Source of the DNA: Pseudomonas sp. B21-015
GTDB lineage: Bacteria > Pseudomonadota > Gammaproteobacteria > Pseudomonadales > Pseudomonadaceae
Assembly: GCF_024749285.1 (NCBI RefSeq)
Contig: NZ_CP087196.1
Coordinates: 3,782,001-3,846,000 of the forward strand
Length of the DNA: 64,000 nucleotides
Reading direction: 5' to 3'
Made by a program: the position numbers and the translations under genes. Below are positions 1-64,000 of this stretch, one piece after another. Every line of letters starts with the position of its first letter. The stretch's first letter is position 1. Under the pieces are notes generated by a model. The model saw nothing but the letters and a program-made list of their open reading frames with translations. It searched no databases and was not told where the DNA came from.

Positions 1-1
1 A

Positions 2-370
2 ACCCAGCAGTCGACCCAGGAAATCGAGCAGATGATCACGGCGATTCAGGCGGACTCGACCCAAGCGGTGAGCGCGATGAACATCAGTACGGAGATGGCC
101 AACAACTCGATCTCAGTGGCGCAGAATGCGGATGTTTCGCTCAAGCAGATCGCTCAGGCCATTACCCAGATCAACGAGCGCAACCTGCTGATCGCCACCG
201 CCTCTGAAGAGCAGGCCCAAGTGGCCCGTGAGGCCGACCAGAACCTGACCAGCATTCGCGAGCTGTCCATCCAGAGCTCGGCGGGCGCCAGCCAGACCGC
301 CAGTGCATGCGGTGAGATGGCCAATCTGGCGACTGAGCTGAATCGCTTGGTTGCGCGTTTCAAGGTTTAA
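2..370 (+). CDS. Methyl-accepting chemotaxis protein, C-terminal part (5' end outside window)
   Basis: The reading frame is open from base 2 and ends at a stop at 370, giving about 122 residues of the distal signalling coiled coil. Seen: heptad-like Ala/Gln/Glu-rich sequence, the segment LIATASEEQAQVAREADQNL and the typical end LNRLVARFKV, which match the descending arm of MCP cytoplasmic hairpins in Pseudomonas. Known role: the hairpin contacts CheA and CheW and carries methylation sites, so the full protein would be an inner-membrane or cytosolic chemoreceptor. The ligand domain lies upstream and cannot be seen, so specificity is unknown. A different MCP gene is broken at 26.4 and 31 kb. 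Confidence 0.9.
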   Translation, partial: TQQSTQEIEQMITAIQADSTQAVSAMNISTEMANNSISVAQNADVSLKQIAQAITQINERNLLIATASEEQAQVAREADQNLTSIRELSIQSSAGASQTASACGEMANLATELNRLVARFKV

Positions 371-630
371 CAGCCGCTTCAGTCTTGGCCTGCGGCCGCC
401 CGACGTTAATCACCCTGACGTCGGTCGGGCCGCTGGTCTGTATTCGATCAATGAACAAGACCGTAGGAATCTTGAGCGGTTATTGCCCTTGCCCTGTCCG
501 CCACTGAATGACCTCCAACACCGCACAACTCTCCCGGGTGAGCAGGTGGCAGCAGCTGGCCCCACTCTGAAAAAGACTTTCATCTCTGGTGAAATACCCC
601 TTCTCCCACGAATCGAACGGTTGAGCCCCG

Positions 631-1190
631 ATGAAACAGATGTCCTTCGCCGATGCCGAGTACGCCGGCAAACGTAAGCAGACCTGCCGCGAGCGCTTCC
701 TGATCGAGATGGATCAGGCGGTGCCCTGGAAGGGCCTGATTGCCTTGATCGAGCCACGCTATCCGAAGGGCGAAGGCGGCCGTCCGGCGTATCCGTTGAT
801 GGCCATGTTGCGGGTTCATCTGATGCAGAACTGGTTCGGCTACAGCGATCCGGCGATGGAAGAATCACTGTATGAAACGACGATTCTGCGCCAGTTCGCG
901 GGATTGAATCTGGATCGGATTCCCGATGAAACGACGATCCTCAACTTCCGGCGTTTGCTGGAAAAACATGAGTTGGCGGGCGGGTTTTTGCAGGTCATCA
1001 ATGGCTATCTGGGGGATCGTGGTTTGATGCTGCGCCAAGGCACGGTGGTCGATGCGACGATCATTCATGCACCGAGTTCGACCAAGAACAAGGACGGCAA
1101 ACGAGATCCCGAAATGCATCAGACGAAGAAAGGAAACCAATATTTCTTCGGGATGAAAGCGCACATCGGCGTCGATGCCGATCTGGGCTT
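631..1190 (+). pseudogene. IS5-family transposase, truncated at the 3' end
   Basis: The N-terminal two thirds of an IS5-type DDE transposase are intact: MKQMSFADAEYAGKRKQT, the conserved GRPAYPLMAMLRVHLMQNWF, the YETTILRQFAGL block and the first catalytic region around TVVDATIIHAPSSTKN, ending at KAHIGVDAD. From about base 1187 the frame runs into unrelated sequence and stops at 1290 with no second or third catalytic acidic residue. The right end of the element and its inverted repeat are gone. The sequence immediately beyond belongs, on the other strand, to a broken ChrB-like gene. Transposition activity is not expected. Confidence 0.8.
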
Positions 1191-1197
1191 CTGCGCA

Positions 1198-1357
1198 AAC
1201 GGGCCTCTTCACATCTGCGAAGGCCAGTTATGTGATTCACCTTGGCATTCCTTGCACCAACGTATAAAAACTCGGCCTGTGGATCGATAAAGCGAGTGAT
1301 CAGCCAGGGACAGGCAATGCGGTCGATCTTCGGTCGTTCACGGGTAATCCACCTCAT
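1198..1357 (-). pseudogene. Short ChrB-domain protein, truncated by the IS5 remnant
   Basis: On the minus strand, an ATG at 1357 preceded by a good ribosome site (ggaggtgtccc) opens MRWITRERPKIDRIACPWLI followed by RFIDPQAEFLYV. This matches the C-terminal domain of the intact ChrB next door (TRKRPWVDRLACAWMI then RRFIDPHARILWL). Similarity fades after about 33 residues and the frame enters the IS5 remnant near 1190. Small stand-alone ChrB-domain proteins of roughly 150 residues are common beside chrA. This one is third in the cluster after chrB and chrA and has lost its C-terminal three quarters. Confidence 0.65.
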
Positions 1358-1440
1358 GGGACACCTCCTGCCTGGCTCAGCAGGCTGGGTGATCTGGCAG
1401 GCCCAATGCCCGCCAGAGATCGTTAATCAATTCGTGCTCT

Positions 1441-2799
1441 CTAGCGCAGCAGATGCACGGCCAAGCCGGCGAGCGCACAGGCCATCAGCACCTGAATGAC
1501 GCCACGCTTGAAGCGCAACAGAGCGATTGCCGCTGCAATGGCGATGAATGCAGAGGGCCAATCAAGGTTGCCGCTGAAGCCCTTCGGCCACAGCACGTGA
1601 TAACCGAAGAAACACGCCAGATTAAGAATCACGCCGACCACCGCCGCTGTAATGGCAGTCAGTGGTGCAGTGAACTTGAGTTCGTTGTGGGTCGATTCCA
1701 CCAGCGGTCCACCTGCAAGGATGAACAGGAACGAGGGCAGGAAGGTGAACCATGTCACCAGGGCGGCGGCGACAGCCCCAGCCAGAAACACATGATCGGC
1801 ACCGAAAACCTGCAAAACATAAGCACCTATGAACCCCACGAAGGCCACCACCATGATCAGTGGCCCTGGCGTGGTCTCCCCCAGCGCCAAGCCATCGATC
1901 ATCTGAGTCGGCGTCAACCAACCATAGTGACCGACCGCGCCCTGGTAGACATACGGGAGCACAGCGTAGGCCCCGCCAAAGGTGAGCAACGCGGCCTTGG
2001 TAAAGAACCAGCCCATCTGGGTCAAGGTACCTTCCCAGCCAAAGAGTGCGGTCAGGAGTCCCATCGGCAATGCCCATAACGCGGCGCCGATCAGTGCGAG
2101 CGACGTCAGTTTCAACCAACTGAAACGGGCATGCTCCGGAGGCGGGGTGTCGTCATCGATCAAGGTCAGGCCGAAGGACTTTTTGGCGGCGCTATGGCCG
2201 CCGGTTCTGAACTTTTCCGGAGCCAGGCGACCACCGAAGTAACCGATTAATGCCGCCCCCAACACGATCAGCGGGAAGGGAATATTGAACGCGAAAATCG
2301 CGGTAAACGACGCCGCCGCTAGCGCCCACAGCCAATTATTCTTCAATGCCCGAGAGCCGATCCGATGCGCCGCCTGCACCACAATGGCTGTCACAGCAGG
2401 CTTGATCCCATAGAAGAGTCCGGCCACCACCGGTACTTCGCCAAAGGCGATGTACATCCACGACAAAGCAATCAGGATGAACAGTGAGGGCAGCACAAAC
2501 AGCACCCCGGCAATCACGCCTCCCCAGGTGCGATGCATCAACCAACCGATGTAGGTCGCCAGTTGCTGAGCCTCTGGCCCAGGCAGCAACATGCAGTAGT
2601 TGAGCGCATGGAGAAAGCGTCGTTCCGAGATCCACCGCCGCCGTTCTACCAGCTCCTGGTGCATGATCGAAATCTGCCCTGCCGGCCCACCGAAACTGAT
2701 AAAGCCAAGCTTCAGCCAGAACCAGAATGCCTCACGCAAACTGATTGCCTCCGGCCTCGGTAGATCCTCTTCAACCGCTGATGCCAACACCTTACTCAT
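1441..2799 (-). CDS. chrA: Chromate transporter ChrA
   Basis: A 452-residue inner-membrane protein of the CHR family, long form with two homologous halves. The first half carries FISFGGPAGQISIMHQELVE and a LLPGPEAQQLATYIGW block; the second half carries TFGGAYAVLPYVYQGAVGHY and GLALGETTPGPLI. These repeated FGG and PGP motifs define ChrA. Known role: proton-motive-force-dependent chromate efflux. The start codon overlaps the end of chrB by 8 bases, so the two are probably translationally coupled. A ChrA lacking chromate specificity cannot be excluded, but linkage to ChrB supports chromate resistance. Confidence 0.92.
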   Translation of the reverse strand: MSKVLASAVEEDLPRPEAISLREAFWFWLKLGFISFGGPAGQISIMHQELVERRRWISERRFLHALNYCMLLPGPEAQQLATYIGWLMHRTWGGVIAGVLFVLPSLFILIALSWMYIAFGEVPVVAGLFYGIKPAVTAIVVQAAHRIGSRALKNNWLWALAAASFTAIFAFNIPFPLIVLGAALIGYFGGRLAPEKFRTGGHSAAKKSFGLTLIDDDTPPPEHARFSWLKLTSLALIGAALWALPMGLLTALFGWEGTLTQMGWFFTKAALLTFGGAYAVLPYVYQGAVGHYGWLTPTQMIDGLALGETTPGPLIMVVAFVGFIGAYVLQVFGADHVFLAGAVAAALVTWFTFLPSFLFILAGGPLVESTHNELKFTAPLTAITAAVVGVILNLACFFGYHVLWPKGFSGNLDWPSAFIAIAAAIALLRFKRGVIQVLMACALAGLAVHLLR

Positions 2800-3736
2800 T
2801 GGGTTGTTCCTCTTTCACAAACTCGGCAAGCAGGCCATCGAAAATGGCGCTCGCAGCAGCCAGCAAATGGTCGTCGTGGCTAATCGTTTCGCGTAGACCT
2901 GCCAGTACTCGCTCGATGCCGGCAGCCTCCACTGGCTGAATCCCGCCGACATCAAGGTAATGCACTAACGCCGCGATGCGGTTCAGGCCGGGCTCTTTAA
3001 GTTCAAAGCTGGCTTGCAAGGTTTCGAAGGTCACACGGTTGCCGACATGACTGAAAGTCGCCTCATCGAAGTCAAAACCCAGCGAATCGGCCGGACAGTC
3101 CTGCGGGCTGTCCAGCCAGAGAATCCGAGCGTGGGGATCGATGAAGCGCCGAATCATCCAGGCACATGCCAGGCGGTCAACCCAGGGACGCTTGCGGGTT
3201 GCCCAGACACGACCTTGATAGTCGCCACGGTTGAGTGCCGTTACCGGCTGGTCGCGGCTACGGGGTTCATCGGCAGACAACGCTCTGCTGACGGCCGTCT
3301 CAAGCTCCTGCAAAGCGGCGTCTATCTGCTGCTTCGGCTTACCTGGGAAGTAATCGATGTGGGTCAGCTGATCGTAGGTCTTGCGCAGTTTGCGAATGTG
3401 TTTGGCGGTGGCCGATGCGTTTTCAGGATGGAGCTGCCCGCGGCATTCTTCGATCTCTGCACGTAGCTTGCTGTAGTCATCACTACGGTCGAACAACTCG
3501 ACAAAGCGCTGACCCTCCTGATCGACGACGGGCAGGATGTAAGCGGTGCCATTGATGGCCAGGATGTCGCGCTCGACAGACGCCAGAGCTTCGCGACAGA
3601 CACCGGTATCAGGCAATAGATAGGCACCATCGCGCAGAACCGCCGCACCTGAAGCTTTCAGAGCACGCCAGGCTCGCATGCGCTCGGTGGCGTTCGCGGT
3701 GGGTAAACCAAGAATCAGTGCCAGCCAATTTTCCAT
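2792..3736 (-). CDS. chrB: Chromate resistance protein ChrB
   Basis: A 314-residue protein with the ChrB N-terminal domain (MENWLALILGLPTANATERM and the region up to about residue 150) and the ChrB C-terminal domain (WATRKRPWVDRLACAWMIRR, then FDEATFSHVGNRVTFETL). ChrB is reported in other bacteria as a chromate-sensing regulator or accessory protein for ChrA. It is first of the chrB-chrA pair, 91 bases downstream of the azoreductase on the same strand. The AT-rich gap at 3737-3827, with two TATTTATT copies, could hold its own promoter and operator. Confidence 0.9.
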   Translation of the reverse strand: MENWLALILGLPTANATERMRAWRALKASGAAVLRDGAYLLPDTGVCREALASVERDILAINGTAYILPVVDQEGQRFVELFDRSDDYSKLRAEIEECRGQLHPENASATAKHIRKLRKTYDQLTHIDYFPGKPKQQIDAALQELETAVSRALSADEPRSRDQPVTALNRGDYQGRVWATRKRPWVDRLACAWMIRRFIDPHARILWLDSPQDCPADSLGFDFDEATFSHVGNRVTFETLQASFELKEPGLNRIAALVHYLDVGGIQPVEAAGIERVLAGLRETISHDDHLLAAASAIFDGLLAEFVKEEQPNE

Positions 3737-3827
3737 GTAGTGTCAGCTATTTATTTTGTAGTATTTATTACGCTAACTTCTATTTTGGCGTTTGGAAAGC
3801 CGTCCTTTTGAACCAGCACCTGAAGGC

Positions 3828-4469
3828 TCAGCGACCCAGACTATCTGCCAATCTCCTGGCCTGCCGAGTCGCGGCTTCACGCGCACTGAGGTCAACGTCT
3901 TCCCCCTGGATGGTTTTCTCTACAATCACCGAGTGCACATCCGTCACGCCGATAAATTGCAGCCAGGCTTCCACGTAGGGCTTCTGAAAGTCGAAGCGCT
4001 CTGCCGGCGTGATCGACTGCGCCGAAAAATCCAGGCCACGGGCGTACATCACCACGGCGGTTTTGTTGTGCAGCATGCCTTCCAGACCGCGCTCCGGGTC
4101 GAAGCTGAACAGGATGTCTTTCTGCGACACCAGGTCGATGAAATGCTTGAGTTTGTACGGGATGCTGAAATTCCACAGCGGTACGGACATCACCAGCACA
4201 TCTGCGCTGTGCAGGTGAGCGGCCAGATCTTTCAGCGTATTCCAGGCGTCTTGTTGTACCGGGGTCAAGGGAGTGCCATTGAGTCCGGCGTATTTGGCCT
4301 CCATGGCCAGATCATTGAATTCCGGCAACGCCATGTTCCAAAGGTCGAGGGTGATGATTTCGGTGTCCGGGGTGTTTTCCTGATAGCGCGCAATGAAGCT
4401 GCGGGCGACTTCAAGGGAGGCTGAGCGCTGTTTGCGCGGGGAACATTCGATATGCAGAAGAGTAGTCAT
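3828..4469 (-). CDS. azoR: FMN-dependent NADH:quinone oxidoreductase / azoreductase
   Basis: A 213-residue flavodoxin-fold protein. Seen: the FMN-phosphate loop ECSPRKQRSASLEVARSF at residues 8-25, SVPLWNFSIPYKLKHFIDLV around residue 95, and the MYARGLDF block near 142, all hallmarks of the AzoR family. Known role: two-electron NADH-dependent reduction of quinones and azo dyes in the cytoplasm, protecting against thiol or electrophile stress. It is divergent from a LysR regulator with a palindrome between them, so it is probably that regulator's target. Its position upstream of chrBA suggests a link to oxidant stress, but this is inference. Confidence 0.92.
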   Translation of the reverse strand: MTTLLHIECSPRKQRSASLEVARSFIARYQENTPDTEIITLDLWNMALPEFNDLAMEAKYAGLNGTPLTPVQQDAWNTLKDLAAHLHSADVLVMSVPLWNFSIPYKLKHFIDLVSQKDILFSFDPERGLEGMLHNKTAVVMYARGLDFSAQSITPAERFDFQKPYVEAWLQFIGVTDVHSVIVEKTIQGEDVDLSAREAATRQARRLADSLGR

Positions 4470-4521
4470 GGCACGCCTCGGGTGGTGGGAGATTGGGGGG
4501 CGGCAAACATTGCAACATAGT

Positions 4522-4549
4522 TTTATTTGGAATATAAATCACAAATAAA
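4522..4549. promoter_or_regulatory. Candidate LysR operator between azoR and its regulator
   Basis: A perfect 8-bp inverted repeat, TTTATTTG and CAAATAAA, separated by 12 bases, lies in the AT-rich intergenic region between the divergent azoreductase and LysR genes. The arm spacing fits a LysR-type activation site. Function is inferred from position only. Confidence 0.45.
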
Positions 4550-4574
4550 TAAGCCATTAATCACAGATCAAACT

Positions 4575-5429
4575 ATGTTCGATACTTTGCTGCTCAAGAC
4601 ATTTGTCACGGTCGTCGATGAAGAAGGCTTCAGCCGTGCAGCCGAGAAACTGCACCTGACCCAGTCTGCGGTCAGTGGCCATGTGCGGCGACTGGAAGAA
4701 CAGATTGGTAAACCCCTGTTGAGGCGTACCACCCGTTCCCAGCAACTGACGCCCGATGGCGAGCGTCTGGTCGCTTATGCGCGCACGATCCTCGCGCTGA
4801 ACCGTGATGCCTGGGCAGAACTGACACGCACGCCGTTTCACGGGCGACTGCGGATCGGGGTATCCGAAGACTTCGTCGAATCGAGATTAATGCGCACTTT
4901 TCAGGATTTCGCGGCGCAGTACCCTGGGATGGAGATCGACGTGCAGGTGGGCATTCCGGGCATGTTGCTGGCCTTGATGAAGCAAGGGCATCTGGAGTTG
5001 GTCATCGGTTCTCTGTGCGAAACCAGCGACGCGGGGCTGCTGCTGTGGCAAGAACCACTGGTGTGGGCCTGGTCGGCGCAGCCCGTCACCCCGTTACCGA
5101 CGCCGTTGCCGCTGGCCCTGTTCCCCGAGCCATGCCCTTATCGCGAGATAGCGCTGACACGGCTGGCTCGGGCAGGGATCGCCCAACGAACGGCGATGTT
5201 GTGCAGCAGCACGGCCGGATTGCGAGCGGCGGCACTGGCTGGCTTCGCGGTAGCACCCATGCCAGTCAGTCAGTTGGGGCAAGGACTGGCGGTTCTTGGC
5301 GTAGAACAAGGATTGCCGGATTTGCCGGATGCGCAGTTTCGGTTGTTCAGCGCTCCTGAAGCGGATCAGGCGATTGTGGCAGCGGTCACTCAGCTCATTG
5401 TGGAGTACTGCTCCACGCGCAGGGCTTAA
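4575..5429 (+). CDS. LysR-family transcriptional regulator
   Basis: A 284-residue regulator. The N-terminal winged helix is clear: FDTLLLKTFVTVVDEEGFSR, AAEKLHLTQSAVSGHVRRLE, GKPLLRRTTRSQQLTPDGER. It is followed by a periplasmic-binding-like effector domain. I chose the ATG at 4575 because the family begins directly with this helix; a TTG at 4527 in the same frame lies inside the putative operator. It is divergent from azoR, the usual arrangement for an autoregulated LysR and its target. The inducer is unknown; quinones or electrophiles are a guess. Confidence 0.88.
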   Translation: MFDTLLLKTFVTVVDEEGFSRAAEKLHLTQSAVSGHVRRLEEQIGKPLLRRTTRSQQLTPDGERLVAYARTILALNRDAWAELTRTPFHGRLRIGVSEDFVESRLMRTFQDFAAQYPGMEIDVQVGIPGMLLALMKQGHLELVIGSLCETSDAGLLLWQEPLVWAWSAQPVTPLPTPLPLALFPEPCPYREIALTRLARAGIAQRTAMLCSSTAGLRAAALAGFAVAPMPVSQLGQGLAVLGVEQGLPDLPDAQFRLFSAPEADQAIVAAVTQLIVEYCSTRRA

Positions 5430-5605
5430 GAATTATTTTGAGGTCTTGGGTTTACGGTCGTCGGTTATTTAAGCAGCGGTGTCCTAGAACTTTTCTCTAT
5501 TTATCGGTCTATGTGGACAGGCACATCCTCGGTAAGCGCGACCTCGCAGGCTTCCCGCACTCAGATGGCCACACGTCCATTGTCAATCAGAGGTTGTCTT
5601 TGCTC

Positions 5606-6004
5606 ATGAAATTCCATGACCCACGGATGGTGCTCTTCGGCCTGTTCGCGCTCGCGACAGTGGGCTCGGCATCAGCAACACAAATGAAGACCTCAACCCC
5701 TGCTTTCGCAACTGAAGTCACAACCGTTCAGGCTCCGGTCGAAGCCGCCGGCAACCCTTGGCCAACGTTGGCCAGTATGGCTGGCAAACAGCCAGGTCCA
5801 TTGCTGGCCCATGACGACCGATACTGGCATGACGACCGTTGGCACGATCGTAGAGACGATTGGCGCCGAGACGACTGGCGTAGAGAACAGTGGCGTAGAG
5901 AGCAGGCCCGTCGAGAAGCTGAACGCCATCGTTATTGGGAACGCCACGAGGATCGGCCCATGCGGCACCGTTACGAGGACGATCACCGCTACTATCGTCG
6001 CTAG
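5606..6004 (+). CDS. Secreted Arg/Asp-rich protein, function unknown
   Basis: A 132-residue protein starting at the ATG at 5606 with an upstream AGAGG. A signal peptide is visible (MKFHDPRMVLFGLFALATVG then SASA). The C-terminal half is a charged low-complexity tract of repeated DDRWHDRRDDW and RREQWRREQARR units rich in Trp, Arg, Asp and His. Similar short RD/RW-rich periplasmic proteins are common and uncharacterised in Pseudomonas; the lipoprotein at 17666-17902 has the same composition style. Metal binding or intrinsic disorder is plausible but unproven. Confidence 0.7.
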   Translation: MKFHDPRMVLFGLFALATVGSASATQMKTSTPAFATEVTTVQAPVEAAGNPWPTLASMAGKQPGPLLAHDDRYWHDDRWHDRRDDWRRDDWRREQWRREQARREAERHRYWERHEDRPMRHRYEDDHRYYRR

Positions 6005-6213
6005 TGCGAAGCCACGAGATTAATCCGCCTGCAACACGGGCGATGCTCCGCCAACCTGCGACACCAGGTCTCAAACCGGCCTGAAATAGCAGTGATCGCC
6101 CATCAGGTTGTAGATATCAGGCTGAAAACGTGGCGGAACAGACGGAAGTCTGACCATTCAATGCGACGGTCGAAGCTGGACCGTCGCCGCCCCCCAGAAG
6201 ACCACTCAGAAAC

Positions 6214-6927
6214 TCAACCGCGCACCAGGTAGGCTCCCAACGGAACCCGATGCCGCAGCTTCTTGCATTTGCCGGGCGGGGGCTGATGCCCGGGCGGGCG
6301 ATCAGGAAACCAGATTCGGCATTTACCCGGAGGCGGCCAATGACCGCGGGGAATCTCAACTTCGTCGTACGTGGGCGTTGGCTCGGCGGAAGCCACTTGC
6401 AATTCTCCTTCGGGCATTGCGCGAGCGAAGTTGCCAGCGTCGCGCCCGGAGTCCGGAGTGGTTGCGGCCATTTCTGCTTCGCGGAGCCTTTGGGCCTCCT
6501 CTTCGAGCCCCTTCTGTACTGCGACCTGGTCCTCTTTGGTGTTGGGTGAGGTACTCGAAGCCTTGGCCTGCTGCGCCGCCTGGATCAATTGGAAGTTGCG
6601 GTTGCGTAACTGTAGGTTGCTACCAACCCTCATGTTCGAGCGCACCGCCAACGTTTCAGCCTGCTCGTACTGCCCCTGCTGAAGACGCAACACACCGAGG
6701 TAATGCAGCGTCGCGGGATTGTTCGGCTGAATATGCAGGGCGCGCTCCAGCGTGGCAGCGGCTTGGTCCAACTGGCCATCTCCATACTGCCGCGAAGCGG
6801 TTTCGATCAGGGTGGTTGATGCGCTGTTACTTTGCGAGGACGCCCTTCGCTCGGCAGCAACCGAACAAAGCGACGCGACGGCGCAGAACGCCAGGATAAG
6901 ACCCGGCAGAAAAATCTTGGTTGGCAT
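6214..6927 (-). CDS. Secreted TPR-repeat protein with PPPGKC tail motifs
   Basis: A 237-residue protein starting at the ATG at 6927. It has a signal peptide (MPTKIFLPGLILAFCAVASL), about two tetratricopeptide repeats (GDGQLDQAAATLERALHIQP and NPATLHYLGVLRLQQGQYEQ), a Gln/Glu-rich coiled segment, and a tail with two copies of PPPGKC around RIWFPDRPPGHQ. The tail motif recurs at the end of many proteobacterial envelope proteins of unknown role. TPRs imply protein binding in the periplasm. The partner is unknown and the neighbours give no clear clue. Confidence 0.75.
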   Translation of the reverse strand: MPTKIFLPGLILAFCAVASLCSVAAERRASSQSNSASTTLIETASRQYGDGQLDQAAATLERALHIQPNNPATLHYLGVLRLQQGQYEQAETLAVRSNMRVGSNLQLRNRNFQLIQAAQQAKASSTSPNTKEDQVAVQKGLEEEAQRLREAEMAATTPDSGRDAGNFARAMPEGELQVASAEPTPTYDEVEIPRGHWPPPGKCRIWFPDRPPGHQPPPGKCKKLRHRVPLGAYLVRG

Positions 6928-7147
6928 CAGGGGTGGACTCGGCTGATCTCGGACGGCACTGTCGTAAAACAGGCCACCAGCGCTGCTCGGCATCTGCGAT
7001 ACAGGGCCCTCATTGACCGGGCCAGTACCCTGAAGTTCCCGCTGCTACGGCCACTGCCGGGATCCGCAGGTCACCGCAACCGGTATCATTTTTTACCTGG
7101 AATTTTAAGCTGGTATCATTCAAGCACTGACAAACCGAGCAGAAAAT

Positions 7148-7309
7148 ATGAATCGTCGTAAAAAAATAAATCAGTTATTAAAGGCTAATGCCAAAAAGGC
7201 CAGCGCCAAATTGGCACCGAAAAGCAAGACTAAATACATTAGCAAAGCGGACCGATTGAAGCTGGCGGCTGAAGCCGGTCAGGACTCAACCATTTCCGCT
7301 GAGAGCTGA
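7148..7309 (+). CDS. DUF2986 small basic protein
   Basis: A 53-residue protein beginning MNRRKKINQLLKANAKKASA and ending in QDSTISAES. The run of Lys and Arg and the segment KYISKADRLKLAAEAG match the DUF2986 family of tiny proteobacterial proteins. Function is unknown; the basic N-terminus could contact nucleic acid or the ribosome. Two GGTATCATT copies 30 bases apart (7082 and 7112) sit in the upstream region, and an 11-bp inverted repeat follows the stop. Confidence 0.7.
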   Translation: MNRRKKINQLLKANAKKASAKLAPKSKTKYISKADRLKLAAEAGQDSTISAES

Positions 7310-7325
7310 TCTATGTGGCTTAAGC

Positions 7326-7370
7326 GCCATCGGAATTTACATATTTGATTGATGTATTCATTCCGATGGC
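7326..7370. repeat. Inverted repeat downstream of the DUF2986 gene
   Basis: Perfect 11-bp arms GCCATCGGAAT and ATTCCGATGGC are separated by 23 bases. The repeat lies just after the DUF2986 stop but lacks a T run. It could be a weak terminator or mRNA-stabilising hairpin. The gene-poor stretch 7310-7815 otherwise holds only the element described next. Confidence 0.4.
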
Positions 7371-7473
7371 ACGTAGCGCGAGGGAGCGGCCTGGCCATTT
7401 ATTCAAGCCGAAGCTGGTTCGCGGCTATGAATCCAGATTCCCCGGGTACATTTGACTGGACGCTTTTGGCCGA

Positions 7474-7647
7474 TTCTGTTGAAAAAGTCGGTTCGCCCAA
7501 AACGCTCGAATATTGATGGGTGAAAACACCTCTTTTGCACGCTGCTACGTCAAATCTGAGTCCAATCTCTTCTGCGCAAAACACGGACTTCAATCTCAGA
7601 CGCGTACTTTTCTGCCATGACTACCAAAGCCGACTTTTTCAACAGAA
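7474..7647. mobile_element. MITE-like element with 18-bp terminal inverted repeats
   Basis: The ends are perfect inverted copies: TTCTGTTGAAAAAGTCGG at 7474-7491 and its complement at 7630-7647. The 174-bp interior has no convincing gene. This looks like a non-autonomous transposable element or an IS internally deleted to its ends. The ends do not match the IS5 remnant or the IS66 element in this window, so the parent element is not here. No clear target duplication could be assigned. Confidence 0.5.
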
Positions 7648-7815
7648 CCCTTTGCAGACATTCATGACGTCCCGAGAGGGCAAAGCGAGCGGCTTGAACC
7701 ACTTGTTAGGCTGGAATGCTAAAGTTGGATTAGAACGGAGACTACGGATTTACTCTGTCGAAGGACACGAAGGACCATTTCAAGCTGGCTGTGCTGTCAT
7801 GCGAGGACCGCAACC

Positions 7816-8037
7816 ATGAGGTTTAGATTTGATCCATTCCAGATGCGCCCGCACCCCATTGCGTTGATCAATCGTGTGGAGCGCAGTCGAGTCGACAGGC
7901 TTTTCCGCGACTACGTCGAAGCAAGGTTCGCTTATGGACAGAGGACTTTGCCCTGTGCCATAGCGAGGTATTTCCGGCGTCGTGCGCGGCGCGATGCCCA
8001 TGAGGAAATGAAGCTCATCGAAGCATTACGCCACTGA
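7816..8037 (+). CDS. Small hypothetical protein, Arg-rich
   Basis: A 73-residue frame with ATG at 7816 and an upstream GAGGA. The sequence is basic (MRFRFDPFQMRPHPIALINR, then RYFRRRARRDAHEEMKLIEA). No family is recognised and no signal or membrane segment is seen. The ribosome site and the absence of a better overlapping frame support it modestly. Confidence 0.4.
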   Translation: MRFRFDPFQMRPHPIALINRVERSRVDRLFRDYVEARFAYGQRTLPCAIARYFRRRARRDAHEEMKLIEALRH

Positions 8038-8056
8038 CTGCAGTGCTGAAAGGAGC

Positions 8057-8308
8057 TTATGGCCATTGCACGTCGTATTTGGAAGAAAGTTCTTCAAGTA
8101 CCGCATTGCGAAGTTCGTCGCAGGCCCCTACATGGTCAAGATCGGGGCCACCATTGCTCATTGTGTCAATTTCCCAATTGCGTTCAGGAAAAGAGACTTT
8201 TCGTAGACGCTCGACTCTGCAAGTGCGAGCTTTATGTGGCCAACGACTCACCAATTCATTGTTGATCACATCAATAAGTTGAGCCTCGGGAATTTGCTGC
8301 TTTGCCAT
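8057..8308 (-). CDS. Conserved hypothetical protein
   Basis: An 83-residue protein with ATG at 8308 and ribosome site GGAGAG. Seen: MAKQQIPEAQLIDVINNELV, VERLRKVSFPERNWEIDTMS and DLDHVGACDELRNAVLEELS. It looks like a compact soluble alpha/beta protein. I recall similar short proteins in Pseudomonas and rhizobia without assigned function. It stands alone on the minus strand downstream of the tyrosinase-caspase operon, with a 144-bp gap, so co-transcription is possible but not shown. Confidence 0.55.
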   Translation of the reverse strand: MAKQQIPEAQLIDVINNELVSRWPHKARTCRVERLRKVSFPERNWEIDTMSNGGPDLDHVGACDELRNAVLEELSSKYDVQWP

Positions 8309-8452
8309 GACGAGCTCTCCGGTGATTTTTCCATGGAACACTTCATTCCGGCACTAGTCTCTCCGGCTACTTTTAGCCGACTCCTGCCTGCCACGTTCAT
8401 AGCCCCTCCCCCAAAAGCCGAAGTTAAAAACGCGACGTAGACGACCCTCGGC

Positions 8453-10444
8453 TCAACGCAACTGAAGTTTCCAAACCGCTGCAAGCTCATACGCAGCCTT
8501 ATCAGGCAACACCGTCGACCCACTACGACGAACCGTCCCGGCATGGTCGGCCAGCCCTTCGACGAGCGCAGCCCATTCCGGTCGCGGGTCTTTGACATAG
8601 TCCCAACCCAATCCCAGCCACGGGCATCGCCCACCGATCCAGGCCTGCACGGCCGGGGTCGCTTGCATGACGTAGTCAGGGAGCGCGGGTGCATCCGGTC
8701 GGGGTTGGCGCTCCTTGACGGCCGGCACGTGTAACTGCAGAGCGCCATTCACCTCGACGGTCACCTGCATCGCCCCGAGTAGCGCGATGTCAAAGGGCAC
8801 CGGCTGGCTATGGGCAACATAAAAATACGCCATGCGACGGATGCTGTCGTAGTCGGCAACGGCACGATACAGGTAGGCGCAAATCACACCCAACATGGGA
8901 TCAGCATGCTTTTGGTTCCGCAGGTCTGCGGCGAGCCGGTCGATGCTGTCGGCTCGAAGCCGGCCGGCGGCGAAATCGTCGATTGAACCGAGCATCCCTT
9001 GATAGCTCTCGGGAGCATTGCGCGTGCCATAGGCCTGGAAAACGTCGCCGGCGGTGCTGGGTGCCACGACGGCGTACAGGTCATCGTACGGAACGACCGG
9101 TGTAAATGTGCCATCGGCCAACTCGACCAACACCGGTATCCCCTGCGGATCGCCTTTGATGCGGAACGTCTCGAATCCGGGCGTTGCGCCGAGTCGCTCG
9201 ATCGGCTCCCGGGACAAAATCCTCGCTTGATTGCCCCAGACGATCACGTTCGCCCGGCCTGGATCGTTGACCTGCTCCAGCCTGCGCCGAACCTCTCCAG
9301 CCGCGGTCTTGCGGACATCGGCAGCCGCATCTGCCTCAAGCCGATGAACCAGTGCCTGTGCCTTTTGCGTTTTTTCAGGCGTGTGAGCGGTCTGGTGCCG
9401 CAGCTCAAACAAATCCTGGAGTAGTTCCTTACTGTCGTCGGGGATGGTGATGAAATGGTCCGCTGGAACCGCCAGATCACGCCCCTTGAAGCCAAAACCG
9501 GGGCCGAGAATTTGCTCCCGGAAATCCGTGTCGGTATGCACCCGCTCAAGAATTTGCTCGGCGGAACCCGGTGCGCCAGCCGCCTCGACCGCGCCCTGGG
9601 TGGTGGCATTCCCCGTACGCGGCCAGGGCTGCAACTCGGCAGCGCCCTGCAAGGGGCTTGCGGTGTTGTAGAGCACGGCCGGTTCCGGATCGACCAGGCA
9701 CTGCGGGTTGAGCTTCAGGCGATACTCTTTCGCGCGCTCGGTGGTGCGCGACCGCACGCATCTGCCCAATGTCTCCGTGGTGATCACACCATCGCTGATG
9801 GCGGCCGGCTCGATGCCCCAGAGCGCGTCGGCGATCACGCCAGAAAACACACACTTGCCCGGAGCGCCGGACATCGGATCAGACACCATATAGCCGAGTT
9901 GTCCGTCCTGGCAGGAGGCCAAGTGATCAAACCTGGGGCTGTCAACTTTCGTGCCCTGCACGACGATCCCGCGCACGGCATCAAGGCGCATCAACTCGAT
10001 ATTCCTCGGTGCTTCGCGACACGCATCGGTAATCAGCGTGATGCGCTGGACGCCGTGCAGTAACAACTCCTCGTAGAACCGGTCGGCACCAACACAGTAC
10101 TTCGAGCGCAGGGAATCGCTGAACAGCCACAAGATCGAGCCGAAATCCCCACTGGTGAGGCCATGACCGCAAAACGCCAGGATCAACTGCTCGACCACCT
10201 CGGCCCCGCTCGGAAACAGTTCATCGACCGCTTGCTGCACCCGCTCACGGGTGACTGGAATGTCGCCAGCGAGGCCATCGTCGACGATTCTTACGTTGCT
10301 GGCACCGAAGCCCGAGCCAAGCGCCCAGTCGCCAATTGAACGGGCGGCGAGCACGGCTCCGTCCAGGTACGCGAAGCGCAACGCCTGGTTTGAGGTCGGG
10401 GTCAGCGTGCTGACCCCGATCGCCAGACAGGCCCGCCTAGTCAT
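8453..10444 (-). CDS. Caspase-like (peptidase C14) protein
   Basis: A 663-residue protein with an N-terminal caspase/metacaspase fold. The catalytic dyad is visible: His94 in LAFCGHGLTSGDFG and Cys142 in LITDACREAPRN, each after a hydrophobic strand as in C14 peptidases. The remaining 450 or more residues match no domain I know; they include a charged helical stretch (HTPEKTQKAQALVHRLEADA) and a region of beta character. The start at 10444 overlaps the DUF2182 gene end by 8 bases, implying coupling. No signal peptide is convincing, so it is probably cytoplasmic. It is third gene of the tyrosinase-DUF2182-caspase operon; its substrate is unknown. Confidence 0.8.
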   Translation of the reverse strand: MTRRACLAIGVSTLTPTSNQALRFAYLDGAVLAARSIGDWALGSGFGASNVRIVDDGLAGDIPVTRERVQQAVDELFPSGAEVVEQLILAFCGHGLTSGDFGSILWLFSDSLRSKYCVGADRFYEELLLHGVQRITLITDACREAPRNIELMRLDAVRGIVVQGTKVDSPRFDHLASCQDGQLGYMVSDPMSGAPGKCVFSGVIADALWGIEPAAISDGVITTETLGRCVRSRTTERAKEYRLKLNPQCLVDPEPAVLYNTASPLQGAAELQPWPRTGNATTQGAVEAAGAPGSAEQILERVHTDTDFREQILGPGFGFKGRDLAVPADHFITIPDDSKELLQDLFELRHQTAHTPEKTQKAQALVHRLEADAAADVRKTAAGEVRRRLEQVNDPGRANVIVWGNQARILSREPIERLGATPGFETFRIKGDPQGIPVLVELADGTFTPVVPYDDLYAVVAPSTAGDVFQAYGTRNAPESYQGMLGSIDDFAAGRLRADSIDRLAADLRNQKHADPMLGVICAYLYRAVADYDSIRRMAYFYVAHSQPVPFDIALLGAMQVTVEVNGALQLHVPAVKERQPRPDAPALPDYVMQATPAVQAWIGGRCPWLGLGWDYVKDPRPEWAALVEGLADHAGTVRRSGSTVLPDKAAYELAAVWKLQLR

Positions 10445-11213
10445 GCGGGCGCGCCGCCTTTCGCGCAATGAGGACAGTGTAGAGGTCAAGTCGGGGGGAA
10501 ATCGCCGGCCAACGCCAGCGCGGCCGATCGGCTGGGGTGAGGCGTTCAGTCAGCATCATTGCACCTGCAAACAGCATGATCGGAATGTGCCACGCCCCGC
10601 CAAGCAGTGGCACCAGCATCCAGGCCCAACACGAAGCAATGCACCAGCCCCCATGCGTCATGCCGAAGATCAGGCAATCCCTGTCGGCAGCCCAGCCGAA
10701 GAGACCGATCCGCCGCATCCGGTGGCCACGATTGAGCGCCGCGCGGTGCCACGGGCTGGCACTCCACAGCGTCGCAATGAGCAGTGCACCGGCAAGCGCA
10801 GCCTCTGCGACGGTGAACTGCAACAACAGCGCGAGGACTGTCAGGATCGGTCCGGCGGCCATCCATAGCGCGCCGTAACCGAGCAGGAACCCGACTGACG
10901 CGCGCAGGCGTCTGCGTGGCAGGCTGGAGCGCCAGACATGCATGAGCGGCATTGCCAGCAAGGGCGGCATCATCGCGACAAGCATCAGCGCCCAGTCAGC
11001 CAGCAGGCGGTTCAGTGGATTCAAGGCGAACTCGGCCTCCAACACGGTGGGCCAGAGCGTGACGATAGACAGCCCCTCTACGGAACTGCAGAAGGTAGGG
11101 TGCGCAACGTTCCCGGCGTTGTAAACCGAAAGGGCCAGACCGAGCCCGGCCGTCGCGAAAAGCAACGGCCAAGGCGCCTGGGTGAAGTTGCGCAATACCG
11201 AACCTAGCTGCAT
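10437..11213 (-). CDS. DUF2182 predicted metal-binding membrane protein
   Basis: A 258-residue polytopic membrane protein with about six hydrophobic segments. The family hallmarks are present: LADWALMLVAMMPPLLAMPL around residue 75 and the Cys/His cluster DCLIFGMTHGGWCIASCWAW near 180. DUF2182 proteins are predicted metal-binding membrane proteins, often near copper or DUF1326 genes. Here it lies 10 bases after a copper enzyme gene and overlaps the caspase-like gene. A role in supplying or handling copper for the tyrosinase is an attractive inference. Confidence 0.82.
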   Translation of the reverse strand: MQLGSVLRNFTQAPWPLLFATAGLGLALSVYNAGNVAHPTFCSSVEGLSIVTLWPTVLEAEFALNPLNRLLADWALMLVAMMPPLLAMPLMHVWRSSLPRRRLRASVGFLLGYGALWMAAGPILTVLALLLQFTVAEAALAGALLIATLWSASPWHRAALNRGHRMRRIGLFGWAADRDCLIFGMTHGGWCIASCWAWMLVPLLGGAWHIPIMLFAGAMMLTERLTPADRPRWRWPAISPRLDLYTVLIARKAARPHD

Positions 11214-11223
11214 GAGCGGGTAC

Positions 11224-12705
11224 TCAACTCACGACGCCACTTCGCTTGAGAACGCTGATTCGGTCCACCGTCACGGGCTTGGCTTCCGATATCTGCTCGC
11301 CCGGAACGAGGGTCACACGCAAATGGTTTGGATCGAAGTCGCCAGCATCCGTCAGCCGCTGGGCCAGCTCGGTGATGTCGATCGTATAGCCAAGCCCGTT
11401 GCCGCCGTGGCCGCCGTCTGGCCGCGAGGCGACGTTCAGGCCGAACAGCGTCAGGCTGCCGGCATGGCACTCGGGATGGAGTTGCGGATCGACGCCTTCC
11501 GGCAGATTGACGTACACCTCCAGAAGAGGAGAAGGCGCGGAGCCGCGCACCGATTCAAGCGCCAGGTAAAGCCGGGTCACCTCCTTGCCCGCCTCCATGG
11601 CGCCCATCGCGGCGATGCCGGCGGTGGTGGCTTGCTGGTCGAGGTCGACCTGCGTGCGCACTGGCGCCCCGCCAACCCTGACGACCGATGCATTGGCACC
11701 GATTGGTTCGATGCTTTGTTGGTCCGGCGCACCCATTTTGACCCGTGCCACAGCCTCTGCTCCAGGTGTTACACCGGTGCCGATGCGCAAGTCAGCATAG
11801 CTACGGTGTAATTTGCCATCCTTCAGTGTGTCGCGGCCGGAGAACTTCATTCCAGGGGCCGCGCCGCCGGGCACCGGCATGATGAAGGTACGGTCAGCCG
11901 GACCGTTGAGCCAGCGTGGATCGCGAACCATCGTCTTGCCCGACGTGTTCATCCACGCTTCCCAGAGCCGGTCGATGTTGCAATGGTGCAACCAGAAGAT
12001 CGGGTCCAGGCCCGCCAGGTACGGATCGGCCATGAATCCCCTGTCGCCGCCGATCAGACGATGCACCGTATTGTGCGGGTTGTTCTCCAGATCGCCGGTC
12101 CAGCGGGCGAACTGAACGAAATCGCCGGTGACTCCGCCGCCGAAGCCGATGCTTCCATCATTGCCGACCTGGAAATCGTTCTCCTCCATGGCGGCAAGGC
12201 TGAACGCATCGCGTGGTCCCGGCCGCAAGGCAGTCAGCCCCTCTCGACGGGGATATTTGCTGAGCGGGTTTGGGCTGCCGTCGGGCAAGGTTTCTTCCAG
12301 GAAAGCATCCGGAACACGCCGCGCATCCGGGTTGCCGCTGTTGAGGTAGTTCCAGTACGGAAGCGCCCAATCTTCGCCGGTCAGCTCCTTCACTTTCGCG
12401 GCGACGATCGCCTCGAATGCAAACACATAGCCGCGGTGCCAGGAAAGGAAGTACCAGCTGCCGTGCTGGCACTGACTGCCGTATGTCTTGTTGGTGAGAT
12501 CCTGCGGAATCGGGTCGTCCTCACCGAGGACGTTCTCGTCAATCCACAATTGCCGATCGAACCCGTGGATGGCGCCCAGAAACTTCCAACTGTTGCGATC
12601 GGTTATCGGCAGCTTGTCCAGTTCGCGCATTGCCAGCGCATAGTTGAGCAAGACTTTGTTCCATCCGGAGCCAAGTGTCGCGACATCTTGTCGAGCCGTG
12701 TTCAT
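11224..12705 (-). CDS. Tyrosinase / polyphenol oxidase with plant-PPO-like C-terminal domain
   Basis: A 493-residue type-3 copper enzyme that would oxidise monophenols or diphenols to quinones. CuA ligands His47, His81 and His90 (AIHGF, CQHGSW, LSWHRGY) and CuB ligands His211, His215 and His240/241 (NPHNTVHR, DPIFWLHHCNIDRLW) are intact. Cys79-Gln-His81 is positioned for the Cys-His thioether seen in fungal enzymes. Residues from about 370 on (LEVYVNLPEGVDPQ, then LRVTLVPG) resemble the beta-sandwich tail of plant polyphenol oxidases. No signal peptide is seen. The ATG at 12705 follows AAGGGAGG. It is first gene of a three-gene operon. Confidence 0.88.
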   Translation of the reverse strand: MNTARQDVATLGSGWNKVLLNYALAMRELDKLPITDRNSWKFLGAIHGFDRQLWIDENVLGEDDPIPQDLTNKTYGSQCQHGSWYFLSWHRGYVFAFEAIVAAKVKELTGEDWALPYWNYLNSGNPDARRVPDAFLEETLPDGSPNPLSKYPRREGLTALRPGPRDAFSLAAMEENDFQVGNDGSIGFGGGVTGDFVQFARWTGDLENNPHNTVHRLIGGDRGFMADPYLAGLDPIFWLHHCNIDRLWEAWMNTSGKTMVRDPRWLNGPADRTFIMPVPGGAAPGMKFSGRDTLKDGKLHRSYADLRIGTGVTPGAEAVARVKMGAPDQQSIEPIGANASVVRVGGAPVRTQVDLDQQATTAGIAAMGAMEAGKEVTRLYLALESVRGSAPSPLLEVYVNLPEGVDPQLHPECHAGSLTLFGLNVASRPDGGHGGNGLGYTIDITELAQRLTDAGDFDPNHLRVTLVPGEQISEAKPVTVDRISVLKRSGVVS

Positions 12706-12980
12706 GAACGCACCCTCCCTTGCAGCATTTCGCTGGGGTGGCGACTGTGTCGTCACACCGATCGCAATCCTTTGCAGCTCACGACTTCATGTTGACGGCT
12801 GAACTGCGCTCACGAGGCCCGCTGAGTTGCGGTGACGCGTACCTCTGCGAAATTCAGTATAGAAGCTCGGCAAAAATGTCATCGTGAATTCACATGATAT
12901 TTGCCGCAAACGATGAACGGCGGTCAATGGGTGCAGGTACTGATGGAAGCGCTTCAAGGCTAAAGGTTTGGTGCAGAACC

Positions 12981-13070
12981 TGTGGGAGCGGGCTTGCTCG
13001 CGAAGAGGGAGTGTCAGTCGACATCATCGTTGTCTGACACACCGCTTTCGCGAGCAAGCCCGCTCCCACA
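12981..13070. repeat. Pseudomonas REP pair
   Basis: Two inverted copies of GTGGGAGCGGGCTTGCTCGC face each other across about 40 bases just beyond the kup stop codon. A single copy recurs at 33421. It may stabilise the kup transcript 3' end. The region 12706-13081 otherwise holds only the presumed tyrosinase promoter. Confidence 0.85.
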
Positions 13071-13081
13071 TGGATTTGCGC

Positions 13082-14983
13082 TTACATCTCAACCTGCGTG
13101 CCCAGCTCGATCACGCGATTGAGCGGCAACTTGAAGTATTTGAGGTTGCTGTTGGCGTTCTTCAGCAAAAACGCGAACAGGCTTTCGCGCCAACGGGCCA
13201 TGCCGATACGCTTGGTCGGAATGACCGTCTCGCGGCTAAGGAAATACGTGGTGCGCATCGGACTGAAATCCAGCTCTTTCAAATGGCACAGACTCAACGC
13301 CAGCGGTACGTCGGGCTCCTCCATAAAGCCGAAGTGCAAACTCACGCGAAAGAACCCTTCACCATAAGCCTCGATCTCGAATCGCCGATCCGCCGCCACA
13401 CGCGGGCTGTCTTCGGACACCACGGTGAGCAACACCACCTGCTCGTGCAGCACCTGGTTATGCAACAGGTTGTGCAACAGGGCATGAGGCACCGCATCAG
13501 TCCTGGCCGTCAGAAATACCGCGGTCCCCTGCACCCGATGAGGTGGTTGCGAGCCGATGCTGCTGATGAACAACGGCAGAGGCAGAGCGGTTTCGTCCAG
13601 TCGCTCGACCATGATCTTTCGACCGCGTTTCCAGGTGGTCATCAAAATGAACAGGGCAATACCGGCAATCACCGGGAATGCACCGCCCTGGAAGATCTTC
13701 GACGCATTGGCGGCGAAGTACAGGCTGTCCACTATGAGAAAACCCAACAGCATCGGAATGGCCAGCCAACGAGGGGTTTTCCACAGCAGCAATACGACGG
13801 CCGAGGACAGAATGGTGGTAATCAGCATGGTCCCCGTCACCGCCACGCCATAAGCCGCCGCCAACGCACTGGACGATTCAAAACCGATGACCAGCAACAC
13901 GACGCCAACCATCAGCGCCCAGTTCACGATGCCGATGTAGATCTGCCCCTGCTCCTGACTGGAGGTGTGCTGGATAAACATCCGGGGCACATAACCCAGC
14001 TGGATGGCCTGGCGAGTCAGTGAGAAGGCCCCGGAAATCACCGCCTGGGAGGCGATGATGGTGGCCAGTGTCGACAGTGCGACCATCGGCAGCAGCGCCC
14101 AGCCAGGTGCCAATAGATAGAACGGATTACGTACTGTTTCCGGGTTCTCGAGGATCAGCGCGCCTTGGCCAAAGTAGTTGAGTACCAAGCCCGGGAGCAC
14201 GAGGATGAACCAGGCACGCGCAATCGGTTTGCGACCAAAATGGCCCATGTCGGCATACAGCGCTTCAGCACCGGTCAATGCCAACACCACAGCCCCCAGA
14301 ATGGCCACGCCAATGCCCGGATGAAGCACAAAAAGTTGCACGGCCCAAGCAGGATTGAGCGCTTGCAGCACTTCCGGGCGTTGCAGGATGCCGTGAATAC
14401 CGAGTGCGCCCAACACCACAAACCACAGCACCATGACCGGGCCGAACAGAATGCCGATACGCGCCGTGCCATGTTTCTGGATCAGGAAAAGCGCTACCAG
14501 GATGACCACTGACAGCGGAACGACCCAATGCTCAATGCCATCGAACGCAAGCTGTAGCCCTTCAACCGCAGAGAGTACCGAGATGGCCGGGGTGATCATG
14601 CTGTCCCCGTAAAAAAGCGCCGCGCCAAACAGGCCGAGCAATACCAGCACCCAGCTCATTTTGGGATACGGTGCCGCGGCCCGACGTGCCAATGCCGTCA
14701 AAGCCATGATGCCTCCCTCGCCCTGGTTGTTGGCGCGCAGGATAAACAGCACGTACTTGATCGAGACGACCCAGATCAGTGACCAGAAGATCAACGACAG
14801 AATGCCCAGCACACCGTCTTGATTAGCCTGGACACCGTAGTGACCGGCGAACACTTCTTTGAGGGTGTAAAGCGGGCTGGTGCCAATATCCCCATAAACC
14901 ACGCCCACCGCGGCGACGAGCAAACCCACTCCCGAGGTTCTGGAATGGGTTTCTTCTTGGGCAGGGATCACTGTTTCACTCAC
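13082..14983 (-). CDS. kup: Kup potassium uptake transporter
   Basis: A 633-residue Kup/HAK/KUP-family K+:H+ symporter. Near the N-terminus [20 protein letters not shown] is the family signature, followed by about twelve membrane helices including [19 protein letters not shown] and [21 protein letters not shown] cytosolic C-terminal domain of about 170 residues ends [12 protein letters not shown] place the start at the GTG at 14983, preceded by AGAGAAG; upstream residues in the same frame do not fit the family. It stands alone as a minus-strand gene. Confidence 0.93.
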
Positions 14984-15404
14984 GGGTAACTTCTCTGAAA
15001 TTGAGAGGAAGAAATTGCATGCCCCTTCGGGCAAGAGGGGTTGCGGGGTCACGGGGTTGGCGTTTCGACTCGGCTGCCATGAGCTCCAACAACTTGATAA
15101 TGAGATTAGCCCATTGCGTTGTCATGCCGTCCGGCAAAAGGTCACTGCCCCAGAGAAACAACGACGCTGAACCCCTCAGGTCAACCAGGGGACGAAGGCG
15201 TGCAGGCCTGTCGATGATCAAAAAAACGCGGCAAGTATCGTCGCGGGGGAGAATATCTACCGTAAAGAAACCGTAAAAAAGCACGGGCAAGCCCGAATAC
15301 CAGGCAGTTACGCTTCCACAGGTTCTGCGGCTTAACTGACTGGCGGGTGAAGCCCCATCAAATTTCTTGTGCGCCAAGCAGACCATAACCGAGGCGTTTC
15401 CCAC
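14984..15404. other. Upstream region of kup, no gene recognised
   Basis: This 420-bp stretch between kup and the SleB-like gene contains no reading frame with family support. It presumably holds the kup promoter and leader. No riboswitch or operator was recognised by eye. Confidence 0.5.
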
Positions 15405-16025
15405 CTACCTTGCCGTCCCGCCACCAGGTTTATAAAACAGAAACTTCCGGGTCTCGGCCGTCTTGGTGTACTCCTTCGCCCAGTCGGGCTTCACCGTTCT
15501 GTCGTGGAAATACAAAGCACCATGGGTGCGGTCCGTGAGCTGCTTGTTGAGTGCCTTGCGCGCGATTTCCTTGGCGAGGACATATTCGTCGTCCTCGTTG
15601 ACCTGATCCGAACGCCCGTCGCACCACCACGAAAACTGGCAGGCATGCTTTTCAGAACCTTGCTTGACCACGGCGCACACCGTATCCGGAAAACCCTCAT
15701 GGCCCAGCCGGTTCATGACCACGCTGGCCACAGCTTCCATGTCGGCATCTGTCACCCCTTTGGCTTCCCAATAGATGCTGCGTGCAAGGCACGTAATGGC
15801 ATCGTCCAGCGGCGCGGCGCCTGCCGGATCGACTGCCTGCGCTTCAGAGGTGGTGATGGTCTCGGACTTGGGCACCGGAACTTCACTGCCCTTCTCCGCC
15901 GCTTTCTGCTCCAGGACCTGCGCCTTGTCTTCGGCCACTTCCTGCTTTTGCTCTTGGTCGGTCGCCAACACTTGCCCGCACAGAAGGATGATTGCGTAAC
16001 CGGTGGCTACCCATTTTAATCGCAT
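15405..16025 (-). CDS. SleB-type cell wall hydrolase
   Basis: A 206-residue exported protein: signal peptide MRLKWVATGYAIILLCGQVL, a Gln/Glu-rich linker, then a Hydrolase_2 (SleB/CwlJ) domain from about residue 80. Seen: CLARSIYWEAKGVTDADMEA with the catalytic Glu, ASVVMNRLGHEGFPDTVCAV and CQFSWWCDGRSD. Known family members cleave peptidoglycan as lytic transglycosylases in spore germination; in Gram-negatives they are wall-remodelling enzymes of uncertain role. It is a single gene. Confidence 0.85.
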   Translation of the reverse strand: MRLKWVATGYAIILLCGQVLATDQEQKQEVAEDKAQVLEQKAAEKGSEVPVPKSETITTSEAQAVDPAGAAPLDDAITCLARSIYWEAKGVTDADMEAVASVVMNRLGHEGFPDTVCAVVKQGSEKHACQFSWWCDGRSDQVNEDDEYVLAKEIARKALNKQLTDRTHGALYFHDRTVKPDWAKEYTKTAETRKFLFYKPGGGTAR

Positions 16026-16270
16026 GATCGACCCTTCCGATAAAACCGGCCTGAGCAATGAAACGGCGCCGTTGTAGCACTGACCTGGGTAGATTGTAGT
16101 CGTCGCAAGTCATTCCCACCGCCTGACAAGAAACGGCATGTCGAGGCGAAAAGGCATTGCGTCGAGAGGGGGGAAATCGCGCATCATGGGCGAAGGCGGC
16201 GTTCTCAATGAGTTTCCCCGCCGCGAAACCAATTGAGAACGCCCCCCTAGTCCATTCAAGGGAGATTTTC

Positions 16271-17122
16271 ATGCGCAGCCTGTCATCCATTTTGCATCTT
16301 GCCGCGTTGTCATTCGGGCTGGTGTTCAGCGTCACCGCGTCGGCGGCCGATGAAAAGCAACTGGTCGAATCAATCAACGTTTACCGCAGCCAGGTGCAGC
16401 GCTGCGGCGGCCAGGCGTCTTCTGAACTGCCGCCGCTGGCGAGCGATCCGCGTCTGGTCCTGTCCGCCAACAGCATTGGCGACTTGCAGCAGGCGCTGGC
16501 CCGAGCGGCTTATCCGATGGTCAATGTGCAGGCAATCAGCTTGTCCGGCCCGCGTGATGCACCGTCCGCCATGAAGGCGATTCAGGAGAGCTTCTGCCAA
16601 GTGGTGCTGGACCCGCAATTCGTCGACGTCGGCGTCAGCCGGGACGGCCGTGAGTGGCGCATCGTGCTGGCGCGTCCGCTGTTGACCGGGCGCCTTGGCG
16701 ACTGGCAGGCGGAGGGCCAAAAACTGCTCGAAGCGATGAATAGCGCCCGCACGCAAGCGCGCCAGTGCGGTGCCCAATCCTTTACCGCCACGACGCCGCT
16801 GACCTGGAACGCCACGCTGGGGACCGCAGCCGAGACCCACAGCCGGGCCATGGCCAACCATAACTTCTTCGATCACAAGGACCGCGACGGCCGCACGCCG
16901 GGTGATCGGGCCGAATTGGCGGGTTACGCCGGCCAGCAAGTTGGTGAGAACATCGCCGCCGGGCAAGACACCGTGCGCAAGGTGGTGGATGGCTGGCTGG
17001 CCAGCCCGGGCCATTGCGCCAACCTGATGAACCCACAATTTCGCGAACTGGGCGCAGCCTATGCGGTGGACCCGAAGAGTGACGCGGGCATTTACTGGAC
17101 GGCGATGTTTGGTACGCCGTGA
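16271..17122 (+). CDS. Secreted CAP-domain (SCP/PR-1) protein
   Basis: A 283-residue protein with ATG at 16271 after GGAGA. The signal peptide ends in VFSVTASAA. An N-terminal region of about 130 residues has no known domain and contains paired Cys. The C-terminal CAP domain shows ETHSRAMANHNFFDHKDRDG, GYAGQQVGENIAAGQDTVRK, VVDGWLASPGHCANLMNPQF and FRELGAAYAVDP, including the conserved His/Glu/His tetrad positions. Role in bacteria is unclear; it acts in the periplasm or outside. Confidence 0.87.
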   Translation: MRSLSSILHLAALSFGLVFSVTASAADEKQLVESINVYRSQVQRCGGQASSELPPLASDPRLVLSANSIGDLQQALARAAYPMVNVQAISLSGPRDAPSAMKAIQESFCQVVLDPQFVDVGVSRDGREWRIVLARPLLTGRLGDWQAEGQKLLEAMNSARTQARQCGAQSFTATTPLTWNATLGTAAETHSRAMANHNFFDHKDRDGRTPGDRAELAGYAGQQVGENIAAGQDTVRKVVDGWLASPGHCANLMNPQFRELGAAYAVDPKSDAGIYWTAMFGTP

Positions 17123-17208
17123 AGGCCTGAACCGCCTTTTGAAAAAGGAATCGCCAGTGACTGATTGGGCTGGTGGTGCATCTGCTGCGCTAGCGCCCGA
17201 CAAGACAA

Positions 17209-17601
17209 TCAATGACGTTGCCGCTGTAGCTCGGTCTTCAGCCAGAGGCTGGCCGGTTGCATGCCGGCCGGACAGCGCACTTCATAGGCGCGGCCACTCA
17301 TGCTGCTTTGGGTGGCCGCCAGTTCAATGAAGTCTTCTGCGCTGTTCACCCTGTCCTGTTCATCCAGATACTCCAGCTTCTTCTCCAGATGCGCCCGGGC
17401 CTGAGGGCCTTGGTATTCGCTTCCGTTGCGCACGAACCGGCACTCACTGTGCTCGACAAAGTCCAGCAAGCCGTTTATTTCCTGAGTGGCTTGAGGTGGG
17501 GTTTGTGCCTGCGCATTGAACACCATGGCAGTCAGGCCGATACCCGCCGCGATCAGCCATTGAGTGAGGGGCGCAGCAATAGGCCCGGTCAGCATTCGCA
17601 T
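17209..17601 (-). CDS. DUF5329 exported protein
   Basis: A 130-residue protein with a signal peptide ending NAQA. Seen: EINGLLDFVEHSECRFVRNG, ARAHLEKKLEYLDEQDRVNS and AEDFIELAATQSSMSGRAYE, the DUF5329 pattern. It has two Cys likely paired in the periplasm. The start has a GAGGA ribosome site. Function is unknown. Confidence 0.78.
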   Translation of the reverse strand: MRMLTGPIAAPLTQWLIAAGIGLTAMVFNAQAQTPPQATQEINGLLDFVEHSECRFVRNGSEYQGPQARAHLEKKLEYLDEQDRVNSAEDFIELAATQSSMSGRAYEVRCPAGMQPASLWLKTELQRQRH

Positions 17602-17665
17602 GGTTATTCCTCAGGAGGAGGTTCAGAGCGGTAATGACCCCGCTCTGAAGCCGGGCGATCAAGCG

Positions 17666-17902
17666 TCAATCGTCGCCCTGGTTGTCATTGTCGTCACGGT
17701 TGCGATGTCGACGGCGATCATCACGACGATCGTAATCGCGGTCATACCCTCGATCATCACGGTAATCATAGCCACGGTCATGGTCGCGACGGTATTCACG
17801 GTGATCCCGATCGTACCTGTCTCCCTCTTCCCAGTAAGGCCAGCAGCCTCCCAGCAGGAGAGTACTTGCAATGGCCAGGGTCATTATCGCGGTGCGCTTC
17901 AT
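17666..17902 (-). CDS. Small Arg/Asp-rich lipoprotein
   Basis: A 78-residue protein. MKRTAIMTLAIASTLLLGGC is a clear lipoprotein signal with lipobox LGGC. The mature part is almost entirely Asp, Arg and Tyr (YDRDHREYRRDHDRGYDYRD). It is probably an intrinsically disordered lipoprotein. Its composition recalls the secreted protein at 5606-6004. It lies 64 bases upstream of the DUF5329 gene on the same strand. Function unknown. Confidence 0.7.
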   Translation of the reverse strand: MKRTAIMTLAIASTLLLGGCWPYWEEGDRYDRDHREYRRDHDRGYDYRDDRGYDRDYDRRDDRRRHRNRDDNDNQGDD

Positions 17903-18025
17903 TTGAACGTCCTAAAAGGTCAGGGCTGCGGGGATGAGGTGACGCTACAGCGAATTCAATCGCAGTGCGTTCAAACCCATAGGTACGACCTTTCAGCCGA
18001 TCAATGATTCAGTTATCGCCGGGCG

Positions 18026-18262
18026 TTACAGCGTTCTTTGGCTGTTACCGATGGTCCTCGCTTTTTCGATGGCCCAGTCCATCGCAGCTTCCATGTCCAG
18101 CAGATGCGGCGACGGGTGTTTGTCCTCAACAATGACCGAGCCGTCCGGCCGGTAAACACCGATGAACATCTCCAGCGAGCCGTCTCTCAGTATCTTGGTT
18201 TTAACCTCAATGCTGCATCCGTTCGACAGCGTTTCCGAGTGGATCATATGGCGCTCAGTCAT
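18026..18262 (-). CDS. Hypothetical protein, 78 residues
   Basis: The ATG at 18262 has a strong GGGAGGA ribosome site. Seen: MTERHMIHSETLSNGCSIEV, LEMFIGVYRPDGSVIVEDKH and DMEAAMDWAIEKARTI. It is soluble, probably an alpha/beta fold. No family is recognised beyond Pseudomonas-type hypotheticals. Confidence 0.65.
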   Translation of the reverse strand: MTERHMIHSETLSNGCSIEVKTKILRDGSLEMFIGVYRPDGSVIVEDKHPSPHLLDMEAAMDWAIEKARTIGNSQRTL

Positions 18263-18322
18263 GGCTGCATTCCTCCCGTCGTTGCTATCAGCGTAACCCA
18301 TGCAGCTGAGCTGCGATGACGC

Positions 18323-19111
18323 TCAAGCGTCTGCCTGTACCACCTCGATCCCCAGTTTCTGGTAATCCTCGACGTTACCCGAGGCCACATGACGTTCGGT
18401 GATCAGCGTATGCACCCGGTTGCAAGGCGCCACCACGAAGGGTTCCACCGCCCCCAGTTTGTCTGCGGTGGTGACGGCAATCACGTGGGAGGCACTGGCG
18501 AGCATCGCCTGCTTCACCGGCACCTCATCGAAATGCAGCGAGCTGAGGCCGACTTCCGGATGAATGGCGCAAACGCCGGTGAACACCAGGTCGGCCTTGA
18601 TGCCCTCGATCAGCCGCAGGGCTTCATGCCCGCTGGAAGACATGGTTGCGGGGTTGAGCTGACCACCGGCGACGATCACCGTGATGCCTTTGTATTCAGC
18701 CAGGGTGATCGCGATCATTGGCGAGGCGGTGATGGCCGTGATGACAATGTCGCAGGGCAGCGAGCGCGCGATCTGCAGCGTGGTGCTTCCGGAATCGAAA
18801 ATCACGATCTGGCCATCCTTGACCCGGCGTGCGGCCAGTTGGGCCAGGCGGGTTTTCACCTCATCGGTTTCGCTGACCCGGGTGAAGTAATCCTTGCCCG
18901 TGTCCTTGGGCCGCGGCAGCGCCCCGCCGTGCACCCGCTGCACCAGCCCGGCGCTGGCCAGCTCCGATAGGTCCCGGCGAATGGTGTCTTCGGACACGGC
19001 GAAATGCTGGCTCAGCTCGCCGGCCATGACCTTGCCGTCGCGTTCGAGGATCAGGAGGATTTTCTGGCGGCGCAGCTGGGGGAGTTCGGCTGAGGGATGC
19101 TCGGCTTGCAT
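18323..19111 (-). CDS. DeoR-family transcriptional regulator
   Basis: A 262-residue regulator. The N-terminal winged helix shows RRQKILLILERDGKVMAGEL and the DeoR signature FAVSEDTIRRDLSELASAGL followed by VQRVHGGALP. The C-terminal sugar-phosphate-sensing domain carries DSGSTTLQIARSLPCD and VVAGGQLNPATMSSSGHEAL. Known members repress sugar catabolic genes and respond to phosphosugars. No intact target lies next to it; an MFS transporter remnant 800 bases away may be what is left of a regulon. Confidence 0.88.
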   Translation of the reverse strand: MQAEHPSAELPQLRRQKILLILERDGKVMAGELSQHFAVSEDTIRRDLSELASAGLVQRVHGGALPRPKDTGKDYFTRVSETDEVKTRLAQLAARRVKDGQIVIFDSGSTTLQIARSLPCDIVITAITASPMIAITLAEYKGITVIVAGGQLNPATMSSSGHEALRLIEGIKADLVFTGVCAIHPEVGLSSLHFDEVPVKQAMLASASHVIAVTTADKLGAVEPFVVAPCNRVHTLITERHVASGNVEDYQKLGIEVVQADA

Positions 19112-19222
19112 GGTTATGCCTGTTTTTACGTGTTTGTGCGAGATTAGCCAAAGCACTGGCTAAACACAATCGCCGAGGGCGTTGCCAGCCAGTAAAGCCA
19201 ATTTCAGCCGTAACGCCCTCTT

Positions 19223-19356
19223 TGTAGCAGCTGCCAAAGGCTGCGTCCGGCTGCGAAGCAGGCGTGAATCCGGCTCATGCGGTCTGCCTGATATACCGCT
19301 ATTTATGATTTTACGACTGCTTCGCAGCCGAACGCAGGCTTCGCCAGCTGCTACGG
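19223..19356. repeat. REP-like palindrome pair
   Basis: TGTAGCAGCTGCCAAAGGCT with CTGCGAAGCAG, and an inverted partner CTTCGCAGCCGAACGCAGGC with CAGCTGCTAC, face each other. This is the GTAGCAGCTG class of Pseudomonas repeats. Confidence 0.7.
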
Positions 19357-19408
19357 GTGCGGTGTGATGGCGCTGATAACCCGCTTGTTATCTGCCCCCG
19401 CGAACACG

Positions 19409-19433
19409 AAAAAGCCCGCACAAGGCGGGCTTT
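19409..19433 (-). terminator. Bidirectional-type terminator, stronger on the minus strand
   Basis: AAAGCCCGC and GCGGGCTTT form a 9-bp stem with a short loop. On the minus strand it is followed by T5, so a minus-strand transcript arriving from 19434-19660 would end here. Confidence 0.6.
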
Positions 19434-19660
19434 GAAAATCGAGTAGGTGGCCAGTGCTGGTCTCTGGCTTACAAGGTTTATCGGGCCTCTCACAGAACAG
19501 GATTTTTAGCTTTAGGCTGTTCTGCCTCACACGGCATAAGGGCTGGATCTCAGCGCGGAGATCTTTCTAACCGTGTACCCTTGGGAGCGCGCCCCACGCT
19601 TCCTCGCTATCCCTTTGCGCATCAGTCTGCGTCTTCACCTACATGTTCAGAATAGCAAAT
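19434..19660. ncRNA. Candidate structured noncoding RNA, strand uncertain
   Basis: This 230-bp gene-free stretch lies between two rho-independent terminators and is dense in stems: CAGAACAG with CTGTTCTG (8 bp, loop 16), ACACGG with CCGTGT enclosing GATCTC with GAGATC, and GGGAGCG with CGCTTCC. No reading frame in it has family support. I could not match it to a known RNA family. The left terminator suits a minus-strand transcript, the right one a plus-strand transcript. Confidence 0.35.
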
Positions 19661-19666
19661 CGTTCG

Positions 19667-19686
19667 AAGCCCGGGCCGGGCTTTTT
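19667..19686 (+). terminator. Rho-independent terminator
   Basis: AAGCCCG-GGC-CGGGCTT hairpin followed by a T run on the plus strand, closing the structured noncoding stretch. Confidence 0.55.
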
Positions 19687-19920
19687 AGACCGATTCTTTT
19701 CAAGGGGAATGATGGGAGAATGGAAAAATACTAACGCCGCGCTGACGAAGTACAGACGGCGCGATTCACACCGAATTCACAATGAACGCCCGCAACCATC
19801 GATGCGCCGGATCGCGATGGCAGCGCTCCGGCAGCATTGCCACCAGATCGCGTCCCCGGTGCTGCCGAGCGCAGCCCGGCCAAGGCGATCGCCCCGAAAA
19901 AAGCATCAGCGGGGCGCCAC

Positions 19921-20206
19921 CCAGACGCTTCGGGTGATCTACGTGACCATGGTCTACGGCCCGATCGCCGCCTGGCTGGTGGAACTCTTCCCGGCGCGCA
20001 TCCGCTACACCTCGATGTCGCTGCCCTACCACATCGGCAATGGCTGGTTCGGCGGCTTCCTGCCCACGGTGGCGTTCGCCATGGTCGCGGCCACGGGTGA
20101 TATCTATTACGGGCTGTGGTACCCCATCGTCATCGCCGTGATGACGGCCATTCTCGGCACCTTCTTCCTGCCGGAAACCAACGATCGGGAGATTCATCAC
20201 GCATAA
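19921..20206 (+). pseudogene. C-terminal remnant of an MFS (metabolite:H+ symporter type) transporter
   Basis: About 90 residues survive: RVIYVTMVYGPIAAWLVELF, PARIRYTSMSLPYHIGNGWF, GGFLPTVAFAMVAATGDIYY and a tail ending FFLPETNDREIHHA. This is the last two or three helices of an MHS-subfamily MFS protein such as ShiA or ProP relatives. Upstream sequence in all frames is unrelated, so the gene has lost its first 350 or so residues. Confidence 0.75.
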
Positions 20207-20342
20207 GGTGGGCCTACCCTCTCCTGCCAGGGAGAGGGCAATCCTCCACGGTTCAAAGCGGCCAGTCGTGATCTCGGAAAAAATCGGGGCGATTCATGTT
20301 TCCTCGACTAGGGTTGTCAAGGTCCTCCCATGGAAGAAAATT

Positions 20343-20819
20343 GTGAAAAGGATGCCTGCTGCCGCCATCGCATTGACCGTGTTATTCGCGCTGTCCAATA
20401 CCGTGTCTGCTGAAACACCCGCGCTTGATGAGGCCCGCACACTCATTGCCAAGGCACATATAGGCGGTAACCTCTCCACCCTTGCACTGTCGGCCGCGCA
20501 GAGAACAGTCACCTACGTGACGATCGCTTCAAAGCTGGGAAGCACAAAGGCACGCAATGCCGTGTCCGACGAAATCAATGCATTGCTGCCCAAGTATCAG
20601 CCTGAATGGGACGAGAACCTTGCGCGGGCCTATGAGAAGTCATTCTCTCGAACAGAGTTGGCATCACTCGCCGCTGAAGGCCACGCTTCAAAATACGCGA
20701 GCAAAGTGAAAGAACAGCAATCGGAAATTGGTGCAGTGATGCAGTCGACCTCCGAACCCATTCTGATTGCTCTTGTCACCGAGGCGCTTAAGGCGACCCT
20801 GGCCAAACACACCCCGTAG
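20343..20819 (+). CDS. Exported DUF2059-like protein
   Basis: A 158-residue protein. I prefer the GTG at 20343 (VKRMPAAAIALTVLFALSNT then VSAE) because GGAAG lies at the right distance and it supplies the positive signal-peptide start; ATG at 20352 is the alternative. The mature part is helical: DEINALLPKYQPEWDENLAR, SFSRTELASLAAEGHASKYA. This resembles the DUF2059 pattern, but the match is weak. Function is unknown. Confidence 0.6.
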   Translation: MKRMPAAAIALTVLFALSNTVSAETPALDEARTLIAKAHIGGNLSTLALSAAQRTVTYVTIASKLGSTKARNAVSDEINALLPKYQPEWDENLARAYEKSFSRTELASLAAEGHASKYASKVKEQQSEIGAVMQSTSEPILIALVTEALKATLAKHTP

Positions 20820-20838
20820 CATTGGCAGCGATGGCGGC

Positions 20839-20867
20839 GTAGGAGCTGCCGAAGGCTGCGATCTTTT
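20839..20867. repeat. REP-like half element
   Basis: GTAGGAGCTGCCGAAGGCTG is the GTAGGAGC-class Pseudomonas repeat; related copies are at 32632 and 61027. Confidence 0.5.
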
Positions 20868-20906
20868 GATCCTGACGTCGGCAAATCCCGGAGTGATCGG
20901 CACCCG

Positions 20907-21329
20907 CTACGAACGCAACACCCCCATCGCCCGCCGATACTTCTCAACGCGCTCCAGATCCTCCCAGGACGGTTGGGCAATCCGCGACAAGTCGCTGTTC
21001 TCTTCCAGATCCGCCAGCTTCACCATCCGCCCGATCGGGTTCTGCGCCGCGCGCTCAACGAACGCTTCGTAGGACTCGCCCGGCACCTTGGTCACCGACG
21101 CAATCGCCGTCAGCACCGCTTCGCTGAAGCCTTCCTTGCGCAGATCGTCGAGGCTGATGCCGCAGTCCTCGACTACATCATGCAACACCGCGACGATGCG
21201 CTCTTCCAGCGTGTTCACCCGCAGCATGACCTTCAGCGGATGCAGGATGTAAGGCGCGCCGCCCTTGTCCACCTGTCCCTCATGCGCTGCGGCGGCGATG
21301 GCAATGGCGCGTTCCAGTGTCTGGCTCAT
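20907..21329 (-). CDS. HD-domain phosphohydrolase (RelA/SpoT hydrolase-like)
   Basis: A 140-residue single-domain HD protein: AIAIAAAAHEGQVDKGGAPY, ILHPLKVMLRVNTLEERIVA, AVLHDVVEDCGISLDDLRKE and a third motif MVKLADLEENSD. These are the HD_4 motifs of small alarmone or nucleotide pyrophosphohydrolases (Mesh1-like). It is probably a cytoplasmic Mn-dependent hydrolase of (p)ppGpp or a related nucleotide; the substrate is not deducible. It follows the hypothetical gene at 21345 by 15 bases, suggesting an operon. Confidence 0.85.
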   Translation of the reverse strand: MSQTLERAIAIAAAAHEGQVDKGGAPYILHPLKVMLRVNTLEERIVAVLHDVVEDCGISLDDLRKEGFSEAVLTAIASVTKVPGESYEAFVERAAQNPIGRMVKLADLEENSDLSRIAQPSWEDLERVEKYRRAMGVLRS

Positions 21330-21344
21330 GGGATTCTCCTCGGG

Positions 21345-21734
21345 TTAAACGCCGTAACGGCCAGTGAAATGAATGTTGCGTTTGAACCATCCGGCAATCG
21401 CCTTCCACCGCCCCACAGACTTGGCACCCTCGACGTGGCGTTCGAGAATCATCGACACCACCATCGCCTGATCGACACCCGGATGACCATCCACCAACTC
21501 AGCGACCCAACCACAACCGGACTTCTGCAAATGCAGACGCCACTCACCCGGCCAGGCCTCAAGCTCCGACGCCGCCAACCACGCTGCCCCACCCTGCTCG
21601 CAATGGCCGCCACCGATGGACTGTTCGAAACAAAAAGGCGTGTCCGGCCGGGAAAGGTCGATGTGGAAGAGGTAGATGTCCTGGATTTTGTGCTGCGGCG
21701 TGGGGGCGTTGTTGCGGCTGCCGATTTCGATCAT
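21345..21734 (-). CDS. Hypothetical protein upstream of the HD hydrolase
   Basis: A 129-residue soluble protein: IQDIYLFHIDLSRPDTPFCF, GGGHCEQGGAAWLAASELEA, VDQAMVVSMILERHVEGAKS. It has no signal or membrane segment and no family is recognised. It is first gene of a probable two-gene unit with the HD-domain hydrolase. Confidence 0.65.
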   Translation of the reverse strand: MIEIGSRNNAPTPQHKIQDIYLFHIDLSRPDTPFCFEQSIGGGHCEQGGAAWLAASELEAWPGEWRLHLQKSGCGWVAELVDGHPGVDQAMVVSMILERHVEGAKSVGRWKAIAGWFKRNIHFTGRYGV

Positions 21735-21896
21735 GGGCGTGTTCCATCCTTGGTTTCTCGTTGGCTTTCAGTCTACGACGGCGGCGACGCTGAACGGAAG
21801 CAAGCATCCTCACCCGCGAAAATCCCGCGCCTGATCATTCGACGAAGGCTCGGCCAGGATTTTGAAGTCTGCAAAATATGTAGGAAACAACCGTTT

Positions 21897-21939
21897 GTGG
21901 CGAGGGAGCTTGCTCCCGCTGGGCTGCGAAGCAGCCCCA
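21897..21939. repeat. REP element
   Basis: GTGGCGAGGGAGCTTGCTCC followed by CGCTGGGCTGCGAAGCAGCC: the GGCGAGGGAGC class of Pseudomonas palindromes, also present at 35999-36130. Confidence 0.75.
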
Positions 21940-22105
21940 AACCCTGCTAGCCATTTTCCTCAGACACACCGCAACACCCGGTTTTACTGCGTTTGCGCCA
22001 TAGAACGAGGAAAAGCCACTTTGCGAAATGACCATCCGAGCGTCCTACACCCCGGTTGCGGCCGTCGAATGAAAACTCTGGCAAAATTCGCCCGCGTTTC
22101 ATTTC

Positions 22106-22243
22106 ATGGCGGTTGTGCGTGGGAGACTTTCGAGTCTGCCGGGTTTAGGTCATCTCTCGGTCTGCGAACCCGCGTACAGCTGCCACCCAATTGTTTCGCA
22201 GCGAAAAGGTGGCACCTCTATTTACTTGCTTAGAGAACTACCA
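22106..22243 (+). promoter_or_regulatory. Structured 5' leader, copy A
   Basis: The leader of the small gene at 22244 folds into an outer stem TGTGCG with CGTACA, an inner UUCG-capped hairpin AGACT-TTCG-AGTCT, and a second hairpin GCCACC with GGTGGC enclosing TTTCG-CAG-CGAAA. The leader at 61289-61421 keeps the same architecture with different paired bases, so the fold is conserved by compensatory change. Its role in cis regulation is inferred. Confidence 0.5.
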
Positions 22244-22537
22244 ATGACCACGAACAACCCGCTCCGCCGCTACACCCCCATGTCCCACTTCGCCACCGAC
22301 CACCCCGTCCTCCTCATCGACGCCGACGCCCCACTGCGCGAACTTCACAGCTGCCTCAGCGAACGCCTCAACGCCGTCCTCAAATACCTCAACCTCATGG
22401 CCTGCACCAGCCTCCCTGACTACGCCGAAAACGACATCAACACCGTCACCAACATCGCCCGGATCATGGTGCAGGACGTGAGCGATGTGTTTCAGGTGAT
22501 TGAACAGCGTGGGTTCGATACGCCTAAGGGGCAGTGA
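22244..22537 (+). CDS. Small Pseudomonas-type conserved protein
   Basis: A 97-residue protein starting MTTNNPLRRYTPMSHFATDH at the ATG at 22244. The central segment DAPLRELHSCLSERLNAVLK and the C-terminal NTVTNIARIMVQDVSDVFQV are helical. It resembles short Pseudomonas-only families of the DUF6124/DUF3077 kind, and its leader matches that of the DUF6124 gene at 61422. Its last 42 codons are duplicated at 26207. Function unknown. Confidence 0.7.
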   Translation: MTTNNPLRRYTPMSHFATDHPVLLIDADAPLRELHSCLSERLNAVLKYLNLMACTSLPDYAENDINTVTNIARIMVQDVSDVFQVIEQRGFDTPKGQ

Positions 22538-22551
22538 CCAGATTCGAGTCG

Positions 22552-22580
22552 TAAAAAAACCCGCATTGCTGCGGGTTTTT
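22552..22580. terminator. Bidirectional rho-independent terminator
   Basis: AAAAAACCCGC-ATTGCT-GCGGGTTTTT lies between the convergent small gene and immunity gene and can terminate both. Confidence 0.8.
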
Positions 22581-22584
22581 CAGC

Positions 22585-23007
22585 CTATGGCTTCGCTAGA
22601 TCCCCCTTGCACTGATCCAAGCGGTCTTCATCTGTCTCGACTCCTTTCTCGGTGTCGATGTTCCCGTTCAAGTCGAGATAGATGTCGGTGTTCGGCCATT
22701 TTGGCGTGATGCTCACACAATGATGGCGCCCCTTGTCGCCCCACCAATCCAACTGCATGAAAAAGTCTTCGTCTGGAAATATAAAGCCGTTATCCGACGT
22801 ACCACCTCCGGGCTGCATCCGTCCCTTGTATATCCGATGTTGCACGTTCCAGATGTACTTGAGTTCTTCCTTGCCGTTTTCGGCGTAATGAACCGTTACT
22901 GTCGGCTCAAGAATGGTCTGTCCTACAAAGAACAATATTGGGAGCAACGGAATGCACAACAACCACGCACATCCAGATCGTCCTTTATTCACATACGTGG
23001 TCGTCAA
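22585..23007 (-). CDS. Putative immunity protein for the PAAR-Ntox44 effector
   Basis: A 140-residue protein with one N-terminal membrane helix (CAWLLCIPLLPILFFVGQTI) and a polar domain of about 110 residues presumably in the periplasm (FMQLDWWGDKGRHHCVSITP, DIYLDLNGNIDTEKGVETDE). It begins within the last bases of the effector gene: a TTG at 23007 has a GGAGAAGG site, and a GTG at 22992 is the alternative. Known logic: immunity genes follow T6SS effector genes directly and act where the toxin acts. Family not recognised; assignment rests on position and topology. Confidence 0.65.
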   Translation of the reverse strand: MTTTYVNKGRSGCAWLLCIPLLPILFFVGQTILEPTVTVHYAENGKEELKYIWNVQHRIYKGRMQPGGGTSDNGFIFPDEDFFMQLDWWGDKGRHHCVSITPKWPNTDIYLDLNGNIDTEKGVETDEDRLDQCKGDLAKP

Positions 23008-24139
23008 TCCCTTCTCCCCAGTTTTCTGGTGCTATTGCCAATACTTCATCCATGATCATCTTCGCTGTTACCCCACCGTTGGGGTGCTCGTTGGCCAGCT
23101 TCACGCCGATACTGATAGATACCCTATCAGCAACGTCGTCCCATGATCGTAACTCTGTCCATGGACTGGCTGTTGCGTGGGGACCGGGCAGTTTCCAATC
23201 CTCTCGGGGCTTTTTTATCCACTCCTCGCCCTTCCTCAGGGTATCCGAGACGACTTGCTCAGCCCCGGCGCCGTCCAGCAACACGCTTTCAGATAGTCCG
23301 CCGATGATTCCGACATATCCATAATGGATATTCGACCAGATATCGTAGAAGTACATGTACTTCCCTTGCTTGTGCCAGAAGGTGCCAAATAGCGCTTTCA
23401 GCTTGGGCTTGTGATCCCACTCTTGATTCTGACCCACTTTCTTAGTCCAGATAGCTGCTGCTGCGGCTTTCTGCGCCTTTGCGATGCTGCCGTAATTCGG
23501 TGGTCCGCCCAGACGGGCAAGCAATGGCAGTTCCGCAAACTGCTTTGCCGCCACGTCGGGATCGTAGTCAATGAGCCTTTTCATCTCTAACACGGCCGGG
23601 TCATGAATGTTGCGATTCATTTCATCAGCGATATAGCTGGCCAGCTCTTCCATTTGGTCGGGATGATTGCAAACGACAGGCTCCGGTTTCTCGGCTTCCT
23701 GTTTTTTGGGTGCAGCATTCGGGTCCACAAGAGCATTGGCAGCAGTGGCCTTCTCTGTCAGCTTCGAATCAGCCAGCAGGGTAGCCATGCGTTCATCATC
23801 AACTGTGCCATCAGGACGGATTGCTCCCAGAACAGCGAAGTTGATGATCGACGCACCGGGATCGGTTCCCATAATAAACCCACCACCAACATCACCTGAC
23901 CCGGTGATGATTGTTCCGCCATGACTGGTGGGGCTGCCCAAGTGAGCCATGGGCCGCCCGTTCACTTGAATGGAAGGAAAACCGGTGGTGATAACGGCAC
24001 CACAACCACAGGTATCGCCTACACGAGCTGAGCCCATGAAGTTGATATTCGTGTCAGCGCTGGCTGAGGCAATAGGGGTAATACCGTGACCTGGCATTGG
24101 GCAGACGTGCTTGTCACCCAGCCGTGCAGAAGAAATCAT
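22985..24139 (-). CDS. Type VI effector: PAAR domain plus Ntox44 toxin domain
   Basis: A 384-residue protein. Residues 1-90 are a PAAR spike-tip domain (MISSARLGDKHVCPMPGHGI, GDTCGCGAVITTGFPSIQVN, GRPMAHLGSPTSHGGTIITG). After a linker, residues from about 165 match the bacterial toxin 44 domain: NQEWDHKPKLKALFG, YFYDIWSNIHYGYVGIIGGL. The ATG at 24139 follows AAGGAAG. PAAR proteins cap the VgrG needle and deliver the fused toxin into rival cells. No T6SS structural or vgrG gene is in the window, so this is an orphan effector island. Toxin 44 is thought to act in the envelope, fitting the membrane-anchored immunity partner. Confidence 0.85.
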   Translation of the reverse strand: MISSARLGDKHVCPMPGHGITPIASASADTNINFMGSARVGDTCGCGAVITTGFPSIQVNGRPMAHLGSPTSHGGTIITGSGDVGGGFIMGTDPGASIINFAVLGAIRPDGTVDDERMATLLADSKLTEKATAANALVDPNAAPKKQEAEKPEPVVCNHPDQMEELASYIADEMNRNIHDPAVLEMKRLIDYDPDVAAKQFAELPLLARLGGPPNYGSIAKAQKAAAAAIWTKKVGQNQEWDHKPKLKALFGTFWHKQGKYMYFYDIWSNIHYGYVGIIGGLSESVLLDGAGAEQVVSDTLRKGEEWIKKPREDWKLPGPHATASPWTELRSWDDVADRVSISIGVKLANEHPNGGVTAKMIMDEVLAIAPENWGEGIDDHVCE

Positions 24140-24620
24140 GCAGCTTCCTTGTTCGTCCTTGGGAAATCCCGGCCTGAGGCAGGGGCAGAATGACGTTACT
24201 GAGGAAATTGATCGCCGGATGTAGGACACGTCCTGAAATCCATGCTCCGTTTCCCCGCTCCATGTCATTGCTGGGGCGCGAAGGACAACTGCTCTGACAT
24301 AAGGTTATGAAGGGTAGCCGTTCGCCTATGGGGAGTTCGCCTGCTCTGCAGCTTTTCACTAATCCCTCAGAATGACTACTTTCAATCGATCACAGCCAAA
24401 CGGTCTAAGCTCATCCGTTCGGGACCTTATCTCGCTTCAGACGGCCCGCTATTTGGGGCGAGTCAGCTTGCTGGTGGATGGAGCATTTCGACTATGCGCG
24501 TCTCGTTTCATGGTCAACTCTCGCCGCATCTCCCTCGCGTACGCTTGGAGACACCATCATGATCCGCATCCTGCTGACCACTCTTATGCTGCAGCCCTAA
24601 GCACCCCGGCACACGCTGAA

Positions 24621-25466
24621 ATGACTCCCTTCCCTGCCTCCTTCCGCACTCAGAACATCCCACTAGAAGACGTCACCCTCCACGTCCGCATCGGCGGCAA
24701 AGGCCCAGCCGTGGTACTGCCACATGGATTCGGCGACACCGGCGATATGTGGGCGCCGCTGGCCGCCGATCTGGCCCGGGATCACACAGTCGTGGTGCCA
24801 GACCTGCGCGGCATGGGCTTGTCGTCGATCCCGGACAGCGGCTACGACAAGAAGACCCAAGCCGCCGACATCCGTGCGGTATTGGCAGCACTGGGCATCG
24901 AACACTCGGTGGTCATCGGCCATGACATCGGCACCATGGTCGCCTATGCCTATGCCGCGCGTTATCCGCAACTCACCGTTCGCCTGGTGGTGATGAATGC
25001 GCCCGTGCCGGGCATCCCGCCCTGGAACGACATAGTCCGCTCACCGATGCTTTGGCACTTCGACTTTGGCGGCCCGGATGCTGAGCGCTTGGTCGCCGGT
25101 CGTGAGCGCATTTACCTGGACCGGTTCTGGAACGAGTTCGCGGGCGACCCCAGCAAGGTGGATGAAGAAACCCGCCAGCATTACGCCGCGCTCTACGCCC
25201 GCCCCGGCGCCATGCGCGCAGCCTTCGCCCAGTTCCGCAGCATTCGTCAGGATGAAGCGGACAACAAGGCTTCGATGGCGACTCGGCTGACGATGCCGGT
25301 GCTGGCCGTCAGCGGTGAAAAATCCTTTGGGAGCAATGAAGCGATCGTAATGCGCAATGCGGCGGACAAGGTCACGGAAGTGGTGATTCCGGGGGCAGGA
25401 CATTGGCTGATGGAAGAAGCGCCAATGCAGACTGTTCGAGCGATTCGTGATTTCATCACGCAGTAA
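24621..25466 (+). CDS. Alpha/beta hydrolase, epoxide hydrolase / dehalogenase type, with damaged signal peptide
   Basis: A 281-residue hydrolase core: oxyanion loop LPHGFGDTGDMWAPLA, nucleophile elbow IGHDIGTMVAYAYAARYP with Asp as nucleophile, and the distal catalytic His in GAGHWLMEE. An Asp nucleophile points to epoxide hydrolase or haloalkane/fluoroacetate dehalogenase relatives. An upstream ATG at 24559 encodes MIRILLTTLML, the start of a signal peptide, but one missing base near 24590 throws it out of frame with the following STPAHAEMTPFPAS. As read here, translation could start at 24621 and give a cytoplasmic enzyme. A sequencing error is possible. Confidence 0.75.
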   Translation: MTPFPASFRTQNIPLEDVTLHVRIGGKGPAVVLPHGFGDTGDMWAPLAADLARDHTVVVPDLRGMGLSSIPDSGYDKKTQAADIRAVLAALGIEHSVVIGHDIGTMVAYAYAARYPQLTVRLVVMNAPVPGIPPWNDIVRSPMLWHFDFGGPDAERLVAGRERIYLDRFWNEFAGDPSKVDEETRQHYAALYARPGAMRAAFAQFRSIRQDEADNKASMATRLTMPVLAVSGEKSFGSNEAIVMRNAADKVTEVVIPGAGHWLMEEAPMQTVRAIRDFITQ

Positions 25467-25543
25467 CGGAGGGGCATTGGCTTCTGGACTTCATGCCAAC
25501 AAATCCCTAGCTTAACTTGCTCCGAATACCCGCAGAGACGGAT

Positions 25544-26116
25544 ATGCAACAACCCATTCGAAAACTAACGCTAGCGAATATCGATGCCATAACGGAGGTT
25601 TTTTATCGTGATTTGGCCGTTATCGGACAATCGATTGCAGGAAAAACCGGCTTGCCCTTAATGCTTTCAATGAAACGCGATCGCCTGGGTCATGGGCCTT
25701 ACCCCGGCGTATCGTTATTCGAGGCCGCCAACCGGATCATGTCCGATCTTGTGATTCTTCACGGTGTTGCAGCCCTGCTTAAGGACAAGCACTTTCCCTT
25801 CGACGAGTACACCGTCGAGTTTGGAAACGAAAACCACAACGACTTTGATATCTATGCAAGTTCGACGGGCGTGAGCCTGGCGGGAGAAGCTTTCAACGTT
25901 GCACCATCCTTCTTCCAAAATAAAAAAAGCTCGGCTCTGAATAAGTTGCGCTCCAAAGCTCCCGACGTAACCTATCGAGTCGTCATGTTCAATGCCGAGG
26001 CGGTACGAAAGGGTTACGCCGGGCGCGGCAAGGATGGCATTTATCATGTCGTCGTCGATATCACATCAGGGGCCGTCGCCGTTTCTCCAAAACCCACTTG
26101 GAACGTTTTGGTGTAA
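25544..26116 (+). CDS. Unknown accessory protein
   Basis: A 190-residue soluble protein beginning MQQPIRKLTLANIDAITEVF. Notable segments are AGKTGLPLMLSMKRDRLGHG, FGNENHNDFDIYASSTG and the C-terminal GKDGIYHVVVDITSGAVAVS. I recognise no family. A decayed copy of its last 28 codons with the following hairpin is found at 32373, which suggests a multicopy cassette. It sits in the effector segment bounded by direct repeats, so a toxin or immunity-related role is conceivable but not shown. Confidence 0.6.
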   Translation: MQQPIRKLTLANIDAITEVFYRDLAVIGQSIAGKTGLPLMLSMKRDRLGHGPYPGVSLFEAANRIMSDLVILHGVAALLKDKHFPFDEYTVEFGNENHNDFDIYASSTGVSLAGEAFNVAPSFFQNKKSSALNKLRSKAPDVTYRVVMFNAEAVRKGYAGRGKDGIYHVVVDITSGAVAVSPKPTWNVLV

Positions 26117-26152
26117 AGATGACGGGGCTATTTTCCAGCTACATAAGCCCGT
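26113..26152. repeat. Hairpin of the ATGAC..CTATTTTC family, copy 1
   Basis: AAAGATGACGGGGCTATTTT followed by AAGCCCGTC forms an imperfect hairpin at the stop codon of the unknown gene. Related hairpins are at 31142 and 32449. The 26117-26437 interval holds only this, the small-gene remnant and the perfect inverted repeat at 26353. Confidence 0.45.
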
Positions 26153-26206
26153 CCATTTCTGCTCAGGAGCGGAGCCTTTCGAGGCGGTTCCAGCTGTAAT
26201 TCGTTA

Positions 26207-26332
26207 TGCACCAGCCTCCCTGACTACGCCGAAAACGATATCAACACCGTCACCAACATCGCCCGGATCCTGGAGCAGGACGTGAGCGATGTGTTTCAGG
26301 TGATTGAACAGCGCGGGTTCGATACGCCGTAA
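26207..26332 (+). pseudogene. 3'-end duplicate of the small gene at 22244
   Basis: About 126 bases are nearly identical to 22403-22529 and encode the same ending (SLPDYAENDINTVTNIARIL then QDVSDVFQVIEQRGFDTP). There is no start region or leader. The two copies are direct repeats bounding the effector, immunity, hydrolase and unknown genes. Confidence 0.8.
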
Positions 26333-26352
26333 GCGTCTGCCCGACCAGCATC

Positions 26353-26394
26353 TTGGTGAGCTGATTTGAGCTGATACAGGAATCAGCTCACCAA
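26353..26394. repeat. Perfect 14-bp inverted repeat
   Basis: TTGGTGAGCTGATT and AATCAGCTCACCAA are separated by 14 bases. There is no T run. It may be a terminator relic or a recombination site at the cassette edge. Confidence 0.45.
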
Positions 26395-26437
26395 AGCTGC
26401 GGCATGAAGATTGAAGCCTCTTGATCAGCGTTCACAC

Positions 26438-26539
26438 TGATGGTCGCGGATGAGGTCCGGGCCCTGGCCAAGCGCACGTCCGACTCCGGGGAAATCGACC
26501 AGTTGCTCAACACGCTCGGCAGCAAGAGCCAGGAAGTTT
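26438..26539 (+). pseudogene. Chemotaxis receptor fragment left of the IS66 insertion
   Basis: VADEVRALAKRTSDSGEIDQ, LLNTLGSKSQEV is the highly conserved MCP hairpin tip region, cut at 26539 by IS66. The next codons (SQKMDSCLDLSRAS) resume at 30751 on the far side. Sequence before 26438 is unrelated, so the 5' part of this receptor gene was already lost. Confidence 0.8.
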
Positions 26540-26804
26540 GTAAACGCTCCATGAACCCCACATTCAAAGCGCTTAGCTGATCCCGGATGCTGTGCTCCCG
26601 ATTCCCTCAGGAGCCAGCCCGCCATGATGCGACCCGATGCTAAAGTCGAAAAAGTCTATCTCTACCCCAAGCCCGTCGACTTTCGAAAATCCATTGATGG
26701 CCTGGCGGCGCTGGTCGAACTGGATATCAAAGTCGCGGTATTCGACCCTGTGCTTTTCGTCTTCCTCAACAAGCCACGCAACCGCGTGAAGATTTTGTAT
26801 TGGG

Positions 26805-28665
26805 GTGTGTCACGAACGCTGGCGTAAGCCAGCGATGCTCTATCAAAGATGGGAGTAGGCCTCCCGGAGTCTGCTTGCAGGAGCTGGCTTCAAACCGCCC
26901 GGTGCTGCTGCGTTCAAAAGGCGTGGTGGTGAGCGACCGTTGGAAAAGGCGCCGATAACGGCGTCAGGTACGTATTGAGAAGATGAGCGAAAGCAAACCG
27001 TCCGAAGACGCATCGTTAAATATTCAAGTGCTGTCAAAACTGAGGTCGCCCAGTAGCCTCAGGACCAGTCTGGAGGATACCTGTCTACTGTCCAGATGGC
27101 AGCCGGTGTATAGGCAGCATGAGCTCAATACAGGCTTTGATAGGGAACGTGAGAACCTCGCCTTTGATGCCAAGGGAAATGACAAGCGGCTACCACCGCA
27201 AGGAAGAATACCGATGCAAAGGTCGAGGGGCGGAGCCATTCGTAGTAGTGATGAAGTTCTTGTAATGAGAATGGAGCGAAGGGATGGCGTTGCCCAGCTC
27301 GCTTGTGTCGTCAACCGGCTTCGGCGGGGAGGAGCGGCATGAGTGCAGCAAAGTCGTACAGCATTTCCAAACTGACAGTTTGGGAGGCCTTCCAGCGAGT
27401 GAAAGCCAATCGAGGAGCCGCTGGGATAGATGAACAGTCTATTGCCCAGTTCGAGCAGAAGCTGCAACGCAACCTGTACAGGGTTTGGAACCGGATGTCA
27501 TCGGGCTCCTATTTTCCGCCCGCGGTACGGCAGGTGGAAATTGCGAAGCAATCAGGAGGCAAACGCAAGCTGGGTATTCCAACAGTCGCTGACAGGGTGG
27601 CTCAGACAGTGGTCAAGCTTCTTGTAGAACCTGGTCTGGACAGGCTGTTTCATCCGGACTCCTATGGATACCGGCCTGGAAAGTCAGCCAAACAAGCGGT
27701 GGAGATCACTCGCAGGCGCTGCTGGAATATGAATTGGGTGGTGGAGTTTGATATCAAAGGGGCTTTTGATCACATCGATCATGAACTGCTGCTCAAGGCG
27801 GTTAGGCATCATGTGAAGGATGACTGGATTGTGCTGTATATCGAGCGGTGGCTTAAAGCGCCGTTTGAAATGGCTGATGGTATTCAGGTACCGCGTGACA
27901 GCGGTACACCCCAAGGTGGGGTGATCAGTCCTTTGTTGATGAATCTGTTCATGCACTATGCATTCGATGCCTGGATACAACGGACGTTTCCGGGCTGTCC
28001 ATTTGCACGCTATGCCGACGATGCGGTGGTTCATTGCCGCAGTGAAAAGCAGGCATGCGAGGTCATGGCGGCAATCAAGGTGCGCTTGGAGGCGTGCCTG
28101 CTGACCCTGCACCCGGATAAGTCGAAGATTGTTTATTGCAAGGACAGTAACCGTAAAGCTGCTTACCCAAGCACGCAGTTCACGTTTCTGGGATTTACCT
28201 TCCGGCCACGGGTGGCATGGGGCAATCATGGGCGCCGTTTTACCAGCTTCCTGCCCGGTGCGAGTAACGAGGCTTTGAAACGGATGCGTCAACAAACTCG
28301 CAGCTGGAATATCCAGCGGCAAACACCGGCCAGCCTTCTGGAGTTGTCAAAGCAGTACAACTCCACGCTTCGTGGGTGGTGGAACTACTATGGAACTTTC
28401 TACAAAACGGTGATGCGCAGGGTCTTCAATCACTTTGACTTGAAGTTACAGCGCTGGGCCCGTCAGAAGTACAAACCACTCGCGGGGCACAGGCGCCGCA
28501 GTGCTGACTGGCTCAACCGGATGAAGAAGGCCTGTCCATCGTTGTTCGTGCACTGGCATGTCTATGGAAATGAGGTTCGACCGGGCAACGGGAGCCGTAT
28601 GAGTTGAGAGGCTCACGTACGGTTCTGCGAGAGGCTGAAGGTGAAACTCCTACGGCCTACTTACC
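26805..28665 (+). mobile_element. Group II intron
   Basis: The 5' end GTGTGTCACG fits the GUGYG consensus. Domain V is recognisable near 28592-28625 (GAGCCGTATGAGTTGAGAGG then CTCACGTACGGTTC), followed by a short domain VI region. An intact reverse transcriptase/maturase lies inside. The intron sits in IS66 tnpB and in the sense orientation, so splicing could restore the transposition gene. Confidence 0.85.
27339..28607 (+). CDS. ltrA: Group II intron reverse transcriptase/maturase
   Basis: A 422-residue intron-encoded protein with ATG at 27339 after GGAGGAGCG. RT motifs are intact: GKRKLGIPTVADRVAQTVVK, YGYRPGKSAKQAVEITRRRC, FDIKGAFDHIDHELLLKAVR, GTPQGGVISPLLMNLFMHYA and the catalytic FARYADDAVVHC. 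The C-terminal maturase X domain shows TLRGWWNYYGTFY. No HNH endonuclease domain follows, so mobility would use RT with reverse splicing, usually at replication forks. All catalytic Asp are present, so it may be active. Confidence 0.93.
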   Translation: MSAAKSYSISKLTVWEAFQRVKANRGAAGIDEQSIAQFEQKLQRNLYRVWNRMSSGSYFPPAVRQVEIAKQSGGKRKLGIPTVADRVAQTVVKLLVEPGLDRLFHPDSYGYRPGKSAKQAVEITRRRCWNMNWVVEFDIKGAFDHIDHELLLKAVRHHVKDDWIVLYIERWLKAPFEMADGIQVPRDSGTPQGGVISPLLMNLFMHYAFDAWIQRTFPGCPFARYADDAVVHCRSEKQACEVMAAIKVRLEACLLTLHPDKSKIVYCKDSNRKAAYPSTQFTFLGFTFRPRVAWGNHGRRFTSFLPGASNEALKRMRQQTRSWNIQRQTPASLLELSKQYNSTLRGWWNYYGTFYKTVMRRVFNHFDLKLQRWARQKYKPLAGHRRRSADWLNRMKKACPSLFVHWHVYGNEVRPGNGSRMS

Positions 28666-28862
28666 AACGCAACGGCTTCTGCCTCTGGCTCAAGCGCCTC
28701 GAATCCGAGCGCTTCAAAACATCGCCCGATGCCACTGACGAGGCGATTGTTCTGACCGTGCAGGAACTGAACTGGCTACTGGATGGTTTTGATCTCTGGC
28801 GCAACCGCCCTCATCAGGTTTTGACACCGCGATACGTGGCCTGATTCGGTATAATCCAGGGC

Positions 28863-30374
28863 ATGATTTCCATGCCCGAAAATATCCCCGATGATCCTGA
28901 ATTGCTCAAGCAGATGCTTGCGAAGATGCAGTCCAGAGTCGGTTTCCTCGAAGAAGAAAATGCGCTGTTGCGTCAGCGCCTGTTCGGACGCAAGTCCGAG
29001 CAAACGGTTGATCCGGCAACGCCGCAGTTGGCCCTGTTCAATGAGGCGGAAAGCGTCGTCGAGCCCATTGATGAAGCGGCAGAAGAAGAGGCTGTTGCGC
29101 CGACCCAGCGACGTGGCAAACGCAAACCGCTGCCGGCCGATCTCCCCCGCATCGAAGTCATCCACGAACTGCCCGAACATGAACTGACCTGTGCCTGCGG
29201 CTGCCGCAAACACGCCATCGGCGAGGAGCTCAGCGAGCAGCTTGAAATCGTGCCGATGCAAATCCGCGTGATCAAACACGTCCGTAAGGTCTACGGTTGC
29301 CGTGCCTGTGAAACGGCACCGGTCACTGCGGACAAGCCCGCTCAACTGATTGAAAAAAGCATGGCCAGCCCAAGCGTGCTGGCGATGCTGCTGACCACCA
29401 AATACGTGGACGGTTTGCCGCTTCACCGTTTCGAAAAAGTGCTGGGCCGCCATGGCATCGATATCCCGCGCCAGACCTTGGCCCGCTGGGTTATCCAGTG
29501 CGGTGAACACTTGCAACCACTGCTGAATTTAATGCGCGACCAGTTATTGGAAAGCCGCGTCATCCACTGCGATGAAACCCGCGTGCAGGTGTTGAAAGAG
29601 CAGGATCGGGAGCCCAGCAGCCAGTCCTGGATGTGGGTGCAAACCGGCGGCCCACCCGACAAACCAGTGATCCTTTTCGACTACTCCACCAGCCGGGCTC
29701 AGGAGGTGCCGACGCGCCTGCTTGATGGCTATCGCGGCTACGTGATGACCGATGATTACGCCGGTTACAACGCGCTGGGCGCGCAGGAAGGAGTGGAGCG
29801 TTTAGGCTGCTGGGCGCATGCACGGCGCAAATTCGTCGAAGCGCAAAAAGTGCAGCCCAAAGGCAAGACGGGTCGTGCGGACATCGCGCTGAACCTGATC
29901 AACAAGCTTTATGGCATCGAGCGCGACCTACAGGCCGGCAACGACGGCGAGCGAAAAACCGGTCGTCACGCGCACAGCCTGCCGGTGCTGGCTCAGTTGA
30001 AAAGCTGGATGGAAAAGACCCAACCCCAGGTCACCGCTCAAAACGCCCTGGGCAAAGCCATCAGCTACCTGGCGAGCAACTGGAACAAACTTGAGCGGTA
30101 CGTCGAGGAAGGCTATTTGCCAATCGACAACAACCCTGCCGAAAGAGCCATCAGGCCCTTCGTGATCGGAAGAAAGAACTGGTTGTTCAGCGACACGCCC
30201 AAAGGTGCGACGGCTAGTGCCCAACTTTACAGCTTGGTCGAGACCGCCAAAGCCAACGGCCAAGAGCCCTATGCGTGGCTGCGTCACGCACTTGAGCGCC
30301 TGCCGACGGCTTCTTCGGTTGAGGATTACGAAGCTTTACTGCCCTGGAACTGCTCGCCGGTATCGCGTAGTTAA
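28863..30374 (+). CDS. tnpC: IS66-family transposase TnpC
   Basis: A 503-residue transposase, full length. An N-terminal coiled coil ([20 protein letters not shown]), a zinc-binding CACGC / CRAC region, and a DDE core with [39 protein letters not shown] and [20 protein letters not shown] with the catalytic Glu. It starts 18 bases after tnpB ends. It should be active if TnpB is supplied by splicing. Confidence 0.93.
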
Positions 30375-30443
30375 ACGCGCTATCCATCTTGCTGGCTGGT
30401 AGGGTTTACGGTGAGCTTAAAGAATACGAGCGGAGCAACGATC

Positions 30444-30704
30444 ATGGAATACGACGATAAACTGATTGAAGAAGCCGTGCTGGCCCTGTTGGCAACCTTC
30501 AGTTTTGATAACGGCAATGCTTGGAAAGGGTTCGACTTCGAGACCATGAGCCGATTACATGAACAGGGTTTCATCAGTAATCCGGTGAACAAGAACAAAT
30601 CGATTTGGTTAACGGCTGAAGGGTTGGAGCGAGGTCGGCAGATAGCCGACCGGTTGTTTGGGGTAGGAACCCAAGGGGAGCATGTATCCGAGTCGGATAC
30701 CTGA
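30444..30704 (+). CDS. DUF6429 family protein (IS66 passenger)
   Basis: An 86-residue protein, MEYDDKLIEEAVLALLATFS, with NGNAWKGFDFETMSRLHEQG and a winged-helix-like SIWLTAEGLERGRQIADRLF. It lies inside the IS66 right end, downstream of tnpC. I recall this family as a recurrent accessory gene of Pseudomonas IS66 elements. A regulatory role in transposition is possible; function is not established. Confidence 0.75.
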   Translation: MEYDDKLIEEAVLALLATFSFDNGNAWKGFDFETMSRLHEQGFISNPVNKNKSIWLTAEGLERGRQIADRLFGVGTQGEHVSESDT

Positions 30705-30750
30705 CTTCATACCACGGCCATCCGGTAGGTGGGATTTATGGATCGCATAC

Positions 30751-31060
30751 GGAAGTTTCGCAGAAGATGGACAGTTGCCTGGACCTGTCGCGTGCCAGCG
30801 TGTGCTCGATCGAGAGCGCACGTGACAGCTTTGAACGCATCCAGTTGTCGGTCAATTAAGTCCGGGATCAGAACCTGCAGATATCGACGGCGGCGGACGA
30901 ACAGCACAGCGTGGCCGAAGAGATCAATCGGCATATCCAGCAGATCTACGAAGAGGCGCGGCTAGTCGAAAGCCTGGCCAACTCCGCGCAAGAAGACTCA
31001 GGCCGGCTGTCGCACCTCTCGAATGAACTGAACGGGCTGGTGGGGCGCTTCAAGTCGTAG
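30751..31060 (+). pseudogene. Chemotaxis receptor C-terminal fragment right of IS66
   Basis: The frame resumes with SQKMDSCLDLSRASVCSIES, has an in-frame TAA after QLSVN (30856-30858) where a Gln codon is expected, then continues VRDQNLQISTAADEQHSVAE to the usual end LSNELNGLVGRFKS at 31060. So the receptor carries both an insertion and a nonsense change. Confidence 0.85.
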
Positions 31061-31141
31061 GGGCATTGTGCGGTGTTGTGGTCAACCCATGGGGACTCCA
31101 TCGGCGGAGTGGTTTGATGCGTTTCAGCTTGATAGTGAAAG

Positions 31142-31187
31142 AAAAGGTGGCAGGTCTATTTATCAAATAGATCTGTCACCTTTTTTT
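31142..31187. terminator. Long hairpin terminator, copy 2 of the hairpin family
   Basis: GAAAAGGTGGCAGGTCTATT pairs with AATAGATCTGTCACCTTTTT in a stem of about 20 bp with two wobble pairs, then a T run. It can terminate the gene at 31199 on the minus strand and anything from the left. It shares sequence with the hairpins at 26113 and 32449. Confidence 0.75.
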
Positions 31188-31198
31188 CGTTTTTAATC

Positions 31199-31708
31199 TT
31201 AGAAAAGTGATCTGTTCTTTTGCTCTTGGCGCCGAGCTTCTTTAGCCTCACGCTCCTCCCTCGCAAATTTTTTCATTTCCTCATAAAACTTTGTTGAATT
31301 TATTCTGAGATTCCACATATGGCCGATCGCGACTGTTGTAGCAATGACCGTGGTGGCTCCAGCCCAAGCTGTTTTATTCTGAGCAACCTTGCCTAATATA
31401 AAGTAGCAGGGCCAAAGTTCCGGAAAACTCACACCCAGCTCGAGCAACAATGTATATCCAAAAAGGAATGCACCTGCAATAAGCAGCCCCAATATTGAAA
31501 ACATTCCCAAATAATACATTATGGATGACGAAACTATCCAGGCACGCTTGGTAAAAGCAGGAACAACAAGGATTACACCAAGCAACCTATAACCGATCAC
31601 TTCAGCAACATTGTTATACCAATGAGGAAGAAAGGGGCGAAGAAGGTATGAAATCAACCATATGGAAATTATCACTTTTACCGATATTACTACTACATCC
31701 CACCACAT
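31199..31708 (-). CDS. Small membrane protein, possibly immunity-like
   Basis: A 169-residue protein with about four membrane helices (VIISIWLISYLLRPFLP, SIMYYLGMFSILGLLIAGAF, GATTVIATTVAIGHMW) and a charged C-terminal tail KKFAREEREAKEARRQEQKN. The ATG at 31708 follows GAGGAG. Base composition is clearly AT-richer than the surrounding chromosome, suggesting recent transfer. Small polytopic orphan proteins in such zones are often immunity proteins to membrane-acting toxins, but there is no direct evidence. Confidence 0.7.
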   Translation of the reverse strand: MWWDVVVISVKVIISIWLISYLLRPFLPHWYNNVAEVIGYRLLGVILVVPAFTKRAWIVSSSIMYYLGMFSILGLLIAGAFLFGYTLLLELGVSFPELWPCYFILGKVAQNKTAWAGATTVIATTVAIGHMWNLRINSTKFYEEMKKFAREEREAKEARRQEQKNRSLF

Positions 31709-31864
31709 TTACGGCTCCTCAGTATACAGCCATAGACATAACAAAGCATAATGAAGAGGTGGCAGATCCGTACAAACCGATCCGCCCCTCACTTTACTCA
31801 CCACACATTCACTGATTTACACAAGTGCGAAAAACCCGTTCCTCACACCCACCAAACTGCATAA

Positions 31865-32314
31865 CTACTGAATAAAAGTCAGGTGATCTGAATCTTTTAT
31901 TTTGTCAGTGCAAGGTGGTTCTAACGAAAAGCCCAACTGGACTTTTGCACCGTTCGAGCCCTCGTAAAGCGGGAACTTCCACCCTTCGCACTCACCTTCT
32001 GTCACATTAAAAACCACATAGCGATTAAGCGTGACAGGTCCTTTAAAACCTGCATCTGTGTAGAAACCTTCGAACTGATAAGTTTTAAGCTCCGGCTTTT
32101 CACCTGATTCCGATGTGCCTTGCTCTTTAACATATAAGTGCCCCGAGTACTTCTCAGGCCCCAGCTTTCGTTCAAATACGTAGTATTTACCCTCACCCAA
32201 AAGGCTGACATCTACATCTTCGACCAGCGGTTGATGGATCGAGCCGTACAAAATGTAGCCCCCCGCAAGCAAAGCAACCACTGCTAAAGCAGCGCCAATA
32301 CCAAATTTACTCAT
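31865..32314 (-). CDS. Membrane-anchored hypothetical protein
   Basis: A 149-residue protein with an N-terminal membrane anchor (MSKFGIGAALAVVALLAGGY) and an extracytoplasmic beta-rich domain (GKYYVFERKLGPEKYSGHLY, YQFEGFYTDAGFKGPVTLNR). There are two Cys in the C-terminal third. The ATG at 32314 has AAGGAGAG. It lies in the low-GC segment between the hairpin copies. No family recognised; the topology resembles the immunity protein at 22585. Confidence 0.68.
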   Translation of the reverse strand: MSKFGIGAALAVVALLAGGYILYGSIHQPLVEDVDVSLLGEGKYYVFERKLGPEKYSGHLYVKEQGTSESGEKPELKTYQFEGFYTDAGFKGPVTLNRYVVFNVTEGECEGWKFPLYEGSNGAKVQLGFSLEPPCTDKIKDSDHLTFIQ

Positions 32315-32372
32315 ATAACCTCTCCTTGTTTGTGTACATCATTATCGTTAATTGCTGCCGAACGTGGCCAGC

Positions 32373-32459
32373 AGGGATGGCACTTATCATGTCGTCATCT
32401 ATACACATGAGGGGCGTCGCAGTTTGCCCCCCACTCAGAACGTGTCGAAGAAAAGATGA
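32373..32459 (+). pseudogene. 3'-end remnant of a paralogue of the gene at 25544
   Basis: The 28 codons RDGTYHVVIYTHEGRRSLPP then TQNVSKKR and a stop align with the C-terminus of the 25544 gene (KDGIYHVVVDITSGAVAVSP). The downstream hairpin is also shared. Upstream sequence is unrelated, so only the tail and its terminator remain. Confidence 0.6.
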
Positions 32460-32499
32460 CAAGTCTATTTTCTAATTAAATAGATCCACCCTCTTTTCG
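32449..32499. repeat. Hairpin family, copy 3
   Basis: GAAAAGATGACAAGTCTATT and AAATAGATCCACCCTCTTTT form a degenerate long hairpin overlapping the remnant's stop codon, mirroring copy 1 at 26113 and copy 2 at 31142. Confidence 0.5.
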
Positions 32500-32631
32500 C
32501 CTACCTGTTTTTTGATGGGGTCGTAAGCTTCGTTGACCAGTATCTTTCCATCGTGACGGAAGACGCAGAGTGCGAGGGGGGGCGAATGCGTTGTGCGATC
32601 ATGAAGTAAAATCCATTTACTTTTAAGAATT

Positions 32632-32661
32632 CCTGTAGCAACTCCGAAGGCTGCTACAGGT
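32632..32661. repeat. REP-like palindrome downstream of the XRE-cupin gene
   Basis: CCTGTAGCAACTCCGAAGGC then TGCTACAGG: GTAGCA-class inverted repeat at the 3' side of the minus-strand regulator gene. Confidence 0.55.
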
Positions 32662-32679
32662 TTACGTCTATTTCAGATA

Positions 32680-33228
32680 TCAGAAGTTAGCCGGCGTATT
32701 CGCACTAATAATCTCCGCCTCATTCGCCCCAATATTGCGAAACCGATGCGGCAGCGTCGTCGGAAAGTAATACCCATCCCCGGCATTCAACACACTGATC
32801 TGCCCATCCACCGTCAGTTCAACAGTGCCACGGGTTACGAGCCCGCACTCCTCCCCTTCCGCATGCACGATCGGCTCTTCACCAGAGCTGGCCCCAGGCG
32901 CGTACTGCTCGCGCAAAAGCCGCATCTGCCGACTCGGCACCGAAGCCCCGATCAACAACAGCCGCAACCCATGACGCCCCAGATCCGGCTGTTCATTGGC
33001 GCGGAACACGTATTGATGCTCGCGAGGCGGTTGGTCGAAGGTGAAGAAGTCTGCCAAAGACATGGGTATGCCTTCGAGCAGTTTTTTGAGGGAGCTGACG
33101 GAGGGACTGACGCGATTCTGTTCGATCAGGGAGATGGTGGCATTGGTGACGCCGCTACGCCGGGCCAGCTCGCGCTGGGACAGCTTGTAGCTTTCGCGTA
33201 CTAATTTGAGTCGTGAGCCCGTGTCCAT
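32680..33228 (-). CDS. XRE-cupin transcriptional regulator (PuuR-like)
   Basis: A 182-residue regulator: N-terminal helix-turn-helix (LKLVRESYKLSQRELARRSG, VTNATISLIEQNRVSPSVSS) and C-terminal cupin (EECGLVTRGTVELTVDGQIS, GDGYYFPTTLPHRFRNIGAN). The ATG at 33228 gives the family's usual length. Known relatives (PuuR) repress polyamine or related catabolic genes and sense the metabolite through the cupin. No target is adjacent. Confidence 0.88.
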   Translation of the reverse strand: MDTGSRLKLVRESYKLSQRELARRSGVTNATISLIEQNRVSPSVSSLKKLLEGIPMSLADFFTFDQPPREHQYVFRANEQPDLGRHGLRLLLIGASVPSRQMRLLREQYAPGASSGEEPIVHAEGEECGLVTRGTVELTVDGQISVLNAGDGYYFPTTLPHRFRNIGANEAEIISANTPANF

Positions 33229-33420
33229 GACAGCCTTATGTGAGAACGACTTAAGGGGTAATGGGGGGTGGGTGGCGGGCGACTGGTGGCCGCGGATCAC
33301 GCCGTTTCCCGTCCAGGAACCGTGGAAGGCGGGTATTAAATCACGTTTGTTGGTGTTGCTCAGCAGGTTCGATAGGCGGCTGGATAAAACGGCCGTTGGC
33401 ACTGGTCGTAGTGCTGAAAC

Positions 33421-33445
33421 TGTGGGAGCGGGCTTGCTCGCGAAG
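33421..33445. repeat. REP half element
   Basis: TGTGGGAGCGGGCTTGCTCG, single copy of the repeat that forms the pair at 12981-13070. Confidence 0.7.
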
Positions 33446-33525
33446 AGGCCATCACATTCAACATCAACAGTGACTGACCCACCGCTGCACGGTCAAGCTG
33501 AGTTTCGGGCGCTTTTTTTGTGGGC

Positions 33526-34065
33526 CTATGAAGAAACCAGCGGCCATTCGGCCAGCGCCCGATACCGGCCTTTATGGGATTCGAACAGCGTGAAACGATC
33601 AGCACGCAGAAAAAACTCTGGCGGCGTAGCGGATTCAGGAACCGGCGCCCGGTAGTCGCGCATCAGGGTCAAATGCGGACGAAATTCCCGGCGGCTGTCT
33701 TCAAAGCCGAACGGCAACATCGCTTGCTCCAGCGCATACACCAACCGCAGCAACTCCGGTGCTGCCTGCGCGGGCGCCAGCAACAAAACCCCGGACCGAC
33801 GCCAGACGTCCAGTCGATCAAGCATCACCGTCAACGGCACGCCAGACGTGCGGACATTGGCGGCGGCCTTGCAGATACCCGCTATCTGCGCCATACCCAC
33901 CGCACCGAGAAACAGCAGGGTCAGATGAAAGTTTTCCGCTGGCACCGGGCGCCCGACATTCAGCCCCAGCGCGCTGCGCCATTGGGCGATGGCCCGGCGT
34001 TGTTCGGGGGCGCAGTTCAGGGCGAAGAACAGCCGCTTGAACGGCTCACGGGTTTCATCGCTCAT
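33526..34065 (-). CDS. thpR: RNA 2',3'-cyclic phosphodiesterase
   Basis: A 179-residue 2H phosphoesterase with both catalytic HxTL motifs visible: NFHLTLLFLGAVG and REFRPHLTLMRDY. The start at ATG 34065 (MSDETREPFKRLFFALNCAP) matches the family N-terminus. Members open 2',3'-cyclic phosphates of RNA to 2'-phosphates in vitro. It is cytoplasmic and a single gene. Confidence 0.9.
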   Translation of the reverse strand: MSDETREPFKRLFFALNCAPEQRRAIAQWRSALGLNVGRPVPAENFHLTLLFLGAVGMAQIAGICKAAANVRTSGVPLTVMLDRLDVWRRSGVLLLAPAQAAPELLRLVYALEQAMLPFGFEDSRREFRPHLTLMRDYRAPVPESATPPEFFLRADRFTLFESHKGRYRALAEWPLVSS

Positions 34066-34190
34066 GTCGGGCACCTCAAGGCTCGGGGACCCTTTGATTT
34101 TACAAAGGGATACCACGCCAGCAAGCGCATTTCTGGCAGCTGCCGGCATGCGCGTTATAGTTGAAGCAACCGAATCGACGGGAGGGCGCC

Positions 34191-34385
34191 ATGCGTCAGG
34201 TCATCAGCAAAGAGCCATGGTGGGCCGTACCACCGAAGCCCGGCCAGGATGAGTCCGAGCTGGAATGGGGCTGGCTGGTTCATTACAACGAAGGCGAGCC
34301 GCGCTTCGAGTTCATCAAGGAGCGGCCGTCGGACAGCGAGATTCGCAACCGCAAAAGCTGCAGGACCACCCCGACGCCTGAGTGA
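34191..34385 (+). CDS. Small hypothetical protein
   Basis: A 64-residue protein with a strong GGAGG site before ATG 34191: MRQVISKEPWWAVPPKPGQD, ELEWGWLVHYNEGEPRFEFI. Acidic and Trp-rich. No family recognised. It is convergent with the DUF1428 gene. Confidence 0.6.
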   Translation: MRQVISKEPWWAVPPKPGQDESELEWGWLVHYNEGEPRFEFIKERPSDSEIRNRKSCRTTPTPE

Positions 34386-34398
34386 TCCTGCGGCGTCT

Positions 34399-34752
34399 TC
34401 AGGCTTTGACGAGCATATCGAAACCGCCAAAAATCGCCCGCTGGCCGTCGAACGGCATCGGATTGACGTCCGGCTGCATCCGCGGATCGCTCATGAATTT
34501 CGCCATGCCGGCATCTCGGGTGACCTTGTCCGGCCAGACGATCCAGGAAAACACCACGGTTTCGTCTTCCTTGAGTTTTACCGCCATGGGAAACGAGGTC
34601 ACTTTGCCATCGGGCACGTCGTCGCCCCAGCATTCGGCGAGGCTGAGTGCGCCGCTTTCCTTGAAAATCGCGGCGGCGGACTCCGCGTGTTGCTTGAATT
34701 TTTCGCGGTTGGCTTTGGGTACTGCCGCGACGAAGCCATCAACGTAAGCCAT
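34399..34752 (-). CDS. DUF1428 family protein
   Basis: A 117-residue protein: MAYVDGFVAAVPKANREKFK, ALSLAECWGDDVPDGKVTSF, VVFSWIVWPDKVTRDAGMAK, MPFDGQRAIFGGFDMLV. This is the full DUF1428 pattern, a dimeric alpha-beta barrel (ferredoxin-like) fold. Function is unknown. It starts 17 bases after the lipoprotein gene upstream on the same strand ends, so the two may share a transcript. Confidence 0.9.
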   Translation of the reverse strand: MAYVDGFVAAVPKANREKFKQHAESAAAIFKESGALSLAECWGDDVPDGKVTSFPMAVKLKEDETVVFSWIVWPDKVTRDAGMAKFMSDPRMQPDVNPMPFDGQRAIFGGFDMLVKA

Positions 34753-34768
34753 GATCGTTCTCCTCGGG

Positions 34769-35845
34769 TTATGGGTTGATCTGCTGGGTAGTCGATTCGG
34801 CGTCGCTCCAATCGACAGATCCCGCACCCAGGCCGACCGATGGTTCGACGGGCTGTGCGACAGGCTGGGCCAGGCTGCCCTCGATTTTCCCGGCCATGTA
34901 CAGCGTTCCGGCCATGACGCCAGTGGTGGGGTTTTGCACCAGCTTCAACCACGCCTTGTCGAATGAATCACCCAGACTACTGCGGATCAGCGCCTCGCTA
35001 TCGGGCCGGTCGTTGGCCTGAATAATCGCGCGCACCCCCGCCACCCCCACGGAAATCAGCGCCCCGGCCAGTTTCCCCGCCGCTGCCGCCACGGCACTGG
35101 CCGCGCCGCGCGGGGCCATTTCGGCTTCCATTCGTTGGCTGGCGCGCTTGGCCACTGGCGCCATGCCGGCGTCCGTCGAGGCAATGCCCTTCTCACCGCC
35201 CGCCGCGTGGATCTTGTCGATCAGCGCCGCGTAGGCCGGCAGCGTACTCAGCGGCTCGCTGTGCACCACCTGATACAGCGAAGCGTCACGGGCAGGCGGC
35301 GGGCCCAACGCAATCGCCGGAACTTTCTGGACACGCGCGTTGAGCTGCGCCATCGGCACGCCATGACGCTGGGAGATGACCTGAAGTTGCTGGCCGAGCT
35401 GCTGCACGTAAAACGCTGTCGCCTGCCCGAGGATCTCGTCGGGATCGATCTCTACCGCCACCGGTTTCAGCACTTTCCGGTGATATTGTTCCAACAGATA
35501 GGCCGCCAGGCGTTTGGCCGAGGCATCCTGTTCGCCCCCGGCGCTGATGGCGTACCAGCTGACCTTCAACGATAGCCATTCCTGGGTCCAGTAGCTGCTG
35601 AACCACGGAATGAAGACTTCTTCGGTCTGTTCGTGAACCCGCGTGCGCCAGTGCTCCATGGACCCACGGGCGTAGACCCTGGCCTGTTCGGTGGCCTGCT
35701 GCGAAGCCGCGACAATTTCCTGGTCCACCTGCTGCCAGGTGCTCTGGGAAACTATCACCGGCGCCACGGCTACCGGGGCACGCGCAGACGTGACGCATCC
35801 CGCCAGTACCACCAACACAGCGACGATCAGCGAACGCAGGTTCAA
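34769..35845 (-). CDS. Conserved lipoprotein, function unknown
   Basis: A 358-residue protein with signal MNLRSLIVAVLVVLAGCVTS and lipobox LAGC. The mature part is helical and Gln/Ala-rich (EIVAASQQATEQARVYARGS, VSWYAISAGGEQDASAKRLA) with a glycine/alanine-rich near-membrane segment (AAAAGKLAGALISVGVAGVR). No domain is recognised. It is probably anchored in the outer membrane. Confidence 0.75.
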   Translation of the reverse strand: MNLRSLIVAVLVVLAGCVTSARAPVAVAPVIVSQSTWQQVDQEIVAASQQATEQARVYARGSMEHWRTRVHEQTEEVFIPWFSSYWTQEWLSLKVSWYAISAGGEQDASAKRLAAYLLEQYHRKVLKPVAVEIDPDEILGQATAFYVQQLGQQLQVISQRHGVPMAQLNARVQKVPAIALGPPPARDASLYQVVHSEPLSTLPAYAALIDKIHAAGGEKGIASTDAGMAPVAKRASQRMEAEMAPRGAASAVAAAAGKLAGALISVGVAGVRAIIQANDRPDSEALIRSSLGDSFDKAWLKLVQNPTTGVMAGTLYMAGKIEGSLAQPVAQPVEPSVGLGAGSVDWSDAESTTQQINP

Positions 35846-35998
35846 GATCGCGGGGTCCTACAGTCTGCGTCGGACGGAGTGTTCGGCGCTCAAGAACGTA
35901 CTGATTTGAGTATAGGTCGGGGACGGGGCCCGTCCGTCAGGAAGAGTGATGGCGCCCTCAAAAATTTCATTGCAGGCTCGAAGGCAAACATCGCACCT

Positions 35999-36130
35999 GT
36001 GGCGAGGGAGCTTGCTCCCGCTGGGGCGCGTAGCGCCCCCAAAACCTGCCACCGCGGTGATTCAGATAGATCGCAACAGTCCGTTTTGCGACTGCTTCGC
36101 AGCCGAGCGGGAGCAAGCTCCCTCGCCACA
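35999..36130. repeat. REP cluster
   Basis: GGCGAGGGAGCTTGCTCCCG with GGGGCGCGTAGCGCCCC, and the inverted partner GCGGGAGCAAGCTCCCTCGC preceded by CTGCTTCGCAGCCG. This occupies most of the gene-free stretch 35846-36271. Confidence 0.8.
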
Positions 36131-36271
36131 ATGGATCACCAGAATCCCGATTTCTGTTGCCACCATCATCCACGTCGATATTCACCATCGCCGCGAATGC
36201 CTTCCGCAAAAAAACCGTCAGGCGCAGGATCAACCCATCGCCACTCACACCCCGCATCGGAGGGGCACACC

Positions 36272-36376
36272 ATGTTGATCCATCTCCTGACTTGCCTGGC
36301 CTTGACGGCCGTGACCCTGACCCTGTTTTCCCGCTTCGTGCTGGATAGCGGTCAAACCGAGGAGTCGACATCATGA
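36272..36376 (+). CDS. 34-residue membrane peptide overlapping the next gene
   Basis: ATG at 36272 after GGAGGGG encodes MLIHLLTCLALTAVTLTLFS then RFVLDSGQTEESTS, a single hydrophobic helix with a polar tail. Its stop overlaps the next start as ATGA, typical of translational coupling. The good ribosome site and overlap are the main support. Confidence 0.5.
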   Translation: MLIHLLTCLALTAVTLTLFSRFVLDSGQTEESTS

Positions 36377-36642
36377 TTTATTCCGTCAGCCTCGCGTTCA
36401 GCTTTCCGGTGTTCGGCAGCAACTACTATTCGCAGCAGGTCGTTTCTCGCAAAGCGCTCGCATTGGTATTCGACAAGCACTTCGAGACTTTGCTGATGCC
36501 GGCAGCGACCAACCACTTCAGTAACGAAGTGGTCGGGCTCAACGATCAATTCCGCTTTTTGAATGACGTGCTGGTTGAGCATCTGCTGGAGACTGAAATG
36601 ACTCAGCGTCCGTCACGGTCGGCACAAGCGTTCACCTTCTGA
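36373..36642 (+). CDS. Small hypothetical protein coupled to the 36272 peptide
   Basis: An 89-residue protein MIYSVSLAFSFPVFGSNYYS, KALALVFDKHFETLLMPAAT, VGLNDQFRFLNDVLVEHLLE. Starts within the ATGA overlap. No family recognised and no obvious membrane helix beyond the N-terminus. Confidence 0.55.
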   Translation: MIYSVSLAFSFPVFGSNYYSQQVVSRKALALVFDKHFETLLMPAATNHFSNEVVGLNDQFRFLNDVLVEHLLETEMTQRPSRSAQAFTF

Positions 36643-36671
36643 CAGGATGGGCAATGCGGGTTGATGGCGGG

Positions 36672-36875
36672 TCAGCGCGGGCCGCCACCGGGACCACCAC
36701 CGAAACCTCCAGGATGGCCAAAACCACCACCACCACCACCACCACCACCACCACCACCACCACCACCACCACCACCACCACCACCACCCGGCGGGAAGAA
36801 CATCCAGCAGCCGGACAGGGACGACAACAAGGCGACGACCACTGCCATTTTTACAACTTTGTTCAACATCATCAC
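36672..36875 (-). CDS. Polyglycine lipoprotein encoded by a (GGT)n microsatellite
   Basis: A 67-residue protein with a lipoprotein signal (MMMLNKVVKMAVVVALLSSL then SGC, lipobox LSGC). WMFFPP is followed by 22 consecutive glycines and FGHPGGFGGGPGGGPR. The glycine run comes from a triplet microsatellite at about 36724-36788, so slippage would change length without shifting frame. A GAGAGTGAAG ribosome site precedes the start. Related short Gly-rich lipoproteins beginning GCWMFFPG occur in Pseudomonas; function unknown. The opposite strand would give polyproline without such signals. Confidence 0.7.
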   Translation of the reverse strand: MMMLNKVVKMAVVVALLSSLSGCWMFFPPGGGGGGGGGGGGGGGGGGGGGGFGHPGGFGGGPGGGPR

Positions 36876-37143
36876 TTCACTCTCTGTTTAGGCGAGAAAA
36901 ACAACCTTTCTCGCCCTTTCAGACAGTGTTTACCGGGCTTTGAGCACCGAACCAGTGTAAAGAATGGGTAATGGTTGTATCGGAAACGACTCATATTCCA
37001 CAGCGTTTTCAGGGGCCGGCCCTACAGGCGATTGCCGACCCTCCTTGCTGCGGCGCGGCCCCAAGCCTTTCTCAAACTGCGGCAGTCACGCTCGCTGCTT
37101 CTGCAAGAGTCTTGATACAAAACCGTTTTATAGCCGCAGACTT

Positions 37144-37859
37144 TCATTCAGGCCGGCGCACTGCCCTCACCTTCCCGCTGTTGCCGCCGCCACAGAAAAA
37201 CCGATCGTGGCCATCGAACTCAAGCCCCGACACCCCGACGCCCGCCGGCATCTGCACACTCTCCAAGACCTCGCCCGTGGCCGGATCGACGCGCAACCGT
37301 GCGCGATGGGATTCATCTGCGGGTTTCATTCGAAAGGCTCGCACAATCAGCATTTCTCTCGGCACGTCGACAGGCCATGCCTCACCCAACGCTCGGGCAA
37401 GCGCGAACAACGCCGGACGCCGGGTGAGTGATACCGACGAGCCGCCGGCGTGTCGAGGATGCGCGAGGCACTTTCGACCTCGGCGGTGAGTGCCGGGATG
37501 TCCGCGCGTTGCGCGGCACGCTCGGCCCGATCAGCGGCGTTGACCCAATCGCCGTGGGCCTGAAGTATCTCTCGCGCGGCGTCGAGCGATTTCGCCGGCC
37601 AGCCAAGGTCACGCGAGGCCAGCGCGATCTCGGCCTCGGCGACGACACACCGTGCCCGGGCCATGGCCTCCTTCGGACCAAAGGCCCGCGCTGCGCTACG
37701 CACCAGCGCCTTTGCTCGCACAAGGTCGCCCAGCTGCGCCATCGCGATGCCTCGAAGCGCGAGTGCAGGTGCGTCGTTGCGCAGGGCTATGCGGTTCAGC
37801 GCGCCGAGGGGATCACCCGTCGCGAGCGCCTGCGCTGCTGCGGTGATCAGCGAATCCAT
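37144..37859 (-). pseudogene. Decayed winged-helix regulator fused to the tail of another gene
   Basis: The first part (from ATG 37859) reads MDSLITAAAQALATGDPLGA, LNRIALRNDAPALALRGIAM, VVAEAEIALASRDLGWPAKS; a second frame continues FALARALGEAWPVDVPREML and KPADESHRARLRV. These belong to one Burkholderia/Pseudomonas-type regulator with internal deletions and a frameshift. It then passes into an unrelated ending, VDPATGEVLESVQMPAGVGV, FDGHDRFFCGGGNSGKVRAV, like the tail of a beta-propeller (streptogramin-lyase-like) protein. So a deletion joined two genes. Confidence 0.6.
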
Positions 37860-37915
37860 GTGAATCGCGCCACCTGCCCCCCCACCGTCCGATGTTCGCT
37901 GATCAGTCTATCTCA

Positions 37916-37985
37916 GGGCTGCGCAGCCGCACGCCGGGTTTTAGGGCCGCTTCGCGACCCAACGGGGGCAAGCCCCCTCGCCGCA
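37916..37985. repeat. REP-like element
   Basis: GGGCTGCGCAGCCG, GGGCCGCTTCGCGACCC and GGGGGCAAGCCCCCTCGCCG in tandem, downstream of the oxidoreductase stop. Confidence 0.65.
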
Positions 37986-38002
37986 GAGTTGGCGTCCGTG
38001 AC

Positions 38003-39172
38003 TCAGTAATCGACCCAGACCCCGCCGAGGTCCGCGGAATGGACACAGCGTTCGACCCAGCGCACACCTTCGACACCGGCATTGATATCCGGATAACGCA
38101 GCGTCGCCAGTTGTTCATGATCGCCGCGGTTGGCGGCATCCATGGCCAGGGCGAAGCGGTAATAGAGGTTGGCCCAGGCGTCGAACAGCCCTTCCGGGTG
38201 CCCGGCACCGATCCGGTCATCAAGCAACGCATGGGGATGCAGATAACCCATCCCGCGCTCCAGCACCTGAGCGGGTTGGCCCTGGACTTCGAATGACAAC
38301 TGGTTTGGCCGCTCGTCCCACCATTCAAGGCTGGCCCTGGAGCCGATCACCCGAATTTTCTGGCCATGCATGGAGCCGGCGTTCACCGCGCTTGACCATA
38401 AACTACCCATGGCCCCGCCTTCGTATTCCATCAAGGTGTAGGCATTGTCCTCCAGCGGCGCGCGGCTTTTGACAAAGCTCTGACGCGAGCACAACAGCCG
38501 TTTGATCTTGAGGTCGGGCAGCATGACTTCCGACAGGTACAGCGGGTGAGTGCCTACGTCTCCCAGCACATAACTGGGGCCGGCGAAGCGCGGATCGACC
38601 CGCCATTTGGTCGCCTCGCTCTGCGCCTCGACCGCTTCACAGTGGAAACCATGGGCAAACTGCATGTGCACCATGCGCACCTCGCCCAAATCGCCCCGGG
38701 CAATCATTTCCCGCGCCTGCTCGACCAGCTGATGCCCGGCGTAGCCGTAGGTCACCCCTACCACCCGGTTTCGGGACAATGCGATGTCCTTCAAGGTTTG
38801 CGCTTGCTCAAGGGTGAAGCACAACGGTTTTTCACAGACCACATGCAGCCCCGCTTCCAGAGCGGCCTTGGTGATTTCAAAGTGGGTGCCATTGGGCGTC
38901 GCCACGGAAATGGCCTGGATGCAATCCGCCCGCCCCGCTTCCCCTTCAATCAGACTGCGATAGTCGGCATAACACCGCTCGGGGTCGACCCCCAGTTGCA
39001 CACCAAACTCCCGACCGCGTTGCGGGTCCAGGTCGAAGGCGCCGGCCACCAGTGCAAACGACTGGTCGCGCAGCGCCGCCGAACGATGGATGTAGCCGAT
39101 CTGACTGTCACGCCCGCCGCCCACCATCGCCCAGCGGATCGGTTGAGGAATACGCTTGCTGCCATTGATCAT
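38003..39172 (-). CDS. Gfo/Idh/MocA-family oxidoreductase
   Basis: A 389-residue NAD(P)-dependent dehydrogenase. The N-terminal Rossmann motif VGGGRDSQIGYIHRSAA, the signature CEKPLCFTLEQAQTLK and a C-terminal beta-sheet domain (EYEGGAMGSLWSSAVNAGSM) are visible. Relatives oxidise sugars, inositols or glycosides at one carbon. It follows the isomerase gene by 26 bases and both are divergent from a LacI regulator, so they form a small sugar-type catabolic unit. No transporter is adjacent. Confidence 0.9.
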   Translation of the reverse strand: MINGSKRIPQPIRWAMVGGGRDSQIGYIHRSAALRDQSFALVAGAFDLDPQRGREFGVQLGVDPERCYADYRSLIEGEAGRADCIQAISVATPNGTHFEITKAALEAGLHVVCEKPLCFTLEQAQTLKDIALSRNRVVGVTYGYAGHQLVEQAREMIARGDLGEVRMVHMQFAHGFHCEAVEAQSEATKWRVDPRFAGPSYVLGDVGTHPLYLSEVMLPDLKIKRLLCSRQSFVKSRAPLEDNAYTLMEYEGGAMGSLWSSAVNAGSMHGQKIRVIGSRASLEWWDERPNQLSFEVQGQPAQVLERGMGYLHPHALLDDRIGAGHPEGLFDAWANLYYRFALAMDAANRGDHEQLATLRYPDINAGVEGVRWVERCVHSADLGGVWVDY

Positions 39173-39198
39173 CGATAAGTCCTTCGCATGAGGGGAAT

Positions 39199-40122
39199 TC
39201 AGAAACCTGCCCGAGACAGGTAGGCACGGCTGGCAGCCACATCGCACAGACTGCCATGGGCGTTACGTGGATCACGTTCTTGCTCGACGGTGATGTAGCC
39301 CTGGTAACCGATCTCGGTGATCAGCTCGCGCAAGGCGCCGTAGTCGATGACACCCTGGCCGATCGGGCACATCACGCCTTTTGCACACGCGGCGAAGAAG
39401 GTGATGTGTTCGCCCAGTACCTGATCGAACACGGCCTGATCGATGTCTTTGAAATGCAGGTAATCCAGGCGGTCCGCGTACTGACGCAGGGTCTGCACCG
39501 GGTCCATGCCGGCGTAGTACAGATGGCCGGTGTCCAGGCACAGGCCGGCCACTTCACAGGGGATGTCTTCGACCAGTTGGGCCAGTTCGTCAGCGAACTC
39601 GATGTAGCCCCCGGCGTGCGGATGAATCACCGTGCGAATGCCGTATTCCGTCCATGCCAGCTCAGCGATGGCGCGGATGTGGGCCATCATGCCGCGCCAG
39701 GCATCCGGCGCCAGGCGCGGTGCGCGGTCGGAATGCCCGGCGGTGTAATCGCGTTCCTCATGCCCCCAATCGATGACCACCAGACAAGGCATGGCAAAGC
39801 GTTGCCCCGGCTCCAATGGAATCGCCGGCAATTGCTTGAGCAACGCACAGATATTTCGGGTTTGATTCAGCAGGCTGGGCAGATTGGCGGGGTCGACCAG
39901 GTCGTCGAACACCGTGCCGGCCACCACGTGCAAGCCCTGTTCGGCCAGTACCGAGCCCACCGCCACAGCATCCAGTGGAAGGTAACCGTATGGCCCCAAT
40001 TCGATGCCGCGATACCCCGCTTGCGCCGCTTCGCCAAGGACCTGTTGCCACGCCGGCAGATGAGGATTGTTGACGTCGTCTACGCCCCAGCAACAAGGCG
40101 CGGTGGAGATGTGGAGGGTCAT
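39199..40122 (-). CDS. Sugar phosphate isomerase/epimerase (xylose isomerase-like TIM barrel)
   Basis: A 307-residue TIM barrel of the AP-endonuclease-2/IolE type: STAPCCWGVDDVNNPHLPAW, AAQAGYRGIELGPYGYLP, RTVIHPHAGGYIEFADELAQ, GLCLDTGHLYYAGMDP, YLHFKDIDQAVF, YQGYITVEQERDP. The metal ligands (Glu, Asp, His, Glu) are in place. It resembles inosose dehydratase or 2-keto-myo-inositol isomerase; the substrate is unresolved. It is probably first gene of the two-gene unit with the oxidoreductase. Confidence 0.88.
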   Translation of the reverse strand: MTLHISTAPCCWGVDDVNNPHLPAWQQVLGEAAQAGYRGIELGPYGYLPLDAVAVGSVLAEQGLHVVAGTVFDDLVDPANLPSLLNQTRNICALLKQLPAIPLEPGQRFAMPCLVVIDWGHEERDYTAGHSDRAPRLAPDAWRGMMAHIRAIAELAWTEYGIRTVIHPHAGGYIEFADELAQLVEDIPCEVAGLCLDTGHLYYAGMDPVQTLRQYADRLDYLHFKDIDQAVFDQVLGEHITFFAACAKGVMCPIGQGVIDYGALRELITEIGYQGYITVEQERDPRNAHGSLCDVAASRAYLSRAGF

Positions 40123-40221
40123 GTCAGGCTCCGTTGATTATTGTTATGAGTGGCGTTGTTTCGCTCGCAGAAATCCTAAAGCGGGCAGGTCCATGGCTGC
40201 TATAGTCCTTCGGAGATACCT

Positions 40222-40238
40222 GTCAAAACCCGTCAAAA
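40222..40238. promoter_or_regulatory. Candidate operator repeat for the LacI regulator
   Basis: GTCAAAA occurs twice exactly ten bases apart (TGTCAAAACCCGTCAAAA) in the divergent intergenic region, one helical turn, just upstream of the LacI gene. A role as regulator-binding site is inferred from position. Confidence 0.35.
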
Positions 40239-40260
40239 GTTTCAGATAGGCTTTCATTTC

Positions 40261-41349
40261 ATGTCAGAGCTTTCTTCGTCAGAACATTCCTTGTCAGAAG
40301 CCGGCAACCCGGTCGGCCGCCGTTCAACCATGGAAGACGTGGCCCTGGCCGCCGGGGTGAGCCTGTCCACCGTGGACCGGGTGATGAACCTGCGGGCCAA
40401 TGTGCGTGCCGATACCGCGCAACGCATTGCCGAAGCCGCCGCTCGATTGGGCTTCTATGGGCGTAACGTGATCGAGCAACGGGTATTGCAGCAGCGCCCG
40501 ACCGTGCGGTTGGGGTTTCTGCTGCAAAAGCGTGGTGTGGCGTTTTATCAGGGACTGGCCAAGGCCTTGGCCGAAGCCGCGACGGCCAGTGTTCGAGCTC
40601 AGGTTCGGGTGATGATCCACTACATCGACGACCTGGCCCCGGCCGCCACCGCAGAACGCATCCTCAAACTGCAAGGTGAAGTCGATGCCCTGGGTGTGGT
40701 GGCCGCCGATCATCCGGCCGTACGCGAGGCCATGGCGCAGCTGCGAGCGGCCGGTATTCCCGTGGTCGCTCTTGTGTCCGAGCTGAGCGCCTCGGCCGGT
40801 GCCGGTTATGTCGGTCTCGACAACCGCGCCATGGGCCGTACCGCCGGCTGGTTCATCAAGCACCTGGCAGCGCAACCGGGGCCTGTGGCCGTGATGGTCG
40901 GCACTCAGCGCTTTCAGTGCCAGGAACTGTGCGAAATGAGTTGGCGTTCTTTCTTGTCGGAACAACCCCAGGATTGGGAACTGCTGGCGACACGCATGAC
41001 CCTGGAGGATGAGGAATTCGCCTATGCCGGCACGCTCGATCTTCTGACCAGCCAGCCTGATCTGGTCGGCCTGTATGTCGCCGGCGGCGGTATCGAGGGG
41101 GTCATCAACGCCCTGCGCGAACTGAAAACCCAGCACATCGCGCTGCCCGTGGTGGTGTGCCACGACTTGACCGCCATCACCCGCGCTGCCCTGCGTGACG
41201 GCATCGTTCAAGCCGTGCTGTCGCATCCTGTCGAGGCACTGGCGCAAACGGCGGTCAGGGCCATGGTGGACGCGGCGATAGACCCATCGTCGGACAGTGC
41301 AGCGAAGTTCATGCTTTCGTTGCAGATTGATGTGGCTGAAAGTGTTTAG
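40261..41349 (+). CDS. LacI-family transcriptional regulator
   Basis: A 362-residue regulator. HTH: TMEDVALAAGVSLSTVDRVM, NLRANVRADTAQRIAEAAAR, with a slightly longer than usual N-terminus. The periplasmic-binding-type sensor domain shows GYVGLDNRAMGRTAGWFIKH and LYVAGGGIEGVINAL. LSTVDRVMNL replaces the common VSTVSRVLN; this variant is seen in sugar-polyol LacI regulators using a type-1 sugar-binding-protein-like domain. Divergent from the isomerase-oxidoreductase pair. Confidence 0.9.
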   Translation: MSELSSSEHSLSEAGNPVGRRSTMEDVALAAGVSLSTVDRVMNLRANVRADTAQRIAEAAARLGFYGRNVIEQRVLQQRPTVRLGFLLQKRGVAFYQGLAKALAEAATASVRAQVRVMIHYIDDLAPAATAERILKLQGEVDALGVVAADHPAVREAMAQLRAAGIPVVALVSELSASAGAGYVGLDNRAMGRTAGWFIKHLAAQPGPVAVMVGTQRFQCQELCEMSWRSFLSEQPQDWELLATRMTLEDEEFAYAGTLDLLTSQPDLVGLYVAGGGIEGVINALRELKTQHIALPVVVCHDLTAITRAALRDGIVQAVLSHPVEALAQTAVRAMVDAAIDPSSDSAAKFMLSLQIDVAESV

Positions 41350-41394
41350 TGGCGGGCTGGCGACAGCCCCCTTATTCCCAGGTACGACGTACTC

Positions 41395-41440
41395 TTTGTA
41401 GCAGCTGGCGAAGCCTGCGTTCGGCAGCTGCTACAAAGAA
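41395..41440. repeat. REP-like palindrome
   Basis: TTTGTAGCAGCTGGCGAAGC then TGCGTTCGGCAGCTGCTACAAAG: GTAGCAGCTG-class repeat after the LacI gene. Confidence 0.75.
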
Positions 41441-41600
41441 TGCGTCGCGACTGAAATTGCTTAAGTGAGCAGCATTGCGCCAAACAGGCGGTTATCTACC
41501 TCAACTGCCGCAAAGGTACACAAATCGGTATGGCTTACTTCACCCTGTCAAGCGGGTCAGTAGCCCGCGTTGTCCAGTTCGGTTCATCAAGCTCCGCTCA

Positions 41601-41779
41601 CCGAAACTTGCGCACAGCAACAGTAGGCTAAGCTTTCAGCAGCTCATTGCTCACGATGCTCGCGTCTGCAGGTTTTGGTTTTTTCTGGAGAGCGTCTGCA
41701 ACAGCTATCTCAGACAGGTCCAGATCATTCATGCAGGACTGACGCGATGACCGAGCCCCTCCTCAGTTTCGAAGCACTC
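41601..41779 (+). repeat. 179-bp direct repeat, left copy
   Basis: Nearly identical to 54522-54700 (differences at scattered bases only). It contains the upstream region and first eleven codons of the glutamine-synthetase-like gene. Together the copies bound a 12.7-kb segment. Confidence 0.9.
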
Positions 41780-41812
41780 CACCATAACGGGTGGAGTGGT
41801 GCCTTGCGTTAG
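41747..41812 (+). pseudogene. Truncated 5' end of the glutamine-synthetase-like gene
   Basis: MTEPLLSFEAL is identical to the start of the intact gene at 54668; the frame then diverges (HHNGWSGALR) and stops. With its upstream region it duplicates the intact gene's promoter and leader. Confidence 0.85.
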
Positions 41813-41817
41813 CTGAC

Positions 41818-42231
41818 TTACACGGCAGAGGTATTACCGAGCTGTTGCACTAACTCCATTGCAAATTTTCCCGAGCCCACCGACCAGTCTGAATAGTCGT
41901 TTTCATGCATGAAGATGAAAAGGTCTTGCGGGCGAACCTGTGCTTGAGCGCCAAGATTGTCCGCAATTTTTTTGTATAGCTCCCGCTTCATCGCATCGCT
42001 GCGACCTCTACGCATCGTTATTTCAATCACTATCAACTGGTCGGAACGCGCGACGCGATTAAAGGTACGGCTGTAAAAAAATTGCTCCGGATCGTAGTCC
42101 ACCACCAGATTGAACAGTTCATCCTGGGGCATACCGATGCTATCCACCAGCGCTTGGTGTATGCCGTCGACGATGCGCTGGCGTTGCTGCGGGCCAGTGC
42201 CTTTGATGACGGCTGTTCGAACGAATGGCAT
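41818..42231 (-). CDS. Tautomerase superfamily protein
   Basis: A 137-residue protein starting MPFVRTAVIKGTGPQQRQRI, with the catalytic N-terminal Pro2. Other segments: DELFNLVVDYDPEQFFYSRT and MRRGRSDAMKRELYKKIADN. Length fits tautomerase/cis-CaaD or MSAD-like members rather than the 62-residue 4-OT type. It likely acts on a keto-enol or unsaturated acid intermediate. Divergent from a LysR gene, presumably its regulator. Confidence 0.82.
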   Translation of the reverse strand: MPFVRTAVIKGTGPQQRQRIVDGIHQALVDSIGMPQDELFNLVVDYDPEQFFYSRTFNRVARSDQLIVIEITMRRGRSDAMKRELYKKIADNLGAQAQVRPQDLFIFMHENDYSDWSVGSGKFAMELVQQLGNTSAV

Positions 42232-42385
42232 GTGAGACTCTCTCAATTTATTTTGGATAGGCGCTTACCACCCCGACAACCCTGGACAGGTAACCAGGCA
42301 TGCGGACAGTGAGGGGATTTTCCAAAACCGGGATGGGGTTGGAAATCGATTTATGCGCCCGAAGTAATTGAGTTAAAGTCACTTG

Positions 42386-43327
42386 ATGAAACGTCGTCTC
42401 CCCCCATTGAATGCACTCCGCTCTTTCGAGGCCGCTGCCCGGCTGGGCAAAATGACGTCTGCCGCCGATGAGCTTTCTGTCACGCCCGGAGCAGTGAGTC
42501 GCCAGGTACGCCAGTTAGAGCTGAGTCTCGGGGTGGAACTGTTCGAGGGGCCGAAAAACAAACCGCAGCTCACCGCTGCCGGGAAAGAACTCCTGCCGGA
42601 GTTGACGGCTGCGCTGGATCGGATCGAGGCCGCCGTAGGCCGAATCAGAGATACCGCGACGGGTATTCTGGACGTGTCTTGCTTCAGCACGTTTACGGTC
42701 AAGTGGTTGATACCCCGTCTTTTCGATTTCAATGCGAAGTACCCTGATATCAAGATTCGCTTGAATTCCTTTGTCCACACCACCGATCCGGACCGAGACC
42801 GATATGACGTGATGATCACTGCCGAGCAGGGGGCCGTTGAGGGTCAAAAGAATACCCTCCTGCTGTTTCCTGAAAGGTTGGGCATCGTGTTATCACCCGC
42901 GTTATCCGCACGAATCCAACTCACCGAATTAGATTCCATTTTCTTGCATCCGCTGCTCCATACCAAGACTCGTCCGAATGCCTGGACCAGCTGGAGTGAT
43001 GCGATTGGATATCAGGCTAGCGCGCCGGCCGGTGCGGAGTTTGAGCACTACTATTTCACATTGGAGGCGGCAATTGCCGGCCTGGGGATTTGTGTCGCCC
43101 CTTGGCATCTGGTGGCCGACGACATTCGACTTGGCCGTTTACTGGCACCGTTCGGTTTCCACCAAAGTCACTACGCCTATATTGCCAGGCGAAGTCCGGA
43201 ACCCAACAAGAAGCTGGACCTGTTCTGCACCTGGCTGGCGTGCCAGGCCGAACAGGACAGTTTCCCAGGCTCTCTCTACGGTCAACCGCCTCATCAGTTT
43301 CAGAGCGCAGAAGTGTTCGGCGAATGA
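42386..43327 (+). CDS. LysR-family regulator (GcvA-like)
   Basis: A 313-residue regulator: RRLPPLNALRSFEAAARLGK, MTSAADELSVTPGAVSRQVR, LGVELFEGPKNKPQLTAAGK, a GcvA/TrpI-subgroup helix-turn-helix. The effector domain follows with FTLEAAIAGLGICVAPWHLV. Start is ATG 42386; the preceding TTG is ignored. Divergent from the tautomerase and upstream of the amidase gene, either of which may be its target. Confidence 0.88.
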   Translation: MKRRLPPLNALRSFEAAARLGKMTSAADELSVTPGAVSRQVRQLELSLGVELFEGPKNKPQLTAAGKELLPELTAALDRIEAAVGRIRDTATGILDVSCFSTFTVKWLIPRLFDFNAKYPDIKIRLNSFVHTTDPDRDRYDVMITAEQGAVEGQKNTLLLFPERLGIVLSPALSARIQLTELDSIFLHPLLHTKTRPNAWTSWSDAIGYQASAPAGAEFEHYYFTLEAAIAGLGICVAPWHLVADDIRLGRLLAPFGFHQSHYAYIARRSPEPNKKLDLFCTWLACQAEQDSFPGSLYGQPPHQFQSAEVFGE

Positions 43328-43481
43328 CAGAGGGCCATGGGTTCTCCGATACTGTCGCGTAATGCAGTGCAACGAGAACCGATATGAAACCCCATTTTGA
43401 GAGAAATGATGTCTCTGAGCCCAAAATCCAGCGTAATGGAAACATTCACCGCGCCCCCCATCAGCAGCCGGCGGTAACAGC

Positions 43482-45197
43482 ATGATCGAAGTCACCGAGG
43501 TTTCCATTGCCCAACTGCGTGCTGCGCTCGAATCGGGCCAGACAACGGCGGTGGAGCTGGTCCAGGCCTATCTCGCCCGGATCGATGCCTACGACGGACC
43601 CGACACGCCCACCGCCCTCAACGCGGTGGTGGTTCGCAACCCCGATGCGATCAAGGAAGCGCAGGCGGCCGATGCCCGTCGGGCCAGGGGCGAAACGCTG
43701 GGGCCGCTCGATGGCATCCCCTATACGGCCAAGGACAGTTATCTGGTGAAGGGGCTGACCGCTGCCTCTGGAAGTCCCGCCTTCGCCAACCTGATTGCTT
43801 ATCGCGATGCGTTCACCATCGAACGGCTTCGCGCCGCCGGCGCGATCTGCCTGGGCAAGACCAATATGCCGCCGATGGCCAACGGCGGCATGCAGCGCGG
43901 GGTATACGGCCGTGCCGAAAGCCCCTACAACGCCGACTACCTCACTGCCCCTTTCGCATCGGGCTCATCGAACGGCGCCGGTACGGCAACCGCCGCCAGT
44001 TTCGCGGCATTCGGCCTGGCGGAAGAAACCTGGTCGAGCGGTCGCGGGCCTGCCTCGAACAATGGCCTGTGCGCCTATACGCCTTCGCGCGGGGTGATCT
44101 CGGTGCGCGGCAACTGGCCGTTGACGCCGACGATGGACGTTGTCGTACCGTATGCCAGGACAATGGCGGACCTGCTCGAGGTGCTCGATGTGGTGGTGGC
44201 GGATGATCCCGACACACGGGGCGATCTGTGGCGGATGCAACCCTGGGTGCCCATTCCGAGTGTCGCTTCGGTGCGTCCCGCTTCCTACGGGTCGCTGGCC
44301 GCCAATACCGATGCGCTCGCAGGAAAGCGCTTCGGCGTTCCCCGCATGTACATCAATGCGGATCTCGATGCGGGCACCAGCGATGCGCCTGGCATCGGTG
44401 GGCCGACGGGCCAGCGAATCAACACCCGCCCCTCAGTGATCGGGCTATGGGAGGAGGCTCGCAAGGCACTCGAAGCGGCCGGTGCAGAAGTGGTCGAGGT
44501 CGACTTCCCGCTGGTCTCCAATTGCGAGGGGGATCGTCCTGGTGCACCGACGGTGTTTAACCGGGGCCTGGTGTCCAAAGAGTTCCTTCACCATGAATTG
44601 TGGGATCTGACGGCTTGGGCGTTCGACGATTTCCTGCGGGCCAACGGCGATCCAAAACTGAATCGCCTGGTCGACGTGAACGGGCCGCTGATTTTCCCGC
44701 ACGATCCGGGGACTCTACCCAATCGCGAGGGCGAACTGGCCGCGGGTATGGACGAATATGTGCGGATGGCCGAACGCGGCATCACCCCTTGGGACCAGAT
44801 CACCACGGTGCCTGACGGACTACGCGGCCTTGAACGGACGCGCCGAATCGATCTGGAGGAATGGATGGATCGGTTGGGGCTCGACGCGGTGATCTTCCCG
44901 ACGGTAGCCGACGTTGGGCCGGCGAATGCCGATGTCGATCCGAAGTCTGCGGATATCGCGTGGAGTAACGGCATCTGGGTCGCCAACGGCAATCTCGCCA
45001 TCCGCCACCTGGGGGTACCCACGGTCACTGTGCCGATGGGCGTCATGCCAGACATCGGCATGCCCGTCGGGCTGACCTTTGCCGGGCGTGCCTATGACGA
45101 TTCGACGCTGCTTCGCCTGGCTTCGGCGTTTGAGTCGACGGGGGCGAAACGATTGATCCCTCCTCGAACCCCATCATTGTCGGGCGGCAAAAAATAG
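43482..45197 (+). CDS. Amidase-signature hydrolase
   Basis: A 571-residue amidase-signature enzyme. The triad is visible: Lys84 in IPYTAKDSYLVKG, the cis-Ser in FASGSSNGAGTATAASF, and the nucleophile Ser in EETWSSGRGPASNNG. It would hydrolyse an amide or ester in the cytoplasm. Its place beside iminopeptidases, a peptide importer and the PipR-like regulator suggests it acts on imported amides or small peptides. It starts 154 bases after the LysR gene. Confidence 0.88.
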   Translation: MIEVTEVSIAQLRAALESGQTTAVELVQAYLARIDAYDGPDTPTALNAVVVRNPDAIKEAQAADARRARGETLGPLDGIPYTAKDSYLVKGLTAASGSPAFANLIAYRDAFTIERLRAAGAICLGKTNMPPMANGGMQRGVYGRAESPYNADYLTAPFASGSSNGAGTATAASFAAFGLAEETWSSGRGPASNNGLCAYTPSRGVISVRGNWPLTPTMDVVVPYARTMADLLEVLDVVVADDPDTRGDLWRMQPWVPIPSVASVRPASYGSLAANTDALAGKRFGVPRMYINADLDAGTSDAPGIGGPTGQRINTRPSVIGLWEEARKALEAAGAEVVEVDFPLVSNCEGDRPGAPTVFNRGLVSKEFLHHELWDLTAWAFDDFLRANGDPKLNRLVDVNGPLIFPHDPGTLPNREGELAAGMDEYVRMAERGITPWDQITTVPDGLRGLERTRRIDLEEWMDRLGLDAVIFPTVADVGPANADVDPKSADIAWSNGIWVANGNLAIRHLGVPTVTVPMGVMPDIGMPVGLTFAGRAYDDSTLLRLASAFESTGAKRLIPPRTPSLSGGKK

Positions 45198-45202
45198 AAA
45201 TG

Positions 45203-45234
45203 GCGGGATTGGGGCAGCACACGTTCCAATCCCG
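45203..45234. terminator. Hairpin between convergent genes
   Basis: GCGGGATTGG and CCAATCCCGC form a 10-bp stem between the amidase and iminopeptidase stops. No long T run, but position fits termination. Confidence 0.55.
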
Positions 45235-45249
45235 CTCGGTAACGGCAAG

Positions 45250-46191
45250 TCAGAGCCGGGCGGCGGCAACAGGTGTTTGCCAGCCGTCCCCCTTCACGCA
45301 CTCATCCAGAAACCTCACCACCGTCCCTATGCAGCCGACCCGCTCCTCGACATGAGGCATATGGCTGGAGTGCTCGAACAACGCCCAACGCACGTTCGGG
45401 ACCTTCTCCAGATAGGGTTTGACCACCGTCGGTGTTGCTTCATCGTAGCGACCGGAAATCACCAACGTCGGTACGTTGATGTGCTGCAAGCGGTCGACAA
45501 TGGTCCAGTCTTTCAGGCTGCCTATCACATGAAACTCCGTCGGCCCGCTCATGGCGTGGTAAACGGTGGGATCGGCATCGACCTGGGCAAAAGTACGCGC
45601 CACCTCATCGGGCCAGGGAATGACGCGACATACATGGTTGTCGTAAAAAACCCTTGAAGCTTCCTGATAGGCAGCCGCTTGAAAAGTCCCGGCCTGTTCG
45701 TGCTCCAGCAATGTTTCATGTACGCCGGCGGGCAGTAGCTTACGTAAACGGTTGGCCTCCTGAACCCAGACACGCATGTCCGAAGGGGAATTGGCGGCGA
45801 TCAAGGCCCGTAGCCCCGCAGGTTGCCGTACGGCGTGTTCGCTGGCGAGCATGCCGCCCCAGGATTGCCCCAGGAGCGCGTAATTGTCGCTGATTTCCAG
45901 ATGATCCAGCAGGTTGTCCAGCTCCTCGAGAAACAGCGCTACGTTCCAGAATGAAGCGTCTTTTTCCGGTAGGTGGGTCGAGCGGCCGTTACCCAGTTGA
46001 TCGTAATGAACCACTGGATACCCACTCGCGGCGATGTCCTTGAACGCGTCGACGTAATCATGCGTGCAGCCCGGACCGCCATGCAGAATCACCAGTGGCG
46101 TGCTCTTACCGTCGAAGTGACCCGTGACGCGATACCAGGTCTGATAAAGACCAAAAGGTGCGAAGCCTTCGCGTATTCCGATAGATTCCAT
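45250..46191 (-). CDS. pipA: Proline iminopeptidase-like hydrolase (PipA type)
   Basis: A 313-residue S33-family alpha/beta hydrolase: [40 protein letters not shown], nucleophile elbow [37 protein letters not shown] and catalytic His in [12 protein letters not shown]. It releases N-terminal proline or other residues from small peptides or amides. Start ATG 46191 ([10 protein letters not shown]). It lies just downstream of pipR on the same strand, with a candidate PipR site in front. Known in poplar Pseudomonas: pipA flanks pipR and is activated by it. Confidence 0.85.
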
Positions 46192-46250
46192 TTCTGCGTG
46201 CCTTCCCTGAAAAACCGTACGGCACACGATAGCGGGATCAGACCTTCGAC

Positions 46251-46276
46251 ATAACTAGAGAAATAGATAGGTTTTT
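46251..46276 (-). promoter_or_regulatory. Candidate PipR-binding site upstream of the first iminopeptidase gene
   Basis: Read on the minus strand, AAAACCTATCTATTTCTCTA then GTTAT shares AAAACCTAT and CTAG with the site at 47125 in front of the second iminopeptidase gene. Distance to the start is about 60 bases. Lux-box-like dyad, inferred. Confidence 0.4.
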
Positions 46277-46284
46277 GCCCTATT

Positions 46285-47046
46285 TCAGCTATCGAGCAAC
46301 CGATAGTGGGTGGCCCGAACCACGGCCTGGACCCGGTTCTTGGCACCGAGTTTATGCATGGCCGAGGTCAGATGGAGGGTGATAGTGGCCAATGAGCGAT
46401 TCAGTTGGTCGGCAATCTCTGCGCCGGTCAGGCCCTCAGCCGCCCATTTAAGGCACTCGCGTTCACGCTTGGTCAGGTGAATGGGAGGCGAATGAGCCTC
46501 CTTGCCCAGCAACGGATAGGCCGCTTCCTGCAAGGCGTGGGAAATCAGGCTGAAATCTGCCAGGGTCTGCCGGGCATCGCGCAGGACGCTGGCGCTGCTA
46601 CCGATACGCAGCCCCGTCAAGGAAGCAAAACCGCCTCTGGGCAGATGAATCGGGACCGATACCCCACAGGTCATCTGCAAGTCTTCCAGATAGCTCACCA
46701 CAGGTGCATGGGACTGACCGATGACCGGCTCCAGCAGGGTGTCAGTCCCGGGCTTGTAGGACCAGACAAAGGGTGAAACGCAATTGAGTGCCACCTGCTG
46801 AACAGGGTCGATCTGGTAGTAACCCTCGGTACACCAACGCGTATGCCAATCGGCTGGAGTGTTGCGCAGCTTGAGCACCGAGGGCGTGATCAACTTGCCT
46901 TCGTGGTCCAGCGGCACCGGGCTGTAGTCGTACACCAAGGCATCAAAGCCCAGCTCGTTGGCCAAGAGCAAGGCGTTGTCCATCTGCTCATCCAGGCTCT
47001 TGCCCGATAACAGACGGGGATTGAGGTCTGATAGCTTGGTCTGCAT
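46285..47046 (-). CDS. pipR: LuxR-family solo regulator of the PipR/OryR subgroup
   Basis: A 253-residue regulator with an autoinducer-binding domain (DWHTRWCTEGYYQIDPVQQV, VSPFVWSYKPGTDTLLEP) and a C-terminal LuxR helix-turn-helix (LTKRERECLKWAAEGLTGAE, IADQLNRSLATITLHLTSAM). The position equal to Tyr61 of TraR is Trp, the hallmark of plant-signal-responsive LuxR solos; the Trp57 position appears retained. No luxI is present. Flanking iminopeptidase genes and a peptide ABC importer match the PipR locus of poplar Pseudomonas, which answers to an ethanolamine-derived plant-linked compound. Confidence 0.85.
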   Translation of the reverse strand: MQTKLSDLNPRLLSGKSLDEQMDNALLLANELGFDALVYDYSPVPLDHEGKLITPSVLKLRNTPADWHTRWCTEGYYQIDPVQQVALNCVSPFVWSYKPGTDTLLEPVIGQSHAPVVSYLEDLQMTCGVSVPIHLPRGGFASLTGLRIGSSASVLRDARQTLADFSLISHALQEAAYPLLGKEAHSPPIHLTKRERECLKWAAEGLTGAEIADQLNRSLATITLHLTSAMHKLGAKNRVQAVVRATHYRLLDS

Positions 47047-47124
47047 CCATTGTGCTCCCTAAACAATTTCAATCCTGAAATTCAGCACGTAGAATGCCAC
47101 GCCTCCGCGAGGGACTGCCAGATA

Positions 47125-47150
47125 AAACCTATAACAAATACTAGCTTTTG
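47125..47150 (+). promoter_or_regulatory. Candidate PipR-binding site upstream of the second iminopeptidase operon
   Basis: AAAACCTATAACAAATACTA then GCTTTT is an imperfect dyad sharing AAAACCTAT and CTAG with the site at 46251. It lies about 78 bases before the pipA start and within the pipR-pipA divergent region. Confidence 0.4.
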
Positions 47151-47227
47151 GGCTCATGACTTACTCAGTAAGGTTGAGCCATTTGGCCAGCATCCGAACC
47201 GGTCAGCATCATAAAGGGAGTATTGCG

Positions 47228-48115
47228 ATGTGGCGTGAAGTCGAACCGGATCAGCAATATAACGTCGAGGTCGACGGCCACAATCTGGTGGTCTACAGCT
47301 TTGGCGAGGGCGATGAAGTCCTGCTGTGCCTCAATGGCGGCCCGGGGCTTCCCTGCGATTATCTGCGTGACGCCCATGGCTGGCTCAAGGACAAGGGGCT
47401 GCGAGTTGTCGCCTTCGACCAGCTCGGTACTGGAGCGTCTGACAGACCCGAAGACCCGTCCCTCTGGGACATCACCCGTTATGTCGCTGAGGTGGAAACC
47501 GTCCGTCAGGCCCTCGACCTGGGCCGAGTGCATTTGATGGGGCACTCCTGGGGCGGCTGGCTGGCGATCGAATATGCCATTTACCACCCTCACGCACTCA
47601 AAACCCTGATTCTGGAAAACACCGTAGGCGATATCCCGCACCTGTCTCAGGAACTGGAGCGTCTGCGTGGCGCCCTGGGCAGCGAAACCGTGGCCATGAT
47701 GCAACGCCATGAAGCCATGGGCACCCTCGATCACCCGCAATACCAAGCGGCTATTACCCTCCTCAACTACCGTCACGTCTGCCGCCTGGACGAATGGCCG
47801 GCACCCGTCACGCGCTCTCTGGGCGACTGGAACATGGGGCCCTACACGACCATGCAGGGGCCAAACGAGTTTCTCTACATCGGCAACCTGAAAAACTGGA
47901 ACCGGCTCCAGGAAATGGCCGATTTCACGATGCCGGTGTTGATTACCACCGGCCAGCACGACGAACTGACGCCCGCCTGTGCAATGCGCATGAAAATGGC
48001 GCTCAAGGATGTCGAGTTGCATGTGTTCCCCAACAGCAGCCATATGCCGTTCTACGAAGAACCTCATGCCTACTTTCCGGTGTTGCTGGATTTCCTCCAG
48101 CGGCACCGAGGTTAG
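47228..48115 (+). CDS. pipA: Proline iminopeptidase-like hydrolase, second copy
   Basis: A 295-residue S33-type hydrolase: LLCLNGGPGLPCDYLRDAHG, VVAFDQLGTGASDRPEDPSL, elbow LMGHSWGGWLAIEYAIYHPH, TTGQHDELTPACAMRMKMAL and catalytic His in NSSHMPFYEEPH. ATG 47228 follows AAAGGGAG. Only 3 bases separate it from the permease gene, so it leads the importer operon. Clearly related to but distinct from the copy at 45250. Likely processes the imported signal or nutrient. Confidence 0.87.
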   Translation: MWREVEPDQQYNVEVDGHNLVVYSFGEGDEVLLCLNGGPGLPCDYLRDAHGWLKDKGLRVVAFDQLGTGASDRPEDPSLWDITRYVAEVETVRQALDLGRVHLMGHSWGGWLAIEYAIYHPHALKTLILENTVGDIPHLSQELERLRGALGSETVAMMQRHEAMGTLDHPQYQAAITLLNYRHVCRLDEWPAPVTRSLGDWNMGPYTTMQGPNEFLYIGNLKNWNRLQEMADFTMPVLITTGQHDELTPACAMRMKMALKDVELHVFPNSSHMPFYEEPHAYFPVLLDFLQRHRG

Positions 48116-48118
48116 TCG

Positions 48119-49066
48119 ATGAATCTGTCGCGTTACCGTTTCATCCTGTCACGGCCTCTGCAACTGCTGCCGGTGCTGTTCGGCATCAGCCTGATCACGT
48201 TTGTGCTGGTGCGTTCGATTCCAGGCGATCCGGCACGTGCCCTGCTCGGCTCTCGCAGTACGCCGGAGGGGCTGATCAGGATTCGCGCTCAGTTCGGCCT
48301 CGATCAGCCGCTGTGGATGCAGTATTTCTACTTTCTTGAAAATCTGTTCAAGGGCGATCTCGGCCAGTCGTTGCTGTACAAGGTCGACGCCTTGAAGCTG
48401 ATCAGCACACGAATCGAGCCCACGCTGTTTCTGGTGCTCGGCAGCGTGCTGCTGGCGCTGTTGATCGCCGTACCGCTGGCCACCGTTGCGGCCCGTAACA
48501 AGGGCGGCTGGGGCGACAATCTGATCCGCCTGTTCACCACCGCCGGCCTCGGCATGCCGGCGTTCTGGCTGGGGATCATGTTGATCCTGCTGTTCAGCGT
48601 GCAGCTGGGCTGGTTCCCGGTTTCCGGCTATGGCCGCAGCTGGCCGGACAAACTGCACCACATGCTCCTGCCCTGCCTGACCATTGCGCTGGCATTGTCG
48701 GCAGTGTTGGTGCGCAATCTGCGGGCGAGCATGCTGATGGAGTTGCAAGCCGACCACGTCACGGCGGCCCGAGCTCGCGGCCTGTCTGAAGACGCGGTGT
48801 TTCGTCGACACGTGCTGCCCAACTCGCTGGTTCCCGCGGTCAACTTGCTGGCGGTGAACATCGGCTGGCTGATCAGCGGCACGGTGGTCATCGAGAGCCT
48901 GTTCGCCATTCCCGGAATCGGCCAGTTACTGGTCCGTGGCATCTTCACCCGTGACTATATGGTGGTCCAGGGCGTGGCGATGGTGCTGGCCTGCGCCACC
49001 GTCGCAGTGAATTTTCTCGCCGATGTGGTCACGGTAGCGATCGATCCCCGGGTGAACATCCGATGA
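48119..49066 (+). CDS. Dipeptide/oligopeptide-type ABC transporter permease (DppB-like)
   Basis: A 315-residue inner-membrane permease with six helices: LLPVLFGISLITFVLVRSIP then GDPARALLG at the N-terminus, and the EAA loop DHVTAARARGLSEDAVFRRH. DppB/OppB family. It pairs with the DppC-like permease, whose start overlaps its stop by four bases (ATGA). Confidence 0.93.
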   Translation: MNLSRYRFILSRPLQLLPVLFGISLITFVLVRSIPGDPARALLGSRSTPEGLIRIRAQFGLDQPLWMQYFYFLENLFKGDLGQSLLYKVDALKLISTRIEPTLFLVLGSVLLALLIAVPLATVAARNKGGWGDNLIRLFTTAGLGMPAFWLGIMLILLFSVQLGWFPVSGYGRSWPDKLHHMLLPCLTIALALSAVLVRNLRASMLMELQADHVTAARARGLSEDAVFRRHVLPNSLVPAVNLLAVNIGWLISGTVVIESLFAIPGIGQLLVRGIFTRDYMVVQGVAMVLACATVAVNFLADVVTVAIDPRVNIR

Positions 49067-49917
49067 GCAGTCAGGCTACGATTGCCCCCCGCCTGAACCT
49101 CGGCTTCGGTTTACACAACCGTCGTTTGGCAATGGGCCTGGGGTTGGCAATCCTGCTCGGCTGGCTGTTGCTGGCGATCTTCGCACCCTGGATCGCGCCC
49201 TTCGATCCAATCGCCCAGAACACTGATATCCGCCTGCTGGGGCCCAGCCTGGCCCACCCGTTCGGGACCGACAATTTTGGCCGCGACGTATTGTCTCGAG
49301 TGATCTGGGCGGCCCGCGTCGACTTGCAGCTGGCGGTCATCGGGGTGATCTTCCCGTTTTTGATCGGCACCTGTGTCGGGGCTTTGTCCGGCTACATCGG
49401 CGGGCGTTTCGACACCGTCTGCATGCGCCTGATCGATATCATCCTGGCCTTCCCGTTCCTGGTGTTGATGCTGGCGATCATGGCGATCCTCGGCCCCGGC
49501 CTGATGAGTTTCTATATCGCCATGGCACTGGTGGGCTGGGTGTCCTACGCACGGTTGATCCGCTCGCAGATCCTGATCCTCAAGGAAAGCGATTTTGCCC
49601 TGGCCGCCAAAAGTCTGGGTTTCGGCCATGGGCGCATTCTGTTTCGTCACTTGCTGCCGAACGCGATGTTCGGCTCGATCGTGTTTTCCATGTCCGATGC
49701 GGTGCTGGTGCTGCTCAACGGCGCGGCGGTCAGCTACCTCGGCCTCGGGGTTCAACCACCGACGGCCGAATGGGGCACGATGGTCGCCGAAGGCCAGAGT
49801 TTCATCACCTCCGCCTGGTGGATCTGCACCTTCCCGGGGTTGGCGATCGTCACCCTGGCCATGGGCTTCAGCCTGCTGGCCGACGCTGTCGCCGAGCACC
49901 TGGGTGAACACTCATGA
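49063..49917 (+). CDS. ABC transporter permease (DppC-like)
   Basis: A 284-residue permease: GWLLLAIFAPWIAPFDPIAQ, HPFGTDNFGRDVLSRVIWAA (the DppC N-terminal signature) and EAA loop DFALAAKSLGFGHGRILFRH. It forms the membrane channel with the DppB-like partner and overlaps the ATPase gene by four bases. Confidence 0.93.
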   Translation: MSSQATIAPRLNLGFGLHNRRLAMGLGLAILLGWLLLAIFAPWIAPFDPIAQNTDIRLLGPSLAHPFGTDNFGRDVLSRVIWAARVDLQLAVIGVIFPFLIGTCVGALSGYIGGRFDTVCMRLIDIILAFPFLVLMLAIMAILGPGLMSFYIAMALVGWVSYARLIRSQILILKESDFALAAKSLGFGHGRILFRHLLPNAMFGSIVFSMSDAVLVLLNGAAVSYLGLGVQPPTAEWGTMVAEGQSFITSAWWICTFPGLAIVTLAMGFSLLADAVAEHLGEHS

Positions 49918-50900
49918 GTACGCCGGTGCTGAAGGTCGAGGAACTGAGCGTCATTGCCCGTAACGGCGAACACGAGGTGACGCTGGTGGATCGCTTGTCA
50001 TTCGACCTGGCCGAGGGTGAAATCCTCGGGTTGGTGGGTGAAAGCGGCTCCGGCAAAACCCTGGCCTGTCGCGGTTTGATGAGGCTGTTGCCGTCGCCGA
50101 ATCTACGAGTGGAAGGCACAGCCGTGCAGCTGGCCGGGGAAAATCTGTTGCGTCTGGACGAAGCCGGCATGCGCCGCATGCGTGGGCGTCAATTGGGGAT
50201 GATTTTCCAGAACCCCAATAGCCATCTCGATCCGTTGATGCGCATCGGCGAGCAGATTGGCGAAGGTATTCGTCTGCATCAGGGCGCCAGCAAGCCTGAA
50301 GCCCGCGCCCTGGCCATCGACGTACTTCGGCAAGTGGGCATTCCCGATCCGCAGCGGCGGGTCGACAGTTACCCTCACGAATTTTCCGGTGGCATGCGTC
50401 AGCGGGCGATGATCGCCGTGGCCTTGGGTTGCAATCCGAACGTGCTGATCGCCGACGAACCGACCACCGCTCTCGACGTCACGGTGCAAGCGCAGATCCT
50501 GCGCCTGCTGCTCGATCTGCGCGACCAGCGTGGCCTGTCGATCATCATGATCACCCATGACCTGGGCGTCGTTGCCCAAACCTGCGACTCGATTGCAGTG
50601 ATGTACGCCGGACGCTTGTGCGAGCACGGCAACAAACACGAGGTACTGGCCCATCCGCGCCATCCTTACACCGCTGGATTGATCGACTGTCAGCCGGCCA
50701 CCAGTCACGGTCACGCATTGCTCAAAACCATTTCCGGGCAACCGCCCCTGCTCGATGCCCTGCCCCATGGGTGTCGCTTCAATCCGCGCTGCCAGCAAAC
50801 CGGCAGTCGATGCGTGTCACTGATGCCGGACCTGCAAGCCGTTACTTGCGAACATCGCATCGCTTGCCATTACCCCTTGGCCGTCGGAGGCCGCTCATGA
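49914..50900 (+). CDS. ABC transporter ATPase (DppD-like)
   Basis: A 328-residue ATPase: Walker [19 protein letters not shown], signature [20 protein letters not shown], Walker [21 protein letters not shown], and the oligopeptide-transporter C-terminal motif with Cys ([11 protein letters not shown]). Overlaps the next ATPase gene by four bases. Confidence 0.93.
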
Positions 50901-51868
50901 CGCTGCTCAAGGTCAAAGATCTGCATGTGCGCTTCGCCGCGCCTGGCACTGGCCTGCTGGGCATGAACCGGCAATGGCTGACCGCGGTCAATGGCGTTTC
51001 GCTGACCCTCGCGGCCGGTGAAACCCTCGGGCTGGTCGGCGAGTCGGGCAGCGGTAAAAGCAGCCTGGGTCGGGCGATCCTGCACCTCAATGAGATTTTC
51101 GCCGGACAGGTGTTGTTCGATGGCGTCGACATGGCCCACGCCGGAAAAATCGACATCGAGAAGCTGCGTCATGAGACAGCGATGGTTTTTCAGGACCCTT
51201 ACGCTGCCCTAAACCCACGCCTGAGCATCGGCCAGACCCTGGCGGAGGTGCTCCGGGTACAACGCAAGGTGCCAGAACCGCTGATTGCCGCACGAGTCGA
51301 TGAGTTGCTGACCCTGGTCGGTCTGCGCCCCGAGTTGGCCAACCGCAAACCGCGTGCCTTGAGTGGTGGCCAGTGCCAGCGTGTCGGGATCGCCCGGGCG
51401 CTGGCCGTGGAACCGCGTCTGATCGTCGCCGATGAATGCGTGGCCGCGCTGGACGTGTCCATCCAGGGGCAGATCATCAACCTGCTGCTGGAGCTGCGCC
51501 AGCGCATGAACCTGGCGATTGTGTTCATCGCCCACGATCTGGCGATCGTTCGCCGGCTCTGTGATCGGGTGGCGGTGATGTACCTGGGCAAGATCGTCGA
51601 AGAAGGCCCGGTGGAAGAAGTATTCCGCTCCCCACGGCATCCTTATACCGCCGCACTGATCCAGTCGATTCCGGAAATCGACCCAACCCGGACGCTACCC
51701 AGCGACCCTCTGCCCGGTGAACCGCCCAGCCCTTTGCAACTGCCATCCGGATGCGCCTTTCACCCGCGCTGTCGCTACGTTCGTCCCACTTGTAGCCAGG
51801 TGGCGCCTCCTACACGTCAACTCGAAGCTCGCCGTTACGACTGCGTGCTCGAGGAGCCGCTGCTTTAA
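50897..51868 (+). CDS. ABC transporter ATPase (DppF-like)
   Basis: A 323-residue ATPase starting [20 protein letters not shown]. Walker [20 protein letters not shown]-loop VFQDPYAALNPR, signature LSGGQCQRVGIARALAVEP, Walker B LIVADECVAALDVSIQGQ and a C-terminal FHPRCRYVRPTC. The Walker B contains Cys (ADECVAALD) where Pro is usual (DEPVSALD), a small deviation that need not abolish activity. Confidence 0.92.
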   Translation: MTLLKVKDLHVRFAAPGTGLLGMNRQWLTAVNGVSLTLAAGETLGLVGESGSGKSSLGRAILHLNEIFAGQVLFDGVDMAHAGKIDIEKLRHETAMVFQDPYAALNPRLSIGQTLAEVLRVQRKVPEPLIAARVDELLTLVGLRPELANRKPRALSGGQCQRVGIARALAVEPRLIVADECVAALDVSIQGQIINLLLELRQRMNLAIVFIAHDLAIVRRLCDRVAVMYLGKIVEEGPVEEVFRSPRHPYTAALIQSIPEIDPTRTLPSDPLPGEPPSPLQLPSGCAFHPRCRYVRPTCSQVAPPTRQLEARRYDCVLEEPLL

Positions 51869-51901
51869 AAAACAACCCACTCATCAAGAAGGAGTTTGAC
51901 C

Positions 51902-53416
51902 ATGAGATCCAGGCATTTGAAATTGCTCGCCGCGGCCACGTTGACCGCTTGCACTCTAGCCAGCGGTATTGCTCAGGCGGCGGGTGTACTCACCATCGGT
52001 TGCCGTGAAGAAAGCACCACGTTCGACCCGATCAAGAGCGCGCAAAACCGCGATACCTGGGTGTTTTCCAATGTCTACGACACACTGGTCCGGGTAAACA
52101 AGGCCGGCAGCAAGATGGAGCCCGGTCTGGCTGAAAGCTGGAAAGTCTCCGACGACGGCCTGACCTACACATTCAAACTGCGCTCGGCGAAATTCTCCGA
52201 CGGCTCGCCGATTACAGCCGATGATGCAGCGTTCAGCCTGCTGCGTATTCGCGATAACAAGGCCTCGCTGTGGAGCGATGCCTACAAGCTGATCGACACG
52301 GCGAAAGCCGCCGATCCGCAGACTCTGGTGGTCACCCTGACCACCCCGTCGGTGCCGTTCCTCTCGCAACTGGCCTCGCCGACCGTGTCGATTCTCTCGC
52401 AAAAGGCCATGACCCGCATGGGCGAGGATGCCTATGCTCAGGAGCCTGTGGTGTCAGGGGCATTTTTTGTCAAAGAGTGGCTGCGTGGCGATCGCGTGAA
52501 GCTGGAGAAGAACCCGCACTTCTGGCAGGCCGACAAGGTCAACCTGGATGGCGTGGAGTGGATCTCCATTCCAGACGACAATACCCGGATGCTCAAGGTG
52601 CAGGCAGGCGAGCTGGACTCAGCGATTTTCGTACCGTTTTCGCGGGTCGATGCGCTGCGCAAGGATCCCAACCTGACCATCCACTCCGACCCTTCCACTC
52701 GGGAAGATCACCTGTTGATCAACCATGAACACGGATTGCTGGCCAAGCCTGAAGTACGTCAGGCACTGGACATGGCTATCAACAAGAAGTCGGTGGTCGA
52801 TACCGTCACCTTCGGTCATGGTCAGGAGGCTTACTCCTACATCCCCAAGGGCTCGCTTTACCATTATGCAGACAACCTGAAGCGTCCGTTTGACCCGGCC
52901 AAAGCCAAGCAGATGCTGACCGATGCCGGCGCAGCGGGCATGAAGCTGAACTACGTGGTCAACGCCGGTAACGAAGCCGACGAGCAGATTGCCGTGCTGG
53001 TTCAACAGCAACTGGCAGCCGTCGGTGTGACCGCGACCCTGCAAAAGGTCGACCCGACCCAGAGCTGGCAGATGCTGGTCGACGGTGATTACGACCTGTC
53101 CGTGATGTACTGGACCAACGACATCCTCGACCCGGATCAGAAGACCACGTTCGTTCTGGGCCACGATACCAACATGAACTACATGACCCGCTACAAGAAC
53201 GACAAGGTCAAGAATCTGGTGTCGGCTGCCCGGGTAGAAGCAGACCCGATCAAGCGTGAACAGGTCTATGTCGACTTGCAGAAGATAGCCAAACAGGACG
53301 TCAACTGGATCGACCTTTACTACAGCCCGTACATCAACATTTCGCGCAAGAACATCGAACACTTCCAGCAAAATCCACTGGGGCGTTTCTCTCTCGAGGA
53401 GACTGTAAAGAACTAA
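51902..53416 (+). CDS. ABC transporter substrate-binding protein (SBP_bac_5)
   Basis: A 504-residue periplasmic protein: signal MRSRHLKLLAAATLTACTLA ending AQA, then REESTTFDPIKSAQNRDTWV, KMEPGLAESWKVSDDGLTYT, RQALDMAINKKSVVDTV and DLYYSPYINISRKNIEHFQQ. Family 5 binding proteins bind peptides, nickel or opine-like amides. AAGGAG lies before ATG 51902. Last gene of the pipA-importer operon; probably determines uptake of the PipR-linked compound. Confidence 0.92.
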   Translation: MRSRHLKLLAAATLTACTLASGIAQAAGVLTIGCREESTTFDPIKSAQNRDTWVFSNVYDTLVRVNKAGSKMEPGLAESWKVSDDGLTYTFKLRSAKFSDGSPITADDAAFSLLRIRDNKASLWSDAYKLIDTAKAADPQTLVVTLTTPSVPFLSQLASPTVSILSQKAMTRMGEDAYAQEPVVSGAFFVKEWLRGDRVKLEKNPHFWQADKVNLDGVEWISIPDDNTRMLKVQAGELDSAIFVPFSRVDALRKDPNLTIHSDPSTREDHLLINHEHGLLAKPEVRQALDMAINKKSVVDTVTFGHGQEAYSYIPKGSLYHYADNLKRPFDPAKAKQMLTDAGAAGMKLNYVVNAGNEADEQIAVLVQQQLAAVGVTATLQKVDPTQSWQMLVDGDYDLSVMYWTNDILDPDQKTTFVLGHDTNMNYMTRYKNDKVKNLVSAARVEADPIKREQVYVDLQKIAKQDVNWIDLYYSPYINISRKNIEHFQQNPLGRFSLEETVKN

Positions 53417-53422
53417 GGAGCG

Positions 53423-53451
53423 TTGCGCTGGAGCAAGCAGCTCCAGCGCAA
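53423..53451. terminator. Hairpin between convergent genes
   Basis: TTGCGCTGGAG and CTCCAGCGCAA, an 11-bp perfect stem with a 7-base loop, between the binding-protein gene and the MarR-GNAT gene. No T run; likely a transcript end. Confidence 0.6.
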
Positions 53452-53458
53452 TCAGTGA

Positions 53459-54430
53459 TTACCCATTCGAGCTCACGATTTTTTCAGCAGGTCGTACAAA
53501 ACACTGCTCGATAACCGTTGCCCCCCACTGCTGCCCCTCTTGCTCCTGCTCCAATCTAAAACCAAAGTCTTCATACAGTTTACGAGCCACATCAAGGCCC
53601 TTGAACGTCCAAAGCCGCGTCGCGCAAAAGCCGTGTTCGTCACAGAACTTTATGGCTTCAGCCAACAAGCGTTTGCCTGCGCCCTTGCCTCGCGCCGAGT
53701 CATCAAGAATGAAACAGCGCAGAATCGCTTCACCGCCCTCTCCTTCGCCGTCTATAGCAATGGAGCCGACCATTCGCTGGCCGTCCAAAGCCACCCAAAC
53801 CTCGTTGCGTGGATTGTGCAAACGCCCCATCAACTCCGCCATGTCCGATGCAACCAGACTCTCGAACGGCTGGCCGAAATTCGAATGCCTTGCGTAGTAG
53901 TCGGCATGCATTTGCACAATGCGGCCGATGATTCCGGGTCGGTAGCCCCGAGCGATGTCCAGCTGCATCGGCGGTGGCGGCGCTGTACCGAGTCTGTGGG
54001 ATTGCAGGGCGACGGCATAGTTGGCGATGCCCTCATTCACGGCCTGCTGTTGCTCGCTCGTCAGGTACGTCATGGCCGCGCCCACCTGCTCCCTGGCGAA
54101 CGAATCAATCGCTCGCAGGGTCTTCTTGCCCTGCACCGTGAGTCGCAGTTTCTTTGAGCGCGCATCCTCCTCGTGTGGAATTTCTTCGATCTCGCCGGCC
54201 TCAATGAGCTTGCGCACCATCCGGCTCACGGAGGACTTTTCCAGGCCGAGAAGCGCCACAAGTTCCCCTGCCGTCAGCGAGTCCCGTTCCCCAATCTCCA
54301 CGATGGTGTGAACGGATGAAGGCGGATAGTCCGTCGCAGCCAGCGTGGCCTTCATGAACCCCAACTCTCGCACCAATAGACGCGACGCCGAACGGACTTG
54401 GTTAGTCAAGTCTGATTGAGAATGGATCAT
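53459..54430 (-). CDS. MarR-GNAT fusion protein
   Basis: A 323-residue two-domain protein. Residues 1-150 form a MarR winged helix (LTAGELVALLGLEKSSVSRM, VRKLIEAGEIEEIPHEEDAR); residues 170-320 form a GNAT acetyltransferase (NPRNEVWVALDGQRMVGSIA, CFILDDSARGKGAGKRLLAE with the acetyl-CoA loop RGKGAGKRL). I use ATG 54430 because an operator-like palindrome covers the ATG at 54457. The fusion may sense and acetylate the same small molecule. Divergent from the glutamine-synthetase-like gene. Confidence 0.87.
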   Translation of the reverse strand: MIHSQSDLTNQVRSASRLLVRELGFMKATLAATDYPPSSVHTIVEIGERDSLTAGELVALLGLEKSSVSRMVRKLIEAGEIEEIPHEEDARSKKLRLTVQGKKTLRAIDSFAREQVGAAMTYLTSEQQQAVNEGIANYAVALQSHRLGTAPPPPMQLDIARGYRPGIIGRIVQMHADYYARHSNFGQPFESLVASDMAELMGRLHNPRNEVWVALDGQRMVGSIAIDGEGEGGEAILRCFILDDSARGKGAGKRLLAEAIKFCDEHGFCATRLWTFKGLDVARKLYEDFGFRLEQEQEGQQWGATVIEQCFVRPAEKIVSSNG

Positions 54431-54455
54431 GGAAATCACCCCGAACGAAACGACC

Positions 54456-54480
54456 ATTTAGTTGTATAGCACAACTAAAT
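54456..54480. promoter_or_regulatory. MarR-type operator palindrome
   Basis: ATTTAGTTGT and ACAACTAAAT are perfect 10-bp arms around ATAGC, directly upstream of the MarR-GNAT start. This is a classic MarR-family site and predicts autorepression and possibly control of the divergent amine operon. Confidence 0.7.
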
Positions 54481-54521
54481 ACTCGTCAATTGAGGCCGGT
54501 CCCTTTCTCGGTTTCGAGTCG

Positions 54522-54700
54522 CCAAAACTTGCACACAGCAGCAGTAGGCTAAGCTTTCAGCAGCTCATTGCTCACGATGCTCGCGTCTGCAGGTTTTGGT
54601 TTTTTCTGGAGAGCGTCTGCAACAGCTATCTCAGACAGGCCCAAACCTTTCATGCAGGACTGACGTGATGACCGAGCCTCTCCTCAGTTTCGAAGCACTC
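54522..54700 (+). repeat. 179-bp direct repeat, right copy
   Basis: Matches 41601-41779 and carries the leader and start of the intact glutamine-synthetase-like gene. Inside it GCGTCTGCA occurs twice about 29 bases apart, which may form part of a leader structure. Confidence 0.9.
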
Positions 54701-56041
54701 AAGCGCGCCGCTGCCGCCGGCGAAATCGATACCGTGCTGGTCTGCATGGTCGATATGCAGGGGCGACTGGTCGGCAAGCGATTCCAGGTCGAATTTTTCA
54801 TCGACAGCGGTCATGAAGAAACCCACTGCTGCAATTACCTGCTGGCCGACGACATCGACATGGAACCGGTGCCGGGTTACGCCGCTGCCAGTTGGAGCAA
54901 AGGCTATGGCGATTTTGTGCTCAAACCCGACATGGCCACGTTGCGTCGCGTGCCGTGGCTGGAATGCACGGCGCTGGTGCTCTGCGACGTGCTCGATCAT
55001 CACCACAGAAAAGACCTGCCCCACAGCCCGCGGGCGATCCTGAAAAAACAAGTCGAGCGACTGCGCGAGCGCGGCTATACCGGCATGTTCGCCTCTGAAC
55101 TGGAGTTCTATCTGTTCGACGAAAGTTACCAGGCAATCCACGAGCGCAACTACCACCAGCCGAAGACCGCCGGCCACTACATCGAGGATTACAACATCCT
55201 GCAGACCACCCGCGAGGAGCCGGTGCTGCGGGCGATTCGCAAACATCTGCAAGCATCCGGCATTCCGGTGGAAAACTCCAAGGGCGAATGGGGGCCGGGT
55301 CAGGAAGAAATCAACATCCGTTACGCCGATGCCATGACCATGGCCGACCATCACGTCATCATCAAACACGCCTGCAAAGAGATCGCGCAACTGCAGGGCA
55401 AGGCAATTACGTTCATGGCCAAGTGGCGCTATGACGCCGCCGGCTCCAGCAGCCATATCCACAATTCGCTGTGGGACAAGAATGCCAAGAAGCCGCTGTT
55501 CTTCGACCCCAAGGCTGAGTTCGGCATGTCGAAACTGATGCGTTCGTGGGTGGCCGGGCAGCTCAAATACGCCAACGACATCACCTGTTTTCTCGCGCCC
55601 TATATCAATTCGTACAAGCGCTTTCAGGCCGGCACCTTCGCGCCGACGCGGGCAGTCTGGAGCCGGGACAATCGCACCGCGGGCTTTCGTTTGTGCGCCG
55701 AAGGCAGCAAGGCCATCCGCATCGAATGCCGCATCGGCGGTGCTGACCTCAACCCCTACCTGGCCTTCGCCGCCCTGATCGCCGCGGGCCTGGCCGGCAT
55801 CGACGAGAAGCTCGAGCTCGCGCCACCCTTCGAGGGCGATGCCTACGTCGATGAGCAGTTGCCTGAGGTGTCGAAAACCCTGCGCGAGGCCTGCGCCGCC
55901 CTCAAGGCTTCGAGCATGTTGCGCGAGGCGTTCGGCGATGAAGTGATCGACCACTACGTGCACACCGCCGACTGGGAACAGAAAGAGTACGACCGACGGA
56001 TAACCGACTGGGAACTGCAGCGCGGCTTCGAGCGCTATTGA
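54668..56041 (+). CDS. Glutamine-synthetase-like gamma-glutamyl-amine ligase
   Basis: A 457-residue protein of the glutamine synthetase fold with the N-terminal beta-grasp (IDTVLVCMVDMQGRLVGKRF) and the catalytic barrel: GMFASELEFYLFDESY, GEWGPGQEEINIRYADAM, SSSHIHNSLWDKN, INSYKRFQAGTFAPTRAVWS, RIECRIGGADLNPYLAFAAL. Sequence and length fit GlnA-like ligases that join glutamate to an amine (PuuA, IpuC, GlnA4) rather than housekeeping GS. With dehydrogenases and a permease it likely starts amine catabolism by gamma-glutamylation. Confidence 0.88.
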   Translation: MTEPLLSFEALKRAAAAGEIDTVLVCMVDMQGRLVGKRFQVEFFIDSGHEETHCCNYLLADDIDMEPVPGYAAASWSKGYGDFVLKPDMATLRRVPWLECTALVLCDVLDHHHRKDLPHSPRAILKKQVERLRERGYTGMFASELEFYLFDESYQAIHERNYHQPKTAGHYIEDYNILQTTREEPVLRAIRKHLQASGIPVENSKGEWGPGQEEINIRYADAMTMADHHVIIKHACKEIAQLQGKAITFMAKWRYDAAGSSSHIHNSLWDKNAKKPLFFDPKAEFGMSKLMRSWVAGQLKYANDITCFLAPYINSYKRFQAGTFAPTRAVWSRDNRTAGFRLCAEGSKAIRIECRIGGADLNPYLAFAALIAAGLAGIDEKLELAPPFEGDAYVDEQLPEVSKTLREACAALKASSMLREAFGDEVIDHYVHTADWEQKEYDRRITDWELQRGFERY

Positions 56042-56048
56042 GTACGCT

Positions 56049-57440
56049 ATGACTGCGACAGTGCAACTCATCTCACCGGTCGATGGCCGGGTCTACGCCG
56101 AACGCCAGTGTGCCAATGCGGTACAGATCGAGCAGGCGCTGGTGGCGGCCGCAACCGCCCAGGCGCAATGGAAACGCCGGCCACTGAGCGAACGTGCCGC
56201 CTTTTGCAACGCTGCCGTGGACGCGATGCTGGCGATGCAGGCCGAGATCGTGCCGGAACTGGCCTGGCAAATGGGCCGCCCGGTTCGCTTTGGCGCCGGC
56301 GAATTGCGCGGGTTTGAAGAACGTGCCCGGCACATGATCGCCATCGCGCCTGAAGCTTTAGCAACGCTGGAGCCCGCGCCTGTTGCGGGTTTTCAGCGCT
56401 GTATCAAGCGCGAACCGCTGGGTACGGTGCTGGTCGTCGCACCGTGGAATTACCCCTATCTGACGGCGGTGAATACGATCATCCCGGCGCTGATGGCCGG
56501 CAACAGCGTGATCCTCAAACACGCTACACAAACGCTGCTGGTCGGTGAGCGTTTCGCCGAGGCCTTTCGCCGCGCCCATCTGCCTGAAGGGCTGTTTCAT
56601 AACCTGGTGCTCAGTCATGTCTATACCGCGGCGATCATTACCTCCGGACGCGTGCAGCAGGTGAACTTCACCGGCTCTGTCGATGGCGGCACGGCCATGG
56701 AACACGCGGCCGTCGGAGGCTTCCTCGGCATGGGGCTGGAGCTTGGCGGCAAAGACCCGGCCTACGTCCGGGCAGACGCCAACCTTGAGCATGCGGTGGA
56801 GAATCTGGTGGACGGCAGCTTCTTCAACTCCGGGCAGAGCTGCTGCGCCGTCGAACGTATTTATGTCGATAAAAAAATCTACCCGGCGTTTGTCGAGCGC
56901 TTCGCCGCCTTGACCCGCCAATACGTGCTGGGCAACCCACTGGACGAAGCCACCACGCTCGGCCCGCTGGTCACACCGGGTGCCGCTGAGTTCGTTCGCG
57001 GGCAGATCGCCGATGCACTGGCACAAGGGGCCAGGGCACTGATCGATCCCAAGGACTTTCCCGCCGACGCACCGGGCAGCGCCTACCTCGCACCGCAGGT
57101 ATTGGTGGACGTCACCCATCAAATGGCGGTGATGCGCGAGGAAAGCTTCGGCCCGGTGGTCGGCATCATGCCGGTGGCCAGCGACGACGAAGCCATCGCC
57201 TTGATGAACGACAGTGAATTCGGGCTCAGCGCCTCGATCTGGACCCAGGATCTGACCGCCGCCGAATGGATCGGCAACGAGATCGCCACCGGCACCGTGT
57301 TCATGAACCGCTGCGATTACCTGGACCCGGCCCTGGCCTGGACCGGAGTGAAGAACAGCGGGCGCGGCATAACGCTGTCGCGCCTTGGCTATGAACACCT
57401 GACCCGCGCGAAATCCTTTCATCTGCGCCACGAGATCTGA
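56049..57440 (+). CDS. Aldehyde dehydrogenase
   Basis: A 463-residue NAD(P)-dependent aldehyde dehydrogenase. Seen: VVAPWNYPYLTAVNTIIPAL, general base Glu in LGLELGGKDPAYVRADANLE (after GMGLELGGKDP), catalytic Cys in NSGQSCCAVERIYVD, and EESFGPVVGIMPVASDDEAI. It begins 7 bases after the ligase gene. In the proposed route it would oxidise the gamma-glutamyl aldehyde made by the alcohol dehydrogenase next door. Confidence 0.93.
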   Translation: MTATVQLISPVDGRVYAERQCANAVQIEQALVAAATAQAQWKRRPLSERAAFCNAAVDAMLAMQAEIVPELAWQMGRPVRFGAGELRGFEERARHMIAIAPEALATLEPAPVAGFQRCIKREPLGTVLVVAPWNYPYLTAVNTIIPALMAGNSVILKHATQTLLVGERFAEAFRRAHLPEGLFHNLVLSHVYTAAIITSGRVQQVNFTGSVDGGTAMEHAAVGGFLGMGLELGGKDPAYVRADANLEHAVENLVDGSFFNSGQSCCAVERIYVDKKIYPAFVERFAALTRQYVLGNPLDEATTLGPLVTPGAAEFVRGQIADALAQGARALIDPKDFPADAPGSAYLAPQVLVDVTHQMAVMREESFGPVVGIMPVASDDEAIALMNDSEFGLSASIWTQDLTAAEWIGNEIATGTVFMNRCDYLDPALAWTGVKNSGRGITLSRLGYEHLTRAKSFHLRHEI

Positions 57441-57443
57441 GCC

Positions 57444-58604
57444 ATGAGCCTGACCGCGAACTGGAACTACCCCACGAGCATCCGCTTCGGTGTCGGCCGC
57501 ATCGCCGAGCTGGCCGAGGTCTGCCGCAGTCAAAATATCCAGCGACCGCTGCTGGTCACCGACAGTGGCCTGGCGCGTGCGCCGATCGCCACGGCGGCGC
57601 TGGAATCCTTGCGCGCTGCCGGCCTCGGTGTAGCGCTGTTTTCTGACCTCAAGCCCAATCCGGTTGAAGCCAACCTCGCGGGAGGGCTCGACGCCTGGCG
57701 CGCCGGCCAACACGATGGCGTGGTCGCCTTTGGCGGTGGCAGCGGCCTGGACATGGGCAAGCTCATTGCCTTCATGAGCGGCCAGACCCGACCGGTCTGG
57801 GATTTCGAAGACATCGGCGACTACTGGACACGCGCCGACGAAGGCAACATCGCCCCGATCATTGCGGTGCCAACCACCGCGGGCACCGGTTCCGAGGTGG
57901 GCCGTGCAGCGGTGATCATCGACGAGCGTACACACACCAAACGCATCATTTTCCATCCGAAGATGATGCCGCGTGTGGTCATCAGCGACCCGGCCCTCAC
58001 CATCGGCATGCCGGCAAAGGTCACCGCCGGCACCGGCATGGATGCGTTTTCCCATTGCCTGGAATCGTACTGCGCTCCCGGTTTTCATCCCATGGCTGAA
58101 GGTATCGCGGTGGAAGGCATGCGGCTGGTAGCCAATGCCCTGGTACGGGCGGTACACACCCCCTCCGACCTCGACGCGCGCGCGCAAATGCTGGCGGCGG
58201 CCGCGATGGGTGCCACCGCTTTCCAGAAAGGCCTGGGGGGAATGCACGCCCTCTCGCATCCGGTGGGCGCCCTGTACGACACCCACCACGGCATGACCAA
58301 TGCCACCTTCATGCCCTATGTGCTGAAGTTCAATCGCCCGGCCATCGAGGAACGCATCACCCGTCTGGCGGCTTATCTGCGCTTGCCCTCCCCGGGCTTC
58401 GACAGCTTCCTGGCCTTCGTCCTCAAGCTGCGCAAGGACATCGGCGTACCCCATACGTTATTTGAGCTAGGGGTGGATGATCAGCAGGCCGATCTGATCG
58501 CGGACATGGCGATTGTCGACCCCTGCGCCGGCGGCAATCCGCTGCCGTTGACACGAAATGGCGCGGCAGAAATTTTCGCAGCGGCTTATCACGGTCGTCT
58601 TTAG
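57444..58604 (+). CDS. Iron-containing alcohol dehydrogenase
   Basis: A 386-residue group III alcohol dehydrogenase: FGGGSGLDMGKLIAFMSG, AVPTTAGTGSEVGRAAVIID, metal ligands in TGMDAFSHCLESYCAPGFHP and GGMHALSHPVGALYDTHHGM with conserved His residues. It starts 3 bases after the aldehyde dehydrogenase. It probably oxidises the hydroxyl of the glutamylated amino-alcohol. Confidence 0.92.
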   Translation: MSLTANWNYPTSIRFGVGRIAELAEVCRSQNIQRPLLVTDSGLARAPIATAALESLRAAGLGVALFSDLKPNPVEANLAGGLDAWRAGQHDGVVAFGGGSGLDMGKLIAFMSGQTRPVWDFEDIGDYWTRADEGNIAPIIAVPTTAGTGSEVGRAAVIIDERTHTKRIIFHPKMMPRVVISDPALTIGMPAKVTAGTGMDAFSHCLESYCAPGFHPMAEGIAVEGMRLVANALVRAVHTPSDLDARAQMLAAAAMGATAFQKGLGGMHALSHPVGALYDTHHGMTNATFMPYVLKFNRPAIEERITRLAAYLRLPSPGFDSFLAFVLKLRKDIGVPHTLFELGVDDQQADLIADMAIVDPCAGGNPLPLTRNGAAEIFAAAYHGRL

Positions 58605-58732
58605 AACGGCCACCGCATGGATGGTTTTTATCCATTAGACGCAGGAGCAGTAAGACAGGGGGTTGAAGACAGTCCCATTCGGCAACGCATAACGCGGATG
58701 GCTATGTATCAAAACCTGACAAGGCACACATT

Positions 58733-60298
58733 ATGAGTCCTGTAAGCCAACCCGGCGCCACCGCGCCACAAGACGACGACCTCAAGGTGTTGCACAGCAT
58801 GGGCTATGCCCAGCAACTCTCGCGACGCATGGGCGTTTTCTCCAACTTCGCCATTTCCTTTTCGATCATCTGCATCCTCTCGGGTGGCATCAACTCGCTG
58901 GCACAGGGCACCTCGGGTGCAGGCGGCGCGGCAATCGGTATCGGCTGGCCACTGGGGTGCCTGATTTCCGGGGTTTTCGCCATGGCCATGGCGCAGATTT
59001 CCTCGGCCTACCCAACCGCTGGCGGCCTCTATCACTGGGGCTCGATTCTCGGTAACCGCTTCACCGGCTGGCTGACGGCCTGGTTCAACCTGTTGGGATT
59101 GATCACGGTGCTCGGCGCGATCAACGTCGGCACTTATTACTTCTTTTTCGGAGCCTTCGGACCGACCCTGGGCATGCAAGACACGATCACCACACGGGTC
59201 ATTTTCCTGGCGATCCTGACCGGCATCCAGGCCTTGTGTAACCACTTCGGCATCGGCCTGACCGCCAAGCTCACCGACTTCTCGGGCTATTTGATCTTCG
59301 CCACGGCAACCGCGCTGACCATCGTCTGCCTGATCGCCGCGCCCAGCTATGAGTTCGTCCGCCTGGTGACCTTCAGCAACTACTCCGGCGCGGCCGGCGG
59401 CAACGTCTGGCCACAAGTGTCGAACGGCTGGATTTTCATGCTCGGCCTGCTCCTGCCGATCTACACCATCACCGGCTATGACGCCTCCGCGCATACTTCT
59501 GAAGAGACCCACAAGGCTGCCGTGTCGGTCCCGCTCGGGATGGTCACGTCGGTGGCCTGGTCGTTGCTGTTCGGCTGGGTCATGCTCTGCTCGTTTGTAC
59601 TGATGTTGCCGAGCATGGATGAGGCCGCCAAGCAGGGCTGGAATGTATTCTTCTGGGCGATGGACAGCCAGGTGAACCCGGCTATCAAAATGGCGCTTTA
59701 TGTGGCGATTTTCATCTCGCAGTTTCTCTGCGGGCTGGCGACCGTGACCTCGGTCTCACGCATGATCTTCGCCTTCTCCCGTGACGGCGGCCTGCCCTTC
59801 TCCAAAGCACTGGCCACGGTCTCACCGAGCCATCGCAGCCCGGTGGCGGCGATCTGGACCGGTGCCACGCTCGCGGTGCTGTTCGTCTGGGGATCGTCGC
59901 TGGTATCGATCGGCGAAACGCCGGTGTACACGATCGTGGTCTCTTGTACGGTGATCTTCCTGTTCTTCTCTTTCATCATTCCCATCGTGCTGGGGCTGTT
60001 TACCTACGGGACTGCGAAGTGGCCGACCATGGGACCATGGAACATGGGGCGCGCGTTGTACTCGTTGTTCGCCATCCTCTCGATCCTCTCGATGGTGCTG
60101 ATCTTTGCCATCGGCATCCAGCCACCGAACGATTGGGCGCTGTACATCACGCTCGGTTTTCTGATTCTGACGGCAATCATCTGGTTCGCCTTTGAAGCCC
60201 GACGCTTCCAGGGCCCGCCCGTGGGCGAGATGATCATCAAGCGTCAGGCAGAAATTGCCGCGGTTGAAGAGGCGTTGAATAAACAAGCGGGAAGCTGA
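58733..60298 (+). CDS. APC-family amino acid/amine permease
   Basis: A 521-residue transporter with about twelve helices. FSNFAISFSIICILSGGINS, GWPLGCLISGVFAMAMAQIS, YPTAGGLYHWGSILGNRF and GYDASAHTSEETHKAAVSVP are typical of the amino acid/choline (BAT1-type) group. It follows the dehydrogenase by 128 bases in the same direction and would import the amine substrate. A GABA or ethanolamine permease role are both possible. Confidence 0.9.
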   Translation: MSPVSQPGATAPQDDDLKVLHSMGYAQQLSRRMGVFSNFAISFSIICILSGGINSLAQGTSGAGGAAIGIGWPLGCLISGVFAMAMAQISSAYPTAGGLYHWGSILGNRFTGWLTAWFNLLGLITVLGAINVGTYYFFFGAFGPTLGMQDTITTRVIFLAILTGIQALCNHFGIGLTAKLTDFSGYLIFATATALTIVCLIAAPSYEFVRLVTFSNYSGAAGGNVWPQVSNGWIFMLGLLLPIYTITGYDASAHTSEETHKAAVSVPLGMVTSVAWSLLFGWVMLCSFVLMLPSMDEAAKQGWNVFFWAMDSQVNPAIKMALYVAIFISQFLCGLATVTSVSRMIFAFSRDGGLPFSKALATVSPSHRSPVAAIWTGATLAVLFVWGSSLVSIGETPVYTIVVSCTVIFLFFSFIIPIVLGLFTYGTAKWPTMGPWNMGRALYSLFAILSILSMVLIFAIGIQPPNDWALYITLGFLILTAIIWFAFEARRFQGPPVGEMIIKRQAEIAAVEEALNKQAGS

Positions 60299-60356
60299 TC
60301 GCGACAGCCATGCAAAGCAGGGCCGCTGAGCAGGGCCGCCGGATAGGTCCACGGAC

Positions 60357-60737
60357 TCAGCCCTTGGCCGCCATCGCGGTGACTTCCACGCGCATGCCTT
60401 CGACTGCCAGGGCAGCCACGCCAACGGCGGCGCGAACCGGCCAGGGCTTGGCGAAAAAGCGCTGGTAGACCTCGTTGAAGGCAGCGCGGTCGGCCATGTC
60501 GGTGAGGTAGATGGTCAGATGCAGAACCCGGTCCATGGAACTGCCGGCACGCTCCAGCGCTACCTTGAGCGCCTGCAGGGTGCACTCGCTCTGCAGGGCG
60601 ATGTCGCCCAGCTCCAGGCTGCCGTCGGCGCGGGTGGGGATCTGGGTGGAGACCAGCAGGCCGCCGAAACCGGCGACGTCGGAGGAGATGGATTCCGCAT
60701 CTGGATCGGGGAGGAAAGTGAGGTCGTGGTTAGCCAT
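60357..60737 (-). CDS. RidA-family protein
   Basis: A 126-residue YjgF/YER057c/UK114 protein: ESISSDVAGFGGLLVSTQIP, VALERAGSSMDRVLHLTIYL, TDMADRAAFNEVYQRFFAKP, WPVRAAVGVAALAVEGMRVE. The Arg in PVRAAV matches the catalytic Arg105 region of RidA, so imine or enamine deaminase activity is possible. It is convergent with the permease gene and probably removes reactive imines of the same amine route. Confidence 0.88.
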   Translation of the reverse strand: MANHDLTFLPDPDAESISSDVAGFGGLLVSTQIPTRADGSLELGDIALQSECTLQALKVALERAGSSMDRVLHLTIYLTDMADRAAFNEVYQRFFAKPWPVRAAVGVAALAVEGMRVEVTAMAAKG

Positions 60738-61026
60738 GGGGGTCTCTCGCTTGAGGTGGTAAAGGGACGGTCGCGGTCGCGGGCCCGGTCAGCCAAGACC
60801 GCTGAAGCCTTCAATGAGGCAACGCCTTTTTGCGCGGCCAGTTTACAGTTCCATCGTCGGGCCGTTCGTGAATTAGCTCGAAAACCTGGAAAGCAAGCAG
60901 ACGGGCAGTACGATAGCCATTACAGGAACTGACGATAGAAACGGGTCAGTTTCTCGCCGGCGGGCCCCACGTATCGTGACTTGTCGTACACATGCCTTGC
61001 ACAACCTGGATGACGAAGGAGATTTC

Positions 61027-61060
61027 CCTGTAGGAGCAGCCTTCGGCAGCTCCTACAGGG
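61027..61060. repeat. REP-like palindrome
   Basis: CCTGTAGGAGCAGCCTTCGG then CAGCTCCTACAGG, a perfect GTAGGAGC-class repeat. The gene-free interval 60738-61288 otherwise contains the RidA promoter and nothing else I recognise. Confidence 0.8.
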
Positions 61061-61288
61061 GGATTTCGGGTGTATGGGAGAGCGTGTTTAATCAGTGTCA
61101 GTGTTACTTCCTGCAAGCTACAGCGTCTTGCGCCGTTGCCTACAACTACGCCAGAATCCGCCGGCTTGTGCGCCTTGGCCCTGGCCTCTATCGTTTCCCT
61201 GCCACTGCCCATCAGTGGTCGGGTTTAGTCGCCCGTTGATGTCAAGATGCACATGCTTCTATCAGTCAGGTATCCCATCCCTGCACTT

Positions 61289-61421
61289 GATGGTGGCTGT
61301 GCGCAGGGCGCTTCGGCGCGCCGATTTCTTGGCTCATCGGTCGACTAACCTGTGCACAGCTGCCTCCATTTCGTTTAGTCGCGAACTGGTTGCGGCCTCA
61401 CTCATATAGAGGTTAGAGCCA
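61289..61421 (+). promoter_or_regulatory. Structured 5' leader, copy B
   Basis: Leader of the DUF6124 gene. Outer stem CTGTGC with GCACAG and inner GGCGC-TTCG-GCGC hairpin correspond to TGTGCG/CGTACA and AGACT-TTCG-AGTCT of copy A at 22106, with base pairs exchanged but pairing kept. Shared primary motifs include ACAGCTGCC and GGCNCCTC-like ends and the late TAGAG. Confidence 0.5.
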
Positions 61422-61781
61422 ATGTTCAAAGTAACACCCAATCCACCGGACACCGATCCGGCATCCCCATACGAATCCACCCATTCAAAAAAGCTCAACG
61501 AAGCCGCTGAACGCGCGCTCGATCATTACCTCAAGCCCCCCAAAGAACCCGCCGCGGCCCGTAAACCGAGCACAATGTTTATCGTCGCGCCCGGTGTCGA
61601 TTCGGAAAGCCTGCTGGCCCACGCCTGTGAGTCGTTGGCATCGGCGAGTGTCATGGCCAGTGATATCGCGGGTCTGCTGGAAGGGCCGCAACGCAACACG
61701 ATGCTGGCGCTGCAACAGGTCATCATGCTGGGCGAACTGGCAGTGAACCGGGTTCTGGACAATATCGATCCGCAGGCTTAA
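61422..61781 (+). CDS. DUF6124 family protein
   Basis: A 119-residue protein: MFKVTPNPPDTDPASPYEST, KLNEAAERALDHYLKPP, TMFIVAPGVDSESLLAHACE, SLASASVMASDIAGLLEGPQ, NTMLALQQVIMLGELAVNRV. This is a Pseudomonas-centred family of unknown function, helical in its second half. It has a structured leader and ends at a strong terminator, so it is a single-gene unit. Confidence 0.85.
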   Translation: MFKVTPNPPDTDPASPYESTHSKKLNEAAERALDHYLKPPKEPAAARKPSTMFIVAPGVDSESLLAHACESLASASVMASDIAGLLEGPQRNTMLALQQVIMLGELAVNRVLDNIDPQA

Positions 61782-61796
61782 TAGCTTCGTCTGTTG

Positions 61797-61827
61797 AAAA
61801 AACGGCCTTAACCAAGGCCGTTTTTTT
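61797..61827 (+). terminator. Rho-independent terminator
   Basis: AAAAACGGCCTT-AACC-AAGGCCGTTTTTTT, strong stem and T run, just after the DUF6124 gene. Confidence 0.88.
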
Positions 61828-61984
61828 ATGGAACGCCCATTAGCCGGCATCGCAAGCTTGTTGACGTTCGCCGGGGCGCCTTCGCACCGTTCGTGCGCCG
61901 TTTACAGGTAAAACGTCACCGACAAGCTCCGCTCCACCAGCACTTGTCCTATCCTTCCATCCAACCCCCACTCCGGACATCGAA

Positions 61985-62656
61985 ATGCCTGCCTCCGAAT
62001 CCAACCTCCTCCAAAGCTGGCACCACAACGCCCAATCCTGGATCGAAGCCATTCGCACCGGCACTATCGAAAGCCGCCTCAAGGTCACCGACCAGGCAAT
62101 CCTGCTGGCGGTGCTAGGCCGCCAACCCGAGCGCGTGCTCGACCTGGGCTGCGGCGAGGGCTGGCTGTTGCGCGCGCTGGCTGAACGGGCCATCAACGCG
62201 GTGGGTGTGGATGGCGATGCGACGCTGGTTGAGGCGGCGCGGGCGGCGGGCTCTTCGCGGGTGCATTTGGCGAGCTATGAAGCGTTGGTGGCGGCGAAGG
62301 TGGACATCGGCAGCGACTACGACCTGATCTGCGCCAACTTCGCCCTGCTGCACCAGGACATCATCCCTCTGCTCGCCGCCATGAACGCCCTGCTCGCCCC
62401 TGGCGGCGCGCTGGTGATCCAGACGCTACATCCGTGGACCGCGGCAGCGGGCGACTATCAGGATGGTTGGCGCAAAGAGACCTTCGCTGGGTTCAAGGGG
62501 CAGTGGCAACCCATGCCGTGGTACTTCCGCACCCTGTCCAGTTGGCTCAATGCGCTGGACTTGGCCGGTTTTCGACTGGCCGGCTTGCAGGAGCCGCAGC
62601 ACCCGCAAAGCCCTGTGCCGCAGTCGTTACTGTTGGTGGCCGAGCGACGGGGGTGA
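61985..62656 (+). CDS. Class I SAM-dependent methyltransferase
   Basis: A 223-residue protein: motif I VLDLGCGEGWLLRALAERAI, motif II VGVDGDATLVEAARAAG, motif IV YDLICANFALLHQDIIPLLA, motif VI LLAPGGALVIQTLHPW. It is a Methyltransf_25/11-type enzyme. The long first helix and C-terminal WYFRTLSSWLNALDLAGFRL hint at a small-molecule or cofactor substrate, which is not identifiable. Single gene. Confidence 0.88.
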   Translation: MPASESNLLQSWHHNAQSWIEAIRTGTIESRLKVTDQAILLAVLGRQPERVLDLGCGEGWLLRALAERAINAVGVDGDATLVEAARAAGSSRVHLASYEALVAAKVDIGSDYDLICANFALLHQDIIPLLAAMNALLAPGGALVIQTLHPWTAAAGDYQDGWRKETFAGFKGQWQPMPWYFRTLSSWLNALDLAGFRLAGLQEPQHPQSPVPQSLLLVAERRG

Positions 62657-62853
62657 GCCCCACACCTGGTTTAGTGGCGTGGCTGTTGAAGGGTCAAAGT
62701 TACAGTTCGCCACAAGCGGACACTTGAACACGCCTGCAAGGGTGGGCGACTCAAAGCGCCCCCTCCACGCTCAGGTGTCGAATCCGTGGACCCTAGCAAG
62801 TCGCCAAATAGTAGCTAATCTTCACCTGCCCTCCCCTGCAAAGGACTGCAATC

Positions 62854-64000
62854 ATGAGCCGGCTTGAGCTACTGAGCAGAAATATCGGTCTCGCCATTCT
62901 GCTCGCCACGGCATCACTGGTAGCGCATGCACAATGCACTTTTCCTCCTTCGGCAAGTTCCGCTTACGATCCAGACGCAAACGCAGGTGCAGGCGCCATT
63001 CATTTGCCTTGGCGTACGGACTTGCCAAGCGCTCCTGGAACTTCCGTATTTGCCTGGCAAGGGGTGAGGTTCGAATCTGACTGGCGCGACTATATGGCTG
63101 CGTTTCTTAAAGAGATTCGGGCCAGCGGCATCCACATCGACCAGCGCCGACTGACGATGAATCCAAATGCAGAGTGGTGGATCGTGCCGTGGATGGACTA
63201 CAGCCTCAATGGTCGTGAACGTCTCAACGGCCTGACCGCAGAGCGCGGCCCGGACCCTGGGGATCTTTCGAAAACCTCAGGCGATGGCATCCAGACGTGG
63301 GCGGTGGGTTGGTACAACCGCCCGGGCGCGTACGCAATCGGTCAAATTTTCAAGGATCCTTGCAACCCCCAAGCCCCAGCGACTTTTGCTTTTCCCGCTC
63401 AGTCTGCGTCATTCAAATTCCTCTTCACCACTGCGGATGTCGGGCAAGTGCCGTACCTCGAAGGCTCACCTGAGATCGACGCCTACATAAACCCCGAGGG
63501 TGACCCGCGTGGTGAAAAGGCTGGAGTCGATGGCCGAGAACCGAGGCCAATGCGATTGCTGCAAGTCGACATCGCAGTAAAAGACCCGAACGCGAAGGAC
63601 ACCGGGTGGGTAATGGGGACGTTTGTTTGGCGCAAGCCCTTGAGCCCCGACGGTTTCAAAGGAGATTGGCTGCTCGACAACCTGGTTCCCGTCGGTCTCA
63701 TGTGGGGGAATGATCCAGGTGCCCTGGATCCGGCCTGGAACAAAACGACCACCCTCAGCCAGAGCAAAATCAACCAGGAGCTGCGCGGTGTGGTTTGGTC
63801 AGCATCCGAGGCCGATTGGCCGCAGCGACCCTATCCGGGTTTTCAGGGGCGTCTGAATGGCCCGGCGGATAATCCTCGCTCGTCATGCCTTGCGTGCCAC
63901 GCGGCCGCCCAGTGGCGTCGCGACCAGCCTTTGGTGGACTCGTTCAAGCTGGACTCAAGTTTTACGCCGGAAAAAGTCCGAGCCCACGTCAGCAAGTTTT
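62854..64000 (+). CDS. Secreted c-type haem protein, 3' end outside window
   Basis: Frame open from ATG 62854 (AAGGA upstream) to the window end, 382 residues so far. The signal peptide runs SRNIGLAILLATASLVAHA. Segments: VFAWQGVRFESDWRDYMAAF, GTFVWRKPLSPDGFKGDWLL, NELRGVVWSASEADWPQRPY-like, then SCLACHAAAQWRRDQP with a CxxCH haem-attachment site near residue 350. Only one haem motif is seen before the end. It is a periplasmic cytochrome-c-domain protein of unknown role. Confidence 0.7.
   Translation, partial: MSRLELLSRNIGLAILLATASLVAHAQCTFPPSASSAYDPDANAGAGAIHLPWRTDLPSAPGTSVFAWQGVRFESDWRDYMAAFLKEIRASGIHIDQRRLTMNPNAEWWIVPWMDYSLNGRERLNGLTAERGPDPGDLSKTSGDGIQTWAVGWYNRPGAYAIGQIFKDPCNPQAPATFAFPAQSASFKFLFTTADVGQVPYLEGSPEIDAYINPEGDPRGEKAGVDGREPRPMRLLQVDIAVKDPNAKDTGWVMGTFVWRKPLSPDGFKGDWLLDNLVPVGLMWGNDPGALDPAWNKTTTLSQSKINQELRGVVWSASEADWPQRPYPGFQGRLNGPADNPRSSCLACHAAAQWRRDQPLVDSFKLDSSFTPEKVRAHVSKF

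Follow-up and report, generated by a model that had tools for sequence, protein, structure and literature searches.

Several described systems resemble parts of the locus reported here. Lid-bearing polyphenol oxidases (PPOs) usually have no or very limited activity in the account given in excerpts of PMC11608171, with self-activation known for some plant and fungal members, and insect prophenoloxidase, according to an excerpt of PMC11818254, is activated through limited proteolysis by a dedicated protease, a serine proteinase in a cascade. PpoB2 is the second gene of the Marinomonas mediterranea tyrosinase operon and takes part in copper transfer to the tyrosinase (PMC2855505, in excerpt). Among proteases, caspase-like enzymes of bacterial gasdermin systems cut an autoinhibited neighbour (passages of PMC9079055, a commentary on Johnson et al.), and alpha/beta-hydrolase-caspase pairings occur in MoxR-vWA/VMAP conflict systems (Kaur et al. 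2020, passages of PMC7159879).

In the 64,000-nucleotide stretch of Pseudomonas DNA analysed here (the window), a tyrosinase (TYR), a PpoB2-type membrane protein and a caspase-like protein (CASP) are encoded side by side. A sequence-only reading had known of no described system that contains these three genes, and in the open-licence PMC text that we searched, DUF2182, tyrosinase and caspase were indeed not found together. TYR and PpoB2 are a known pair, that of Marinomonas ppoB1-ppoB2, and the caspase is the new part. We propose, with a probability of roughly 0.4, that the caspase controls, and most likely activates, a copper-loaded pro-tyrosinase by a predicted cleavage.

Layout and spread of the three genes

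All three genes lie on the minus strand, with TYR at 11224..12705 (493 aa; PF00264 and PF25271), PpoB2 at 10437..11213 (258 aa) and CASP at 8453..10444 (663 aa). The tight packing reported earlier holds: TYR and PpoB2 are separated by 10 bp and PpoB2 and CASP overlap by 8 bp (10437..10444, minus strand, ATGACTAG). This overlap has the form ATGnnTAG in 8/8 triads, and its arrangement closely suggests that of translationally coupled genes. Upstream of TYR (12706..12898, minus strand), DNA similarity to locus L005 accompanies that of the cassette, and a GGAGG beside the ATG is kept in 7/7 aligned sequences; a promoter scan returned 0 sites, against a mean of 1.2 in shuffles.

Pseudomonas from soil carry the triad, as do several of their distant relatives. 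Gene order and overlap are kept in all eight distinct triad loci examined (the window, L004, L005, L006, L007, L020, L021 and L030), one of them on a Mesorhizobium plasmid, so that the order is conserved in other genomes and the genes are not adjacent in this strain alone; the eight loci and their common overlap also rule out chance adjacency. From Pseudomonas to the Mesorhizobium plasmid the flanks differ while order and overlap stay the same, and DNA similarity to L005, L006, L020 and L021 is confined to approximately the cassette, ending at or inside its ends. The triad is perhaps best explained, tentatively, as a self-contained cassette that sits at different genomic places. No clean empty site was seen in three relatives that carry the neighbouring kup gene (L115-L117), whose only other match to the window's first 24 kb was a weak LysR-type one (28% identity, in L115).

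A full-length caspase-plus-tail is present in 7 of 398 Pseudomonas genomes, and four of the seven are triads. For 48 of 110 caspase clusters the longest contig is exactly equal in size to that of a tyrosinase cluster (120 listed), an indirect form of matching. Among contigs of at least 10 kb, 30/59 caspase clusters and 23/52 tyrosinase clusters lack such a partner; this may reflect the choice of representative contigs or a true absence. Over 53 pairs, distances between caspases track those between tyrosinases with r 0.894, where 2000 permutations reached at most 0.44, possibly through shared species history. CASP matched 12 plasmid records; the five examined comprise one triad and four hydrolase pairs.

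The suggestion that the locus serves defence or cell death did not find support. PADLOC gave no match for TYR or PpoB2 and, for CASP, its generic 'caspase' model only, and no defence neighbourhood recurred among the flanking open reading frames of six triad loci read by eye. No relative of CASP was found among 50,697 phage records; in viral contigs four stretches fit a pattern and none was confirmed, and a phage-borne origin was set aside after these searches.

The oxidase, its predicted copper chaperone and the linker

TYR is the type-3 copper oxidase that had been read from the sequence, as its PF00264 match, tyrosinase fold and invariant copper-site histidines show. In an alignment of 81 sequences, H47, H81, H90, H211, H215, H240 and H241 (493-aa numbering) are invariant, as are C79 and E207, and N212 is nearly so; the catalytic domain, placed by domain match and this alignment, lies at 11947..12594 (minus strand). 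By eye, TYR has no signal peptide. Its structure model (pLDDT 93.8) has as best PDB match the Hahella tyrosinase 8B74 (TMq 0.75), entered as T-L in the relevant part of PMC11608171, and matches lid-bearing PPOs over most of its length. The C-terminal domain, DUF7868 (11245..11712, minus strand), is placed where latent PPOs have their active-site lid. TYR thus combines copper-site histidines with a fold carrying a C-terminal lid, and the model closely suggests the architecture of a latent, lid-bearing PPO, apparently locked and inactive.

The adjoining gene was correctly read as a DUF2182 membrane protein (PF09948, E 6e-25, PpoB2 family), which gives the locus the PpoB-type arrangement of a tyrosinase gene next to a gene for a PF09948 membrane chaperone. 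That this protein supplies the copper, as had been suggested, is supported by analogy with M. mediterranea PpoB2 (PMC2855505, in excerpt), and PpoB2 would accordingly load copper into TYR. In 13/13 other Pseudomonas loci examined, 11 of them distant and two nested in the caspase-linked clade, TYR and PpoB2 have no caspase of the CASP family beside them, and these TYRs likewise span the lid region. In L053, a tblastn match of 58 residues (E 1.4e-4) that could be read as a caspase remnant falls in a LuxR-type open reading frame and is attributed to chance.

Part of the inter-domain linker of TYR, residues 303-330 (11716..11799, minus strand), is a candidate cleavage region and contains the block where the TYR model has its lowest confidence. 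Its motif, GTGVTPG...VARV.MG....Q, is typical of the caspase-linked TYR clade, a clade-specificity that rests partly on a gappy alignment to 11 outgroup enzymes, and is kept in 4/4 sequences of a caspase-less lineage (the loci of two of the four were examined). A specific caspase cut site was sought here in the clade alignment (121 members) and not found, no Arg, Lys or Asp in residues 303-330 being invariant. R321 is kept in 74% of the clade; 27 of the 121 members lack Arg or Lys at 316-323 and 11 lack them at 312-331, four of these being contig-linked to a caspase. The Arg/Lys frequency at 312-331 is 8.3% versus a protein mean of 8.4%. Asp makes up 92% at position 304, where the window's TYR has Ala, and D292, just ahead of the linker part, is 95% Asp. 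R272, in a structured stretch between the domains, is invariant in the clade, but is no mark of the caspase because it also occurs in 9/11 outgroup enzymes.

The caspase-like protein and its tail

The dyad described earlier as intact proved invariant in a set of 110 homologues that takes in the cluster of the window's CASP itself, P0001: His94 (10163..10165, minus strand) in 108/108 aligned sequences with two gaps, and Cys142 (10019..10021, minus strand), in D140-A-C, in 109/109 with one gap. The Asp two residues ahead of Cys142 is likewise invariant (109/109), as in basic-specific relatives. In a PDB search with the whole CASP model, matches at E <=0.001 were caspase-like or legumain-like folds, and the VIA rows for the model span residues 1-261 (9662..10444, minus strand). 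With both caspase fold and His-Cys dyad present, the model closely suggests that CASP is an intact caspase-fold protein and a predicted protease. The window's CASP matched no Pfam family at E up to 1, and a PF00656 search of its own genome gave 0 matches at E 0.001; the cut-off also divides hydrolase-paired relatives, which pass in L031 and L028 and fail in L023 and L026. Lacking a PF00656 match, CASP is thus a diverged caspase fold and not a catalogued C14 member.

The tail, residues 264-663 (8453..9655, minus strand), is modelled as a variable linker (mean pLDDT 43 at 281-290) and helical hairpin, then a strand-rich region, then a helical region. The sequence-only reading had found some 450 tail residues unassignable; this stands as regards Pfam, which gave no match for residues 395-663 and 0 families on the pieces of five tails, but relatives have now been found in hydrolase-paired caspases, to which the tail is common. 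A search with one divergent tail among proteins of 0.55-1.75 times the query length gave 97 homologues, of which 80 carry PF00656, 17 no Pfam domain and none another domain. An alpha/beta-hydrolase gene adjoins the caspase in 11/11 distant tail-sharing loci examined, and the hydrolase profile was found in 0/7 triad loci (L004-L007, L020, L021 and L030), so these seven triads have no hydrolase gene beside the caspase. In the caspase tree, a branch with 100/99 support has all rows labelled tyrosinase-paired (19 verified, six assumed) to one side of it. The tail common to both groups points to one caspase-plus-tail architecture with different enzyme partners.

Proposed proteolytic control of the oxidase and comparison with known systems

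Our preferred reading is that a PpoB2-type membrane chaperone would load copper into TYR, as in Marinomonas, while the CASP tail may keep the protease idle or sense a signal. Once triggered, CASP would cleave TYR between its catalytic domain and the lid, or release the lid, and the opened enzyme would convert phenols to quinones and melanin, which might harm the cell or an invader or build a melanin barrier. Since the caspase-plus-tail has an alpha/beta hydrolase as its partner in other loci, it would be the constant control part and the adjoining enzyme an exchangeable effector. We favour a protease acting on the oxidase because the cassette is conserved, the TYR fold is of the latent type and the partner swaps to a hydrolase; the earlier idea that the protease activates the oxidase gains from these points, but the linker part offers it no invariant basic or acidic residue, and the caspase-less Pseudomonas TYRs, which also span the lid region and in one lineage keep the linker motif, count against it. 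A bolder and rather unlikely version is a bacterial prophenoloxidase cascade, in which a sensor-tailed caspase unlocks copper-loaded pro-tyrosinase and the quinones so formed destroy the infected or attacked cell or seal it off. If so, the insect protease-prophenoloxidase arrangement would have been reinvented with a caspase, and the tyrosinase would be one of several effectors armed by a single caspase-plus-tail module.

The lack of a clear cleavage site in the TYR linker would suit a reversed order of events, in which TYR works upstream, the tail senses phenol oxidation or damage by quinones as the trigger, and the caspase itself serves as effector or cleaves other proteins of the cell. Such a tail, common to caspases with quite different neighbours, need not recognise TYR, and orthocaspase MaOC1 cuts the antitoxin of a neighbouring module (PMC7935541, in excerpt). 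We nevertheless consider this order rather unlikely, since TYR has a latent architecture, and a caspase that stays constant beside changing enzyme types suits a control part more than a common trigger. More doubtful again is that the operon makes melanin or detoxifies phenols and the protease limits it by clearing TYR or PpoB2 that is unloaded, misfolded or damaged by quinones. The caspase-less Pseudomonas pairs mark the caspase as an add-on, like a regulator, and certain plant and fungal PPOs self-activate (PMC11608171, in excerpt). An unrelated hydrolase beside the same architecture is, however, hard to square with tyrosinase quality control. Moreover, caspase-fold proteases as a rule make limited cuts, which also speaks against this role.

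It is also improbable that CASP binds without cutting TYR, with the tail or caspase fold as inhibitor or adaptor and proteolysis reduced to auto-processing; the modelled low-confidence linker ahead of a long conserved tail would be a plausible place for self-cleavage, but the invariance of His94 and Cys142 in all aligned homologues argues that catalysis matters, with which self-cleavage is still compatible. Mere co-inheritance of functionally uncoupled neighbours, to which the sparse distribution in Pseudomonas lends some support, is very improbable given the same order and overlap amid differing flanks.

Proteolytic control of TYR would link lid-bearing tyrosinases, for which the natural activating protease is in many cases not known, with bacterial caspases, for which few targets are known. 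Redox poisons would then join the few effectors that bacteria are known to place under caspase control. A fixed protease with an exchangeable enzyme partner also gives both fields a small, directly testable three-gene system.

Like Marinomonas ppoB1-ppoB2, the locus has, within one operon, a tyrosinase gene and after it the gene for a membrane copper chaperone of the PpoB2/COG5486 type; the excerpted description there has PpoB2 as the second gene and mentions no protease, whereas in the window the chaperone gene overlaps with that of a caspase (PMC2855505). The pairings of Kaur et al. likewise set a caspase domain beside an enzyme gene, and the hydrolase-paired relatives resemble them, whereas the triad partner is a tyrosinase with its chaperone and the scanned tails have no Pfam match (passages of PMC7159879). 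With gasdermin-caspase operons the triad would share a caspase-like protease beside a protein inactive until cut; it has no gasdermin gene beside the protease, its partners being tyrosinase and PpoB2 (by Pfam, also in other triads), and in place of a pore-forming protein its proposed target is a copper oxidase (passages of PMC9079055). TYR resembles latent PPOs and insect prophenoloxidase as a phenol oxidase with a lid (excerpts of PMC11608171 and PMC11818254), but activation in insects falls to a serine proteinase acting within a cascade, and in the bacteria a caspase-type protease would do this.

A compact cassette at different genomic places

The cassette comprises three intact open reading frames on the minus strand, transcribed in the order tyrosinase (TYR, 12705-11224), membrane protein (PpoB2, 11213-10437) and caspase-like protein (CASP, 10444-8453), with the tight packing described in the sequence-only reading, a 10-bp gap between the first two and an 8-bp overlap between the last two. 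Two of its gene identities also stood, as the type-3 copper oxidase matches PF00264 and PF25271 (DUF7868), and the predicted metal-binding membrane protein matches PF09948, currently named PpoB2 'Copper chaperone' in Pfam. The TYR start was placed at the ATG at 12705 rather than at a mechanical GTG at 12756, because GGAGG and this ATG are kept in 7/7 aligned upstream stretches and the sequence farther up is not. CASP matches 0 Pfam families, and PADLOC recognized it weakly, with its 'caspase' model only; a profile search of the entire genome with PF00656 returned 0 matches at E 0.001, so CASP escapes the standard caspase model.

The His94/Cys142 dyad, previously noted as intact, proved to be conserved among the 110 homologues from a protein search (among the best-sharing 7,993 candidates scored), whose names include Pseudomonas, Bradyrhizobium, Mesorhizobium, Blastomonas, Roseibium, Anderseniella and others. 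With the window's own cluster counted, His94 is present in 108/108 sequences covering the position (2 gapped) and Cys142 in 109/109 (1 gapped), and the dyad is still kept at identities to CASP down to about 31%. As for gene order in other genomes, which the sequence-only reading had left to a wider search, TYR-PpoB2-CASP stands in this order at all 8 distinct loci opened with a close full-length CASP homologue (the window, L004, L005, L006, L007, L020, L021 and L030; L022 is apparently the same record as L005 and was counted once). All eight share the ATGnnTAG overlap of CASP start and PpoB2 stop and a first gap of 10-16 bp; seven are from Pseudomonas and L030 is a Mesorhizobium plasmid (NZ_CP080523.1), where the conserved overlapping ATG precedes the caspase start given in the deposited annotation (8977-9043) and the caspase is likely annotated too short.

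When the first 24 kb of the window were compared as DNA, similarity covered the cassette and nothing else in L005, L006 and L020. The unit, which is real and conserved, thus sits at different genomic places and probably moved as one block. Only part of it (9662-12723) matched in L021, flanks were shared too in the very close relative L004, and L007 gave no DNA match, though its proteins match. Some 3-4 kb beyond the cassette, the window and L004 share an azoreductase-like gene (by eye, a possible quinone reductase) with a divergent LysR-type regulator (3828-5429), a stretch without DNA match in the available flanks of L005, L006, L007, L020 and L021. A kup potassium transporter adjoins the cassette (13082-15052), with a second, 81% identical genome copy at C1:5192356-5194221, and in L020 a ParD-like/ParE-like toxin-antitoxin pair (by eye, 9788-10482) lies just past the caspase.

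A proposed constant protease with exchangeable partners

Among 398 Pseudomonas genomes, seven carry the full-length caspase plus tail, four as triads (G000, G029, G257, G371) and three adjoining an alpha/beta-hydrolase gene (G007, G271, G316). Any CASP match occurs in 52/398, those beyond the seven being partial, nearly all to the N-terminal third, and these are other caspases. A phylum-wide set of 398 genomes held a close CASP homologue in the window's own genome only and distant ones in four more.

The tyrosinase-chaperone pair is a wider unit than the triad. A related tyrosinase (E up to 1e-40) is found in 17/398 Pseudomonas genomes, four of them triads, and PpoB2 adjoins it in all 13 non-triad loci, L052 included (11 distant enzymes at 39-43% identity, two close at 73%), whose opened stretches of 9.6-16 kb contained no caspase of the CASP family. 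A tyrosinase tree (136 rows) separates the 11 distant enzymes from the rest by a fully supported branch, with the two close ones nesting deep in the caspase-linked clade, as expected from caspase loss. A single clean gain does not account for this tree: against rows of the other groups, 19 changes of the caspase label are required, 12 or more of them forced, mostly because 23 rows (contigs of at least 10 kb) lack a contig match to a CASP cluster, and in some of these the caspase may really be absent. When clusters were tied by longest contigs of equal size, 48/110 CASP clusters were tied to one of the 120 tyrosinase clusters listed of 1,672. Over 53 pairs (these 48 plus the window, L005, L006, L007 and L021) the two proteins' distances correlated with r 0.894, to which shared species history can contribute; none of 2000 permutations exceeded 0.44.

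In 11/11 loci of distant CASP relatives (L023-L029 and L031-L034, the latter four of eleven non-triad plasmid records, L031 and L034 being near-copies) the caspase gene has an alpha/beta-hydrolase neighbour whose product carries an HSLG elbow, and the same profile found no such hydrolase in seven triad loci. In eight of these 11 relatives both the caspase part and the tail align with CASP; one divergent tail had 97 homologues, of which 80 carry a caspase domain by Pfam and 0 any other domain. The 25 rows labelled as tyrosinase-paired in a 42-row caspase tree form one side of a branch (support 100/99), 16 being tied by contig match, three by opened loci and six labelled by similarity only (P0021, P0047, P0056, P0076, P0079, P0085), and the inner order of the distant, long-branched rows is unsure. 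In CASP itself, residues 291-313 (9506-9574) form a helical hairpin in the model with the consensus LER...D..FR...LG..FG, which is reminiscent of leader-peptide motifs of modified peptides; no Pfam match supports the likeness.

Both the caspase and the hydrolase gene are broken in L027, where this decayed copy (5464-8438) lies beside a trypsin-like gene (by eye, 8608-9744). Twin-arginine-like N-termini were seen by eye in the L028 caspase (7089-9116; RRTFLE, inside the mechanical ORF) and hydrolase (9191-10156; RRDVLR), which would fit joint export of the two proteins. Other hydrolase-paired caspases lie on conjugative-typed plasmids of plant-associated Rhizobiaceae (L031 and L034 Ti plasmids, L032 and L033 rhizobial).

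A predicted lid-bearing tyrosinase and its linker

The TYR model (pLDDT 93.8) best matches the Hahella tyrosinase 8B74 (TMq 0.75), followed by latent aurone synthase, latent apple tyrosinase and a Ralstonia tyrosinase (about 0.6-0.66). In the available text of one review, 8B74 is classed as a tyrosinase plus lid domain, polyphenol oxidases retaining the C-terminal domain usually show no or very limited activity, and a water-keeper glutamate and HisB1+1 controller are described (PMC11608171). By its predicted fold TYR thus looks like a latent enzyme. The copper-site histidines, Cys79 and Glu207 are conserved and Asn212 nearly always; by our own position assignment, Glu207 and Asn212 would match the water keeper and the controller, respectively.

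Linker 303-330, between the catalytic domain and DUF7868, carries a motif present in the caspase-linked clade and absent from the 11 outgroup enzymes, whose alignment is gappy there. Among 121 clade sequences G309 and G325 are kept in 100% and T310, G311, M324 and Q330 in 97-98%, and residues 311-320 are the least confident block of the model. No invariant basic or acidic residue was found within 303-330 in these sequences: R321 occurs in 74%, and Arg/Lys is missing at 316-323 in 27/121 and at 312-331 in 11/121. The motif is kept in 4/4 sequences of the caspase-loss lineage, and R272, in the more upstream part of the inter-domain stretch, is shared by all clade members and by 9/11 outgroup enzymes. 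These residue patterns are the main result against a simple cut after Arg.

Possible roles of the protease and known systems

The set of genes, their order and overlap, the dyad, the predicted folds and the partner swap are observed, and a constant protease plus tail combined with exchangeable enzymes is their most economical reading. With a tyrosinase as partner the lid would be the obvious switch, and we give protease activation of the tyrosinase a probability of roughly 40%. For the window's cassette we infer copper loading, latency, cleavage, a trigger and an outcome. CASP might alternatively be a protease that senses a trigger, one that serves turnover, or a protein that acts by binding.

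Compared with known systems, the tyrosinase and PpoB2 are a known pair, as in the Marinomonas mediterranea ppoB1-ppoB2 genes, where PpoB2 is described as involved in copper transfer to tyrosinase (PMC2855505). Kaur et al. (2020, PMC7159879) state, in the part available, that VMAP caspase domains always have a neighbouring alpha/beta-hydrolase gene, and therefore the hydrolase-caspase pairing was known before; their text mentions neither 'tyrosinase' nor 'polyphenol' (0 occurrences each). As far as the accessible portions of the sources go, the gasdermin-caspase pair is the nearest bacterial precedent (PMC9079055) and insect prophenoloxidase the nearest functional analogy (PMC11818254), and it is the protease as a partner that is new.
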